Shown one piece after another: positions 1-44,245 of a stretch of DNA of 44,245 nucleotides (position 1 is its first letter; each line of letters starts with the position of its first letter). Source of the DNA: Lachnospiraceae bacterium (lineage in GTDB: Bacteria > Bacillota > Clostridia > Lachnospirales > Lachnospiraceae); contig JALEWA010000169.1 in NCBI GenBank assembly GCA_022788085.1, forward strand, positions 1 to 44,245, written 5' to 3'. The notes under the pieces were generated by a model, which saw only the letters and a program-made list of their open reading frames with translations, ran no database searches and was not told the origin of the DNA. The position numbers were made by a program, and so were the translations under genes.

Positions 1-10
1 ATAGGCACCA

Positions 11-580
11 TTATTTATTCGCATCACTCTTTAACCCTCTGGAAGGTATTAATAATCCAATTGCTATTAAAGTAATTGAATGTATTATCGTTTTTGCATA
101 AATAAATTTTTTTATTTTTATTAAAGTAACATATGTAATCACTATAATTGCTAAGTATATGATACTTTTACGTCTAAATTCGTTCCGCTCACCACTGTTC
201 AGCCTTTTATTAGGACTTTCTATAGGTGAAAAAAGAAAAATTATTATCACTGAAAAAAGCAGCAGCAAATTCATTAACACTATTTTCATTGGTACATAAA
301 ATATTAGTATCATGCATATCATCATGCTCCCATATGATAAATAATTACACCTTCTCTTACTATTTGCATGATAACCACCTGCATAAATCCTAATAGGAAT
401 ATAGGTCAATTTAAAAATCAATCCGACTATAATATCTCCCATCAACCAACTGATAATCAGCGAAAATAATATACACGCAAGAGTACTTCTTATTCGTTGC
501 AGACCCAGTTCGATAATCTTGTCATTCGATTCATTTACATATCCCTGTATACGCAACCAATTAAGAATTATATTTATCAT
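11..580 (-). CDS. agrB: AgrB-like peptide-processing membrane protease
   Basis: A 189-residue, strongly hydrophobic protein with several membrane segments. Residues 64-78 carry the AgrB signature: Arg64, an AGGYHA segment with His71, and Cys78 seven residues later. His and Cys are the catalytic pair of this cysteine protease family, which cuts the C-terminal tail of AgrD and helps form the cyclic thiolactone signal. Length matches AgrB proteins (about 190-210). Its start overlaps the end of the upstream agrD-like gene by 20 bases, and no strong Shine-Dalgarno sequence is visible, so translation is probably coupled to agrD. The order agrD then agrB is the reverse of the staphylococcal agrBDCA arrangement. 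The stop codon is at 11-13, so the gene is complete. Confidence 0.9.
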   Translation of the reverse strand: MINIILNWLRIQGYVNESNDKIIELGLQRIRSTLACILFSLIISWLMGDIIVGLIFKLTYIPIRIYAGGYHANSKRRCNYLSYGSMMICMILIFYVPMKIVLMNLLLLFSVIIIFLFSPIESPNKRLNSGERNEFRRKSIIYLAIIVITYVTLIKIKKFIYAKTIIHSITLIAIGLLIPSRGLKSDANK

Positions 581-722
581 GGTACTTTTTTAATCCGTCT
601 GTCTGAGAATCTAACTTCTCTTGATAAAAAACAGCCCAACAAACAGAGTTTACAGCAACTTCTGCTGTTTTTAGCGCTGTATTATATACTATTTTACCTA
701 TTAACTTATTTACCTTTTTCAC
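561..722 (-). CDS. agrD: AgrD-like cyclic autoinducer pro-peptide
   Basis: A short pro-peptide with the AgrD plan: an amphipathic, Lys-rich N-terminal leader, a core around NSVCWAVF, and a charged C-terminal tail. I chose the GTG at 720-722 (53 residues) over the ATG at 741-743 (60 residues) because a GAGGTGA Shine-Dalgarno sequence sits just before the GTG. Cys28 is the only cysteine. By analogy with five-membered AgrD thiolactones, the ring would be Cys28 to Phe32 (CWAVF) with a short exocyclic tail such as NSV. The boundaries are predicted, not shown. The gene overlaps agrB downstream and is separated from the kinase gene upstream by a terminator. Confidence 0.85.
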   Translation of the reverse strand: MKKVNKLIGKIVYNTALKTAEVAVNSVCWAVFYQEKLDSQTDGLKKYHDKYNS

Positions 723-774
723 TTTTATCACCTCATTATGCATAATACCATAGAAAATGACATATTTTTACAAA

Positions 775-803
775 TTGGAAAAATCTAACGGATACTTGGA
801 AAA
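775..803 (-). promoter_or_regulatory. Direct repeats upstream of agrD, candidate LytTR operator
   Basis: On the minus strand the octamer TTTTCCAA occurs twice (796-803 and 775-782) with a period of exactly 21 bp, about two helical turns. LytTR regulators such as AgrA bind paired direct repeats spaced in this way. A CCGTTAG sequence resembling half of an AgrA box lies between the repeats (786-792). Possible -10 elements follow at 747-752 or 739-744. The site lies between the kinase terminator and the agrD start, so it is a plausible activator site for an agrDB promoter. Binding is inferred. Confidence 0.5.
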
Positions 804-805
804 GG

Positions 806-834
806 TAAAAAAAGACAGTACATTTTGCACTGTC
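806..834 (-). terminator. Intrinsic terminator after the kinase gene
   Basis: Immediately after the kinase stop codon, the minus strand has a 9-bp stem (GACAGTGCA with TGTACTGTC, one G-T pair) with a 3-base loop, followed by seven T residues. It separates the two-component genes from agrDB, implying that agrDB has its own promoter. Confidence 0.85.
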
Positions 835-835
835 G

Positions 836-2095
836 CTACACATATAAGATAATATCTACTTTAAACATATCCTCTACTGTTTGTACCGTCATCTCTCCCT
901 GATACTTCTCTACAATACTTCGAATACATGTCATACCAATTCCATGTCCTTCTTTTTTTATTTTTGTTGTCAATAATTTATTTTCCTCCCTTTTCACCTT
1001 TCCATCATAGGAATTATGTAAACTAATATATAACACTCTCTTTATATATTTTATTCTAATTGCTAATACTCTCTCTTCTGTTCTTTCAAGCGCCTCCACT
1101 GCATTATCCATCAAATTACTTAACAGCATATTCAAATCAAAATCAGACATAAATCGTTCCTCTGGAACTTCAATTTCTATAACTGTTTCACAATGCAGAT
1201 TTTCGGCTCTTTCAAGATGATAATTCAAAATACTATCCAGTTCATCATTTCCTGTATTGGCATATTCCTTTAATAAAGTTGCCCTTTGAACCATTTTCCC
1301 TATGTATTCTTGTGCCTCTGCATATTTTTCTTTTTGTAAATAACTCTCCATTAACAATAAATGATTCTTCATATCATGCCGCAATTGTTTCATTTCTTGT
1401 CTAGAGGCATGGATAATCTCAAATTGATTCTGATACATTACAATCTGTTTTTCTAATACAACTTTCTTCATTTTTTCTTTGTATGCATCATAAACCTTTT
1501 CATACATATAATATGTACCTATATTTATTATACATATAATGCATAACCCAAGAAGAGCAGTTTCATTAGAAAAAAATGAAGCACTCAACATTAATTCTGC
1601 AAGTATCGCACTACCAACAGATACCACTATCATATTGAAGTAACTTCCCCATGTGAGTCTTGCTTCTCCATCAAATTTTTTACTCTTTTCTAGTGTACTA
1701 ACTACCACCAACAGCAGAAAGTTCGATAAAATAACCCCTAAAGTTGAATTTATATCCTTACCATTGATCCAATTCAAAAATCTAAACACAATTCCCTCTG
1801 CTACAACTCCAAGAGCCATTGATAAGCCGACTGCTAATACTTTTTCCAAAATACTGCCCTTATAATTTGTATTTGTAATAATAAATATAGCAAAGAAAGC
1901 AGATAATGTTGTTATAATAGGTATTTGCACAAAGCAAAAAGATAACCAATTTAATACAACACATACTGCACATATACTCTTTAACACCTTGGAACAATTC
2001 TCCTTTGGTCGTAAAAACAACTTAATATATCGAAGGTCAACGTATATACTAAAAACATAAAAAACAATGCTTACTATCATTTCAAAAATCTTCAT
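836..2095 (-). CDS. agrC: AgrC-like GHKL sensor histidine kinase
   Basis: A 419-residue protein with about six hydrophobic segments over residues 1-195, a linking helix, then a kinase core. The H box is RHDMKNHL with the phospho-acceptor His240. The N box is NLMDNAVEA near residue 326, and the G box is GHGIGMTCI. This is the AgrC/ComD-type GHKL family, which senses a peptide at the membrane and phosphorylates a LytTR regulator. It starts 10 bases after the regulator gene, so the two are co-transcribed. The AgrD-like peptide encoded just downstream is the obvious candidate ligand. The symbol reflects family and context; signal specificity is untested. Confidence 0.88.
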   Translation of the reverse strand: MKIFEMIVSIVFYVFSIYVDLRYIKLFLRPKENCSKVLKSICAVCVVLNWLSFCFVQIPIITTLSAFFAIFIITNTNYKGSILEKVLAVGLSMALGVVAEGIVFRFLNWINGKDINSTLGVILSNFLLLVVVSTLEKSKKFDGEARLTWGSYFNMIVVSVGSAILAELMLSASFFSNETALLGLCIICIINIGTYYMYEKVYDAYKEKMKKVVLEKQIVMYQNQFEIIHASRQEMKQLRHDMKNHLLLMESYLQKEKYAEAQEYIGKMVQRATLLKEYANTGNDELDSILNYHLERAENLHCETVIEIEVPEERFMSDFDLNMLLSNLMDNAVEALERTEERVLAIRIKYIKRVLYISLHNSYDGKVKREENKLLTTKIKKEGHGIGMTCIRSIVEKYQGEMTVQTVEDMFKVDIILYV

Positions 2096-2105
2096 CTGCT
2101 CTTAC

Positions 2106-2828
2106 TTATCCTCTTCCATTCATATTCCACTCTAATATCTTTTCTCTAACCTTTTTCCTCATAGACTGACTGATCGGGAGTCGGATTCCATTACACATGA
2201 CTACCATATCCGGGCAGAATTCAGAAACATAATTGATATTCACAATATATGACTTATGTACCACACAAAATTTATTCATAGAAATCTGTTTCTCTATATC
2301 TGCCATCTTTCCATAATATTCTCTTATGCCTTTTGTAGTAATGACATGTATTTTCTTTCCTTCGCATTGAAAATACAAGATTTCATTTTCTGATATTCTA
2401 TATGTACTTTTCCCAATGTTATAAGTAAAGAAGACATTTCTATCAATAAACAGACGTTTGTATTCTGCCATCACCTTTGACACTTTTTCCATATTTACCG
2501 GTTTTGTCAAAAAATCCAAAGGTCTTATCTGAAAAAGCTGCATCGCATAACTTTCCTTTGAAGAAACATAGATAATCTGCGTTGTTTCGTTTTCTACTTT
2601 TTCCCGTAATTTTTGCCCAACCTCAACACCATCCATTCCGCAAAGTTCTATGTCAAGAAATAACAAATCAAGAGGTTCATTAATTGTTATATATTTTAAG
2701 AATTCTTCACCACTATGAAACACTTCTGTTTCCAAACAAATTGTTTCACGCTCTGCATACGTTCGTACCAAGTTCTCTAACTCTGCACAGAATTCCTTTT
2801 CATCATCACATATTCCAATTCGATACAT
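2106..2828 (-). CDS. agrA: AgrA-like LytTR response regulator
   Basis: A 240-residue protein with an N-terminal receiver domain (acidic DDE at residues 8-10, phospho-acceptor Asp59 in LLFLDIEL, conserved Lys in FLTKPV) and a C-terminal LytTR DNA-binding domain from about residue 140. Length and architecture match AgrA. It is the first gene of the kinase-regulator pair; the start ATG has an AAAGGA-type ribosome binding site. It probably activates the agrDB promoter through the 21-bp-spaced repeats at 775-803. The agrA symbol is by homology and locus context. Confidence 0.88.
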   Translation of the reverse strand: MYRIGICDDEKEFCAELENLVRTYAERETICLETEVFHSGEEFLKYITINEPLDLLFLDIELCGMDGVEVGQKLREKVENETTQIIYVSSKESYAMQLFQIRPLDFLTKPVNMEKVSKVMAEYKRLFIDRNVFFTYNIGKSTYRISENEILYFQCEGKKIHVITTKGIREYYGKMADIEKQISMNKFCVVHKSYIVNINYVSEFCPDMVVMCNGIRLPISQSMRKKVREKILEWNMNGRG

Positions 2829-3101
2829 ATCTCTTCATCCTTTTTACTAACTCCACAAGTTTTATTCACCCAAACTATAATGCAAAATGCCGCATACAAT
2901 GGCATGTCGCATTATCCCCTTTTATTTTATCACATTCTAATACTACACACCCAAAAATGCACCAACCTACGAAATTTCCGAATGAACTAACGTTTACACT
3001 CTTATAAATCAGTTCATACTGAAACTGTTTCTTCTCTACCAAATATTCCTATTATATGGATGGAAGGATTTTATAGGCATTATTCGGAAATTTTAAAGGA
3101 A
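2829..3101. other. Intergenic region with two inverted-repeat structures
   Basis: About 270 bases with no convincing gene. ATAATGC/GCATTAT arms (2877-2915) form an imperfect hairpin with an inner ATGCC/GGCAT stem, upstream of the regulator gene. Separately, a perfect 12-bp inverted repeat, AAATTTCCGAAT at 2972-2983 and ATTCGGAAATTT at 3082-3093, brackets about 100 bases. No clear T-rich terminator follows the minus-strand gene ending at 3102. I found no strong sigma-A promoter for the response regulator. Confidence 0.5.
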
Positions 3102-4019
3102 TTACAACACCATATAAAACTCTTTCGTTTTTTCCTCCCCCTCATCAACATATGTAACCACAACTGTTTTTTTCTCGCGGTCAACTTCCATATCCTTATA
3201 CTGCATGCCATTCAGGTCATCATACAGGATTTCTTTTTCTTCCTCTGTTTCAGGATTATAAGAGAATAAAACACACTCCGTAATGATTTCCCTCCCTTGT
3301 TCATCGAGTCTGACACGCACAACAAAATTATCGTCTCCAATCATTCTCAGATGTCCATCTCTCACTTCCGGAACAGGATCTCGCGTATAATCGGTATCAA
3401 TCATGGATGAACTGACCGATGCATAATAGATAGAATACCCGCTTCCGAATGCACGCCCCTCTTCTGTCATAAAGTCATACGGAAGATAATCCTCGCTAAA
3501 CTTCACATCTTTTCTATTTATATAACAAGTGCATATATAAGTAATTTCATTATCACCTGTCAGAAGTGCATATTCATATTTATTCGCTGCATTCTCGACC
3601 GCGATATATGCCGGATACAAGAACTTCTTTTCTTCATCTCTGAGAAGTTTTTTCTCATTATTTCCATATGTTTTTGATGTATTCTCCAATCTGTCAACTT
3701 CTTTGTGATAACTCTCATCATCATACACACACTTCAGATAGGTCTGTAATGTCGGTGAACCAAACGTATCCCGGTAATAATTATAAAACTCTGTTTCTAT
3801 CACTCCCTGGGGAATTTTCTCCGGGAACACAATATATGCAGTCTGAATATATGGTTGCGTCAAAACAGCTTCATATTTATTAATATCTCTTGTTATTTTA
3901 GCCGGGCCTCCCAGAAAAAAGAGATAGAATAACACAATTACCGCTACGAATAAGGTAACAACCGTTAATATGATTCCGATCAAAATACCCTTACCTATTT
4001 TTTTCACTTTTCGATTCAT
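3102..4019 (-). CDS. Membrane protein sharing the anti-sigma extracytoplasmic domain
   Basis: A 305-residue protein with one N-terminal membrane segment (about residues 12-36) and an extracytoplasmic remainder. The outer domain resembles that of the adjacent longer anti-sigma protein: both contain a TYLKCVYD/IYLQCIYD segment, then KYEYALL/GYEYALL, then an EDYLPYD/EEYLPKD segment, in the same order. It lacks a zinc finger. I chose the ATG at 4019 because GAGGAGG precedes it by 9 bases; the upstream ATG at 4037 has no good ribosome site. It is the last gene of the sigma operon and may be a co-sensor or decoy for the signal read by the anti-sigma protein. Family unknown. Confidence 0.72.
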   Translation of the reverse strand: MNRKVKKIGKGILIGIILTVVTLFVAVIVLFYLFFLGGPAKITRDINKYEAVLTQPYIQTAYIVFPEKIPQGVIETEFYNYYRDTFGSPTLQTYLKCVYDDESYHKEVDRLENTSKTYGNNEKKLLRDEEKKFLYPAYIAVENAANKYEYALLTGDNEITYICTCYINRKDVKFSEDYLPYDFMTEEGRAFGSGYSIYYASVSSSMIDTDYTRDPVPEVRDGHLRMIGDDNFVVRVRLDEQGREIITECVLFSYNPETEEEKEILYDDLNGMQYKDMEVDREKKTVVVTYVDEGEEKTKEFYMVL

Positions 4020-4033
4020 AAATTCCAGCCTCC

Positions 4034-4837
4034 TCATTTGTCATATATACAAAATGCTTCTCTTTCCGTTTCAAAGAAATCCCCCCGCTGTCCATAATCC
4101 TTTGGCAGATACTCCTCTCTGAATGCAAGTTCCCTGCGGTTCAGTCCTTGTAAATAAATATAAATAATCATACATTCCTGATCTGATAGAAGTGCATATT
4201 CGTATCCTTCGTCATACAACATGGCATATACACACGGTAAGCTTGTTTCCTCCTCAGAGTATCCTGGTTGTCGTCCTGTCTTTTGGTCTGTTATATTGAA
4301 AAGACGTTGTTTCTCTTGCTCGTAAGCTTCCTTATCATATATACATTGCAGATAAATCTGATACTCCTGATAAAGCTTTTGTCCCTTGCAATCATAGTAG
4401 AACTCTTCTATCCTCCCTGTCATTTTTTCACTATCCGGAAATAATGCAAGCCCTGATATACCTTGATAGTCTTGTTTTCCATAATCTTCCGGCAATTCAT
4501 AATGTTCTTTTACGGAATATCCTTCATCACTACCCACTCCTGTAAACCGGATGAACACCAACATTACTACAAAGGCCATCACAAAAAGAACGCCTAACAA
4601 AAGTCCTATTAACTCATAACGCCATCTCTTTAATGCACGGAAAATTTTTCGATCATTTTCCTGTTCATTTCTTTCTCTTTCCTGTCTTTCTAATACCAGA
4701 TTCTCTCTGTATCGTTTACACTTTTTGCATGTTCGCAAATGTTCCTGTATCAGCTGCTCCGACTCTTCACTTGTCAGGCAGTCCAATGACAACGGCATAA
4801 GGTCTACCACAATATTACAATCTGTATTTCCTCTCAA
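4034..4837 (-). CDS. Zinc-finger anti-sigma factor with extracytoplasmic domain
   Basis: A 267-residue protein with an N-terminal zinc-finger anti-sigma (ZAS, zf-HC2) motif, EHLRTCKKC, giving the H-x3-C-x2-C pattern. A charged helix follows, then one membrane segment (about residues 75-100), then an extracytoplasmic domain. ZAS domains bind and inhibit ECF sigma factors; the outer domain would sense the signal. I chose the TTG at 4835-4837 because GAGGTG precedes it by 6 bases and because the protein then begins like its upstream neighbour (TDCNIVVDLMPLS versus YDCNIILDLLPLS). The ATG at 4876 would add 13 residues. The outer domain is duplicated in the next gene. Confidence 0.82.
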   Translation of the reverse strand: MRGNTDCNIVVDLMPLSLDCLTSEESEQLIQEHLRTCKKCKRYRENLVLERQERERNEQENDRKIFRALKRWRYELIGLLLGVLFVMAFVVMLVFIRFTGVGSDEGYSVKEHYELPEDYGKQDYQGISGLALFPDSEKMTGRIEEFYYDCKGQKLYQEYQIYLQCIYDKEAYEQEKQRLFNITDQKTGRQPGYSEEETSLPCVYAMLYDEGYEYALLSDQECMIIYIYLQGLNRRELAFREEYLPKDYGQRGDFFETEREAFCIYDK

Positions 4838-4860
4838 AACACTCACCTCTTTTCTATTCC

Positions 4861-5163
4861 TTAAAAGAACAAGCACATATCAATGATACAAAATGCCATA
4901 ATCAATGCTAAAACTAACAGATATCCGAGAATCCATATCCTTACAAGATTCTTTTTTCTATATTTGTGCCGCCTGTTTTTTTTCTTTTTCTTCTTATTTG
5001 CTATGATATCAAGTTCTCTTGTCATGTCTTCGTAAGCCTGCCTGCAGCTTTCACATTCTAAAAGGTGCTGTTGAATGACTTGCTGCGTTTCTTCACTTAC
5101 CATGTTTTCAATGGAGAGCGGAAGCAAATCCAGAATAATATTGCAATCATATTGTTTCTTCAT
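4861..5163 (-). CDS. Short zinc-finger anti-sigma protein
   Basis: A 100-residue protein with a ZAS motif, HLLECESC, near residues 28-35, a very Lys-rich stretch, and a single C-terminal membrane segment ending in CLFF. It has almost no extracytoplasmic domain. It overlaps the sigma factor gene by 17 bases, so the two are translationally coupled, typical of a cognate anti-sigma factor. Its first 45 residues are clearly related to those of the next gene, so the operon carries two tandem anti-sigma proteins. A minimal anti-sigma without a sensor domain is unusual; it might act as a partner or tether. Confidence 0.82.
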   Translation of the reverse strand: MKKQYDCNIILDLLPLSIENMVSEETQQVIQQHLLECESCRQAYEDMTRELDIIANKKKKKKNRRHKYRKKNLVRIWILGYLLVLALIMAFCIIDMCLFF

Positions 5164-5647
5164 CCTTTTTCAGCTCCTTTCCCAAAATCTGCTTTGCACG
5201 ATAAAAGGTTACTCTTGCCCAGTTCTCTGACTGTGACATAATATCACCAATTTCCTTAAAGCTTAATTCTCCTGTTAATCTGAGCATTACCACATCTCTC
5301 ATTGGTGATGGCAGATTATATATTACTTTATATATATTCATTTTCGCTTCGGCATCTTCGATTGACTTCTGCGTTTCTTCATGCATAGCAATTTCCACTG
5401 CCTCATCAAATGAAACTTCTTTTCTACGCCGTTTCTTGTCTAAGCTCTGGTAATAGACAAATTTTGCTATTTGACACAACCATGTTGACATTTTAGCATC
5501 TCCGCGGAATTCTGAAATCTTCTTTGTGGCACGGTAGAAGGTTTCCTGTGTCAATTCCTCCGCAAGACTATGATTTCCGCCTGTGAGCGTACTCAAATAA
5601 CCATAGACAGTATTAAAATATTGCTCATATGCCTCTTTTATCTCCAA
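5147..5647 (-). CDS. ECF-type RNA polymerase sigma factor
   Basis: A 166-residue sigma-70 family protein of the extracytoplasmic-function group. Region 2 is visible as LAEELTQETFYRA and GDAKMSTWLCQIAKF; region 4 is visible as LPSPMRDVVMLRLTGELSFKEIG. Length is typical for ECF sigma factors. The start is TTG at 5645-5647, preceded by AAGGAG with 7-base spacing. It heads a four-gene operon with two zinc-finger anti-sigma genes and a membrane protein. A sigma-A-like promoter lies upstream, so basal transcription need not depend on the ECF factor itself. Target genes are not evident in this window. Confidence 0.9.
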   Translation of the reverse strand: MEIKEAYEQYFNTVYGYLSTLTGGNHSLAEELTQETFYRATKKISEFRGDAKMSTWLCQIAKFVYYQSLDKKRRRKEVSFDEAVEIAMHEETQKSIEDAEAKMNIYKVIYNLPSPMRDVVMLRLTGELSFKEIGDIMSQSENWARVTFYRAKQILGKELKKDEETI

Positions 5648-5696
5648 CGTTTTGCTCCTTCCCGTTTGGTACCTTTTATGTCTCTTGGGCTTCTAT

Positions 5697-5726
5697 ATTA
5701 TGTGCTTACTTCTTGCTTTCTGTCAA
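5697..5726 (-). promoter_or_regulatory. Sigma-A-type promoter of the ECF operon
   Basis: On the minus strand a perfect TTGACA (5721-5726) is followed after 18 bp by CATAAT (5697-5702), about 50 bases upstream of the sigma-factor start. Another element, TGTAAC at about 5750-5760, could be an ECF-type -35, but I could not pair it convincingly. Confidence 0.6.
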
Positions 5727-5782
5727 ATAAGTCCAACATACATATTGATTCGTTACAAATAATTTTCATTTATTTTCCAAAC

Positions 5783-5838
5783 AAAAAAGTCATTTCAAAA
5801 TGATTTTTTCTCTAAAAACAATCACTTCAAAATGACTT
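5783..5838 (-). terminator. Long hairpin terminator after the Hsp70 gene
   Basis: Two related arms, 5814-5838 and 5787-5809, form a long imperfect AT-rich hairpin, with a T tract on the minus strand (complement of 5783-5788). Each arm contains a TCATTTTGAA repeat, and the shorter arm is itself palindromic and followed by T residues on the plus strand. It ends the J/TPR-Hsp70 operon before the ECF promoter. Confidence 0.7.
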
Positions 5839-5881
5839 CTATTCATTCCTCTATATTCTATTGAATTAGTCTATGGAATTT

Positions 5882-7561
5882 CTACTCTTCCTCCATAATC
5901 TCGCACAGCGCCTTTCTTGCTTCGTCTACTTCATTTCGTTCTTCACGACGAAGCGCTTCCTCAAACTGGCGGATACCGTATTCAAGCTGGTTTCTTCTGT
6001 CTCCGATGGATTCCTCATACATACGCTCTGCCCGAAGAAGAACAAGCTTATTCTCCTCCTGATCACGAAGCTGTACCTTCAGGTAAGATAATTCCTCCAT
6101 GCGCTTTGCTATCTCATCATCTGTCATGGTGTTATCGGCACCCTTGATGACAAGCTTTCGCACTTCTCCGGTAGAAACCACCTTTGCCTCTACCTCTAAT
6201 AAAGAGTTAATATCGTAGGTATAGGTTACATCAATTGCTTCCTCTCCCTTTGCTGCCTTTGGCACCTTGATTTCAAGCTCACCAAGATAAAGATTATTCT
6301 TTGCAAAGCGGCTTTCTCCCTGCAAGACTCTGACGCTTACCTTATCCTGGTTATCCCTTACGGTATATAAACGCTTTGTCTTGCTGGTTGGAATGACTGT
6401 ATTTCTGTCGATAATCGGGCAATAGTGTCCATCCTCTATCACACCGTCACTGTACTCCATAACTACCTCTGTTCCAAGGGTAAAGGAGCATACATCCGTT
6501 AAAATCATTTCCCTGACTGCCTGATTACGTTCCTTCATGGCTGCCTGAATCGCAGCTCCCAAAGCTACCGCTTCATCAGGATTGATGCTGGTATCCGGGA
6601 ACTTATGGAATAGCTTGATAAAGAAATCACGGAAGATTTGAAGCTTTGTTGCGCCACCAATCAGAACCACTTCATCAATATCCTGTAACGATAAGCCCGC
6701 ATCGGAGAGACTTCTCTTAACCGGTTCACGGATTTTCTGGAACAGTTCCTCACACCCTTCGGCATATTCCTTTGCATTAATCTCTGTTTCCTGCATCTTA
6801 TCCTGAATCAGACAGCTCATCGTTACCTGTGCCTCATCACTGATGGCACGCTTGGCACTTTCTGCCTGACGGTACAGGCGCACCTGTTCCTTTACAGACA
6901 AGGAATGCATAGTGATTCCCATTTTATTCAAAAACAGCTTCTCTAATACCTTGGTAAAGTCCTCACCACCAAGATAATTATCTCCGGCAACAGCTCTTAC
7001 CTCCAGAATATTGTGGTACAGCTCTAAGATGGAAACATCAAAGGTTCCGCCTCCCAAATCAAAAACCAGAAAACGGGTATCTTCCTTTTTCTCATACAGC
7101 CCATATGCAATTGCCGCAGCCGTCGGCTCGGAAATCATTCTCTCTACCTTAAGTCCTGCAAGCTCTCCGGCACGCTTTGTTGCCTTTCTTCTTTTATCAT
7201 CAAAGTAAGCAGGCACACTAATGACTGCTTCCGTAACCGGTTCGCCCAGGAAGCTTTCCGCATCCTCCTTTAAGAAACGTAAAATGATACTGGAAAGCTC
7301 CTCCGGCCGGTATTTCTTGCCACTTAAAATATATTCCCTGTCACTTCCCATACTGCGCTTAAAGGCAGATGCCACACTATCGGGATACAGGCTCATTCTC
7401 TCCTGCGCCGTTTCTCCCACATAGACATTTCCTTCCTCATCCACGCTGACTACAGAAGGTGTCAGATGCTTCCCTAATCTGTTCGGGATAATCTTTGGAC
7501 CATCCTCCGTATAATAAGCCACCAGACTGTTAGTGGTTCCAAGATCAATTCCTACAATCAT
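5882..7561 (-). CDS. Short Hsp70 (DnaK-family) chaperone
   Basis: A 559-residue Hsp70 protein. The nucleotide-binding domain begins with [11 protein letters not shown] and contains the [14 protein letters not shown] phosphate motif and VLIGGATK adenosine motif. A substrate-binding beta domain follows (about residues 370-480), ending in a helical segment shorter than the DnaK lid; no DnaK-type EEVD-like tail is seen. DnaK is usually about 610 residues, so the lid is reduced. I chose the ATG at 7561 because GAGG precedes it by 6 bases and it gives the canonical N-terminus; the longer ORF adds 15 atypical residues. It starts 14 bases after the J-like/TPR gene, so the pair probably forms a dedicated chaperone unit. 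It is unlikely to be the housekeeping dnaK, which normally sits with grpE and dnaJ. Confidence 0.88.
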
Positions 7562-7575
7562 AACGTACCTCTTCT

Positions 7576-10500
7576 CTAATCCTCTCTCATTCTTGCACCG
7601 CACCATGCAAACAGATTATAATTCTGCCCTGCATACAGGCTTTGGTATAGCATTTTCGCTTCTTCTATTCTACCCTGACGCTCAAACAGAAGCGCCTTTG
7701 CCAACACATTTCTCATACAAAAAGCATGATTGCAAAGCCGACACCGGCTGCTGCCAAGCATATCCTGTAATGCCTTTTCTCCAGCCTCCGCACCGTTCTT
7801 ATACAGAGCAATCACAAACTCAACAAACATCGCATATCTGTCTTTATAGAAAAATTCCTTTGTATGAACCAGATTCCTGATATAGATTTTTCCATCTGAT
7901 TCATTAAATTGTTCTTTACATACCATGGCATCTAAATAACAATCCAATTTTTCAACACATATTTTTAGCTGTTTTTCAAAAGCATCGATTCTTGCATCAC
8001 CGCTTCCTTGTGCTTTCTTATCCGGACTGTCCTTCTTTTTCCCCCTGAGGATACGGCTTATTTTGCCAAGAATGCTCTTATTCTCATCCATATCCTGAAG
8101 CTTTGCTGCCTGTGCCATTCTCTCATCTTGTCGCTCCAAGTAAGGAAGTTCCTGCTTCAATTCTGAAATAGCAAGCGTCAGGAAAAAAAGCTTACTGATA
8201 TAATAATCGATTCTTGCCTTTGACGATAAAAACTCATTGCTGCTTGGAAGGGAGCATGCACTCTCTATATTCTTTAGTGCTTCATCATACATGCCCTTTC
8301 TCATGTACTGCCATGCCAGCATATGCTCATACTCACTCTGCTTTGCAAGACGCAGCTTATCCATTGCCATGATGCTGATATAATTTCGAATCTTTTCTAC
8401 GATTTCTTCTGCCTTTTTCCAATCCCCTGCATAGAGGCAGGCACGATATAGCAGCTTAAAATAATTATTGTCTGTTTTCACATTCTGTTCCAGTAATTCC
8501 AAAGCCTTATCCAATTGCCCTGTTCTTGCATAATTGCAGCTCAAATCTTTGTTCGTTATTACAGATGTTTTCTCGCCGTCTATCTGCTCCATCAGACGTT
8601 CATAGACTTCTGCTGCCTTTTTGTATTCCCCCATTAATTCATAGGTATGTGCTGTATTTCCAAACGGCATGGCATTTAGTTCTTCCTTACCTTCACGATA
8701 CATATAATAATACGCCTGTTGGAAATGAGGAAGGGCTTCTTCATATTTACCCTGATATTTCAAAATACACCCGATATTATTATGGGCAAACTGATCTGCA
8801 GGATCTCTTTCAAGAATCTTATAGAAGTCCTTTAATGCCTGCTCATATTCCTTTGCTGACATACTAAATAAACCTCTGGTATTCAGAATATAATTGCAGG
8901 GATACTTAATCAAATGCTTTGTAATGATTTCAAAGCCCTTTTCATAATTCTTGGGATTACCTGTTCTTGCTATGATATTCGCATAACGTTTATTAAAATC
9001 ATCTATCTTCTCACCAATTTTATAATTCTCTTCTTCATCCGGAGAATGAAGTGCATCCTCGTATGCATCCAGATAAATGCTCTCTACCTTATTCTCCTTT
9101 GCACGCTTCAGGATATCTTCCAGTTCTTCCTGATGTTTTAAATCATAATATACCTTTGCGATTTCCTCATAAGGCCTTGCATAATCCGGGAAATCCTGAA
9201 TACATTGCATACCATATCGTATGACGCCACCGGCATCCCATAGCTTTACATATGCTTCCATCATCAGGATATTGGCATAACGTATCTGATAACGATTCAA
9301 CAGAAGTTCTGCAAGATCAATACATTTCTGGTATTCCTCCTTCTCAAGCCATACTCTTGCCATCTCAATCAGAATATTCATATCCCGGTCTGCCGCATCA
9401 CCAAGCAACTCATATTCTGCTACCGCTTTGTCATAATATTTTTTAAATCCTCTTCCCATCATATGATAAGAAGACAGCTTAATTCTATGGGCAATTCTGA
9501 CATTTCTGTCATGTTCACTTCTTGCATTTTCATCCTCACCCAGAGTTTGTTCTTCCTTATTAAGCTCCTTTAACCATTCCTCCGCAGTCTCTACTGCCTT
9601 GTCATGATCGGCACGTCCCATGTAGATTCTTGCAAGAACACCAAGATATTCTCCTCTTTTTTCATCAGGAATATATTCCTTGATTTCCTCTGCCATACGT
9701 ACTGCTGCGTAAAATTTATCCTCTTGCAAATAACACCAGACTATTTCCAATGCAGCCTCCACATTCTTATTTTTCTGCCATTTTTCCAGATATTCTCCCA
9801 TAAGAGCATGATTTATCTTCTGACGAAGGTCAATAATTGCCTCATCCTGGCCTCTACGGATTACGATACGGGTACATTCCTTTGCTTTCTGATATTCTTC
9901 CTTTTCTACATACCAGAATGCAAGGCGGTAATTTGCCATATAATGAAGATTATCCTTCGTCTTAAGCTTAAGATAGCATTCTGCTGCCTTGTCAAACTCT
10001 TTCTGCGACCAATAGAATTCTGCAAGCTGATAAAGCAAGGCATCCTCTTTTGGATAATCATAAACCAGCTTCTCCAGGATTTCCCGTGCTTTATCAATCT
10101 CTCCTCTTTCCTTACAAAGTCCGGAACGGATAATTTCCATATATGGGTGTGTAATCTTTGTCGCCTGTGCCTGCACCATAAGTTCTTCTGTCTTTGTAAG
10201 ATCCTTCTCCTGTAAAGCATCCCAGCAGGCATTGTAGCATCGTATGTAGGTATCATAATCTGCATCCTCTGCTCCTTCAAAAAGAGCGAAATCAAGCGCC
10301 TCACTTGACATGCTTCTGCGCACCAGAAAGTCTATGTAATCAGCCGGGAATTCTTCCTTCAGCTTTGCACTGTCCTTTGTAATGCTTAGATTCTGTTCTA
10401 TCAGTCTCCATACACAGTCAGGGAACTGAAAGTGATTCATCATGAAAACTAACAGCTTCCTGCGGCACTCTTCATTTCCATCCAGTGAAACAAATACATC

Positions 10501-10800
10501 CTCTTCAAATAATGCCTTCCATGCATCCTCATCGCGTCTGCCGGAAAGCGTTGCATATAACTCCTGTGCCTTTCCTGCCCATATACCGGAAGGTGTTTCA
10601 TCCTTCTGTGTTTCCTCCTCTTCCTCAGCACTTCTGGCATAGGAGCATGCTTCTTCATAGGCAGCTCTAAGCTTCTTAAACCCCTCCGGATCATCCTCAG
10701 GATTTGTTGTTACAAGCTTGCTACGATATGCATCCTTGATCGCTCTCTCATCCTTCGTTTTCTCAATTCCTAATATATAAAAAATCTCTTCTGCTTTCAT
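7576..10800 (-). CDS. J-like domain protein with long TPR array
   Basis: A 1074-residue soluble protein. Residues 1-50 look like a J domain ([20 protein letters not shown], then [11 protein letters not shown]), but the diagnostic His-Pro-Asp loop is replaced by NPEDDPEGF. The rest is mainly tetratricopeptide-type helical repeats, for example [36 protein letters not shown] and [36 protein letters not shown] in pieces. No signal peptide or membrane segment is seen. J domains stimulate Hsp70 ATPase through HPD, so this variant either uses another contact or only tethers. It lies directly upstream of the short Hsp70 gene in the same operon, suggesting a substrate-scaffold role. Substrates unknown. 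Confidence 0.85.
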
Positions 10801-10826
10801 ACTTTCACTTGCAATTTCCTATTCCA

Positions 10827-10866
10827 TAAAAAGTATTCGGGACAGGTTCCTAAATCCTGTCCCGAA
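10827..10866 (-). terminator. Terminator after the first GH-like gene
   Basis: An 11-bp perfect stem (TTCGGGACAGG at 10836-10846 with CCTGTCCCGAA at 10856-10866) lies just after the minus-strand gene ending at 10873. On the minus strand it is followed by TACTTTTT. The T tract is broken by a C, so termination may be partial. Confidence 0.7.
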
Positions 10867-10872
10867 TTAACA

Positions 10873-12483
10873 TTAGTTACACCCTAATGCTGCCCAGCTT
10901 CCTGCTCCAATAATCGGAAGCGCGAACTGGGTATACGCTGCCGATTGTGGTGTATCAATATACTTGAATACATTATAAATCTGCTTTGGTGTAGATGCCC
11001 AGCCATTTGCATCACAATTGTATAGACCACAGGCAATCTTATCACTTGCTTTCTCATAAGGAGAATCTACCATTCGATGTACTACAAATGCCTTAATGTA
11101 TGGATTTTTCTCTGCCAGCTTATAAGCATAAGCGAAAGATGCTGCCTGAGTAGCTTCATTTGAGCTCATGGAATTAAACAAAATCTCAGAAATCATAATA
11201 TATCGAACCTGTCCATTTGGACTTAAGTAAGCAGGCTGACACATATAATTTGTAAATACTTCCATATTCATCGGGTTAATCATTCTTGTATTCGATGTAT
11301 GGTCAATTAGGTTCAATGCCTTATAGTTAGATGGCATATCCCAGAACTTTGCTGCTGTCAGTGGAACCGGATGTGGATGCCAGGCTACTCCCCAGTCAAT
11401 ATTACCATGAGAGATAATATCGACGTTGAATGCATCTATGAACTTCTTAGCACCATACTGGTTTTTGGTTCCATCTTCCCATGTCCATCTCTGGTCAATA
11501 CAGGTCAGCACTCTTGCATTTGCATTCGTACTCTTAATCGCCGTATAGAACATACGGAATGCCTTCTCATATTCTAAAGTAAAATTATTTACATCATAAT
11601 TTCCTGCAAAATACCATGGATTATTGTTATTTACTTCATTACCGATAATCCAGTTTGTTACAAGGCCTGTTGCAAAATTACTATATCTTTCGGTCAGGAA
11701 TACCATCAACGCCTGTAAAGCTTCTGCACCTGCCTGCTCGTCCGTATTAAAAGCATAATGTCTGTAGCCTGCCACACGACCTGTCGGTTTCACAGTCAAT
11801 GCAGTAGAAGCATTATAATAATTTACCACATTCATGGTTACCTCTACACCCTGTGTTGCAAACAAAGTCATAATCATATCATATTCTGCTACAACTGCCT
11901 GATTAAAATTATAGGCTTTTCCATTATATGCATAAGTGACATATGCTGCCGCCGGCTCAAAGAATCTGTTTACAGCCAGCTCATAGCTTGCATGTTGTAC
12001 TCCCAAATTTGCAAGATCCAATATAGCAGCATTATCTGCTGTAATACCCTTGATAGAAGTAGTCACAGGGTTTGCTGCTGTCTTTGTAGCAACTACTTCC
12101 GGATTAGTAATATAAAATTCCTGACTAACAGGTGTAAACTTGCCTCCTGACTTTATAGCAATAACAAATTTACAATATAGCTTAGATGCTGCCGTGTTTA
12201 AATCCAATGTAGTTGACATCGTAACTATTCCAGCCTTTGCCGCTGTTGCACAAAAATCTGTTCTTGCGCCAATCGAAGCTTCATATGGCTGTAAAGCAAA
12301 TAAATAATAATTGTTATCATCACTTGCTACATTTGATACTGTTGTGGCTGTTACAGTTACCTGATTTCCACCACTGATAATACACTGGTTAATTGTAACA
12401 TTTCCGGCTGCCATTACTGTCATCTGCATCAAGCATACCAGTATCAGGCATACCGCTCCCCATAAGCTAATTTTTCTCTTCAT
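10873..12483 (-). CDS. Secreted clan-A glycoside hydrolase-like protein (DUF5722-like), copy 1
   Basis: A 536-residue protein with a signal peptide (MKRKISLW, hydrophobic core, cleavage near VMAAG), a beta-rich N-terminal domain, then a probable TIM barrel. Candidate catalytic residues are Glu283 in WIIGNEVNNNNPW and Glu433 in IMISEIL, with a WHPHPVPL motif at 368-375; an Asn-Glu pair followed by a later Glu is the clan GH-A pattern. I believe it belongs to or near DUF5722, but cannot confirm that from sequence alone. The start is supported by GGAGG 5 bases upstream. It has its own promoter and terminator and is paralogous to the next gene upstream. Likely a polysaccharide-directed enzyme; substrate unknown. 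Confidence 0.75.
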   Translation of the reverse strand: MKRKISLWGAVCLILVCLMQMTVMAAGNVTINQCIISGGNQVTVTATTVSNVASDDNNYYLFALQPYEASIGARTDFCATAAKAGIVTMSTTLDLNTAASKLYCKFVIAIKSGGKFTPVSQEFYITNPEVVATKTAANPVTTSIKGITADNAAILDLANLGVQHASYELAVNRFFEPAAAYVTYAYNGKAYNFNQAVVAEYDMIMTLFATQGVEVTMNVVNYYNASTALTVKPTGRVAGYRHYAFNTDEQAGAEALQALMVFLTERYSNFATGLVTNWIIGNEVNNNNPWYFAGNYDVNNFTLEYEKAFRMFYTAIKSTNANARVLTCIDQRWTWEDGTKNQYGAKKFIDAFNVDIISHGNIDWGVAWHPHPVPLTAAKFWDMPSNYKALNLIDHTSNTRMINPMNMEVFTNYMCQPAYLSPNGQVRYIMISEILFNSMSSNEATQAASFAYAYKLAEKNPYIKAFVVHRMVDSPYEKASDKIACGLYNCDANGWASTPKQIYNVFKYIDTPQSAAYTQFALPIIGAGSWAALGCN

Positions 12484-12522
12484 TCATACCTCCAACTATT
12501 TTTGTCATTCTGAAATCTATTT

Positions 12523-12551
12523 ACCATGATTACACTTTGTTCCATCATGGT
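12523..12551 (-). other. Leader hairpin before the first GH-like gene
   Basis: A perfect 8-bp stem (ACCATGAT with ATCATGGT) with a 13-base loop lies in the roughly 120-base 5-prime leader, about 40 bases before the start codon. No T tract follows, so it is not a terminator; it may affect mRNA stability or translation. Confidence 0.5.
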
Positions 12552-12609
12552 CTACAAACACCTGGCAAATATCTCCTGCAAAAATGCCTGCCGTACTGTG
12601 TCCGCGAAT

Positions 12610-12638
12610 ATTATACCATTTATGGAAAGTAAATACAA
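12610..12638 (-). promoter_or_regulatory. Sigma-A promoter of GH-like gene 1
   Basis: TTGTAT (12633-12638) and a perfect TATAAT (12610-12615) are separated by 17 bp on the minus strand. They lie just after the terminator of the upstream paralogue, so the two copies are transcribed separately. Confidence 0.7.
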
Positions 12639-12641
12639 CGA

Positions 12642-12681
12642 ATAAAAAGACCTCCACACAATGATTTTCATTGTGCGGAAG
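12642..12681 (-). terminator. Terminator after GH-like gene 2
   Basis: CCTCCACACAATG (12651-12663) pairs with CATTGTGCGGAAG (12669-12681), with minor mismatches. On the minus strand the hairpin is followed by TCTTTTTATT. It lies 18 bases after the stop codon. Confidence 0.85.
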
Positions 12682-12698
12682 CCTTTTTCTTACTTAAC

Positions 12699-14291
12699 CT
12701 AATTTACACCTAAATCAGCCCAGCTTGTTGCGCCCAGATATGGGAGTAAGGAATCTGAAATAGAAGTATTTGCTGTATCCATGTACTTGAATGCGTTATA
12801 GGATACTTTGGGTACACCTGCATCTGTTCTGATACCAACTGCCATGCCATCATTGATTACCTCAGAAGCATGATCAATTTGTCTATGAATGATAACGCCC
12901 TCAATAAATGGATTAGAGGATGTCAGCTTATACGCATATACCATAGCTGCTGCCTGTATATTCTGATCTGTAGGAATCTGTGCATTCGAAGAGGTGAATC
13001 CCATCTCTGAAATCAGAATATGTCTTACTGTTCCGCTTGGTGAAAGCAGGAATGGCTGTGTCATATGATTTGTAACAACATCCATGTTTGTTGGATTAAC
13101 CATCTTGGAGTTATCTGCATGAGTTACCAGCTTCATTGCTGCATACGCCGGTGGCAGATTCCAGAACTGGCAGTTATATAATGGAACCGGATGTGGATGG
13201 ATAGATAATCCCCAGTCAATATTACCTGTTTCATTAATATAATTTGCAAAGCTGTCTAAAACCTGTCTTCCTGCATAAGCGTATGGATTGGAATCTGTAT
13301 GTGTCCATCTCTGGTCAATGTTTAACATTACCCTTGCACCTGAATTCTGGCTCTTAATTGCATTATAGCAATGACGGAATTCTTTCGCATACTGCACTGC
13401 AAAAGCTTCACCATCCATAGGGCCTGCATAATGCCATGGTGAATTATTATTTATTTCATTACCAATAATCCATGTATGAATCGTTCCCTTACCAGAACCG
13501 GAATACCTGTTAGCAAGGAAAGATAACAAAGCTGCTATTTTCTCAGAACCTGCCTGCTCAGATACATTCAGCGCATAGCAATTCTTACCAGGTTCGCGAG
13601 CTGCCGGAAGAATAAGATCAAGTGTTGCCGGGTTGTAAGAATTCTTAATTACCATGACAACATTACAACCCTGGTCTGCAAACTTCTTGCATACAATATC
13701 ATACTCAGTTACCACGGTAGAATTAAAGCTATAAGTCTTTCCATTGTAGGTATAATTAACTCCACCTCCAACGAAAAATCTGCTAACATCTAATTCATAA
13801 GAAGCATAACCTGCCCCTAATTCACCTAAATCAGATGCATAACGCCAGTCAGCAGTCAAGCCCTTCTTTGATCTTACCGGATATCCTGTTGCTTTTGTTG
13901 CAACGGCTTCCGGATTCGTGATATACATCTCATTACTTACCGGTACGAAAACACCACCCTGATATGCTGTAACAACAAATCTGGAATATAGCTTAGACGT
14001 TGCCTTATTAAAATCTAAAGGTGTTGTAAACTGTACCATTTCAGCTGCGGGTGCGGATGCACAAAAGTCTACTCTTGCTCCAACTCCCACCTCATATGGC
14101 TTTAGTTCGAATAAATAATATAATCCCGTATCACTTGGTGCAACTGCCCCCGATGCGATTACGGTTACTTCCTGACCTGTAATCATACAATGACTGATTG
14201 TAACACTCTGTCCTGCAGCAGATACTGTTATCTGAAGCATGAACACAAGCAACATTGTAAGAGTAAGCCACAAGCTCCATCTTCTTTTCAT
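12699..14291 (-). CDS. Secreted clan-A glycoside hydrolase-like protein (DUF5722-like), copy 2
   Basis: A 530-residue paralogue of the gene at 10873-12483 with the same layout: signal peptide (cleavage near TVSAAG), beta-rich N-terminal domain and probable TIM barrel. Candidate acid/base Glu279 is in WIIGNEINNNSPW, candidate nucleophile Glu429 in ILISEMG, and IHPHPVPL is conserved. Similarity runs the whole length, but the two have clearly diverged, so this is an old tandem duplication. I chose the ATG at 14289-14291, which has GGAGG 8 bases upstream, over the start 15 bases earlier. It has its own sigma-A-like promoter and a terminator. Substrate not predictable. Confidence 0.75.
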   Translation of the reverse strand: MKRRWSLWLTLTMLLVFMLQITVSAAGQSVTISHCMITGQEVTVIASGAVAPSDTGLYYLFELKPYEVGVGARVDFCASAPAAEMVQFTTPLDFNKATSKLYSRFVVTAYQGGVFVPVSNEMYITNPEAVATKATGYPVRSKKGLTADWRYASDLGELGAGYASYELDVSRFFVGGGVNYTYNGKTYSFNSTVVTEYDIVCKKFADQGCNVVMVIKNSYNPATLDLILPAAREPGKNCYALNVSEQAGSEKIAALLSFLANRYSGSGKGTIHTWIIGNEINNNSPWHYAGPMDGEAFAVQYAKEFRHCYNAIKSQNSGARVMLNIDQRWTHTDSNPYAYAGRQVLDSFANYINETGNIDWGLSIHPHPVPLYNCQFWNLPPAYAAMKLVTHADNSKMVNPTNMDVVTNHMTQPFLLSPSGTVRHILISEMGFTSSNAQIPTDQNIQAAAMVYAYKLTSSNPFIEGVIIHRQIDHASEVINDGMAVGIRTDAGVPKVSYNAFKYMDTANTSISDSLLPYLGATSWADLGVN

Positions 14292-14339
14292 TTGAATTCC
14301 CTCCATGTATTCTTTTGATTTTTAACGCTTCAAAGCCCT

Positions 14340-14360
14340 GATTCAAATATGCTATGAATC
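14340..14360 (-). promoter_or_regulatory. Inverted repeat near the start of GH-like gene 2 transcript
   Basis: GATTCA and TGAATC are separated by 9 bases, just downstream of the -10 element at 14369-14374. The position suits a repressor operator or a small leader stem; no regulator is assigned. Confidence 0.35.
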
Positions 14361-14368
14361 GTAAAGCT

Positions 14369-14397
14369 AGTATATCATTTACTGAAAATTCATTCAA
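14369..14397 (-). promoter_or_regulatory. Sigma-A promoter of GH-like gene 2
   Basis: TTGAAT (14392-14397) and TATACT (14369-14374) on the minus strand are separated by 17 bp, about 75 bases before the start codon. Confidence 0.65.
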
Positions 14398-14426
14398 TAG
14401 ATTGTATACATAATAATTGAAAGTTT

Positions 14427-16952
14427 TTATTCTTTATTTCGCAAATATGTCACAAATAAATTACCATATTTTTCAAACATTTGCGTTGCATCTTTCATTC
14501 CTATCTTATATACCGTTCCACTATTTGGATTCATTACAACAACATTAAGTTCATTAAATCCAATCACGAGCACTGCATCATCATTATCTAACGTTACCAG
14601 TACCGGAATATCCTGATTTACATAATATAGTACTGCATCCAGACTTACGCCACTAAGCTCAAGAACCTGTGTATTCGTCATACTTTCTTGCAAAATCTCT
14701 GTAACTGTCATTCCATTATCAAGCATACTCTGCGTATTTCTGGAAATTCCTGCAAAGGACAAAATAGTATTCAGACAAACTGCAAGGGCAGAAGTATTCT
14801 CTTCCTTCATGTTTCCCTTTATCGCCATAATCTGATTTCTGGTACTTCTGCTGGTTTTCTTCCAAATATAGTCACCATTCTCATTGATAACCGTTCCGCT
14901 CTTTTCATATGCCAGATTAATTGCGTCAGATGAATGTGTAAAGGTTCCCATGATTCCTTCCTTACCATATACGTAGAATCTCTCAACCGGCTTCTCAACC
15001 TGAATCGCCAATTCTCTTGTTCCTTCAAAAATAACCTCCTTAGGTTCTGTGAATTTCAAGTTCTTTTGCTCAATGCTTCCCTTTAATACAAGCTGCACAA
15101 TTTTCTCATAATCCTGTGTTGCAACTACTTCTACTGTATTATAGCCACTCTCTTCTATAATATTATTAACGATCTGGTCATCAGCAATTTCCTGATAACC
15201 GGTTCCCTTTTCATCCTTTTCCACACGTTTTAACGTAATCAGATTATCTGTTATTGTACTTCCTACAACATAAGCACCCGGTTGTTCATAACTTTTCAGT
15301 ATATCTCCATCCTCATTCTGAATGAAAACAGCATACATCGGAAATGTAATAGCACCATTATAGTCCTCACTGATGTCTGTATAATGTGCAATTCCATAGA
15401 TCAAATCCTCACCAATAAAGCCCAAAGGAAGAATACGCTTTCCCCCCTGAACACTAATCTCCTTGCGAACACCCGTATTCAGATTCATTAAAATCAGCTT
15501 TGTGCAATCATATGCATTGCTCGCATTCTGCCAGACCAGCATTTCATCGCTGTCTGAAACCTGAAAGCTTCCTTCCTGAAGCTCAGATGCAACCTCTGCG
15601 TAGCTTTGTTCCTCCATGTTGATTGCAAGAATGGAGCCATCCAGATACAAATACACCGTACCTGTCTTATTTACATAGGAAAGCTGTTCCACATCAGCTT
15701 TTAAAGTAGCAAAGGATTTATAATATGGTATGAAGATACGCTCTTCTACTGTATTAACCATACCATTATATTCATAAATCTGGATGCCGACTCTACCCTC
15801 CTCGCGTCCACGATTCATATATCCATATACCATAAAGGTTACATTTCCCGTTTCATCTATACTTAATATCTTAATATCATGCTGATTATGATAGGTTCTT
15901 ATATCCATCTTGTCATAAAAACTAAAAAGACTGGAGAATTTCTTATCTGCTGCATGATAACAGAAAAGCTGGTCTTCATTAACAAATGCAAGGTTACTTC
16001 CACCATCACTTTCCATCATCTGTACTTTACTGTCACGGATGCCTAACATAATCTTATTGCTTGCATAAACATCTGCTTGCGTATCAAAAATCTGGTTCAT
16101 GGTTCTTTCATAATCCAGAAGATACACTCTGTCCGTTGTATAACGGATCTGATAATATTCACTGACAAGATAGTTGTACTTGATCGTATCCTTTACAGAC
16201 TGTACCACATAATTCATTCGAACAGAAGCAGTCTGTTTCTCTATTTCCTGAATGATAATATCAGGCTCAGTCAGCTTTGCAATCTGTAAATTGGCCCATG
16301 TAATCTGGCTAAGGCTGCAATGAATATCCACCTTGCTTAAGGTTGTATTATCTCCCTTGGAATTTGATTCCAGATAAGCAACCAAGTCTTTTGCCTTCTC
16401 CTTATCAAAGGTTCTTTCATGAAAATCTTTTACAAAGGCAAGCTTCTCTAAGGTATAGTAATCATCAGCATCTATGATCCGTGTATAATAATTAATGGTT
16501 TCTGCTGATGTTTCTACTTTAAGTATCCAGTTATACTCCTGCTGCTTTTCAATCAAATCCTTAATTGTTACAGATACCTTAATTGAGTCTGCATCTTCGT
16601 TATAATCAGTAATCTGCGTACTCTCTACAAGTCTGCTTCCATCAATGCTTCTGACCTCAAAGGAGAGGCTTTTTATCTCATTATTATATTTATCAATTAC
16701 AAAGGAAAGCTTTCTGCCTGTTTCCAAAGGCGTTATGGTATCCCTTAAAAGCCGACCGTCCATCTCCTGACGGTAGCCATAAAGTGTATTAAACTCGATG
16801 CCTCCTGTAGTCATATGAACAAGTGGTAGTGTTGCCGAATCCATGGTTGCCGTCATATCTGCATTTCCCTTATTATATAAACTGCTGCTTATTACAATAG
16901 TCAGAAAAAATACTGCAATACAGACAATTACTTTAATGATTACCTTTTTCAT
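14427..16952 (-). CDS. Large membrane-anchored protein with degenerate C39-like tail
   Basis: An 841-residue protein with one N-terminal membrane segment (residues 5-26) and an extracytoplasmic body. The middle (about 270-640) has repeating beta-strand segments suggestive of a propeller-like fold, not firmly assigned. The last 130 residues resemble a C39-type papain-like fold: Cys726 within SALAVCLNTILSFAG, then YYVNQDIPVLVTLDN, then VLVIGF and a VVVMNPNSG segment. The usual catalytic His is replaced by Asp in NDDAVLVIGF, so protease activity is doubtful; it may bind a peptide or be a relic. It follows the methyltransferase gene by 27 bases. Function unknown, possibly envelope-related. Confidence 0.68.
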   Translation of the reverse strand: MKKVIIKVIVCIAVFFLTIVISSSLYNKGNADMTATMDSATLPLVHMTTGGIEFNTLYGYRQEMDGRLLRDTITPLETGRKLSFVIDKYNNEIKSLSFEVRSIDGSRLVESTQITDYNEDADSIKVSVTIKDLIEKQQEYNWILKVETSAETINYYTRIIDADDYYTLEKLAFVKDFHERTFDKEKAKDLVAYLESNSKGDNTTLSKVDIHCSLSQITWANLQIAKLTEPDIIIQEIEKQTASVRMNYVVQSVKDTIKYNYLVSEYYQIRYTTDRVYLLDYERTMNQIFDTQADVYASNKIMLGIRDSKVQMMESDGGSNLAFVNEDQLFCYHAADKKFSSLFSFYDKMDIRTYHNQHDIKILSIDETGNVTFMVYGYMNRGREEGRVGIQIYEYNGMVNTVEERIFIPYYKSFATLKADVEQLSYVNKTGTVYLYLDGSILAINMEEQSYAEVASELQEGSFQVSDSDEMLVWQNASNAYDCTKLILMNLNTGVRKEISVQGGKRILPLGFIGEDLIYGIAHYTDISEDYNGAITFPMYAVFIQNEDGDILKSYEQPGAYVVGSTITDNLITLKRVEKDEKGTGYQEIADDQIVNNIIEESGYNTVEVVATQDYEKIVQLVLKGSIEQKNLKFTEPKEVIFEGTRELAIQVEKPVERFYVYGKEGIMGTFTHSSDAINLAYEKSGTVINENGDYIWKKTSRSTRNQIMAIKGNMKEENTSALAVCLNTILSFAGISRNTQSMLDNGMTVTEILQESMTNTQVLELSGVSLDAVLYYVNQDIPVLVTLDNDDAVLVIGFNELNVVVMNPNSGTVYKIGMKDATQMFEKYGNLFVTYLRNKE

Positions 16953-16979
16953 CTTCTCTTTCCCTTACTCCCATAAAGA

Positions 16980-18143
16980 TTACAAATGAAGAAGCTTGTC
17001 CAGCGTAGGGCTTATATGCGGGAACTCTTCAAGCTGGTTAAGACTGGTCTGTTTTTTGTTTTGATAGCGCATACCTTCCTTCTTAACTGCACGTATCAGT
17101 ATATTTTTGGGTGTATGCTCCATATCAATAAATTCCAGAATTTGCGTTTCATAGCCCTGCTCCTCTAATAAATTGGCTCGAATGGCATCCGTAATCAATG
17201 CTGACATCTTCTCCTTAATCAGACCATATTTTAATATGGGCTCAAGCTCCTTGCACGCTATCTGCTTATTGATCTCATGCTGACAACATGGAACGGAGAG
17301 AATGACTTTTGCATTCCAACGCACTGCCTTTTCCAATGCATAGTCGGTAGCGGTATCACACGCATGAAGTGTTACCACCATATCAACCTCATCCACACCA
17401 TCATAGGTACTGATATCACCCACATGGAAGGAAAGACCATCATAACCATATTTCCTGCTTAGTGCATTACATTTTTCAATGACATCCTCCTTCAAATCCA
17501 ATCCTATGACACGGATGTCATATTTATTCATAACCTTTAAATAATAATACAATGCAAAAGTAAGATATGACTTTCCATAACCAAAATCAATAATGGTAAG
17601 TGTCCTGTCCTTTGGAAGACTTGGAAGAATATCACGCACAAATTCCAGATAACGATTAATCTGGCGGAACTTGTCATATTTTGCATTTACAATCTTTCCT
17701 TCTGTTGTCTGAACACCAAGATCAATCAGAAACGGTACCGGAATATCTTTTGGCAATACATACTGCTTTTGCTTGTTATGACTCATTTCCTGGGCAGAAA
17801 TTTTCTTAGCCTGCTGTTTTTTCTTTCTGGTTATCGTTACCTTTCCCTTCTTGCTGACAAGAACAGTCATTTTCTCATTTTCCGTATCCAGCTCAAGCTG
17901 TTTGAATTCCTCCCTCATAATCCGCTCCACATATTCCGGCAGTTCTGCAGGTACAAGATTCTTATGATACGCCTTTGTCCCTATAAAGCTTTCTGCCTGA
18001 TAGGAGAGCTGTTCTCTTATGATAACAGGACGAACCTTTACTTTACTTATTTTATCCCGATTTACCGGATTACTTGCAATTGCTGACTGAATTGTCTGCT
18101 GATTGTCTATATATTCCTGAATAAGTCTTCTTAATTCTTCCAT
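16980..18143 (-). CDS. SAM-dependent methyltransferase
   Basis: A 387-residue class I methyltransferase. The SAM-binding glycine-rich loop is visible as LTIIDFGYGKSYLTFALYYY around residue 195, the acidic residue after strand 2 in IRVIGLDLKED, and a VTLHACDTATD strand-4 region followed by SVPCCQHEINKQ. The CCQHE motif and overall length resemble the Methyltransf_25/PF13679-type proteins. Residues 1-150 form a separate N-terminal region. The substrate (RNA, protein or small molecule) is not predictable. It starts 6 bases after surE, so the two are co-transcribed, and the 841-residue membrane protein follows. Confidence 0.8.
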   Translation of the reverse strand: MEELRRLIQEYIDNQQTIQSAIASNPVNRDKISKVKVRPVIIREQLSYQAESFIGTKAYHKNLVPAELPEYVERIMREEFKQLELDTENEKMTVLVSKKGKVTITRKKKQQAKKISAQEMSHNKQKQYVLPKDIPVPFLIDLGVQTTEGKIVNAKYDKFRQINRYLEFVRDILPSLPKDRTLTIIDFGYGKSYLTFALYYYLKVMNKYDIRVIGLDLKEDVIEKCNALSRKYGYDGLSFHVGDISTYDGVDEVDMVVTLHACDTATDYALEKAVRWNAKVILSVPCCQHEINKQIACKELEPILKYGLIKEKMSALITDAIRANLLEEQGYETQILEFIDMEHTPKNILIRAVKKEGMRYQNKKQTSLNQLEEFPHISPTLDKLLHL

Positions 18144-18149
18144 ATATGT

Positions 18150-18881
18150 TTACACTTCCCTTGCTGATGTTAATACACCGCTTGTAATCGTTCCGATGGA
18201 TATATATCTATCCATAACAGCTCTGATATCAGTTCCTTCCTGAGCTTCCTTAATTGGATTTCCACCTGCTTCCAAAAGAAATCCATTCTCGCTTTGCTCT
18301 TTAACCTCATAATAATCCTGATAGAACTGTGTATCCGCAGGAATACGATTTTCCAGAATCCCCTGATAATCCTCCAGGCTGCAGCCAGGAAAATTCACAT
18401 TCCACAAAGTATCTGATGGCAAACTTCTTCCTGATAAATCCTTTGCTATCAATAATAAATATTTCTCTACAACGTCATAAATGTCATTTGCCTCATTAGA
18501 AAAAGCAATTGCCGGTATCCCATTCGAAAGAGCTTCCACAGCAGCTCCCACCGTACCGGAATATAAGATATCCTGTCCTGCATTATATCCAAAATTAATA
18601 CCTGAAAAGACAATATCCGGTTTTTGAGGCAGAATATGTAGAAGTGCTACTTTTACACAGTCTGCCGGAGTCCCGCTGACACTGTATGCATGAACCCCTT
18701 CTACCGGAAATTCTCTTTTTCTTACTGCAAGTTCGCCACGAACCGTAATACACTGAGACATAGCACTGCATTGTCTGTCCGGTGCAACTACCCATACCTC
18801 ACCAAGCTCCTTTGCAGCCTCAGCTAATATATGAATGCCCTTTGCATCAATTCCATCATCATTTACTACTAATATTTTCAT
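18150..18881 (-). CDS. surE: 5'/3'-nucleotidase SurE
   Basis: A 243-residue SurE phosphatase that dephosphorylates nucleoside 5'- and 3'-monophosphates in the cytoplasm and is linked to stationary-phase survival. The metal-binding NDDG motif is at residues 7-10; other family motifs are VSGTPADCV, SGINFGYNAGQDILYSGT and NVNFPG. Length matches the family (about 250). It begins an apparent operon with the methyltransferase. A possible promoter, TTGAAA with TAAGAT after 18 bp, lies in the gap to the upstream terminator. Confidence 0.95.
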   Translation of the reverse strand: MKILVVNDDGIDAKGIHILAEAAKELGEVWVVAPDRQCSAMSQCITVRGELAVRKREFPVEGVHAYSVSGTPADCVKVALLHILPQKPDIVFSGINFGYNAGQDILYSGTVGAAVEALSNGIPAIAFSNEANDIYDVVEKYLLLIAKDLSGRSLPSDTLWNVNFPGCSLEDYQGILENRIPADTQFYQDYYEVKEQSENGFLLEAGGNPIKEAQEGTDIRAVMDRYISIGTITSGVLTSAREV

Positions 18882-18980
18882 GGTCTTCTAACCTTTCCTT
18901 CTTTTGATTCCTTTTACTTGTAATTATCCAAGATATATCTTACCGTATAACCATACTCTTTTTCAATATCCTGATACAAG

Positions 18981-19013
18981 AAAAAGAAAACCCCATGCCT
19001 GTTAACACGGGGT
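18981..19013 (-). terminator. Terminator after the 130-residue gene
   Basis: An 8-bp stem (CCCCATGC region paired with the CACGGGG region, one G-T pair) at 18990-19013 is followed on the minus strand by TTTTCTTTTTC. It lies directly after the stop codon at 19020. Confidence 0.8.
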
Positions 19014-19019
19014 TCATAA

Positions 19020-19412
19020 CTAAAAATATGAATTGTTCTTTCTTTTCTGACGTCTTTTTAAAATCTCATAATACAATAACAAAGTTACCAGTTCCTGAAT
19101 CCATGCCCATTTGGTATCATCTGCCTCCTGCCCGGGATTTGCCTCCATTTCTTCTCTCTTGAGAATTGCCACAATACTTCGTACAAGCCGCTCTAACTGC
19201 CAACGGTCAGGATACTGGTCATAAATCATGCTTCCGTCGTAGTCCATTTTATCCAGTATTTCCTTAACACGTACCTGATAGCGCTTGGCATATGCCGGAT
19301 ACATCTGCTGTAAATATTCCAGGTCCTCTACTATCCTGTTCTCGCTCATCTGATCCCAGTTACGATACTCAGGATACATAGGATAGTAGGGAAAAGCTCT
19401 ATGATAATCCAT
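19020..19412 (-). CDS. Conserved-looking small protein of unknown function
   Basis: A 130-residue soluble protein with an aromatic, Tyr/Pro-rich start (MDYHRAFPYYPMYPEY), a helical middle, and a hydrophobic helix WIQELVTLLLYYEILKRRQKRK at the end, in part membrane-like. I do not recognise the family. The reading frame is clean and ends directly at a strong terminator, which supports a real gene. It sits alone between the ATP synthase operon and surE. Confidence 0.6.
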   Translation of the reverse strand: MDYHRAFPYYPMYPEYRNWDQMSENRIVEDLEYLQQMYPAYAKRYQVRVKEILDKMDYDGSMIYDQYPDRWQLERLVRSIVAILKREEMEANPGQEADDTKWAWIQELVTLLLYYEILKRRQKRKNNSYF

Positions 19413-19480
19413 TGCTTCACAATCCTTGTTTTTATCATTATCATATGCATTTTCTTCAAATTAAGTTCGCTGATATGCTG

Positions 19481-19536
19481 AAAAAAATGTCACAAAAGCT
19501 CTGACACAGGAATCTTTCTCCTACATCAGAGCTTTT
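19481..19536 (-). terminator. Terminator of the ATP synthase operon
   Basis: An 11-bp perfect stem (AAAAGCTCTGA at 19494-19504 with TCAGAGCTTTT at 19526-19536) lies 9 bases after the atpC stop codon. A seven-T tract on the minus strand (complement of 19481-19487) follows a few bases beyond the hairpin. Confidence 0.85.
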
Positions 19537-19545
19537 ATCTTTTCC

Positions 19546-19950
19546 TTATTTAAGCTTCACAGCATTAATTCTTGCAATGGAACGCATCAATGCTGCCTCT
19601 GCTCTTGCAACATCAATGCTGGACTTATCACCGCTTAATCGGCTTTCAGCCCTTTCCTTTGCTGCCTCGGCTCTTTCTTCATCAATCTCACCCGGCCATT
19701 CGATAATCTCTGCAAGGATGGTTACTTCCTCCGGCAGAATCTGTACGAATCCGGCATGAAGAGCAGCATTCCTTACCGAATCCCCCTGGGTAATGGTAAG
19801 AATACCTGGCTTCACGATAACCGTAAGTGGAATATGCCCTTTGTAGATGCCGATCTCACCCTCGGTTGTATTGAATTCCACCATATCCACGTCTTCGTTG
19901 AAGAATTCACGGTCCGGTGTCACAATCGTCAGTTTAAACTTCTCTGCCAT
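19546..19950 (-). CDS. atpC: F1Fo ATP synthase epsilon subunit
   Basis: A 134-residue epsilon subunit: N-terminal beta sandwich (KFKLTIVTPDREFF, EGEIGIYKGHIPL) and C-terminal helical hairpin (EERAEAAKERAESRLS, ARAEAALMRSIARINAVK). It couples gamma rotation to the catalytic head and can inhibit ATP hydrolysis. The ATG at 19950 is preferred because AAGGAG is 8 bases upstream; the GTG at 19956 is too close to it. It is the last gene of the operon, 12 bases after atpD. Confidence 0.95.
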   Translation of the reverse strand: MAEKFKLTIVTPDREFFNEDVDMVEFNTTEGEIGIYKGHIPLTVIVKPGILTITQGDSVRNAALHAGFVQILPEEVTILAEIIEWPGEIDEERAEAAKERAESRLSGDKSSIDVARAEAALMRSIARINAVKLK

Positions 19951-19962
19951 ATGCACCGCTCC

Positions 19963-21490
<1,528 letters not shown>

Positions 21491-22345
21491 TTATGATATC
21501 GCCTCAGCACCTGCAATAATTTCTGTTAATTCCTGCGTAATAGAACTTTGTCTTGCTCTGTTGTAGAGAAGGGAAAGCTGATTGATCATCTCGTCAGCAT
21601 TGCTGGTCGCATTATCCATCGCCTGCATTCTGGCTCCGTTTTCACTGGCAACAGATTCAATCATAGCCCCGTAAATCAGACTTGTGATATACTTAGGAAT
21701 GATTAAATCAACTGCTTCTTCTGTTTCCGGCTCAAATTCCAGAACTGCCTTATTCTCCTCTTCCTTCCGCTCATCCTCTACCTTAACAGGGAGCAGCTTT
21801 AACAGGGTTGGTACATGCGTCACAGTATTCTTAAATCCCGTATATGCGACATAGATTTCCCCGATTTCACCTGCCGCAAAATCCTCCAGCACACGATTAC
21901 TGATTGTCATGGCATCCGCATACGCCGGTTCTTCAATCATGTCGGAATAATCCTCACGAACTTCAAATCCAAACTTTGCGAGTGCATCCCTTCCCTTGCT
22001 TCCTACCGCATAGACTACAACGTCTTCCTTATCGAACTCACCGTTTTTGACCAGCTTCACAATATTGGAATTATAGCCTCCGGCCAACCCTCGATTGGCT
22101 GTAATCACAATAATTCCTTTTTTACCGTTAGAAGCTGCACGCAAATACGGATGGTCAATATTTCCTGCCTTTGACAGCATGGAAGCTACGGTATCATACA
22201 TACAGGAAAAATATGTCCTGGAACGCTCCGCACGTCCCTTGGCACGCTGTAGCTTTACCGTAGATACCAGCTTCATTGCCTTTGTAATCTGCTGCGTACT
22301 TTGTACAGAGCCCTTACGCCTTTTTATATCTCTCATGGAAGCCAT
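21491..22345 (-). CDS. atpG: F1Fo ATP synthase gamma subunit
   Basis: A 284-residue gamma subunit, the central rotor shaft. The N-terminal helix (MRDIKRRKGSVQSTQQITKA) and C-terminal helix (MQAMDNATSNADEMINQLSL, then RARQSSITQELTEIIAGA) are canonical, with ITANRGLAGGYN in between. Start supported by AAAGGAG upstream. Thirty-eight bases separate it from atpA. Confidence 0.97.
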   Translation of the reverse strand: MASMRDIKRRKGSVQSTQQITKAMKLVSTVKLQRAKGRAERSRTYFSCMYDTVASMLSKAGNIDHPYLRAASNGKKGIIVITANRGLAGGYNSNIVKLVKNGEFDKEDVVVYAVGSKGRDALAKFGFEVREDYSDMIEEPAYADAMTISNRVLEDFAAGEIGEIYVAYTGFKNTVTHVPTLLKLLPVKVEDERKEEENKAVLEFEPETEEAVDLIIPKYITSLIYGAMIESVASENGARMQAMDNATSNADEMINQLSLLYNRARQSSITQELTEIIAGAEAIS

Positions 22346-22383
22346 AAGAAAACTCCTTTCCTATTCAAAGATGTCCACAGCTT

Positions 22384-23919
<1,536 letters not shown>

Positions 23920-24465
23920 TTAAATCTGAATCGCCATCAATTCACGTTCCAGACTTCCTAACTTTGTCCGAATACTACTGTCTACGACACGGTCACCCAT
24001 ACGGATTATCATTCCACCAATTAGCGTCTCATCTACCTTATAGTGGCATTCCAGGGTTTCATATTTTGTAGTCGCAAGCAGCTTTGCTTCGATATCCTTT
24101 TTCTCATTTTCCTGTAGCGGAATCGCTGTTGTTACATAGGCAACACCAATTTTTAAGTATTCCTTGATGCTGTCAATAACATATTCCAGAATCTCTTCTA
24201 TTTGGGCATATCTGTCCTTCTCAACGATAGTTACCAGGAAACCCAGAAGTTCTTTATCCATTCTGTCACGGAAAATATTTTCCATGACTGTAAGTTTCTC
24301 TTCCTTTGGAATCTTTGGATGGTTCATAAACTGTCCAAATTCCTGATTTTCCTGAACTATCTTGAGCAGATTGCCTACTTCCTCCAAAAAGAGACTCGTT
24401 TTATTTTCTTCAACAGCAAGCTCAAACAGCGCTTCCCCGTATGTTTTGGAAATTAGCTTAGCCAT
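23920..24465 (-). CDS. atpH: F1Fo ATP synthase delta subunit
   Basis: A 181-residue delta subunit, the peripheral-stalk cap linking subunit b to F1. The N-terminal helical domain (ISKTYGEALFELAVEENK) and C-terminal segment (GGMIIRMGDRVVDSSIRTKL) are characteristic. Its start overlaps the end of atpF by 13 bases, indicating translational coupling. Confidence 0.96.
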   Translation of the reverse strand: MAKLISKTYGEALFELAVEENKTSLFLEEVGNLLKIVQENQEFGQFMNHPKIPKEEKLTVMENIFRDRMDKELLGFLVTIVEKDRYAQIEEILEYVIDSIKEYLKIGVAYVTTAIPLQENEKKDIEAKLLATTKYETLECHYKVDETLIGGMIIRMGDRVVDSSIRTKLGSLERELMAIQI

Positions 24466-24995
24466 GTGCTATCACCTATTTCTTTCAAAGTCTCTTCTAT
24501 CAGCTGATGCTGAACATTGGTATCAATATTAGCCTGTACAATTTTGGCTGCCATAACAGATGCAACGGCGATCATCTCCCGTTTTACTTCATCTGCCATT
24601 TTCTTCTTCTCAAGTTCGGCTTCTACTCTGGCTCTTTCTACAATCTTTCCAGCTTCTTCCTTCGCTTCCGCAACGATTCTGGCTTCATTTTCCTTACCAC
24701 GCTTACGGGCATCCTCTAAGATTGCTTCTGCTTCCTTATCTGCCCCGGCAAGCTTAGCTTCATAAAGAGCCTTTGTTTCCTCTGCACTCTTACAGTCTGC
24801 TGCTGCCTGATCCAGTTCTCCCTTAATCTTATCCTGTCTGTCCTGTAACATCTTTCTGACCGGATTGAACAGAAAGTGTGATGCAAACAAGAACAGGAAG
24901 AACATTGCAATAATCATCAAAGTGGCATCTGCCAAAAGTTGAAAGTCAAGGTCGAAAAGCCGGCTCATACCTACTGATTCAGTAGCTAGTATCAT
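24453..24995 (-). CDS. atpF: F1Fo ATP synthase b subunit
   Basis: A 180-residue b subunit with one N-terminal membrane segment (about residues 20-42) and a long charged coiled coil, Ala-, Glu- and Lys-rich (residues 50-165), forming the peripheral stalk. The start has GGAGGG 8 bases upstream. It ends overlapping atpH. A 110-base gap separates it from atpE, with a hairpin element. Confidence 0.95.
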   Translation of the reverse strand: MILATESVGMSRLFDLDFQLLADATLMIIAMFFLFLFASHFLFNPVRKMLQDRQDKIKGELDQAAADCKSAEETKALYEAKLAGADKEAEAILEDARKRGKENEARIVAEAKEEAGKIVERARVEAELEKKKMADEVKREMIAVASVMAAKIVQANIDTNVQHQLIEETLKEIGDSTWLS

Positions 24996-25026
24996 GCCTT
25001 AAGCCCTCCTTTATTACTTTCTAATG

Positions 25027-25056
25027 TTATGCACACAAAGTCTGCGACTTTGGCGC
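25027..25056 (-). repeat. Hairpin element in the atpE-atpF gap
   Basis: CAAAGTC (25036-25042) pairs perfectly with GACTTTG (25046-25052). Read on the minus strand it is flanked by GCGCCAAA and GTGTGCATAA, the same two blocks that flank the middle stem in the atpG-atpD spacer, where they are on the plus strand. Opposite orientations at two sites fit a dispersed repeat rather than a shared operon signal. Confidence 0.55.
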
Positions 25057-25105
25057 TGAATGGTTTCATTTCTTATAGTTCTACACATTCTTTCACGCAC
25101 TAAAG

Positions 25106-25372
<267 letters not shown>

Positions 25373-25382
25373 CTATATACTT

Positions 25383-26099
25383 CTAACCTTCAATAGCATT
25401 ATTAATATAAGTCATTGTTAACATTGAGAATACATATGTCTGAATTGCCCCGGAGAACAAATCAAAATACACATGCAATGCTGCCGGCCATGCCGTTGCA
25501 ATCCATCCAAGCAATCCATAGATCAACGCCATCATTACAGTTCCTGACAATACGTTTGCAAACAAACGAAGTGACAGTGAAATCGGAACTGCAATATCAC
25601 CGATAATATTGATTGGCGCCCAGATTGGCCACGGCTCGCACAAGCTCTTGATCACTCCTGACACCTTCTGATATTTGAATTTGTTGAAGGTAATCAGCGT
25701 AAAGGTAATCAAACCGAGTGCCAGCGTCACACCGTAATCTGCTGTAGGCGGGCGTAAGCCAAAGAGTCCTGAAATATTGCTAAGCAGGATAAACATGAAA
25801 AGAATACCAATGTAATTAGCAAATGCTGCTGCATTCTTTCCCATAACTCCCTTAGTCATGTTATCAAGCATCTCAACTATCAGCTCTACTACATTCTGGA
25901 AAGCTCCCGGAACCTCAGTCGCATGCTTTACTGCCCTGTTTGCCAGCAGGCAAAAGATAATGATCATCATAAAAACAATGAAGAGACATGCATGCGTCGT
26001 TGTTATCCACACGGTCTGACCAAAGAATTTATATTGAAAGATTCCATGGACCATAAAATCAATCTCATCAGCCGAGGATAACAGAATTCCTGTTCCCAT
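25383..26099 (-). CDS. atpB: F1Fo ATP synthase a subunit
   Basis: A 238-residue integral membrane subunit with five or six membrane helices; it forms the ion half-channels next to the c ring. The essential Arg is in SLSLRLFANVLSG. PWPIWAPINIIGDIAVPIS precedes it. Length is normal. It is followed by atpE after 22 bases. Confidence 0.95.
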   Translation of the reverse strand: MGTGILLSSADEIDFMVHGIFQYKFFGQTVWITTTHACLFIVFMMIIIFCLLANRAVKHATEVPGAFQNVVELIVEMLDNMTKGVMGKNAAAFANYIGILFMFILLSNISGLFGLRPPTADYGVTLALGLITFTLITFNKFKYQKVSGVIKSLCEPWPIWAPINIIGDIAVPISLSLRLFANVLSGTVMMALIYGLLGWIATAWPAALHVYFDLFSGAIQTYVFSMLTMTYINNAIEG

Positions 26100-26111
26100 A
26101 AACTCACCTCC

Positions 26112-26525
26112 TTATTCTATTTCTTTATTCAGTTTTCTTTTATGAGACAGCTTCTCAAATAGCGGCTGGAGATAGGCGGAAACCTTAAGTCCCATGACTC
26201 CGACAAAAGCTGCTATCGGATTGCCTATCCGTGTTATCATAAGTATACCCAAAATAAGTACCACTATCAGATATCGAATGATATTCTGTCTCGTTGCTGT
26301 CGCCTGCGCCCCCTTTACATCCCTTTCCACGACACTGTTTAAGGATAATGCCATGTGAAAAGCCATAAATATTGCTGTCAGTACTCCAATCCAGAGTCCT
26401 ATGCTGTAGTTTGCCTTATCCGTCACAAGAAAGACGCCCACAAGCTGGCTTGCTGCTCCAAATAATATGATTCCGACTAATAATCCAGGCAGGGCATTAT
26501 TAATGCTTCTGATTTTCTTAATCAT
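26112..26525 (-). CDS. atpI: ATP synthase assembly subunit I
   Basis: A 137-residue membrane protein with four hydrophobic segments, of the AtpI/ATP-synt_I type that helps assemble the c ring. The ATG at 26525 is chosen: it has an AAGGAAG stretch just upstream and overlaps the end of atpZ by 8 bases; the ATG at 26540 has its ribosome site directly abutting. Position between atpZ and atpB is the standard place for this gene. Confidence 0.82.
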   Translation of the reverse strand: MIKKIRSINNALPGLLVGIILFGAASQLVGVFLVTDKANYSIGLWIGVLTAIFMAFHMALSLNSVVERDVKGAQATATRQNIIRYLIVVLILGILMITRIGNPIAAFVGVMGLKVSAYLQPLFEKLSHKRKLNKEIE

Positions 26526-26823
26526 CTTCTTCCTTTTCATCTCCTGCTACTTTGGTTTCTGTAAGGTTCTCTTTCATTCCCTTTCTACGTTTCATTTCCA
26601 TGGAATCATCCTTTGTCTCAAAAATCTTTTTTGACAGAATGAATATATTCCGAAAGCCTGCCAGAGCACCAATAAAAAATAATGCGACAAACAGCCAGGA
26701 GGTCTGGAGCCATTGATCCAGATACCATCCCAGAAAAGAGCATAAAAAGATAGGTACGAGCATCGTAATACCGAATTGAGTAATCATTGCTAAGGACTGA
26801 TAAACTGACTTGTGATATTTCAT
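26518..26823 (-). CDS. atpZ: AtpZ-like ATP synthase accessory protein
   Basis: A 101-residue protein with two membrane helices (about residues 10-30 and 38-58) and a charged cytoplasmic tail, matching the AtpZ/AtpI putative F1Fo-ATPase subunit family (PF09527). The GWYLDQWLQTSWLFVALFF segment with Gly and Asp is typical. It is the first gene of the operon, behind a good sigma-A promoter. AtpZ has been linked with AtpI to ion supply and assembly. Confidence 0.85.
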   Translation of the reverse strand: MKYHKSVYQSLAMITQFGITMLVPIFLCSFLGWYLDQWLQTSWLFVALFFIGALAGFRNIFILSKKIFETKDDSMEMKRRKGMKENLTETKVAGDEKEEDD

Positions 26824-26868
26824 AACCTTACCTCCATCCGGTCTTTACTTCCAAGATACCTATACTAA

Positions 26869-26897
26869 ATTATACAAAGTTTTAAGAAATCTGTCTA
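26869..26897 (-). promoter_or_regulatory. Sigma-A promoter of the ATP synthase operon
   Basis: TAGACA (26892-26897) and a perfect TATAAT (26869-26874) on the minus strand are separated by 17 bp, about 45 bases before atpZ. Confidence 0.75.
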
Positions 26898-26965
26898 GTA
26901 AATGGATATTTTTTCTAATTAATTTATTTCTATTCTCATATTTTATTAAATTTTTCTTAAATGAT

Positions 26966-27008
26966 GTTTACTTTACTGTGTTGAACACGTAAACTATTAT
27001 CATATAGT
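26966..27008 (+). promoter_or_regulatory. Promoter and nested palindromes of the DUF402 gene
   Basis: TTGAAC (26981-26986) and TATAGT (27003-27008) are separated by 16 bp. The -35 is enclosed by the inverted repeat GTTTAC (26966-26971) and GTAAAC (26989-26994), and lies within the smaller palindrome GTGTTGAACAC. The arrangement could be a repressor operator over the -35; no regulator is assigned. Confidence 0.5.
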
Positions 27009-27055
27009 CAGGCTGACATATTACTTATTTAGAATATCCAGAAAGAAGTGATCTT

Positions 27056-27538
27056 ATGAAAGAAAATCCCGCAATCTATAGAAAACGCATGATTCCGGAA
27101 GAATGTATTCTTCTAAAAGACGATATCTTACTTGAAGTTTCCGATGATATCATCGTTTCAAAATGGAATACCCTAAAGCCAAAACGTGAATTGCATCACG
27201 GCTATTCCTGCTATTTTCTAAAGCAGGGCTTTAAAGTAAGCAAATTCTATCGTGCCGACAATACGCTCATGTACTGGTACTGTGATATTGTTGATTATGA
27301 TTACAATGAAGAAACGAATACGCTTATCGCAACAGATTTGCTTGCTGATGTGATTATTTATCCTGACGGCTATGTGAAGGTCGTTGATCTGGACGAGCTT
27401 GCCCTCGCCGTTGAGAAAAAGATTTGTGAACCGGAAAAGATAACCTTGGCTTTAAAGAATTTAGACAGACTTTTGAATCTTATTTATGAGGATAAATTCG
27501 ATGTGCTGACAGCATATATAGAAAAGTGGGACAGATGA
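27056..27538 (+). CDS. DUF402 family protein
   Basis: A 160-residue soluble protein with the DUF402 (PF04167) pattern: SKFYRADNTLMYWYCDIVDY, an acidic stretch, then DLLADVIIYPDGYVKVVDLDEL and a C-terminal helical region. Some members hydrolyse nucleoside tri- or diphosphates (Ntdp) or act in fosfomycin synthesis (FomD), so a phosphohydrolase role is possible but unproven. It is the only plus-strand gene in the first 39 kb, divergent from the ATP synthase operon and convergent with folD. A hairpin overlaps its stop codon. Confidence 0.8.
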   Translation: MKENPAIYRKRMIPEECILLKDDILLEVSDDIIVSKWNTLKPKRELHHGYSCYFLKQGFKVSKFYRADNTLMYWYCDIVDYDYNEETNTLIATDLLADVIIYPDGYVKVVDLDELALAVEKKICEPEKITLALKNLDRLLNLIYEDKFDVLTAYIEKWDR

Positions 27539-27548
27539 ACTGTCCCAC
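27522..27548 (-). terminator. Terminator between the DUF402 gene and folD
   Basis: GTGGGACAG (27526-27534) and CTGTCCCAC (27540-27548) form a perfect 9-bp stem with a 5-base loop; the DUF402 stop codon lies in the loop. On the minus strand it is followed by TTTT, terminating the folD transcript. On the plus strand no T tract follows. Confidence 0.75.
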
Positions 27549-27553
27549 TATAA

Positions 27554-28405
27554 CTATAAGTGCTTCCTCATCGCAGCCCCAACCACATGTCCGACAAGTA
27601 CGGATGTGGTAACGCTTCCTGCGCCACCCGGTACCGGTGTAATCGCATCCACGATTTTCTCGGCTTCTTCGTAATTCACATCACCGCAAAGCTTTCCTTC
27701 TTCATTCACATTGATACCTACATCGATGACAACCTGACCTTCTCTTAAGTATGAGCCGTCGATAACACCTGCCCTGCCTGCTGCCACAATGACAATATCA
27801 GCCTCTTTTACAACAGATGGCATATCCTTTGTCCTGGTATGACAGATGGTAACGGTTGCATTTTTCTGAATGAGCATCATCGCAGCCGGCTTTCCAACGA
27901 CAAGGCTTCTTCCGACTACAACTGCCTTTTTACCGGTACAGTCGATTCCATAATGGTCAAGAATCTCCATACAGCCCTGTGGTGTACAGGGTGGAAATCC
28001 CTGCTTCTTACCTGCAAATACGCCTGCAAGCGAACCATCTGTAATTCCATCTACATCTTTTTCAAAATCAAGCGCATTAATAATTTTTTCTTCATTCAGA
28101 TGCTTCGGTAATGGACGAAACAGCAGCACGCCGTGAATCGCATCATTCTTATTTACCTGGTCAATAACTTTAAGAAGTTCTTCTTCTGTTACGTCCTGTG
28201 GAAGAAGGAACTTTTCATATGCCACACCAAGTGTTTCACATCTTTTCGTTGCTCCTCTTTCATAAGAAATATCGTCATCACGCTCACCCACACGAATAAT
28301 GCCAAGTGTTGGTGTGATTCCCTTCTCCTGCAGCTTTGCCACATTGGCCTTAATCTTCTCATTCATAGCGGCGGTAACTTCTTTACCTAATAACTGCTTT
28401 GCCAT
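27554..28405 (-). CDS. folD: Methylene-THF dehydrogenase (FolD-type)
   Basis: A 283-residue FolD-type protein interconverting methylene- and methenyl-tetrahydrofolate. Tyr48 and Lys54 in SYERGATK match the catalytic Tyr and Lys, and KDVDGIT, CTPQGCME and VVVGRSLVVGKP (dinucleotide binding) are conserved. However, the usual VQLPLPKH segment is FRPLPKH here, so the Gln implicated in the cyclohydrolase step is replaced by Phe96. With the dedicated cyclohydrolase gene 13 bases upstream, this FolD may act mainly as a dehydrogenase (inference). Ribosome site AAGGAGG. Confidence 0.93.
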   Translation of the reverse strand: MAKQLLGKEVTAAMNEKIKANVAKLQEKGITPTLGIIRVGERDDDISYERGATKRCETLGVAYEKFLLPQDVTEEELLKVIDQVNKNDAIHGVLLFRPLPKHLNEEKIINALDFEKDVDGITDGSLAGVFAGKKQGFPPCTPQGCMEILDHYGIDCTGKKAVVVGRSLVVGKPAAMMLIQKNATVTICHTRTKDMPSVVKEADIVIVAAGRAGVIDGSYLREGQVVIDVGINVNEEGKLCGDVNYEEAEKIVDAITPVPGGAGSVTTSVLVGHVVGAAMRKHL

Positions 28406-28418
28406 GCTCTTATCCTCC

Positions 28419-29048
28419 TTATTTCAAACGTTCATTAACACTATTGAATACCTTGTCTGCTTTTTCGGAATACACACGAATCATCTCGTTTGCTTCTGCA
28501 TTCAGTTCTTCTGCATATTCACGGTTTGCCATGGATTTTGTGTTAATAAAGACATTCAGGGATGCTCCAAGTAAAGCAGCCTTACAGAATGCTGCTCCTA
28601 CACCCGCATCACTTAAGGCAATCACGCTTCCCTTTTGGGCAAATTCCTCTATAACATCAATGGCATCACAACATTTTCTCATGATTTCCATTGGTACTAA
28701 GCAGGCATCCTTTAAGACGATTTCCATGACCCGTGCTTTTTCCGCCTTTTGCTCCTCTGTATCCTTTGGCATACCATACGCCTTGGACAATGGCTCAAAC
28801 ACTCTTGCATCCTCTTCTACCAGATGAAGAAATTCCTTCTGTAAAGCGTCTGCTTTTTCCTTCAAGGTAATGATATCTGCCTCAACATCTGAATATTTTT
28901 TTTTACCAACCGTAAGACTTCCTACCATGTTACCAAGTGCTGTTCCGATTGCACCAACCAGAGCAGATGCACCGCCACCGCCCGGAACCGGTGCCTTTGT
29001 AGACAATACCTCGACAAAATCCTCGCATGAATATGTAGTAAAGCTCAT
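28419..29048 (-). CDS. fchA: Methenyl-THF cyclohydrolase (FchA family)
   Basis: A 209-residue protein of the cyclodeaminase/cyclohydrolase family. The glycine-rich start APVPGGGGASALVGAIGTAL and LTVGKKKY segment are diagnostic, and length matches FchA (about 210). It hydrolyses methenyl-THF to formyl-THF, acting in sequence with the adjacent FolD in the C1 branch of acetogenic or purine-synthesising clostridia. The related formimino-THF cyclodeaminase is an alternative, but no histidine-degradation genes are nearby. Confidence 0.85.
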   Translation of the reverse strand: MSFTTYSCEDFVEVLSTKAPVPGGGGASALVGAIGTALGNMVGSLTVGKKKYSDVEADIITLKEKADALQKEFLHLVEEDARVFEPLSKAYGMPKDTEEQKAEKARVMEIVLKDACLVPMEIMRKCCDAIDVIEEFAQKGSVIALSDAGVGAAFCKAALLGASLNVFINTKSMANREYAEELNAEANEMIRVYSEKADKVFNSVNERLK

Positions 29049-29182
29049 ATATAACCTCCAAATAACTATTATGCATTCTCAGAAATCCATATACAAAAGA
29101 TTCCGAGAGTATATTATTTTTTGTAACAATCAAAGCACTTGATTACACTGTATGGCTCTGAATAGATACATAGTAACATATA

Positions 29183-29533
29183 TCATAGTTCTTCCTCAAC
29201 ATGTATATATGTAATATCCTGCAGCATGTTAAATTGGACTTTTTCACCATTTAATATTTCTGTTTTATCTTCTTCCTTGTCTTTCGACTGGTTCCCCCCC
29301 AGTTTTACTGTTTTCTGACTGTTCTTTTCTGATTTTTTTCTTTGTTTTGACTTCCTTGATGCAGTTTTCTTTCTCCTGCCCGCATATCTTTTTGTGCTGT
29401 TTTTCTGCCCCTTTACTGCCCGATATGCTTTTGGAATCTTTAGTGTAATAAACAGTACCACTGCCACAATTCCAAGCACCACAGCAATTGCCAGAAAAAT
29501 ATATGACATTGTTGTCATTTCCTCTATTGTCAT
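29183..29533 (-). CDS. Small single-pass membrane protein with basic linker
   Basis: A 116-residue protein with one membrane helix (about residues 9-30), then a very Lys/Arg/Ser-rich stretch (about 35-80), then an acidic end. I do not recognise the family. It is the last gene of the phosphatase-kinase operon, 25 bases after the kinase. The many Ser and Thr residues in the basic stretch make it a candidate kinase substrate or tether; this is inference. Confidence 0.6.
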   Translation of the reverse strand: MTIEEMTTMSYIFLAIAVVLGIVAVVLFITLKIPKAYRAVKGQKNSTKRYAGRRKKTASRKSKQRKKSEKNSQKTVKLGGNQSKDKEEDKTEILNGEKVQFNMLQDITYIHVEEEL

Positions 29534-29558
29534 CTTTCAACCATACCTTTCTGAAGGC

Positions 29559-31244
29559 CTACACATCTGTATAGCCGGATGAAATTAGTTCATCAGCTCC
29601 TTCTAACAATCCACGGATTGCTGCAATCTCCTGCCTTACATTTTGTGTGGCCTGTTGCTCTATTCGCAAAAGATCAGCCTCTATGGATGCATACACTTCT
29701 TGAATCTCCTCCTGACGAATGCCATCCTCGCACAAATACCGTGCATACTCCATAGAGCGTGTTACCAACTCCCGATACATACGAAGCGTAATCAACTCTC
29801 TGTCAGGCTGCATATCATTCATCTGCTTCCATGCTACCAGTTTTGTCCAATAGTCACCATACATTCCTGCATCCACGCCTTCTATCTGTGCAGCTATGAT
29901 TTTCTTATAAAAGCCTCCCATATCCATATAAAGCAGACTTCTTCGAAGCTCTTCCTTGCGCTCCTCCATGCCTTCATAAACCTTTACCGCTTCTTCAAAC
30001 CATACAACAGCATGCGTCTGCCTGCTTTCCTCATGCTCATAATAGAACCAGTATGCATTTCCTATATCATAACAGAAATCAGCATAAGCTGTTGGATTTT
30101 TTTCAAAGAAATTCTGTAAATATTTCTTTGTACTTATATTAATCCCTAACAAATAATTTTCTTCCCCATTATCAAAAACGCCATCCTCAAGGACGCGTTC
30201 GCAAAAGCTTTCATATGCCTCACTTCTTGTGCTGTCTGTATCAATCGCCTGTATATATAATTCCAAGGCGTCCTTTTCTACGGTTGTTCTTGCTGCCATT
30301 TCCATGAATTCTGCATAAGTATCTTTTTGTAAATTTCTGGAAGCCACTCCAAAACCTATTGAAGCAATAAAGCATAGAAGGGATGCTATAGCAGTCCCAA
30401 GGAAAAGAGCAAGTCTTTTACGGTTTTGCCTGACCGTTGTGATATCCATATCACGATAATGCTGCAATGCATATTTAAGCTCTCTTGCAGACTGATATCT
30501 GTCATTTGGATTCTTACAGGTACATTTTAAAATAATCTGCTCTAATCCTGTTGACAGTTCCTGATTCCAATATGTAATCGGATACATTTCATATGGAGGC
30601 TCTGATGGATTATGTCCGGTAACAAGATGGTACATGGTAGCACCAAGACAATAGATGTCCGTTCTTGCGTCTGTCTGTCCCATGTTCCCAAATTGCTCCG
30701 GTGCTGCATATCCTTGTGTACCAAGGCATGTTGTGTCTGCCACATTTCGTTCCTTATATTCCCTTGCTATACCAAAGTCAATTAAAATGACACTTCCGTC
30801 AGATTTTAGCATAACATTGGAGGGTTTCATATCGCGATAAATCACAGCCGGATTTCTCGTATGCAAATAGTCCAGTACATCGCATAGCTGGATTGCCCAT
30901 TCTATCACTGTCTCCTGCTTCTGCGCTCCCTGCTCTGACAAAACCTTCTCCAAAGTATTCCCTTCGATATAGTCCATGACAATCATAATATTTTCTTTCT
31001 CATCAATGACATCAATGATGCTGGGAAGATTGGGATGCTTTAGCTTCTTTAACAGCTCCACCTCCATCAAAAGACTCTGACGAATCATTTGAAAATCCTT
31101 TCTACAGGACTTTCTGATCTCTTTCACAGCCCAAGGCTTGTTCGCCTTTTCATTTATGGCAAGATAGACTGTACTCATACCACCATGCCCGATTTCATTT
31201 AATATTTTATATTTTCCGTCAATTATAGTTCCTAATTCTAACAT
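29559..31244 (-). CDS. Membrane Ser/Thr protein kinase (PrkC-like)
   Basis: A 561-residue eukaryotic-type kinase. The catalytic domain (residues 10-260) has the glycine loop IGHGGMSTVYLA, Lys in WAVKEIR, catalytic loop VIYRDMKPSN, metal-binding LIDFGIA and the APEQFG segment. One membrane helix lies near residues 278-303. The outer part (about 305-561) is helical, without the PASTA repeats of PrkC, so ligand binding differs from the peptidoglycan-sensing PrkC. Its start overlaps the PP2C gene by 7 bases (ATGTTAG), so phosphatase and kinase are translationally coupled. Confidence 0.9.
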   Translation of the reverse strand: MLELGTIIDGKYKILNEIGHGGMSTVYLAINEKANKPWAVKEIRKSCRKDFQMIRQSLLMEVELLKKLKHPNLPSIIDVIDEKENIMIVMDYIEGNTLEKVLSEQGAQKQETVIEWAIQLCDVLDYLHTRNPAVIYRDMKPSNVMLKSDGSVILIDFGIAREYKERNVADTTCLGTQGYAAPEQFGNMGQTDARTDIYCLGATMYHLVTGHNPSEPPYEMYPITYWNQELSTGLEQIILKCTCKNPNDRYQSARELKYALQHYRDMDITTVRQNRKRLALFLGTAIASLLCFIASIGFGVASRNLQKDTYAEFMEMAARTTVEKDALELYIQAIDTDSTRSEAYESFCERVLEDGVFDNGEENYLLGINISTKKYLQNFFEKNPTAYADFCYDIGNAYWFYYEHEESRQTHAVVWFEEAVKVYEGMEERKEELRRSLLYMDMGGFYKKIIAAQIEGVDAGMYGDYWTKLVAWKQMNDMQPDRELITLRMYRELVTRSMEYARYLCEDGIRQEEIQEVYASIEADLLRIEQQATQNVRQEIAAIRGLLEGADELISSGYTDV

Positions 31245-32047
31245 GCTTGTATCTCTTCCATGGTCTGTATCAATATGGCAGAAATATTATCTCTTTCTCC
31301 ACGGCTTTTACTCATTGAAATCAGCCTGTCCAAAGCACGATTCATTCCTTTCATAATGCCCTCTTGGTTATTGTGGCTTTTCACTTGCTCCCATACCTCT
31401 TCTTCTATCTTCTCCCGTATTTCCTGTTTGGAAACCTCATGGCGAAAACCATCCGAGCAAAGCAAATAACATGCTCCCGGAACAACCCTTCCTGATAAAA
31501 ATTGCGGTTCTACAGCTTCCTTCACACCTATACACTGCAGAAGCACATTTCTCCTGCTGTCTGTTCTTGCCTGTTCCTTCGTCATATGACCAAGAGCCAC
31601 CTCTCTTGCTACATAAGTCTGATCCTGTGTGAGCTGAAACATCTCCCCGGTAAGCTCATACGCTCTGCAATCCCCAACATGTATCACATAATAATGACCT
31701 GCAAATAACAGCATTGCCGTCAAGGTCGTTCCCATGTTCTGACTTCCTTCCTGCCGGATTCTGGAATTACAATCTGCTATAAGCTGTTCCCATTCTTTTC
31801 TTAGAATTGCTTCTTTTAACTGTCCCAGTCTTAGGGGAAGCTGCTCATAAAACCATTTTTCAAAGGCTCTGACTACAATTGCACTTGCAAGCTCTCCTTT
31901 GGCAAGTCCCCCCATACCATCGCAGATTACTGCAAACGATACCTCACCAAGCTTCGTATCTGCAACCTTTACTGTTAAGCTATCCTGATTTACCTGCTTT
32001 ACCAGACCAATATCCGTCTGGGTTGCTGCCATATAATGTATTTTCAT
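31238..32047 (-). CDS. PP2C-type Ser/Thr phosphatase
   Basis: A 269-residue PPM/PP2C phosphatase. Metal-binding motifs are VICDGMGGLAKGE, VIHVGDCRAY, LLCSDGFRHEV and GERDNISAILI. Length is normal for bacterial PrpC/Stp proteins. It is first in an operon with the Ser/Thr kinase and probably reverses its phosphorylations. A good sigma-A promoter lies upstream. Confidence 0.93.
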   Translation of the reverse strand: MKIHYMAATQTDIGLVKQVNQDSLTVKVADTKLGEVSFAVICDGMGGLAKGELASAIVVRAFEKWFYEQLPLRLGQLKEAILRKEWEQLIADCNSRIRQEGSQNMGTTLTAMLLFAGHYYVIHVGDCRAYELTGEMFQLTQDQTYVAREVALGHMTKEQARTDSRRNVLLQCIGVKEAVEPQFLSGRVVPGACYLLCSDGFRHEVSKQEIREKIEEEVWEQVKSHNNQEGIMKGMNRALDRLISMSKSRGERDNISAILIQTMEEIQAC

Positions 32048-32124
32048 CCTGTAATTTGTTTTCCTTTCATTTATCTATCCTATAACGAAAAAAGGTATAT
32101 TTCCCATTTTCCGGTCAGAAGCAA

Positions 32125-32153
32125 ATCATACTACGCTTCTTTTCCTTTTTCAA
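32125..32153 (-). promoter_or_regulatory. Sigma-A promoter of the phosphatase-kinase operon
   Basis: TTGAAA (32148-32153) and TATGAT (32125-32130) on the minus strand are separated by 17 bp, about 80 bases before the PP2C start. Confidence 0.65.
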
Positions 32154-32197
32154 TAGTACTCTATACCTAAAATATTAAAATATTCATAACATGAACC

Positions 32198-33364
32198 TTA
32201 ATAGAAAATATGACCGCCTATCGAAAGTCCCGTCAGACCTTCTATTGGTGTCCTGAAATATAGGCAGTGTCCGACATTTGTAATACCACTCATAGCTTCA
32301 TCGGCTGCCTGATAACAGCTTGCTGTCGCCTTGTTATTGGCAAGTGCATAAGCAAGTCTTCCATTTCCTACCGGTGAAAACTGCTTATTCTGATAGATAA
32401 CGCCTACCATGGTGTCCGGATATCGGGAACTCAGTATACGATTGATAACAACAGCCCCAACTGCCACTTTTCCGGCATATGGTTCTGCACCTGCTTCACA
32501 ATATATAAGATTTGCAAGCAGATACCTGTCTCCCTCGGCAAATGTAACCTCTGAGATATCTCTCCATGCTGACTGTGCTGCAAGTCTTGATAAAGCAAGC
32601 TCTTCTTCATACTGCTTCTGGAGTGCTGCAATATCCTGCTCCTGCGCAGAAAGCATATTATCCAGGGCATCTATCGTGGCTTCTGTATCCTCTATCTGAT
32701 CTGCATAACTTGCTACACTGTTGGCTGTCTGCTGGACAAGCGCCGCTACCTTTTTCTGTTCCTCTGATGCCTGTACCTGCAATTCATTCAACCCTTCCAA
32801 CTCTACGTTTAGCTGTGCTTCTACCTCTTCCACATGCTTTCTTGTTTCCTGAAATTGTGTTAACATCTTACGGTCATATCTGCTGAGTGCTTCTATATAA
32901 TCTCCTTTATTCAGTAAATCACCAAAGCCGGAAGCTGACAACAATAAATCGAGATATGTCTGATTACCTCTTTCATACATAAACTGAATACGAAGCTTCA
33001 TAGCTTCATATTGATTTTCCTCTGTTTCAATCGCCTCCGCAAGAGCTTCTTTTGTCTGCGCAATCTCCTGCTCCTTGACATCTATCTGCCTTTCGATATC
33101 TGCAAGATTGTTACTGACCGCTTCCAGATCATCATTCAAAGCCCCCAGCTTTCCAAGCAGCGAGTTCTGTGTAATCTGTAAGGACTCCTTTTTCTCCTCT
33201 GTATTCCCCTTTGCCTCTTGCGTTTTCTTCTGCTCTTCTTTCGCCTTTTGCAGCTTTTCAAGCGTTGTTTCCGCATGCACCTGCACCGGCACATTTCCTG
33301 CGAATACAAGAACTACAGCAAGGAATATCAGTAGTGCTCTTCGATGCTTTCGCGTCGATTTCAT
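32198..33364 (-). CDS. Secreted SleB-like cell-wall hydrolase with coiled coil
   Basis: A 388-residue secreted protein: signal peptide (residues 1-30, cleavage near VHAE), a long coiled coil (about 35-240) like PcsB/CwlO-type hydrolases, and a C-terminal SleB/CwlJ-type hydrolase_2 domain beginning at LANLIYCEAGAEPYAGKVAV, whose Glu is the expected catalytic residue. The domain cleaves cortex or cell-wall peptidoglycan. I chose the ATG at 33362-33364 because GGAGGGG lies 4 bases upstream and it gives a normal signal peptide; the ATG at 33403 adds 13 residues. It lies 45 bases after upp. Confidence 0.87.
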   Translation of the reverse strand: MKSTRKHRRALLIFLAVVLVFAGNVPVQVHAETTLEKLQKAKEEQKKTQEAKGNTEEKKESLQITQNSLLGKLGALNDDLEAVSNNLADIERQIDVKEQEIAQTKEALAEAIETEENQYEAMKLRIQFMYERGNQTYLDLLLSASGFGDLLNKGDYIEALSRYDRKMLTQFQETRKHVEEVEAQLNVELEGLNELQVQASEEQKKVAALVQQTANSVASYADQIEDTEATIDALDNMLSAQEQDIAALQKQYEEELALSRLAAQSAWRDISEVTFAEGDRYLLANLIYCEAGAEPYAGKVAVGAVVINRILSSRYPDTMVGVIYQNKQFSPVGNGRLAYALANNKATASCYQAADEAMSGITNVGHCLYFRTPIEGLTGLSIGGHIFY

Positions 33365-33409
33365 ATATCCCCTCCATATATCGTAACTATTCAGTACCTT
33401 CATAGTTAC

Positions 33410-34039
33410 CTATTTTGTTCCAAATATTCTGTCTCCGGCATCCCCAAGACCAGGCACAATATATCCATGATCATTTAACTTCTCATCCAATGCACCAATG
33501 TATATATCTACATCGGGATGCTCCTCCTGCATTCTTGCAACACCTTCAGGTGCAGCAATGATACACATAAAATGGATATTTTTACAACCTCTTTCCTTCA
33601 GCATTCGAATCGCTGCCACGGAAGAACCTCCGGTTGCTAACATGGGATCTACTACAAATACTTCTCTCTGTGCGCAATCTGCCGGAAGCTTGCAATAATA
33701 CTCTACCGGCTCTAGGGTCTCCGGATCACGGTACAAACCGATATGTCCGACCTTTGCTGCCGGAATAAGCTGCAACATACCATCTACCATACCTAATCCT
33801 GCACGAAGAATTGGTACAATGGCAAGCTTTTTACCGGCAAGCTCTTCCACAGTAGTACTGCAGATAGGGGTCTCTATTTCCACCTCTGAAAGCTTTAAAT
33901 CCCTTGTTGCTTCATAACAGATCAGATTTGCAATCTCTCCGATTGTCTGTCTGAAGTCTTTTGTCCCGGTATCTTTCCTTCTAATGTAGCCTATCTTATG
34001 ACGAATCAGCGGATGATCCATTACGACAACCTTTGCCAT
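33410..34039 (-). CDS. upp: Uracil phosphoribosyltransferase
   Basis: A 209-residue enzyme making UMP from uracil and PRPP. The PRPP-binding loop is [15 protein letters not shown]; other family segments are [29 protein letters not shown] and [11 protein letters not shown]. The ATG at 34039 gives the standard 209-residue length and a 7-base spacing to GAGAGG; the ATG at 34045 is too close. In an apparent operon with rpiB and the tsaC-like gene. Confidence 0.97.
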
Positions 34040-34065
34040 AGCCATACCTCTCTTTCGTTTGCTTT

Positions 34066-34494
34066 TTATTTCTCAATCAAGTCAATTCTTCTCTGATGAC
34101 GCTCTTCTCCTGAGAACTCTGTTCCTAAAAATGTCTCTACAATGGCAAGCGCCAGATTTTCACCAACGATTCCTGCTCCCATTGCCAGCATATTTGCATC
34201 ATTATGAAGTCTTGTCATCTTAGCAGACAGTGTATCGCTGCAAAGTGCACAACGAACGCCTTTTACCTTATTAGCTGTAATAGAGATACCGATACCTGTT
34301 GTACAGATTACAATACCCTTCTTACATTCTCCGCTTGCAACTGCTTCTGCTGCTGCCCTTCCAAATTCAGGATAATCACAGGACTCCTTACTATAGCATC
34401 CGCAATCCTTTACCTCTATATTCTTTTCTTTTAAAAATGCTACTACCTTTTCCTTTAACTCAAATCCACCATGGTCACATCCAATTGCTATCAT
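34066..34494 (-). CDS. rpiB: Ribose 5-phosphate isomerase B
   Basis: A 142-residue RpiB/LacA-type isomerase interconverting ribose-5-P and ribulose-5-[14 protein letters not shown] carries the substrate Asp-His pair, and the catalytic Cys is in [15 protein letters not shown]. Length is typical. It lies between the TsaC gene (16-base gap) and upp (26 bases). An allose-6-P isomerase activity is possible in this family. Confidence 0.94.
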
Positions 34495-34510
34495 TTCTTC
34501 TTCCTCCCTA

Positions 34511-35587
34511 TTAATCCAATTTAATTATTTTATGACCTGCCGCCTTTAACAGCCGGTTCATAATAGCTTGTCTCATACCTGTTCCTGCAAAGGATTCCGC
34601 ATACATATATGCGACCTCCTCATCATCAAATTCCCGTAAAAAAGTATATAATTGTCTTGCAATGGCAGCCTCATCCTTACGGCTTCCTGCTATCTTAACA
34701 CTATCTGCCTCATATCTTCCTGCCATTTCACTCGTTCCGATAACCCCAGTCTTCTCGCCGCGTTCCTTTCGCATCCTTGTCTGTTCGTTAATATACGAAA
34801 CAACCGCCTCGGGATTTCCCTCTACAAGCACCAGTTCTCCCTTTGGTGCATAATGTCGGTACTTCATACCCGGAGCCTTTGGGTGAAGATTGGAATCTGC
34901 CTTGAAAAGAGTCTGGTCAATTTCGACCTGCCCCAACACCCTGTCCAACATTTCTTCGGTGATATAGCCGGGACGTAAAATCATCGGTTTGTCTCCGGTT
35001 AGGTCAACAATCGTTGATTCCAGTCCAATATCAACACCATCACCATCTATAATCATATCTATTCTGCCATCCATATCCTGAACAACATACTTTGCTGTAG
35101 TAGGACTTGGTTTCCCTGACAGGTTGGCACTTGGAGCTGCCACATAACCGCCTGCTGCCTTAATAAACTCCATCGCCACAGGATGACTCGGCATTCTGAC
35201 AGCGACAGTATCAAGACCACCCGTTGTCTGACAGGGAACCTCCTCAGCTTTTGGAAGTATCATAGTCAGTGGTCCCGGCCAAAAGGCAGCCGCAAGTTGA
35301 TATGCACTTTGCGGTACTTCCTTTGTAATTCTTCCCAAATGCTCCATATCTGCAATATGAATAATCAGTGGATTGTCTGAAGGACGCCCTTTTGCAGCAT
35401 ATATCTTTTTAGAGGATTCCGGATTCAGGGCATCTCCTCCAAGACCATACACAGTCTCTGTAGGAAATGCAACAAGTCCACCCTTCCTGATAATCTCTCC
35501 TGCCTCCTCTAACGCCCTTTTTGCGCTGTCAGATTTCTCTTCATCCTGCAAATCTTCTGCATCCACACGAATTAACTTTGTTTTCAT
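34511..35587 (-). CDS. tsaC: Threonylcarbamoyl-AMP synthase (Sua5/YwlC type)
   Basis: A 358-residue protein with an N-terminal YrdC domain (FPTETVYGLGGDALN, YAAKGRPSDNPLIIHI, APSANLSGKPSPT) and a C-terminal Sua5 domain (about residues 225-350). It makes L-threonylcarbamoyl-AMP for t6A modification at tRNA position 37. The longer Sua5 form, rather than the short TsaC, is present. It is probably the first gene of the tsaC-rpiB-upp operon. Confidence 0.95.
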   Translation of the reverse strand: MKTKLIRVDAEDLQDEEKSDSAKRALEEAGEIIRKGGLVAFPTETVYGLGGDALNPESSKKIYAAKGRPSDNPLIIHIADMEHLGRITKEVPQSAYQLAAAFWPGPLTMILPKAEEVPCQTTGGLDTVAVRMPSHPVAMEFIKAAGGYVAAPSANLSGKPSPTTAKYVVQDMDGRIDMIIDGDGVDIGLESTIVDLTGDKPMILRPGYITEEMLDRVLGQVEIDQTLFKADSNLHPKAPGMKYRHYAPKGELVLVEGNPEAVVSYINEQTRMRKERGEKTGVIGTSEMAGRYEADSVKIAGSRKDEAAIARQLYTFLREFDDEEVAYMYAESFAGTGMRQAIMNRLLKAAGHKIIKLD

Positions 35588-35635
35588 GAACTGATTTTAC
35601 TCCATTTCTATGCGCTTATAGCCATACTTGGTTTT

Positions 35636-35644
35636 ATTGTAGCA
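35636..35644 (-). promoter_or_regulatory. Possible extended -10 promoter for tsaC-rpiB-upp
   Basis: On the minus strand TGCTACAAT gives an extended -10 (TGn before TACAAT), about 50 bases upstream of the tsaC start. The -35 17 bp upstream (TTTCTA) is poor. Confidence 0.4.
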
Positions 35645-35685
35645 CAAACAACCGCAATTAGAAAGCATCCTGCTGTATTTTCCAT

Positions 35686-36396
35686 TTAATCTGTCATATT
35701 TAAGTAGCGTAATATTCCCATATGAATTGCCCAGGCTGTTTTTTCCTGATATGCAGAAGATGTTAACAGCTCCGCTTCTGTAGGATTAGATAAAAATCCA
35801 CATTCCACGATAATAATCGGCACACTTGTTTTTTTCAAAAGATAATAAGTCCCGTTTTCTTTCGCTTCCCTTTCCTTTTGCGGCTTGAGACAATCAATCA
35901 TCGTTTCCTGCATAAGATGTGCAGCCTGTGTTCCCTCCTGGCTGTCCTTATAATAAAAGACCTGCATACCACTAACAGCTTCTTCCGGATAGCTGTTCTG
36001 ATGAATACTTACTGCCAATGCAGGATTTGTCTCTTCAATGATTGCCAGGCGGTTCTTCATATCCCGCACTTTTTTATTGGAATCCTTTTCCTCATAGAGA
36101 CCTTCGTCTGCTTCCCTTGTCATGACTACCTTGATATCCTGTTGCTCCAGATATTTCTTTACCTTTAATGCAATAGATAAATTGATATCTTTTTCTAATG
36201 CGTCATTAATTCCTACCTTACCCGGATCAATACCACCATGTCCTGCATCAATGACTACTGTTATCCTTTTCTCTGTCTTTTCCTGCATATGCAGAACGTT
36301 TACCAGTTCTGCCGATTCCTTTGCCACAATCAGCATGGACAGAATCAGCAAAAAGGACATAACAAATCCCATTATTTTACTTTGTTTCTCACTCAT
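35686..36396 (-). CDS. cwlD: N-acetylmuramoyl-L-alanine amidase, CwlD-like
   Basis: A 236-residue Amidase_3 protein with an N-terminal membrane anchor (about residues 8-28). Zinc and catalytic motifs are VVIDAGHGGIDPGKVG, the Glu after EKDINLSIALKVKKYL, SIHQNSYPEE and IVECGFLSNP. It cleaves the muramic acid-peptide bond; in sporulating Firmicutes CwlD helps form muramic delta-lactam in cortex. The start ATG at 36396 has GGAG 6 bases upstream. The symbol rests on family resemblance and length. Confidence 0.88.
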   Translation of the reverse strand: MSEKQSKIMGFVMSFLLILSMLIVAKESAELVNVLHMQEKTEKRITVVIDAGHGGIDPGKVGINDALEKDINLSIALKVKKYLEQQDIKVVMTREADEGLYEEKDSNKKVRDMKNRLAIIEETNPALAVSIHQNSYPEEAVSGMQVFYYKDSQEGTQAAHLMQETMIDCLKPQKEREAKENGTYYLLKKTSVPIIIVECGFLSNPTEAELLTSSAYQEKTAWAIHMGILRYLNMTD

Positions 36397-36486
36397 ATCA
36401 AGCTCCAAAGAAAAGCTGTTGTTATCATATATATGAGGATTTTTCCACTTTCAGAATGAATATTTTCCTTTGCATCCCTGTCAAAA

Positions 36487-36537
36487 AGATGATGTCCAGC
36501 GGCATCATCTCACAAGAATTTGCAAAGCAAATTCTTG
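36487..36537. repeat. Two tandem perfect hairpins upstream of cwlD
   Basis: AGATGATG (36487-36494) pairs with CATCATCT (36503-36510), and CAAGAATTTGC (36513-36523) pairs with GCAAATTCTTG (36527-36537) with only AAA in the loop. They lie between the GH18 gene terminator and cwlD with no T tract on either strand. The pair resembles in layout the tandem hairpins at 42760-42808. Confidence 0.6.
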
Positions 36538-36578
36538 ATTAACTACCACTACGTTACAGCAACCTCATATCACATAAC

Positions 36579-36613
36579 AAAAGACCATAGAGCACAAAGC
36601 CCCATAGTCTTTT
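36579..36613 (-). terminator. Terminator of the GH18 gene
   Basis: AAAAGACCAT (36579-36588) pairs with ATAGTCTTTT (36604-36613) with one G-T pair, and the stem continues inward. The T residues are part of the minus-strand 3-prime arm. It lies directly after the stop codon. Confidence 0.75.
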
Positions 36614-36615
36614 CT

Positions 36616-38340
36616 TTAATTCATTGTTCCATTCGCATACTGTTCCATCACATCCCAGACAGCCACATCTTCAATGCCAAGCTTCCATGCAGCTACACCT
36701 GCAATCTGCTGTGCCTTCATAACCTGCAGCTTCACCTGTATGGAATTCACATCCTCAAGCCAGCACTGCACTGTTTTTCCATCGGTCTGATATTCCACAT
36801 AGTTCTGGCAATATTCCTCCAGCCACACAGGCTCTACACCACTGTTTTTCACCCATGTACCCTGGTTTGCCATGGTAAGTGTAGATGAAGTCGGTTCACC
36901 ATTTCCGCTTTCCCATACTCTTGTATAGAAAGGAACGGCATTAATGATCTTCTCTGCCGGAACATCTTCCTTTGTCTTGACAATACCATTTTCCACATAA
37001 TTGATAGAAGCGTTCGAACCTGCCTGACCGCAGCCTGAGTAGTATTCGTCATAACCCATAATGACTACATAGTCAACCACAAGTCCCTGTTCTTTCCGGT
37101 TGTAGTGTGCGGTATATTCTGTTGGTACATAATTATCAACAGAAAGAACAATTCCACGCTTTCTTGTTTCAATAGAAAGTTCTCTTAAGAACTGTACAAA
37201 ATGCGTACCTGCATCATTACGAACCTTCTCGAAGTCTATATTAATACCATCAATTCCATATGCATCTACCTGCTCCATCAGTCCATGAATCAAACGTGCT
37301 CTGTTCTCCGTAGAAGACAAAATATCATAGAAATTGATATCGATACCATATAAATCCTTACTATCCACATCAGTAATCAGCGCCCATACATCCACACCTA
37401 ACGCATGTGCCTGCTCCACATAGGAAGCGGAAGCTATGCTTGTAAAATTACCGGCATTATCACTTAAGCGGAACCAGGTCGGGCAGATCACATTAACAGC
37501 CTTTGTGTTTTTCAAAGCGTTAGATACACTTACGGAAGCATTTCCTTCAAATACCTGATGGAATACCATATTAATCGTACCTTCTTTATGTACATTGCTA
37601 TATGTGATTTCCATGGCATCCTTCACCGGAAGCTGCTCTACACCGGTTTTCTTTGTCAGGTATTTACTTTCCACATAACCGATAAAAGCATCCTCAGACT
37701 TTACCTTACACCAGTTTTCCAGCTCCTCCAATACGATAACCTTATCACCGGCCTTCACATCTGTCAGGATCTCACTCTTAACACCACCACGATAGCGAAT
37801 ATTTGTATTCTTTGTGATCTCTGCCTGCGTTACGGTATTCCACTGTGTATAGACCTGCATATGAAGTGGGGAGTCATATAATTCATAGCTAAAGTTGGCA
37901 TATCTCTTCACATAGTCTGCTGCTATATAAAGCGTCTCTCCTTCATATACCGCAGCCTTGTAATCGATAGAGGTACCTGTATCTGACACATAGATTACAT
38001 TACTTCCATCACCGATTTCAATACGGATTACATCTTCTGCGGTAGTAAAAAGAAGCACCTTCTCTACCGTATTCACATAGAATCTGTCCGTAAAATACTT
38101 TTCGACCGTAGCCATGTCAAAATAACATACGCCATCAATCAGCTTTGCCTTCTCTTCTACAATCTCATCCTGTAATACAATAGCAATCTCATCCTCTGCC
38201 GTTATATTAAAATAACTGTTTAAGTCTGCTCTTTCCTTAGAATACGAATACTTTTCTAAAATTTTGCCTCCAAATGCAATCGCAATAACTAAAAAAATGA
38301 GAACGATTGCAAGAAGCACCGGAATTATTTTCTTTTTCAT
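36616..38340 (-). CDS. Membrane-anchored SH3 + glycoside hydrolase 18 protein
   Basis: A 574-residue protein with an N-terminal anchor or signal (residues 5-26), a region like copper-amine-oxidase/stalk domains (about 35-155), an SH3-like wall-binding domain (about 170-230, IRYRGGVKSEILTDVKAGDKV), and a GH18 domain (about 250-574). The catalytic signature YGIDGINIDFEK provides the Asp-x-Asp-x-Glu-type residues with the acid Glu. GH18 proteins with such domains act on peptidoglycan, often at sporulation or germination, or on chitin-like polymers. It has its own promoter and a strong AGGAGG ribosome site. Confidence 0.88.
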   Translation of the reverse strand: MKKKIIPVLLAIVLIFLVIAIAFGGKILEKYSYSKERADLNSYFNITAEDEIAIVLQDEIVEEKAKLIDGVCYFDMATVEKYFTDRFYVNTVEKVLLFTTAEDVIRIEIGDGSNVIYVSDTGTSIDYKAAVYEGETLYIAADYVKRYANFSYELYDSPLHMQVYTQWNTVTQAEITKNTNIRYRGGVKSEILTDVKAGDKVIVLEELENWCKVKSEDAFIGYVESKYLTKKTGVEQLPVKDAMEITYSNVHKEGTINMVFHQVFEGNASVSVSNALKNTKAVNVICPTWFRLSDNAGNFTSIASASYVEQAHALGVDVWALITDVDSKDLYGIDINFYDILSSTENRARLIHGLMEQVDAYGIDGINIDFEKVRNDAGTHFVQFLRELSIETRKRGIVLSVDNYVPTEYTAHYNRKEQGLVVDYVVIMGYDEYYSGCGQAGSNASINYVENGIVKTKEDVPAEKIINAVPFYTRVWESGNGEPTSSTLTMANQGTWVKNSGVEPVWLEEYCQNYVEYQTDGKTVQCWLEDVNSIQVKLQVMKAQQIAGVAAWKLGIEDVAVWDVMEQYANGTMN

Positions 38341-38363
38341 ACGGTTTCCTCCTAATCGTTCTC

Positions 38364-38392
38364 ATTATAGCAAACTATTGATTTATCGTCAT
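38364..38392 (-). promoter_or_regulatory. Sigma-A promoter of the GH18 gene
   Basis: ATGACG (38387-38392) and a perfect TATAAT (38364-38369) on the minus strand are separated by 17 bp, 24 bases before the start codon. Confidence 0.65.
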
Positions 38393-38679
38393 TACCAAAT
38401 TGTTGTTATTTCAATTTTTATCCTGTTTCCTCCATGATAAGACTGCATATGATATAAGTACAATTACTTTTTCTATGTATAGAGGGGCTTCTATTCAGAC
38501 AAAATATATCTGGTTTACCATAATTAACCTTATATTAATAAGGAAGAAATCGGATAACGAAAAATCGGATAGCTCTAACCATGGCTTATTTCTTAAAGAA
38601 AAGACCAAAAGTTTTTCGTGATATATAAATTTTTTCAAAAGATGTCTGAGAACATGTACCAATTGTGATTAAATTATTG

Positions 38680-38810
38680 TATAATGGATATATAAACTTG
38701 AAAAGTTTGGAAAAATAATCTTCCAACAAAGCACATAAGCTAATAAGACTACCTCTTTTATTCAAGAGGCATAGATTTGAAAAATAATTTTTCAGATTGT
38801 TTTTATTATC
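38680..38810 (+). ncRNA. Possible small RNA or leader transcript
   Basis: A perfect TATAAT (38680-38685) is followed by a run of stems: AAACTT/AAGTTT (38694-38708), TTGGAA/TTCCAA (38707-38726), CCTCTT/AAGAGG (38752-38769), and TGAAAAA/TTTTTCA (38778-38794) followed by GATTGTTTTTATT. The last looks like an intrinsic terminator, giving a transcript of about 115 bases ending well before mecA. The -35 is weak. It does not match any riboswitch I know. Confidence 0.35.
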
Positions 38811-38967
38811 TTAAACTATGTTTCCTCGAACCCTCCTGTCTGTACAAGATTTGTTCCCGGAACATCTTACAACAGAATTATTAACACATAACAAAAAATT
38901 ATGCAACCTATATTGTAATAATTCGATGTTATTTTATAAATTTTTTAAGAACTCCTGGAAAGTCCTA

Positions 38968-39016
38968 TTGACTTCCCTTATTTCACAGTATATGATAACT
39001 TATCATAAGATAAGTT
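38968..39016 (+). promoter_or_regulatory. mecA promoter with start-site inverted repeat
   Basis: TTGACT (38968-38973) and TATGAT (38991-38996) are separated by 17 bp. Directly after the -10 comes a perfect inverted repeat, AACTTAT (38997-39003) and ATAAGTT (39010-39016), with a 6-base loop. It would overlap the transcription start: an operator position, or a 5-prime mRNA stem. Confidence 0.6.
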
Positions 39017-39061
39017 TTTATATAGCATACTGTAATATCAATAGAGTGAGGATGTGATATT

Positions 39062-39850
39062 ATGAAAATTGAAAAAGTAAATGATCATCAGATTCGTTGT
39101 ACCCTTACCAAAGCTGATTTAGCAGATCGTGAACTGAAAATCAGTGAACTGGCTTATGGAACGGAAAAGGCAAAAAGTTTATTCAAGGATATGATGCAGC
39201 AGGCATCTTATGAATTTGGATTTGATGCTGAAGATATACCGCTTATGATTGAAGCAATACCTTTGAATTCAGAATGTATTGTTCTGGTAATTACGAAAGT
39301 AGAAGATCCGGAGGAGCTTGATACAAGATTTTCCAAATTTGCTCCTTCTGTCCACGATGAAGACGAGGATAACGATGACAGCAATACCTTAGATAATATG
39401 CTGCAAAGTCTTTCCGAAGGTGCAGATGATGTTTTGGATCTCTTTAAGAAGATTCACGACACTAAGGTTACAGATACCATTGCTGATGCAGCAGATTCTC
39501 TTGTAAAGCAGGCAGGAAGTAAAGAAGTTTCCAAGAAGCCTGTTAAGGTTTCTGTTGAGTTAACAAGAATCTATTCCTTTGATTCTCTGGCGCAGGTAAT
39601 CCGTCTTGCACATGTGCTTTCTGCACATTATGATGGAAAGAACTCTCTTTACAAGAACGAGAAATTATCTTCCTATATTCTTGTAGTAACCCAGTCAGAG
39701 CATACACCTCAGGAATTTAATAAAATCTGTAACATGCTTTCTGAATATGGTAATCCTGAAAAGTTCGTATCCGCTAGTGAAGCATATATGGAAGAGCATT
39801 TTGAACCTGTCATTAAAGATAAGGCAATTCAATCTCTTTCTCTGGTATAA
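39062..39850 (+). CDS. mecA: MecA-like adaptor protein
   Basis: A 262-residue MecA/YpbH/NegB-family protein. The N-terminal domain (MKIEKVNDHQIRCTLTKADL, then LFKDMMQQASYEFGF) and C-terminal domain (IYSFDSLAQVIRLAHVLS, then SLYKNEKLSSYILVV) are both present, joined by an acidic linker (about 100-120). MecA targets proteins to the ClpC protease. It is monocistronic, with its own promoter and a strong terminator. Confidence 0.88.
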   Translation: MKIEKVNDHQIRCTLTKADLADRELKISELAYGTEKAKSLFKDMMQQASYEFGFDAEDIPLMIEAIPLNSECIVLVITKVEDPEELDTRFSKFAPSVHDEDEDNDDSNTLDNMLQSLSEGADDVLDLFKKIHDTKVTDTIADAADSLVKQAGSKEVSKKPVKVSVELTRIYSFDSLAQVIRLAHVLSAHYDGKNSLYKNEKLSSYILVVTQSEHTPQEFNKICNMLSEYGNPEKFVSASEAYMEEHFEPVIKDKAIQSLSLV

Positions 39851-39862
39851 GGTAACAACGAA

Positions 39863-39891
39863 AAAGGCTTTGGTGAAAACCAAAGCCTTTT
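39863..39891 (+). terminator. Bidirectional terminator between mecA and the DUF1858 gene
   Basis: AAAGGCTTTGGT (39863-39874) and ACCAAAGCCTTT (39879-39890) form a perfect 12-bp stem with GAAA as the loop. T residues follow on the plus strand and A residues precede, so it can act for both converging genes. Confidence 0.85.
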
Positions 39892-39922
39892 GGTGTTATA
39901 TTCTGAATATAATCTATCTGAA

Positions 39923-40117
39923 TTAATTCAATTCGGCAATCTTAGCCATAAGGGAATCAATATCCATACCATGTACCATTGCTGCTTCTTCAAGGGATTC
40001 TCCCTGAGCAGATGGACATCCAAGGCAATGCATTCCTGCTTCCATAAGAACAGGTGCTACCTCCGGCTTCATTCTTAAGATTTCTCCAATTGTCATTTCT
40101 TTGGTTATTGCTGCCAT
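39923..40117 (-). CDS. DUF1858 small redox-disulfide protein
   Basis: A 64-residue protein of the DUF1858 type (hybrid-cluster-protein-associated redox disulfide domain): [24 protein letters not shown] followed by CxxC in [17 protein letters not shown] precedes the start. The Cys pair could bind a metal or undergo redox change. It lies divergently from the pflB region but its role is unknown; the family is often near nitrosative- or oxidative-stress genes. Confidence 0.82.
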
Positions 40118-40485
40118 CAGCTTCTCCTCCTTTTCATTTATATATAAGACTAAATGCTATACAAGTAGGGATTTTTGTCCTTTTTACATTGCATTATTCT
40201 TTGTTACTGTTCACTTCGTTCCAGTAACTATTCTTCCACTATAATACTTTATTCAGTTATTATCAAGTCCTTCGTTATTTTTAACAATTTTTTTATAAAC
40301 TATTCCGTTCTGTACAAGAAAAAGTACAAATTAAGGTGTTGACGTGTATACAAACTTGAGTCTATAATACACTTACAGAATGTTATGACAAAAGGTCAAT
40401 ACAAAAGAGAGATGACATTCTAACTTGAGTAACTAGCGGTGTAATCCGCATATTAATTTTTTTAAATTTTAGGAGGCTTTGCAAA
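40118..40485. other. Intergenic region before pflB
   Basis: About 370 AT-rich bases holding the pflB promoter. GTTACTG (40203-40209) pairs with CAGTAAC (40222-40228). TTGTAC is repeated on the minus strand with a 6-base gap between about 40313 and 40332. The nonamer AACTTGAGT occurs at 40353-40361, in the promoter spacer, and at 40422-40430, in the leader. A weak stem (GCGG/CCGC, 40436-40449) followed by T residues could attenuate transcription. No gene seen. Confidence 0.5.
40339..40368 (+). promoter_or_regulatory. pflB promoter
   Basis: TTGACG (40339-40344) and a perfect TATAAT (40363-40368) are separated by 18 bp, leaving a leader of about 110 bases before pflB. Confidence 0.75.
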
Positions 40486-42525
40486 ATGAGACCAGAGTGG
40501 AAAGATTTTGTAGGTGGCAAATGGGAAAGCGAAGTTAACGTACGTGACTTCATTCAGAAGAACTTTACTCCATATGATGGAGACGAATCCTTCTTAGCAG
40601 GTCCTACACAGGATACTAAGGATTTATGGCAGATGGTTCTTGATCTTCAGAAGAAGGAAAGAGAAGCAGGCGGTGTTCTTGATATGGACACAAAGGTTAT
40701 CTCTACTATCACTTCTCATGGACCGGGATACTTAGACAAGAGCAAGGAGAAGATCGTAGGATTCCAGACAGATAAGCCTTTCAAGCGTTCTTTACAGCCT
40801 TACGGCGGTATCAGAATGGCAGAGAAAGCTTGCGCAGATAACGGATACGAAGTAGATCCTGAAATCAGCGAGTTCTTCTCTACACATAGAAAGACACATA
40901 ACGCTGGCTGTTTCGATGCTTACAATCAGGAAATGAGAGCTTGTCGTTCAGCTCATATCATCACAGGTCTTCCTGATGCATACGGACGTGGACGTATCAT
41001 TGGTGACTACAGACGTGTTGCTTTATATGGTATTGACTTCTTAATCGAAGACAAGCAGGCACAGAAGGATTCTACAGGACGTGTTATGACAGATGATGTT
41101 ATCCGTCTTCGTGAGGAACTTTCAGAGCAGATTACAGCATTAAAGATGATGAAGGAAATGGCAGCTTCTTACGGATGCGATATTTCCAAACCGGCTACTA
41201 ATGTTCAGGAAGCTATCCAGGCTACATACTTTGGCTATCTGTGTGCTGTTAAGGAGCAGAACGGTGCAGCTATGTCCTTAGGACGTACTTCTACTTTCCT
41301 TGACTGCTACGCTCAGAGAGACTTAAAGAATGGTACTTTCACAGAAGAGCAGATTCAGGAGTTCGTTGATCACTTCATCATGAAGTTACGTTGCGTTAAG
41401 TTCGCTCGTACACCTGAATACAACCAGATCTTCGCCGGTGACCCTGTATGGGTAACAGAATCCTTAGGTGGTGTTGGCGTTGATGGACGTCCATTAGTAA
41501 CAAAGATGTCCTTCCGTTACTTAAATACATTAACAAACCTTGGACCTTCTCCAGAACCAAACTTAACAGTTCTTTGGTCTACAAGACTTCCAGAAGCTTG
41601 GAAGAAGTACTGTGCTAAGATGTCTATCCAGACCTCTTCTATCCAGTATGAGAACGATGACCTTATGAGAGTAACTCATGGTGATGATTACGGTATCGCT
41701 TGCTGTGTATCTTCCATGGTTATCGGTAAGGAAATGCAGTTCTTCGGTGCTCGTGCTAACGTTGCTAAGTGCTTACTGTATGCATTAAACGGTGGTGTTG
41801 ATGAAGTTACCAAGAAGCAGGTAGGTCCTAAGTATCGTCCTGTTGAAGGTGATGTTCTTGATTACGATGACGTAATGAGCAAATTCATCGATATGCTTGA
41901 GTGGCAGGCAGATGTATATGTAAATACATTAAATATCATTCACTATATGCATGACAAGTACTGCTATGAAAGAGCTGAAATGGCACTTCATGACAGAGAC
42001 GTTAAGCGTTACTTTGCTACAGGTGTTGCTGGTCTGTCTATCGTTGCTGACTCTTTATCTGCAATCAAGTATGCTAAGGTTGAGCCAATCCGTGATGAAG
42101 ATGGTATCATTGTTGACTTCAAGACAACAGGAGACTTCCCTAAGTATGGTAATGATGATGACCGTGTAGACTCAATCGCTCAGGAAATCGTTCATAAGTT
42201 CATGACTGCTATCAGAAGACATCATACTTATAGAAATGGTATTCCTACAACCTCTATCCTTACTATTACTTCTAACGTAACATATGGTAAGGCAACAGGT
42301 AACACACCTGATGGACGTAAGAAGGGACAGCCATTCGCTCCAGGTGCTAACCCAATGCATGGACGTGATACTCATGGTGCTGTAGCTTCCTTGTCTTCAG
42401 TAGCTAAGCTTCCATTCAAGGATGCTCAGGATGGTATTTCTAATACATTTACTATCATCCCTAGTGCACTCGGAAAAGAAGCTAAGGTATTCTCTGGTGA
42501 TATCGAGGTTGACTTAAATAAATAA
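40486..42525 (+). CDS. pflB: Pyruvate formate-lyase, large part lacking the glycyl-radical domain
   Basis: A 679-residue protein closely resembling PflB. The active-site pair Cys406-Cys407 is in [12 protein letters not shown] (codons 41701-41706), with [12 protein letters not shown] following. It ends at [11 protein letters not shown] with a TAA stop. Canonical PflB (760 residues in E. coli) continues about 80 residues to a C-terminal loop RVSGYAV carrying the radical Gly. That segment is absent and encoded separately at 42841-43080. AGGAGG precedes the start by 9 bases. The reaction, pyruvate plus CoA to acetyl-CoA plus formate, needs a glycyl radical, so this polypeptide alone should be inactive. 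Codon use is that of a highly expressed gene. Confidence 0.95.
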
Positions 42526-42551
42526 TCATTTTGGAAGGAAAGGTGTTACTT

Positions 42552-42758
42552 ATGGATGAGAAATCAATGATTGATGATCTTGTTGCACAGCTTGATGCCG
42601 GCTTCTCAAAACCAAATGCCGTAGGTCATGTAAATGTAGAAGTTGACGACAGCGTTTCTACGAAAGAAGTGCAAACCCTTGGTTGCACTGACTGTTCCAG
42701 AACTCCCCTTGCATGCAGTGTTCCTACACTGCATCAGGGACTAGAAGATTATGAATAG
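42552..42758 (+). CDS. Small Cys-containing protein between the PFL parts
   Basis: A 68-residue protein not recognised as a known family. The ATG at 42552 is chosen: GGAAGGAAAGG lies 8 bases upstream. Residues 6-32 (MIDDLVAQLDAGF..., then GHVNVEV) resemble the first 30 residues of the neighbouring glycyl-radical protein ([16 protein letters not shown], then HLNVNVL), but the RVSGYAV loop is missing. Instead there is a tail with Cys45, Cys48 and Cys55 (CTDCSRTPLACSVP), a CxxC plus a third Cys. It may be a decayed or repurposed copy of the radical domain that docks on PflB, with a metal or redox function. It is not a frameshift remnant: frame and ribosome site are its own. Confidence 0.72.
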   Translation: MDEKSMIDDLVAQLDAGFSKPNAVGHVNVEVDDSVSTKEVQTLGCTDCSRTPLACSVPTLHQGLEDYE

Positions 42759-42759
42759 A

Positions 42760-42808
42760 GCACGAATTCTGATTCGTGCAGGAGAATTTAACTTATGTTT
42801 CATTCTCC
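42760..42808 (+). other. Tandem hairpins before the glycyl-radical gene
   Basis: GCACGAAT (42760-42767) pairs perfectly with ATTCGTGC (42772-42779), and GGAGAAT (42781-42787) pairs with ATTCTCC (42802-42808). They begin 1 base after the middle gene stop and precede the AGGAGG ribosome site of the radical-domain gene. No T tract follows, so they more likely mark mRNA processing or protect the downstream segment than end transcription. Confidence 0.6.
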
Positions 42809-42840
42809 ACTGGTATTGAATTTGATAGGAGGAATTAAAA

Positions 42841-43080
42841 ATGGCTGATTCAACTCAGGTAAACAATTTAGTAGCTTTATTAGATGGTTATGCTACAAAG
42901 GGTGGTCATCATCTTAATGTTAACGTATTAAACAGAGAGACTCTTTTAGATGCTCAGCAGCATCCAGAGAACTATCCTCAGTTAACAATCCGTGTATCTG
43001 GATACGCTGTTAACTTTATCAAGTTAACTCCAGAACAGCAGGCAGATGTAATCTCTCGTACATTCCACGAAGCAATCTAA
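42841..43080 (+). CDS. grcA: Free-standing glycyl-radical domain (GrcA/YfiD-like)
   Basis: A 79-residue protein equal to the C-terminal domain of PflB. DGY and [20 protein letters not shown] match the PFL C-terminal region, and [11 protein letters not shown] carries the expected radical Gly54 (codon 43000-43002), followed by [14 protein letters not shown]. It has its own ribosome site (AGGAGG, 8 bases upstream). In E. coli, YfiD/GrcA is a spare domain that repairs oxygen-cleaved PFL; here PflB has no such domain of its own, so this protein is presumably the required radical subunit. Ends at a strong terminator. The symbol reflects homology; essential function is inferred. Confidence 0.9.
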
Positions 43081-43099
43081 TTTCGTAGATGTATATATA

Positions 43100-43128
43100 C
43101 CCCGGAATAACTATTCCGGGGTTTTTTT
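43100..43128 (+). terminator. Terminator of the pflB-grcA operon
   Basis: CCCCGGAATA (43100-43109) and TATTCCGGGG (43112-43121) form a very stable stem followed by seven T residues. The T tract runs into the -35 of the next promoter. Confidence 0.9.
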
Positions 43129-43156
43129 GACACAAAGGATATAATAATGATACACT
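43127..43156 (+). promoter_or_regulatory. pflA promoter overlapping the terminator
   Basis: A perfect TTGACA (43127-43132) begins in the terminator T tract; TACACT (43151-43156) follows after 18 bp. It would allow pflA to be made independently of pflB. Confidence 0.6.
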
Positions 43157-43210
43157 AAAGATATAGATAGTAACGAATATAAAAATATACTAATTAAAGG
43201 AGTATTGATT

Positions 43211-43966
43211 ATGAAAGGAAGAATTCATTCTTTGGAGTCATTCGGAACTGTAGATGGACCGGGTGTACGTTATGTTGTTTTTGTACAAGGCTGTCCTATG
43301 AGATGTGCTTATTGCCACAATCCAGATACATGGGAAATGAATGCCGGTACGGAAATGGAGCCGTCTGAAATTATTGAAAACTATGAGAGAAATAAACCTT
43401 TTTACCGTGATGGTGGAATCACAGTAACAGGTGGCGAACCTCTTATGCAGATAGATTTTCTTCTCGAGCTCTTTACCTTGGCAAAAGAAAAAGGTATTCA
43501 CACATGCCTTGACACATCCGGTATTGCGTACAAGCCTAATGGAAATCCTGAATGGCTTGCAAAGATGGACAAGCTTTGTGCTGTTACAGATCTTGTTATG
43601 CTTGATATTAAGCATATTGACCCGGAAAAACATAAAGAGCTTGTAAAACAGCCTAATGATGGCATACTTGCCTTTGCAGAATATCTTGATAAAATGCATG
43701 TTGATGTATGGATTCGTCATGTTGTCGTTCCAGGCATTACCGATGATCCCGTATATCTTCATAAGCTTGGATATTTTATCGGTGGCTTAAGCAATCTAAA
43801 GGCTCTTGATGTATTACCATATCATACTATGGGAAAGAGTAAATATGAAAAGCTTGGCATGGAATATCCTCTTAAGGATGTACCACCTATGGACAAGAAT
43901 AAGATTCCTGAATTAAAACAATACATTTTGGATGGAATCAAGGAACGTCGTGGTGAAGCACAATAG
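43211..43966 (+). CDS. pflA: Pyruvate formate-lyase activating enzyme
   Basis: A 251-residue radical SAM enzyme. The [4Fe-4S] motif CPMRCAYC (Cys-x3-Cys-x2-Cys) is near residue 30; DGPGVRYVVFVQG precedes it, and GGITVTGGEP binds SAM. It abstracts hydrogen from the radical Gly, here presumably in the separate GrcA-like protein. The ATG at 43211 has AAGGAG 8 bases upstream; the TTG at 43205 is less likely. Length is normal (about 246 in E. coli). Confidence 0.95.
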   Translation: MKGRIHSLESFGTVDGPGVRYVVFVQGCPMRCAYCHNPDTWEMNAGTEMEPSEIIENYERNKPFYRDGGITVTGGEPLMQIDFLLELFTLAKEKGIHTCLDTSGIAYKPNGNPEWLAKMDKLCAVTDLVMLDIKHIDPEKHKELVKQPNDGILAFAEYLDKMHVDVWIRHVVVPGITDDPVYLHKLGYFIGGLSNLKALDVLPYHTMGKSKYEKLGMEYPLKDVPPMDKNKIPELKQYILDGIKERRGEAQ

Positions 43967-44158
43967 TTAGTTGTTACTACTTTGTATATTATTGAATACT
44001 TTCGAAATTATTAGGTTTCACGCTTGTAATTCCACTGTATTTATATTAAAATAATTATATCTTGATAATGATTTGTCAATTATGAAATCATTTCAATGGC
44101 TGTGTACCATAGCCTTAACTGGCTATAAGTTTTTAACGATATAAGGAGGATTCGTATT
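43967..44158. other. Gap between pflA and the ferredoxin gene
   Basis: About 190 AT-rich bases. ATAGCC (44109-44114) pairs with GGCTAT (44121-44126) in what would be the ferredoxin leader. I see no clear terminator for pflA and no confident promoter. Confidence 0.5.
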
Positions 44159-44245
44159 ATGGCATTCCAGATTTCTGATGCATGTGTTTGCTGTGGAGCA
44201 TGTGAAGCTCAGTGTCCAGTTGGAGCAATCAGCATGGGCGATGGC
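44159..44245 (+). CDS. 2[4Fe-4S] ferredoxin, cut off by the window end
   Basis: The first 29 residues of a clostridial-type ferredoxin: MAFQISDACVCCGAC, then EAQCPVGAIS. Cys9, Cys12, Cys15 and Cys19 are the ligands of a [4Fe-4S] cluster motif (Cys-x2-Cys-x2-Cys-x3-Cys-Pro); Cys11 is extra, where Ser is common. AAGGAGG lies 9 bases upstream. The second cluster motif lies beyond the window. It could supply electrons to the PFL activase next to it, but such ferredoxins serve many pathways. Confidence 0.9.
   Translation, partial: MAFQISDACVCCGACEAQCPVGAISMGDG

Follow-up and report, generated by a model that had tools for sequence, protein, structure and literature searches.

Pyruvate formate-lyase (PFL) is a central enzyme of fermentation, and oxygen destroys its radical. 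For the Escherichia coli system, part of a published account (PMC12338860) describes how Cys419 of PFL gives hydrogen to the radical on the glycine of GrcA (YfiD) after PflA has acted. Passages of a second paper (PMC8683613) concern an E. coli core cut at residue 695, whose binding of YfiD was too weak for ITC and whose radical uptake was 32-fold less, with the activated fraction fully active; removing the N-terminal 60 residues of YfiD likewise left only weak binding. Since the truncated E. coli core binds YfiD so weakly, docking in the split PFL described here must differ. The locus described here lies in a window (the whole stretch of 44,245 nucleotides that was analysed) and encodes a PFL core and a GrcA as separate proteins, with a third small protein encoded between them.

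Core and radical loop on separate genes

The genes stand in the order core (pflB), middle gene, grcA and pflA, with open reading frames of 679, 68, 79 and 251 aa (Table 1). The core was aligned to positions 2-665 of the 744 in TIGR01255, positions 666-744 having no match on it, and its chain ends in a Cys-free tail (...GDIEVDLNK; stop codon 42523-42525). Pfam PF01228 (Gly_radical) was divided between two proteins, with positions 1-50 on the core and 50-106 on the small protein, which bears out the original prediction that PflB ends at residue 679, before the radical domain. Both the TIGR01255 score and the catalytic Cys-Cys pair place the core with PFL1, but the radical loop is found on a separate gene and not on the same chain. 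Judged from these matches the core is a split variant of PFL1, not a canonical member, and is predicted to convert pyruvate and CoA to acetyl-CoA and formate. The RVSGYAV loop expected of the GrcA family is present in the small protein, whose gene starts 315 bases past the core stop. In a genome-wide search both GrcA copies of the source genome scored just below the NF038360 cut-off (157.6 and 156.8 against 158, the latter being the window copy), and the window protein alone scored 158.0.

Purine-rich ribosome sites, judged by eye, precede all four genes, in agreement with the claim that each part of the enzyme has its own. The gap between the middle gene and grcA folds into two hairpins (−22.4 kcal/mol for the region, z −2.74; equally good folds in 3/200 shuffles). 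As a terminator these hairpins were rejected, being absent from the list of the terminator scan. A terminator-like stem was listed after grcA, which allows a single transcript to span core, middle gene and grcA; scan totals lay little above those of shuffles (11 promoter-like sites against 8.7, and 3 terminator-like stems against 1.7). Another gene and two hairpins between the parts had been reported before, and both are present; the conservation of that gene and its place in the system had been missed, as had its exchange with a cysteine tail carried by the core. Just 5' of pflB lie genes for a DUF1858 / hybrid-cluster-associated small protein (39923-40117, minus strand) and a MecA adaptor (39062-39850, plus strand). 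Elsewhere in the window, two ATP synthase alpha/beta-family subunits of 501 and 466 aa (19963-23889, minus strand) form by eye part of an F-type operon, and an 841-aa ORF (14427-16952, minus strand) had no Pfam match at E 1e-5.

Table 1. Features of the split PFL locus, in coordinates of the window.
Feature	Position	Strand	Basis
Sigma-70-type promoter-like site TTGACG-18-TATAAT, 5' of pflB	40339..40368	+	Consensus scan, 11/12; predicted
PflB catalytic core, 679 aa	40486..42525	+	TIGR01255 1104.9 bits, cut-off 994.2
Catalytic pair Cys406-Cys407 of core	41701..41706	+	Sequence; role by E. coli C418/C419, from part of PMC12338860
Middle gene, 68 aa, GrcA-like N-half and cysteine tail TLGCTDCSRTPLACSVPTLHQGLEDYE	42552..42758	+	Conservation; profile match to GrcA
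Cysteine tail of middle protein, residues 39-68; Cys45, 48, 55	42666..42755	+	Alignment
Hairpin 1, gap between middle gene and grcA	42760..42779	+	Folding
Hairpin 2, gap between middle gene and grcA	42781..42808	+	Folding
GrcA3-type glycyl radical subunit, 79 aa, loop RVSGYAV	42841..43080	+	PF01228 positions 50-106; NF038360 158.0 bits, cut-off 158
Codon of presumed radical glycine, Gly54 of GrcA	43000..43002	+	Sequence; alignment with E. coli PFL and GrcA
Intrinsic-terminator-like stem 3' of grcA, then TTTTTT	43099..43122	+	10 pairs, 6 G-C
Promoter-like site 5' of pflA	43127..43156	+	Consensus scan, 10/12; predicted
PflA, radical-SAM activating enzyme, 251 aa, CPMRCAYC	43211..43966	+	TIGR02493 294.4 bits, cut-off 231.75

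The source genome (G000) is a draft of 3.69 Mb in 254 contigs, 96% complete. A full-length PFL, for which the original prediction had suggested searching, was not found in this draft. There was one match to PF02901 and three to PF01228, the latter being the two halves at the window locus and a second stand-alone GrcA. The idea that the spare part is here the only part stands to the extent that stand-alone GrcA is the only PFL radical domain found; it is, however, encoded twice. The loop likewise lies on a separate 79-residue gene at the distance given before, but this is not the sole such gene, a second grcA lying at G000:C15. Known GrcA stands in for a domain that has been damaged in a full-length PFL; in a genome without a detected full-length PFL, the window GrcA may act like known GrcA, but as an obligate subunit. 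PFOR-like matches, below the cut-off of the model, were also present in G000, so PFL need not be its only pyruvate route.

A GrcA scan of species genomes returned at least 583 relatives, and the best 80 loci were taken. By title these were mostly Lachnospiraceae or Blautia, Eisenbergiella and Acetatifactor, with some given only as 'bacterium' and one Muribaculaceae. All 57 core-bearing loci among these best 80 of at least 583 had the same break and a middle gene. In two of the remaining loci the middle gene lay at the edge of a contig; a further 10 had an upstream Crp/Fnr gene, and 11 had none of the three. The 45 full core sequences from the same loci were 678-684 aa long, with tails like GDIELDLNK. 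The break between core and GrcA is a fixed trait.

A survey of Lachnospiraceae for the same split had been proposed, and it was found there. In a family sample of 120 genomes including G000, 94 had PFL1 at E 1e-100; a frame of split length (680-733 aa) was seen in 43 of these and one of full length (748 aa or more) in 48, and five had fragments only. Two genomes, G085 and G119, had both split and full-length frames, and these (L133/L149 and L128/L152, respectively) are natural comparison pairs within one genome. In a phylum sample of 398 genomes, 120 had PFL1 at E 1e-150, and the split-length frame was found in two of them, G000 and G341 of the same family; G146 and G317 were partial, and the rest had 740 aa or more, the radical loop not being individually checked. 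The middle gene was present in 30/120 family genomes (E at most 2.1e-10); G085 would be the 31st, but its match (5.5e-4) comes from its GrcA. Of the 398 genomes of the phylum sample, two had the middle gene, again G000 and G341. Within the family sample it occurred in 27/43 split genomes against 0/46 with a full-length frame only.

The second grcA of G000 (L005:7084-7317) is 88% identical, runs to the contig end and stands directly 3' of a Crp/Fnr-family gene (PF00027 and PF13545; locus L005:6296-7317), with groESL-like ORFs nearby by eye. Between the Crp/Fnr gene and this grcA lies an operator-like palindrome, TGTAACATATGTTACA, the sole match in the genome to TGTAACNNNNGTTACA (control 0); no palindrome resembling it was found in front of pflB. 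Among the best 80 loci of at least 583, GTAAC-N4-GTTAC was present in 8/10 Crp/Fnr-linked GrcA loci (absent from L015 and L057; L055 and L066 look alike) and in 1/11 loci without core or Crp/Fnr gene (L071). In L021, two genes for identical GrcA proteins lie about 3 kb apart (2406-2648 and 5538-5780), each with an upstream GTAAC-N4-GTTAC palindrome. A third genomic setting was seen in L083 (3861-4808, minus strand) and L052 (2765-3709, minus strand), Kineothrix alysoides included, where a lone grcA is divergent from spoIIIAA (sporulation stage III AA). The GrcA alignment comprised the window protein, that of L005 and 37 of the 81 GrcAs from the scan loci (best 80 of at least 583).

The middle gene and the cysteine tail

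Middle proteins were aligned for the window and for 58 of the 59 from the GrcA-scan loci; L081 was omitted, there being no start in its contig. The window gene was compared with its 58 relatives, and pN was below pS in 58/58 comparisons (median pS 0.74, pN 0.22). The middle gene is under purifying selection. The profile of the family matched that of GrcA in hhalign (pairwise E 4.1e-6, 32 columns, probability 87), and the N-half, IDDLVKMLDSGMAxGVGHVNVD, aligned by eye and without gaps to the corresponding stretch of GrcA. At E up to 1 the GrcA3 model touched 49/59 middle proteins (best 1.2e-4), the member in the window not being among them. The place of the radical loop and last helix is taken by a tail, TxGCTDCSRTPLACSVPTLHQGLDDY; the RVSGY loop of the GrcA family was found in 0/59 middle proteins and is also missing from the one in the window. 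By these alignments the middle protein is related to GrcA through its N-half only. In an 89-row alignment the first tail cysteine was conserved in 79/89 rows (S or N in the other 10), the second in 88/89 and the third in 87/87 rows reaching that far, and the spacing of the cysteines differed among lineages.

No family of its own was found for the middle protein in Pfam or NCBIfam, and a PDB search with its profile gave no convincing chain, only one chance-level match at E 3.9. Assignment to a known family was rejected, the matches other than GrcA3 being weak and scattered; one of them, AC3_0185 RiPP (2/59 rows, best E 0.0099), was taken as chance. Where an Fe-S small subunit would have four conserved cysteines or a family match, the middle protein has two near-invariant cysteines and no match in Pfam or NCBIfam. 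The middle proteins of L117 (2650-2838, minus strand) and L118 (2766-3005, minus strand) end right past CTDC/CTTC and appear to be shortened or decaying copies. In G000:C252 a 71-aa ORF (L090:1300-1515, minus strand) with a CC pair weakly matched the N-half of the middle protein (E 6.9e-4), which may be chance; it had no Pfam match and adjoins a 448-aa ORF. The stretch LACSVPT of the middle tail appears to resemble the active-site IACCVSSM.

Split cores without the middle gene were longer, and the extra residues carried cysteines, as in ...GCGDMACKVPTLHKGIDDDD (L134) and ...CDCGPDMSCGIPNLMEGIDD (L124). Tail cysteines were absent from 28/28 survey cores adjoining a middle gene, and two or more were present in 16/17 survey cores without one; in the one exception, L123 of G002, the middle gene lies on a different contig. 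Counted by genome, a Cys-bearing core tail occurred in 16/16 without the middle gene against 0/29 with it (Fisher p 2.6e-11, the rows being related and hence not independent). Tail cysteines were likewise found in 0/55 counted cores of the GrcA-scan loci (best 80 of at least 583), all of which had a middle gene. These counts used 113 rows; 10/23 fused survey rows and 2/57 GrcA-scan cores, in which the tail-start motif was not found, were dropped. When the middle-tail profile was run on the 17 core tails lacking an adjacent middle gene, nine beat all 100 of their own shuffles (5.8 to 33.6 bits, three of the nine below 10 bits), and seven CACC/CC tails and L123 failed to do so. Core tails and middle tail, alike in content, are perhaps not one motif. 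The profile scores together with the cis/trans exclusion point to a probable relationship between the two in part of the family, with exchange between them.

A tree of 75 cores, drawn from the midpoint, comprised the window, nine of the 57 core-bearing GrcA-scan loci and 65 cores from the survey that were at least 600 aa long; 23 of the 50 full-length survey rows were fetched. One clade (56 rows, SH-aLRT 99) contained all 52 split cores. Its first branches were split, and it also held four fused enzymes, L137-L139 together (100) and L140, with the other fused PFLs outside. The linker of L140 has a cysteine stretch, TCGCEEVTC, followed by a GrcA-like start, DANDQQIENLV, and by eye it resembles a core tail fused to GrcA; that of L137-L139 is free of cysteine. 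Mapped on this tree, the presence of an adjacent middle gene requires 8 changes, at least four of them forced by well-supported branches. A single split with no rejoining was disfavoured when all four fused rows were constrained outside the split clade (p-AU 0.032); excluding only L137-L139 (0.077) or only L140 (0.228) was not rejected. Eight distant fused rows were dropped for these topology tests, and the tested group was named after the tree had been seen. Given the single-set constraints and this choice of group, we regard rejoining of the split PFL within the clade as likely rather than shown.

Proposed mechanism and alternatives

The best explanation, to which we assign a probability of roughly 0.6, is a two-component PFL with a third, thiol-bearing small part. 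In the predicted proteins, the core keeps the catalytic Cys pair and lacks a radical domain, the radical loop is found only on a separate GrcA3-type subunit that is encoded twice, and pflA adjoins. GrcA very probably docks where the core lacks its C-terminal domain; PflA would install the glycyl radical on GrcA, from which it would move to the core cysteines, and GrcA would then be the obligate radical subunit here. The cysteine tail appears in some lineages on the core C-terminus, where the radical domain would begin, and in others, the window included, on the 68-aa middle protein, whose N-half seems to imitate the start of GrcA. Because it stands either at the start of the radical domain or on a mimic of that domain, the tail may act at the radical socket, a weaker step than the preceding one, and in either position, in cis or in trans, it would bring thiols to the expected docking place of the radical subunit. 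We give an even chance to the tail working at this docking site. Against this stands that docking of the middle protein itself is read from a 32-column profile match and that the window member is not among the 49 touched by the GrcA3 model. The CACC/CC tails that fail to beat their shuffles, the varying cysteine spacing, the early ends of the middle proteins in L117 and L118, the sub-threshold GrcA3 scores in the genome-wide search and the weak YfiD binding of the truncated E. coli core likewise count against the proposal.

The most likely role of the tail would be to fill or guard the socket whenever GrcA is missing or has been cut by oxygen. As a cap or thiol donor, it would keep the active-site cysteines as recoverable thiol or mixed disulfide until a new GrcA arrives, and the second grcA, with a Crp/Fnr gene and a genome-unique palindrome ahead of it, would be a regulated supply of replacements. 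Recovery from oxygen without remaking the large subunit would fit this anatomy. More tentatively, and at somewhat less than even odds, we envisage a glycyl radical enzyme (GRE) that was broken into a body and a disposable cartridge carrying the radical, and that later gained a thiol plug made for the vacant socket. The plug would have been shuttled several times between the tail of the body and a GrcA mimic, and the fused enzymes in the clade, one with a linker cysteine stretch, would be later rejoinings. Together this would amount to a modular design for oxygen repair in gut anaerobes.

The split pair could also operate as proposed with a tail that forms a metal or Fe-S site, an accessory comparable to the [4Fe-4S] subunits of benzylsuccinate synthase (BSS) that tune radical transfer. 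Three cysteines in most middle-protein rows and a varying spacing that leaves room for metal binding agree with such a site; on the other hand, only two of the cysteines are near-invariant, the first being S or N in 10/89 rows, their spacing varies between lineages, and Pfam and NCBIfam gave no match to an Fe-S family; we consider it unlikely. About equally improbable is an inhibitor or assembly brake, by which the middle protein would rival GrcA for the socket until GrcA and PflA are plentiful, its cysteines being a redox release switch. A protein like the N-half of GrcA without the radical loop, encoded between the core and GrcA genes, would suit this role, yet lineages with tailed cores have no free competitor and still keep the cysteines. 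The conserved thiols, in cis or in trans, beside the expected position of the radical loop might instead serve as a donor that quenches the GrcA glycyl radical before oxygen cleavage, a built-in deactivase, but a replaceable GrcA lessens the need for quenching and we hold this to be less probable again.

An assembly error or pseudogene, with PflB a broken full-length enzyme, could be read from the reading frame that core and GrcA share here. The recurrence of the architecture in 57/57 core-bearing loci (best 80 of at least 583) and in 43 sampled genomes rules this out, and separate ribosome sites and purifying selection on the middle gene also speak against it; its probability is negligible, and the original prediction was right to dismiss a frameshift or sequencing error.

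If the two-component PFL with its thiol-bearing part is correct, Lachnospiraceae would have a replaceable radical part, backed by a spare gene under regulation and by a conserved guard of thiols, and the oxygen survival of strict gut anaerobes would become testable with four small genes. The system would also offer a natural split enzyme for the study of radical loading, and the middle protein would be a conserved small protein in central metabolism, unnamed by Pfam and NCBIfam.

Comparison with known systems

The window core matches E. coli PflB (PFL1; PDB 1h16) with 982.7 bits, and the window GrcA matches both GrcA (6owr, 89.3 bits) and the PFL C-terminus (87 bits). The E. coli PFL is full length and its GrcA a spare, whereas the source genome has no detected full-length PFL. 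The N-terminal 60 residues of YfiD are disordered according to a passage of PMC8683613; in the window GrcA, 18 residues precede the match to 6owr. BSS, too, is a glycyl radical enzyme with small accessory proteins (beta and gamma subunits; part of PMC12590467). The BSS small subunits carry [4Fe-4S] in a HiPIP-like fold, whereas the middle protein has no detected relation to them and only two near-invariant cysteines.

By name and scores, NCBIfam NF038360 GrcA3 (autonomous glycyl radical cofactor) covers the radical part (window GrcA 158.0 against a cut-off of 158, relatives similar), with the middle gene and the cysteine tail outside. The closest solved chains to the window core are PDB 38la_A and 38lb_A, both named 'Formate acetyltransferase' (1093 and 1131 bits). 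Neither was matched in the GrcA search, which gave 34 sequences, so a radical domain is not seen in them. The chain of 38la ends at the break, and that of 38lb continues beyond the core with ...GECDMCEMKELDDV, two Cys, and then 34 more residues. In open-access literature, among the matches listed and judged by titles and abstract starts, none was on split PFL or the middle gene, most subscription journals lying outside this scope. Since a GrcA3 model exists in NCBIfam and 38la and 38lb are close cores without a visible radical domain, the latter with a Cys tail, the PFL split itself is likely known to specialists, as the original prediction had allowed. What may be new is the middle protein, the switching of the cysteine tail between cis and trans, and the second GrcA with its link to Crp/Fnr.
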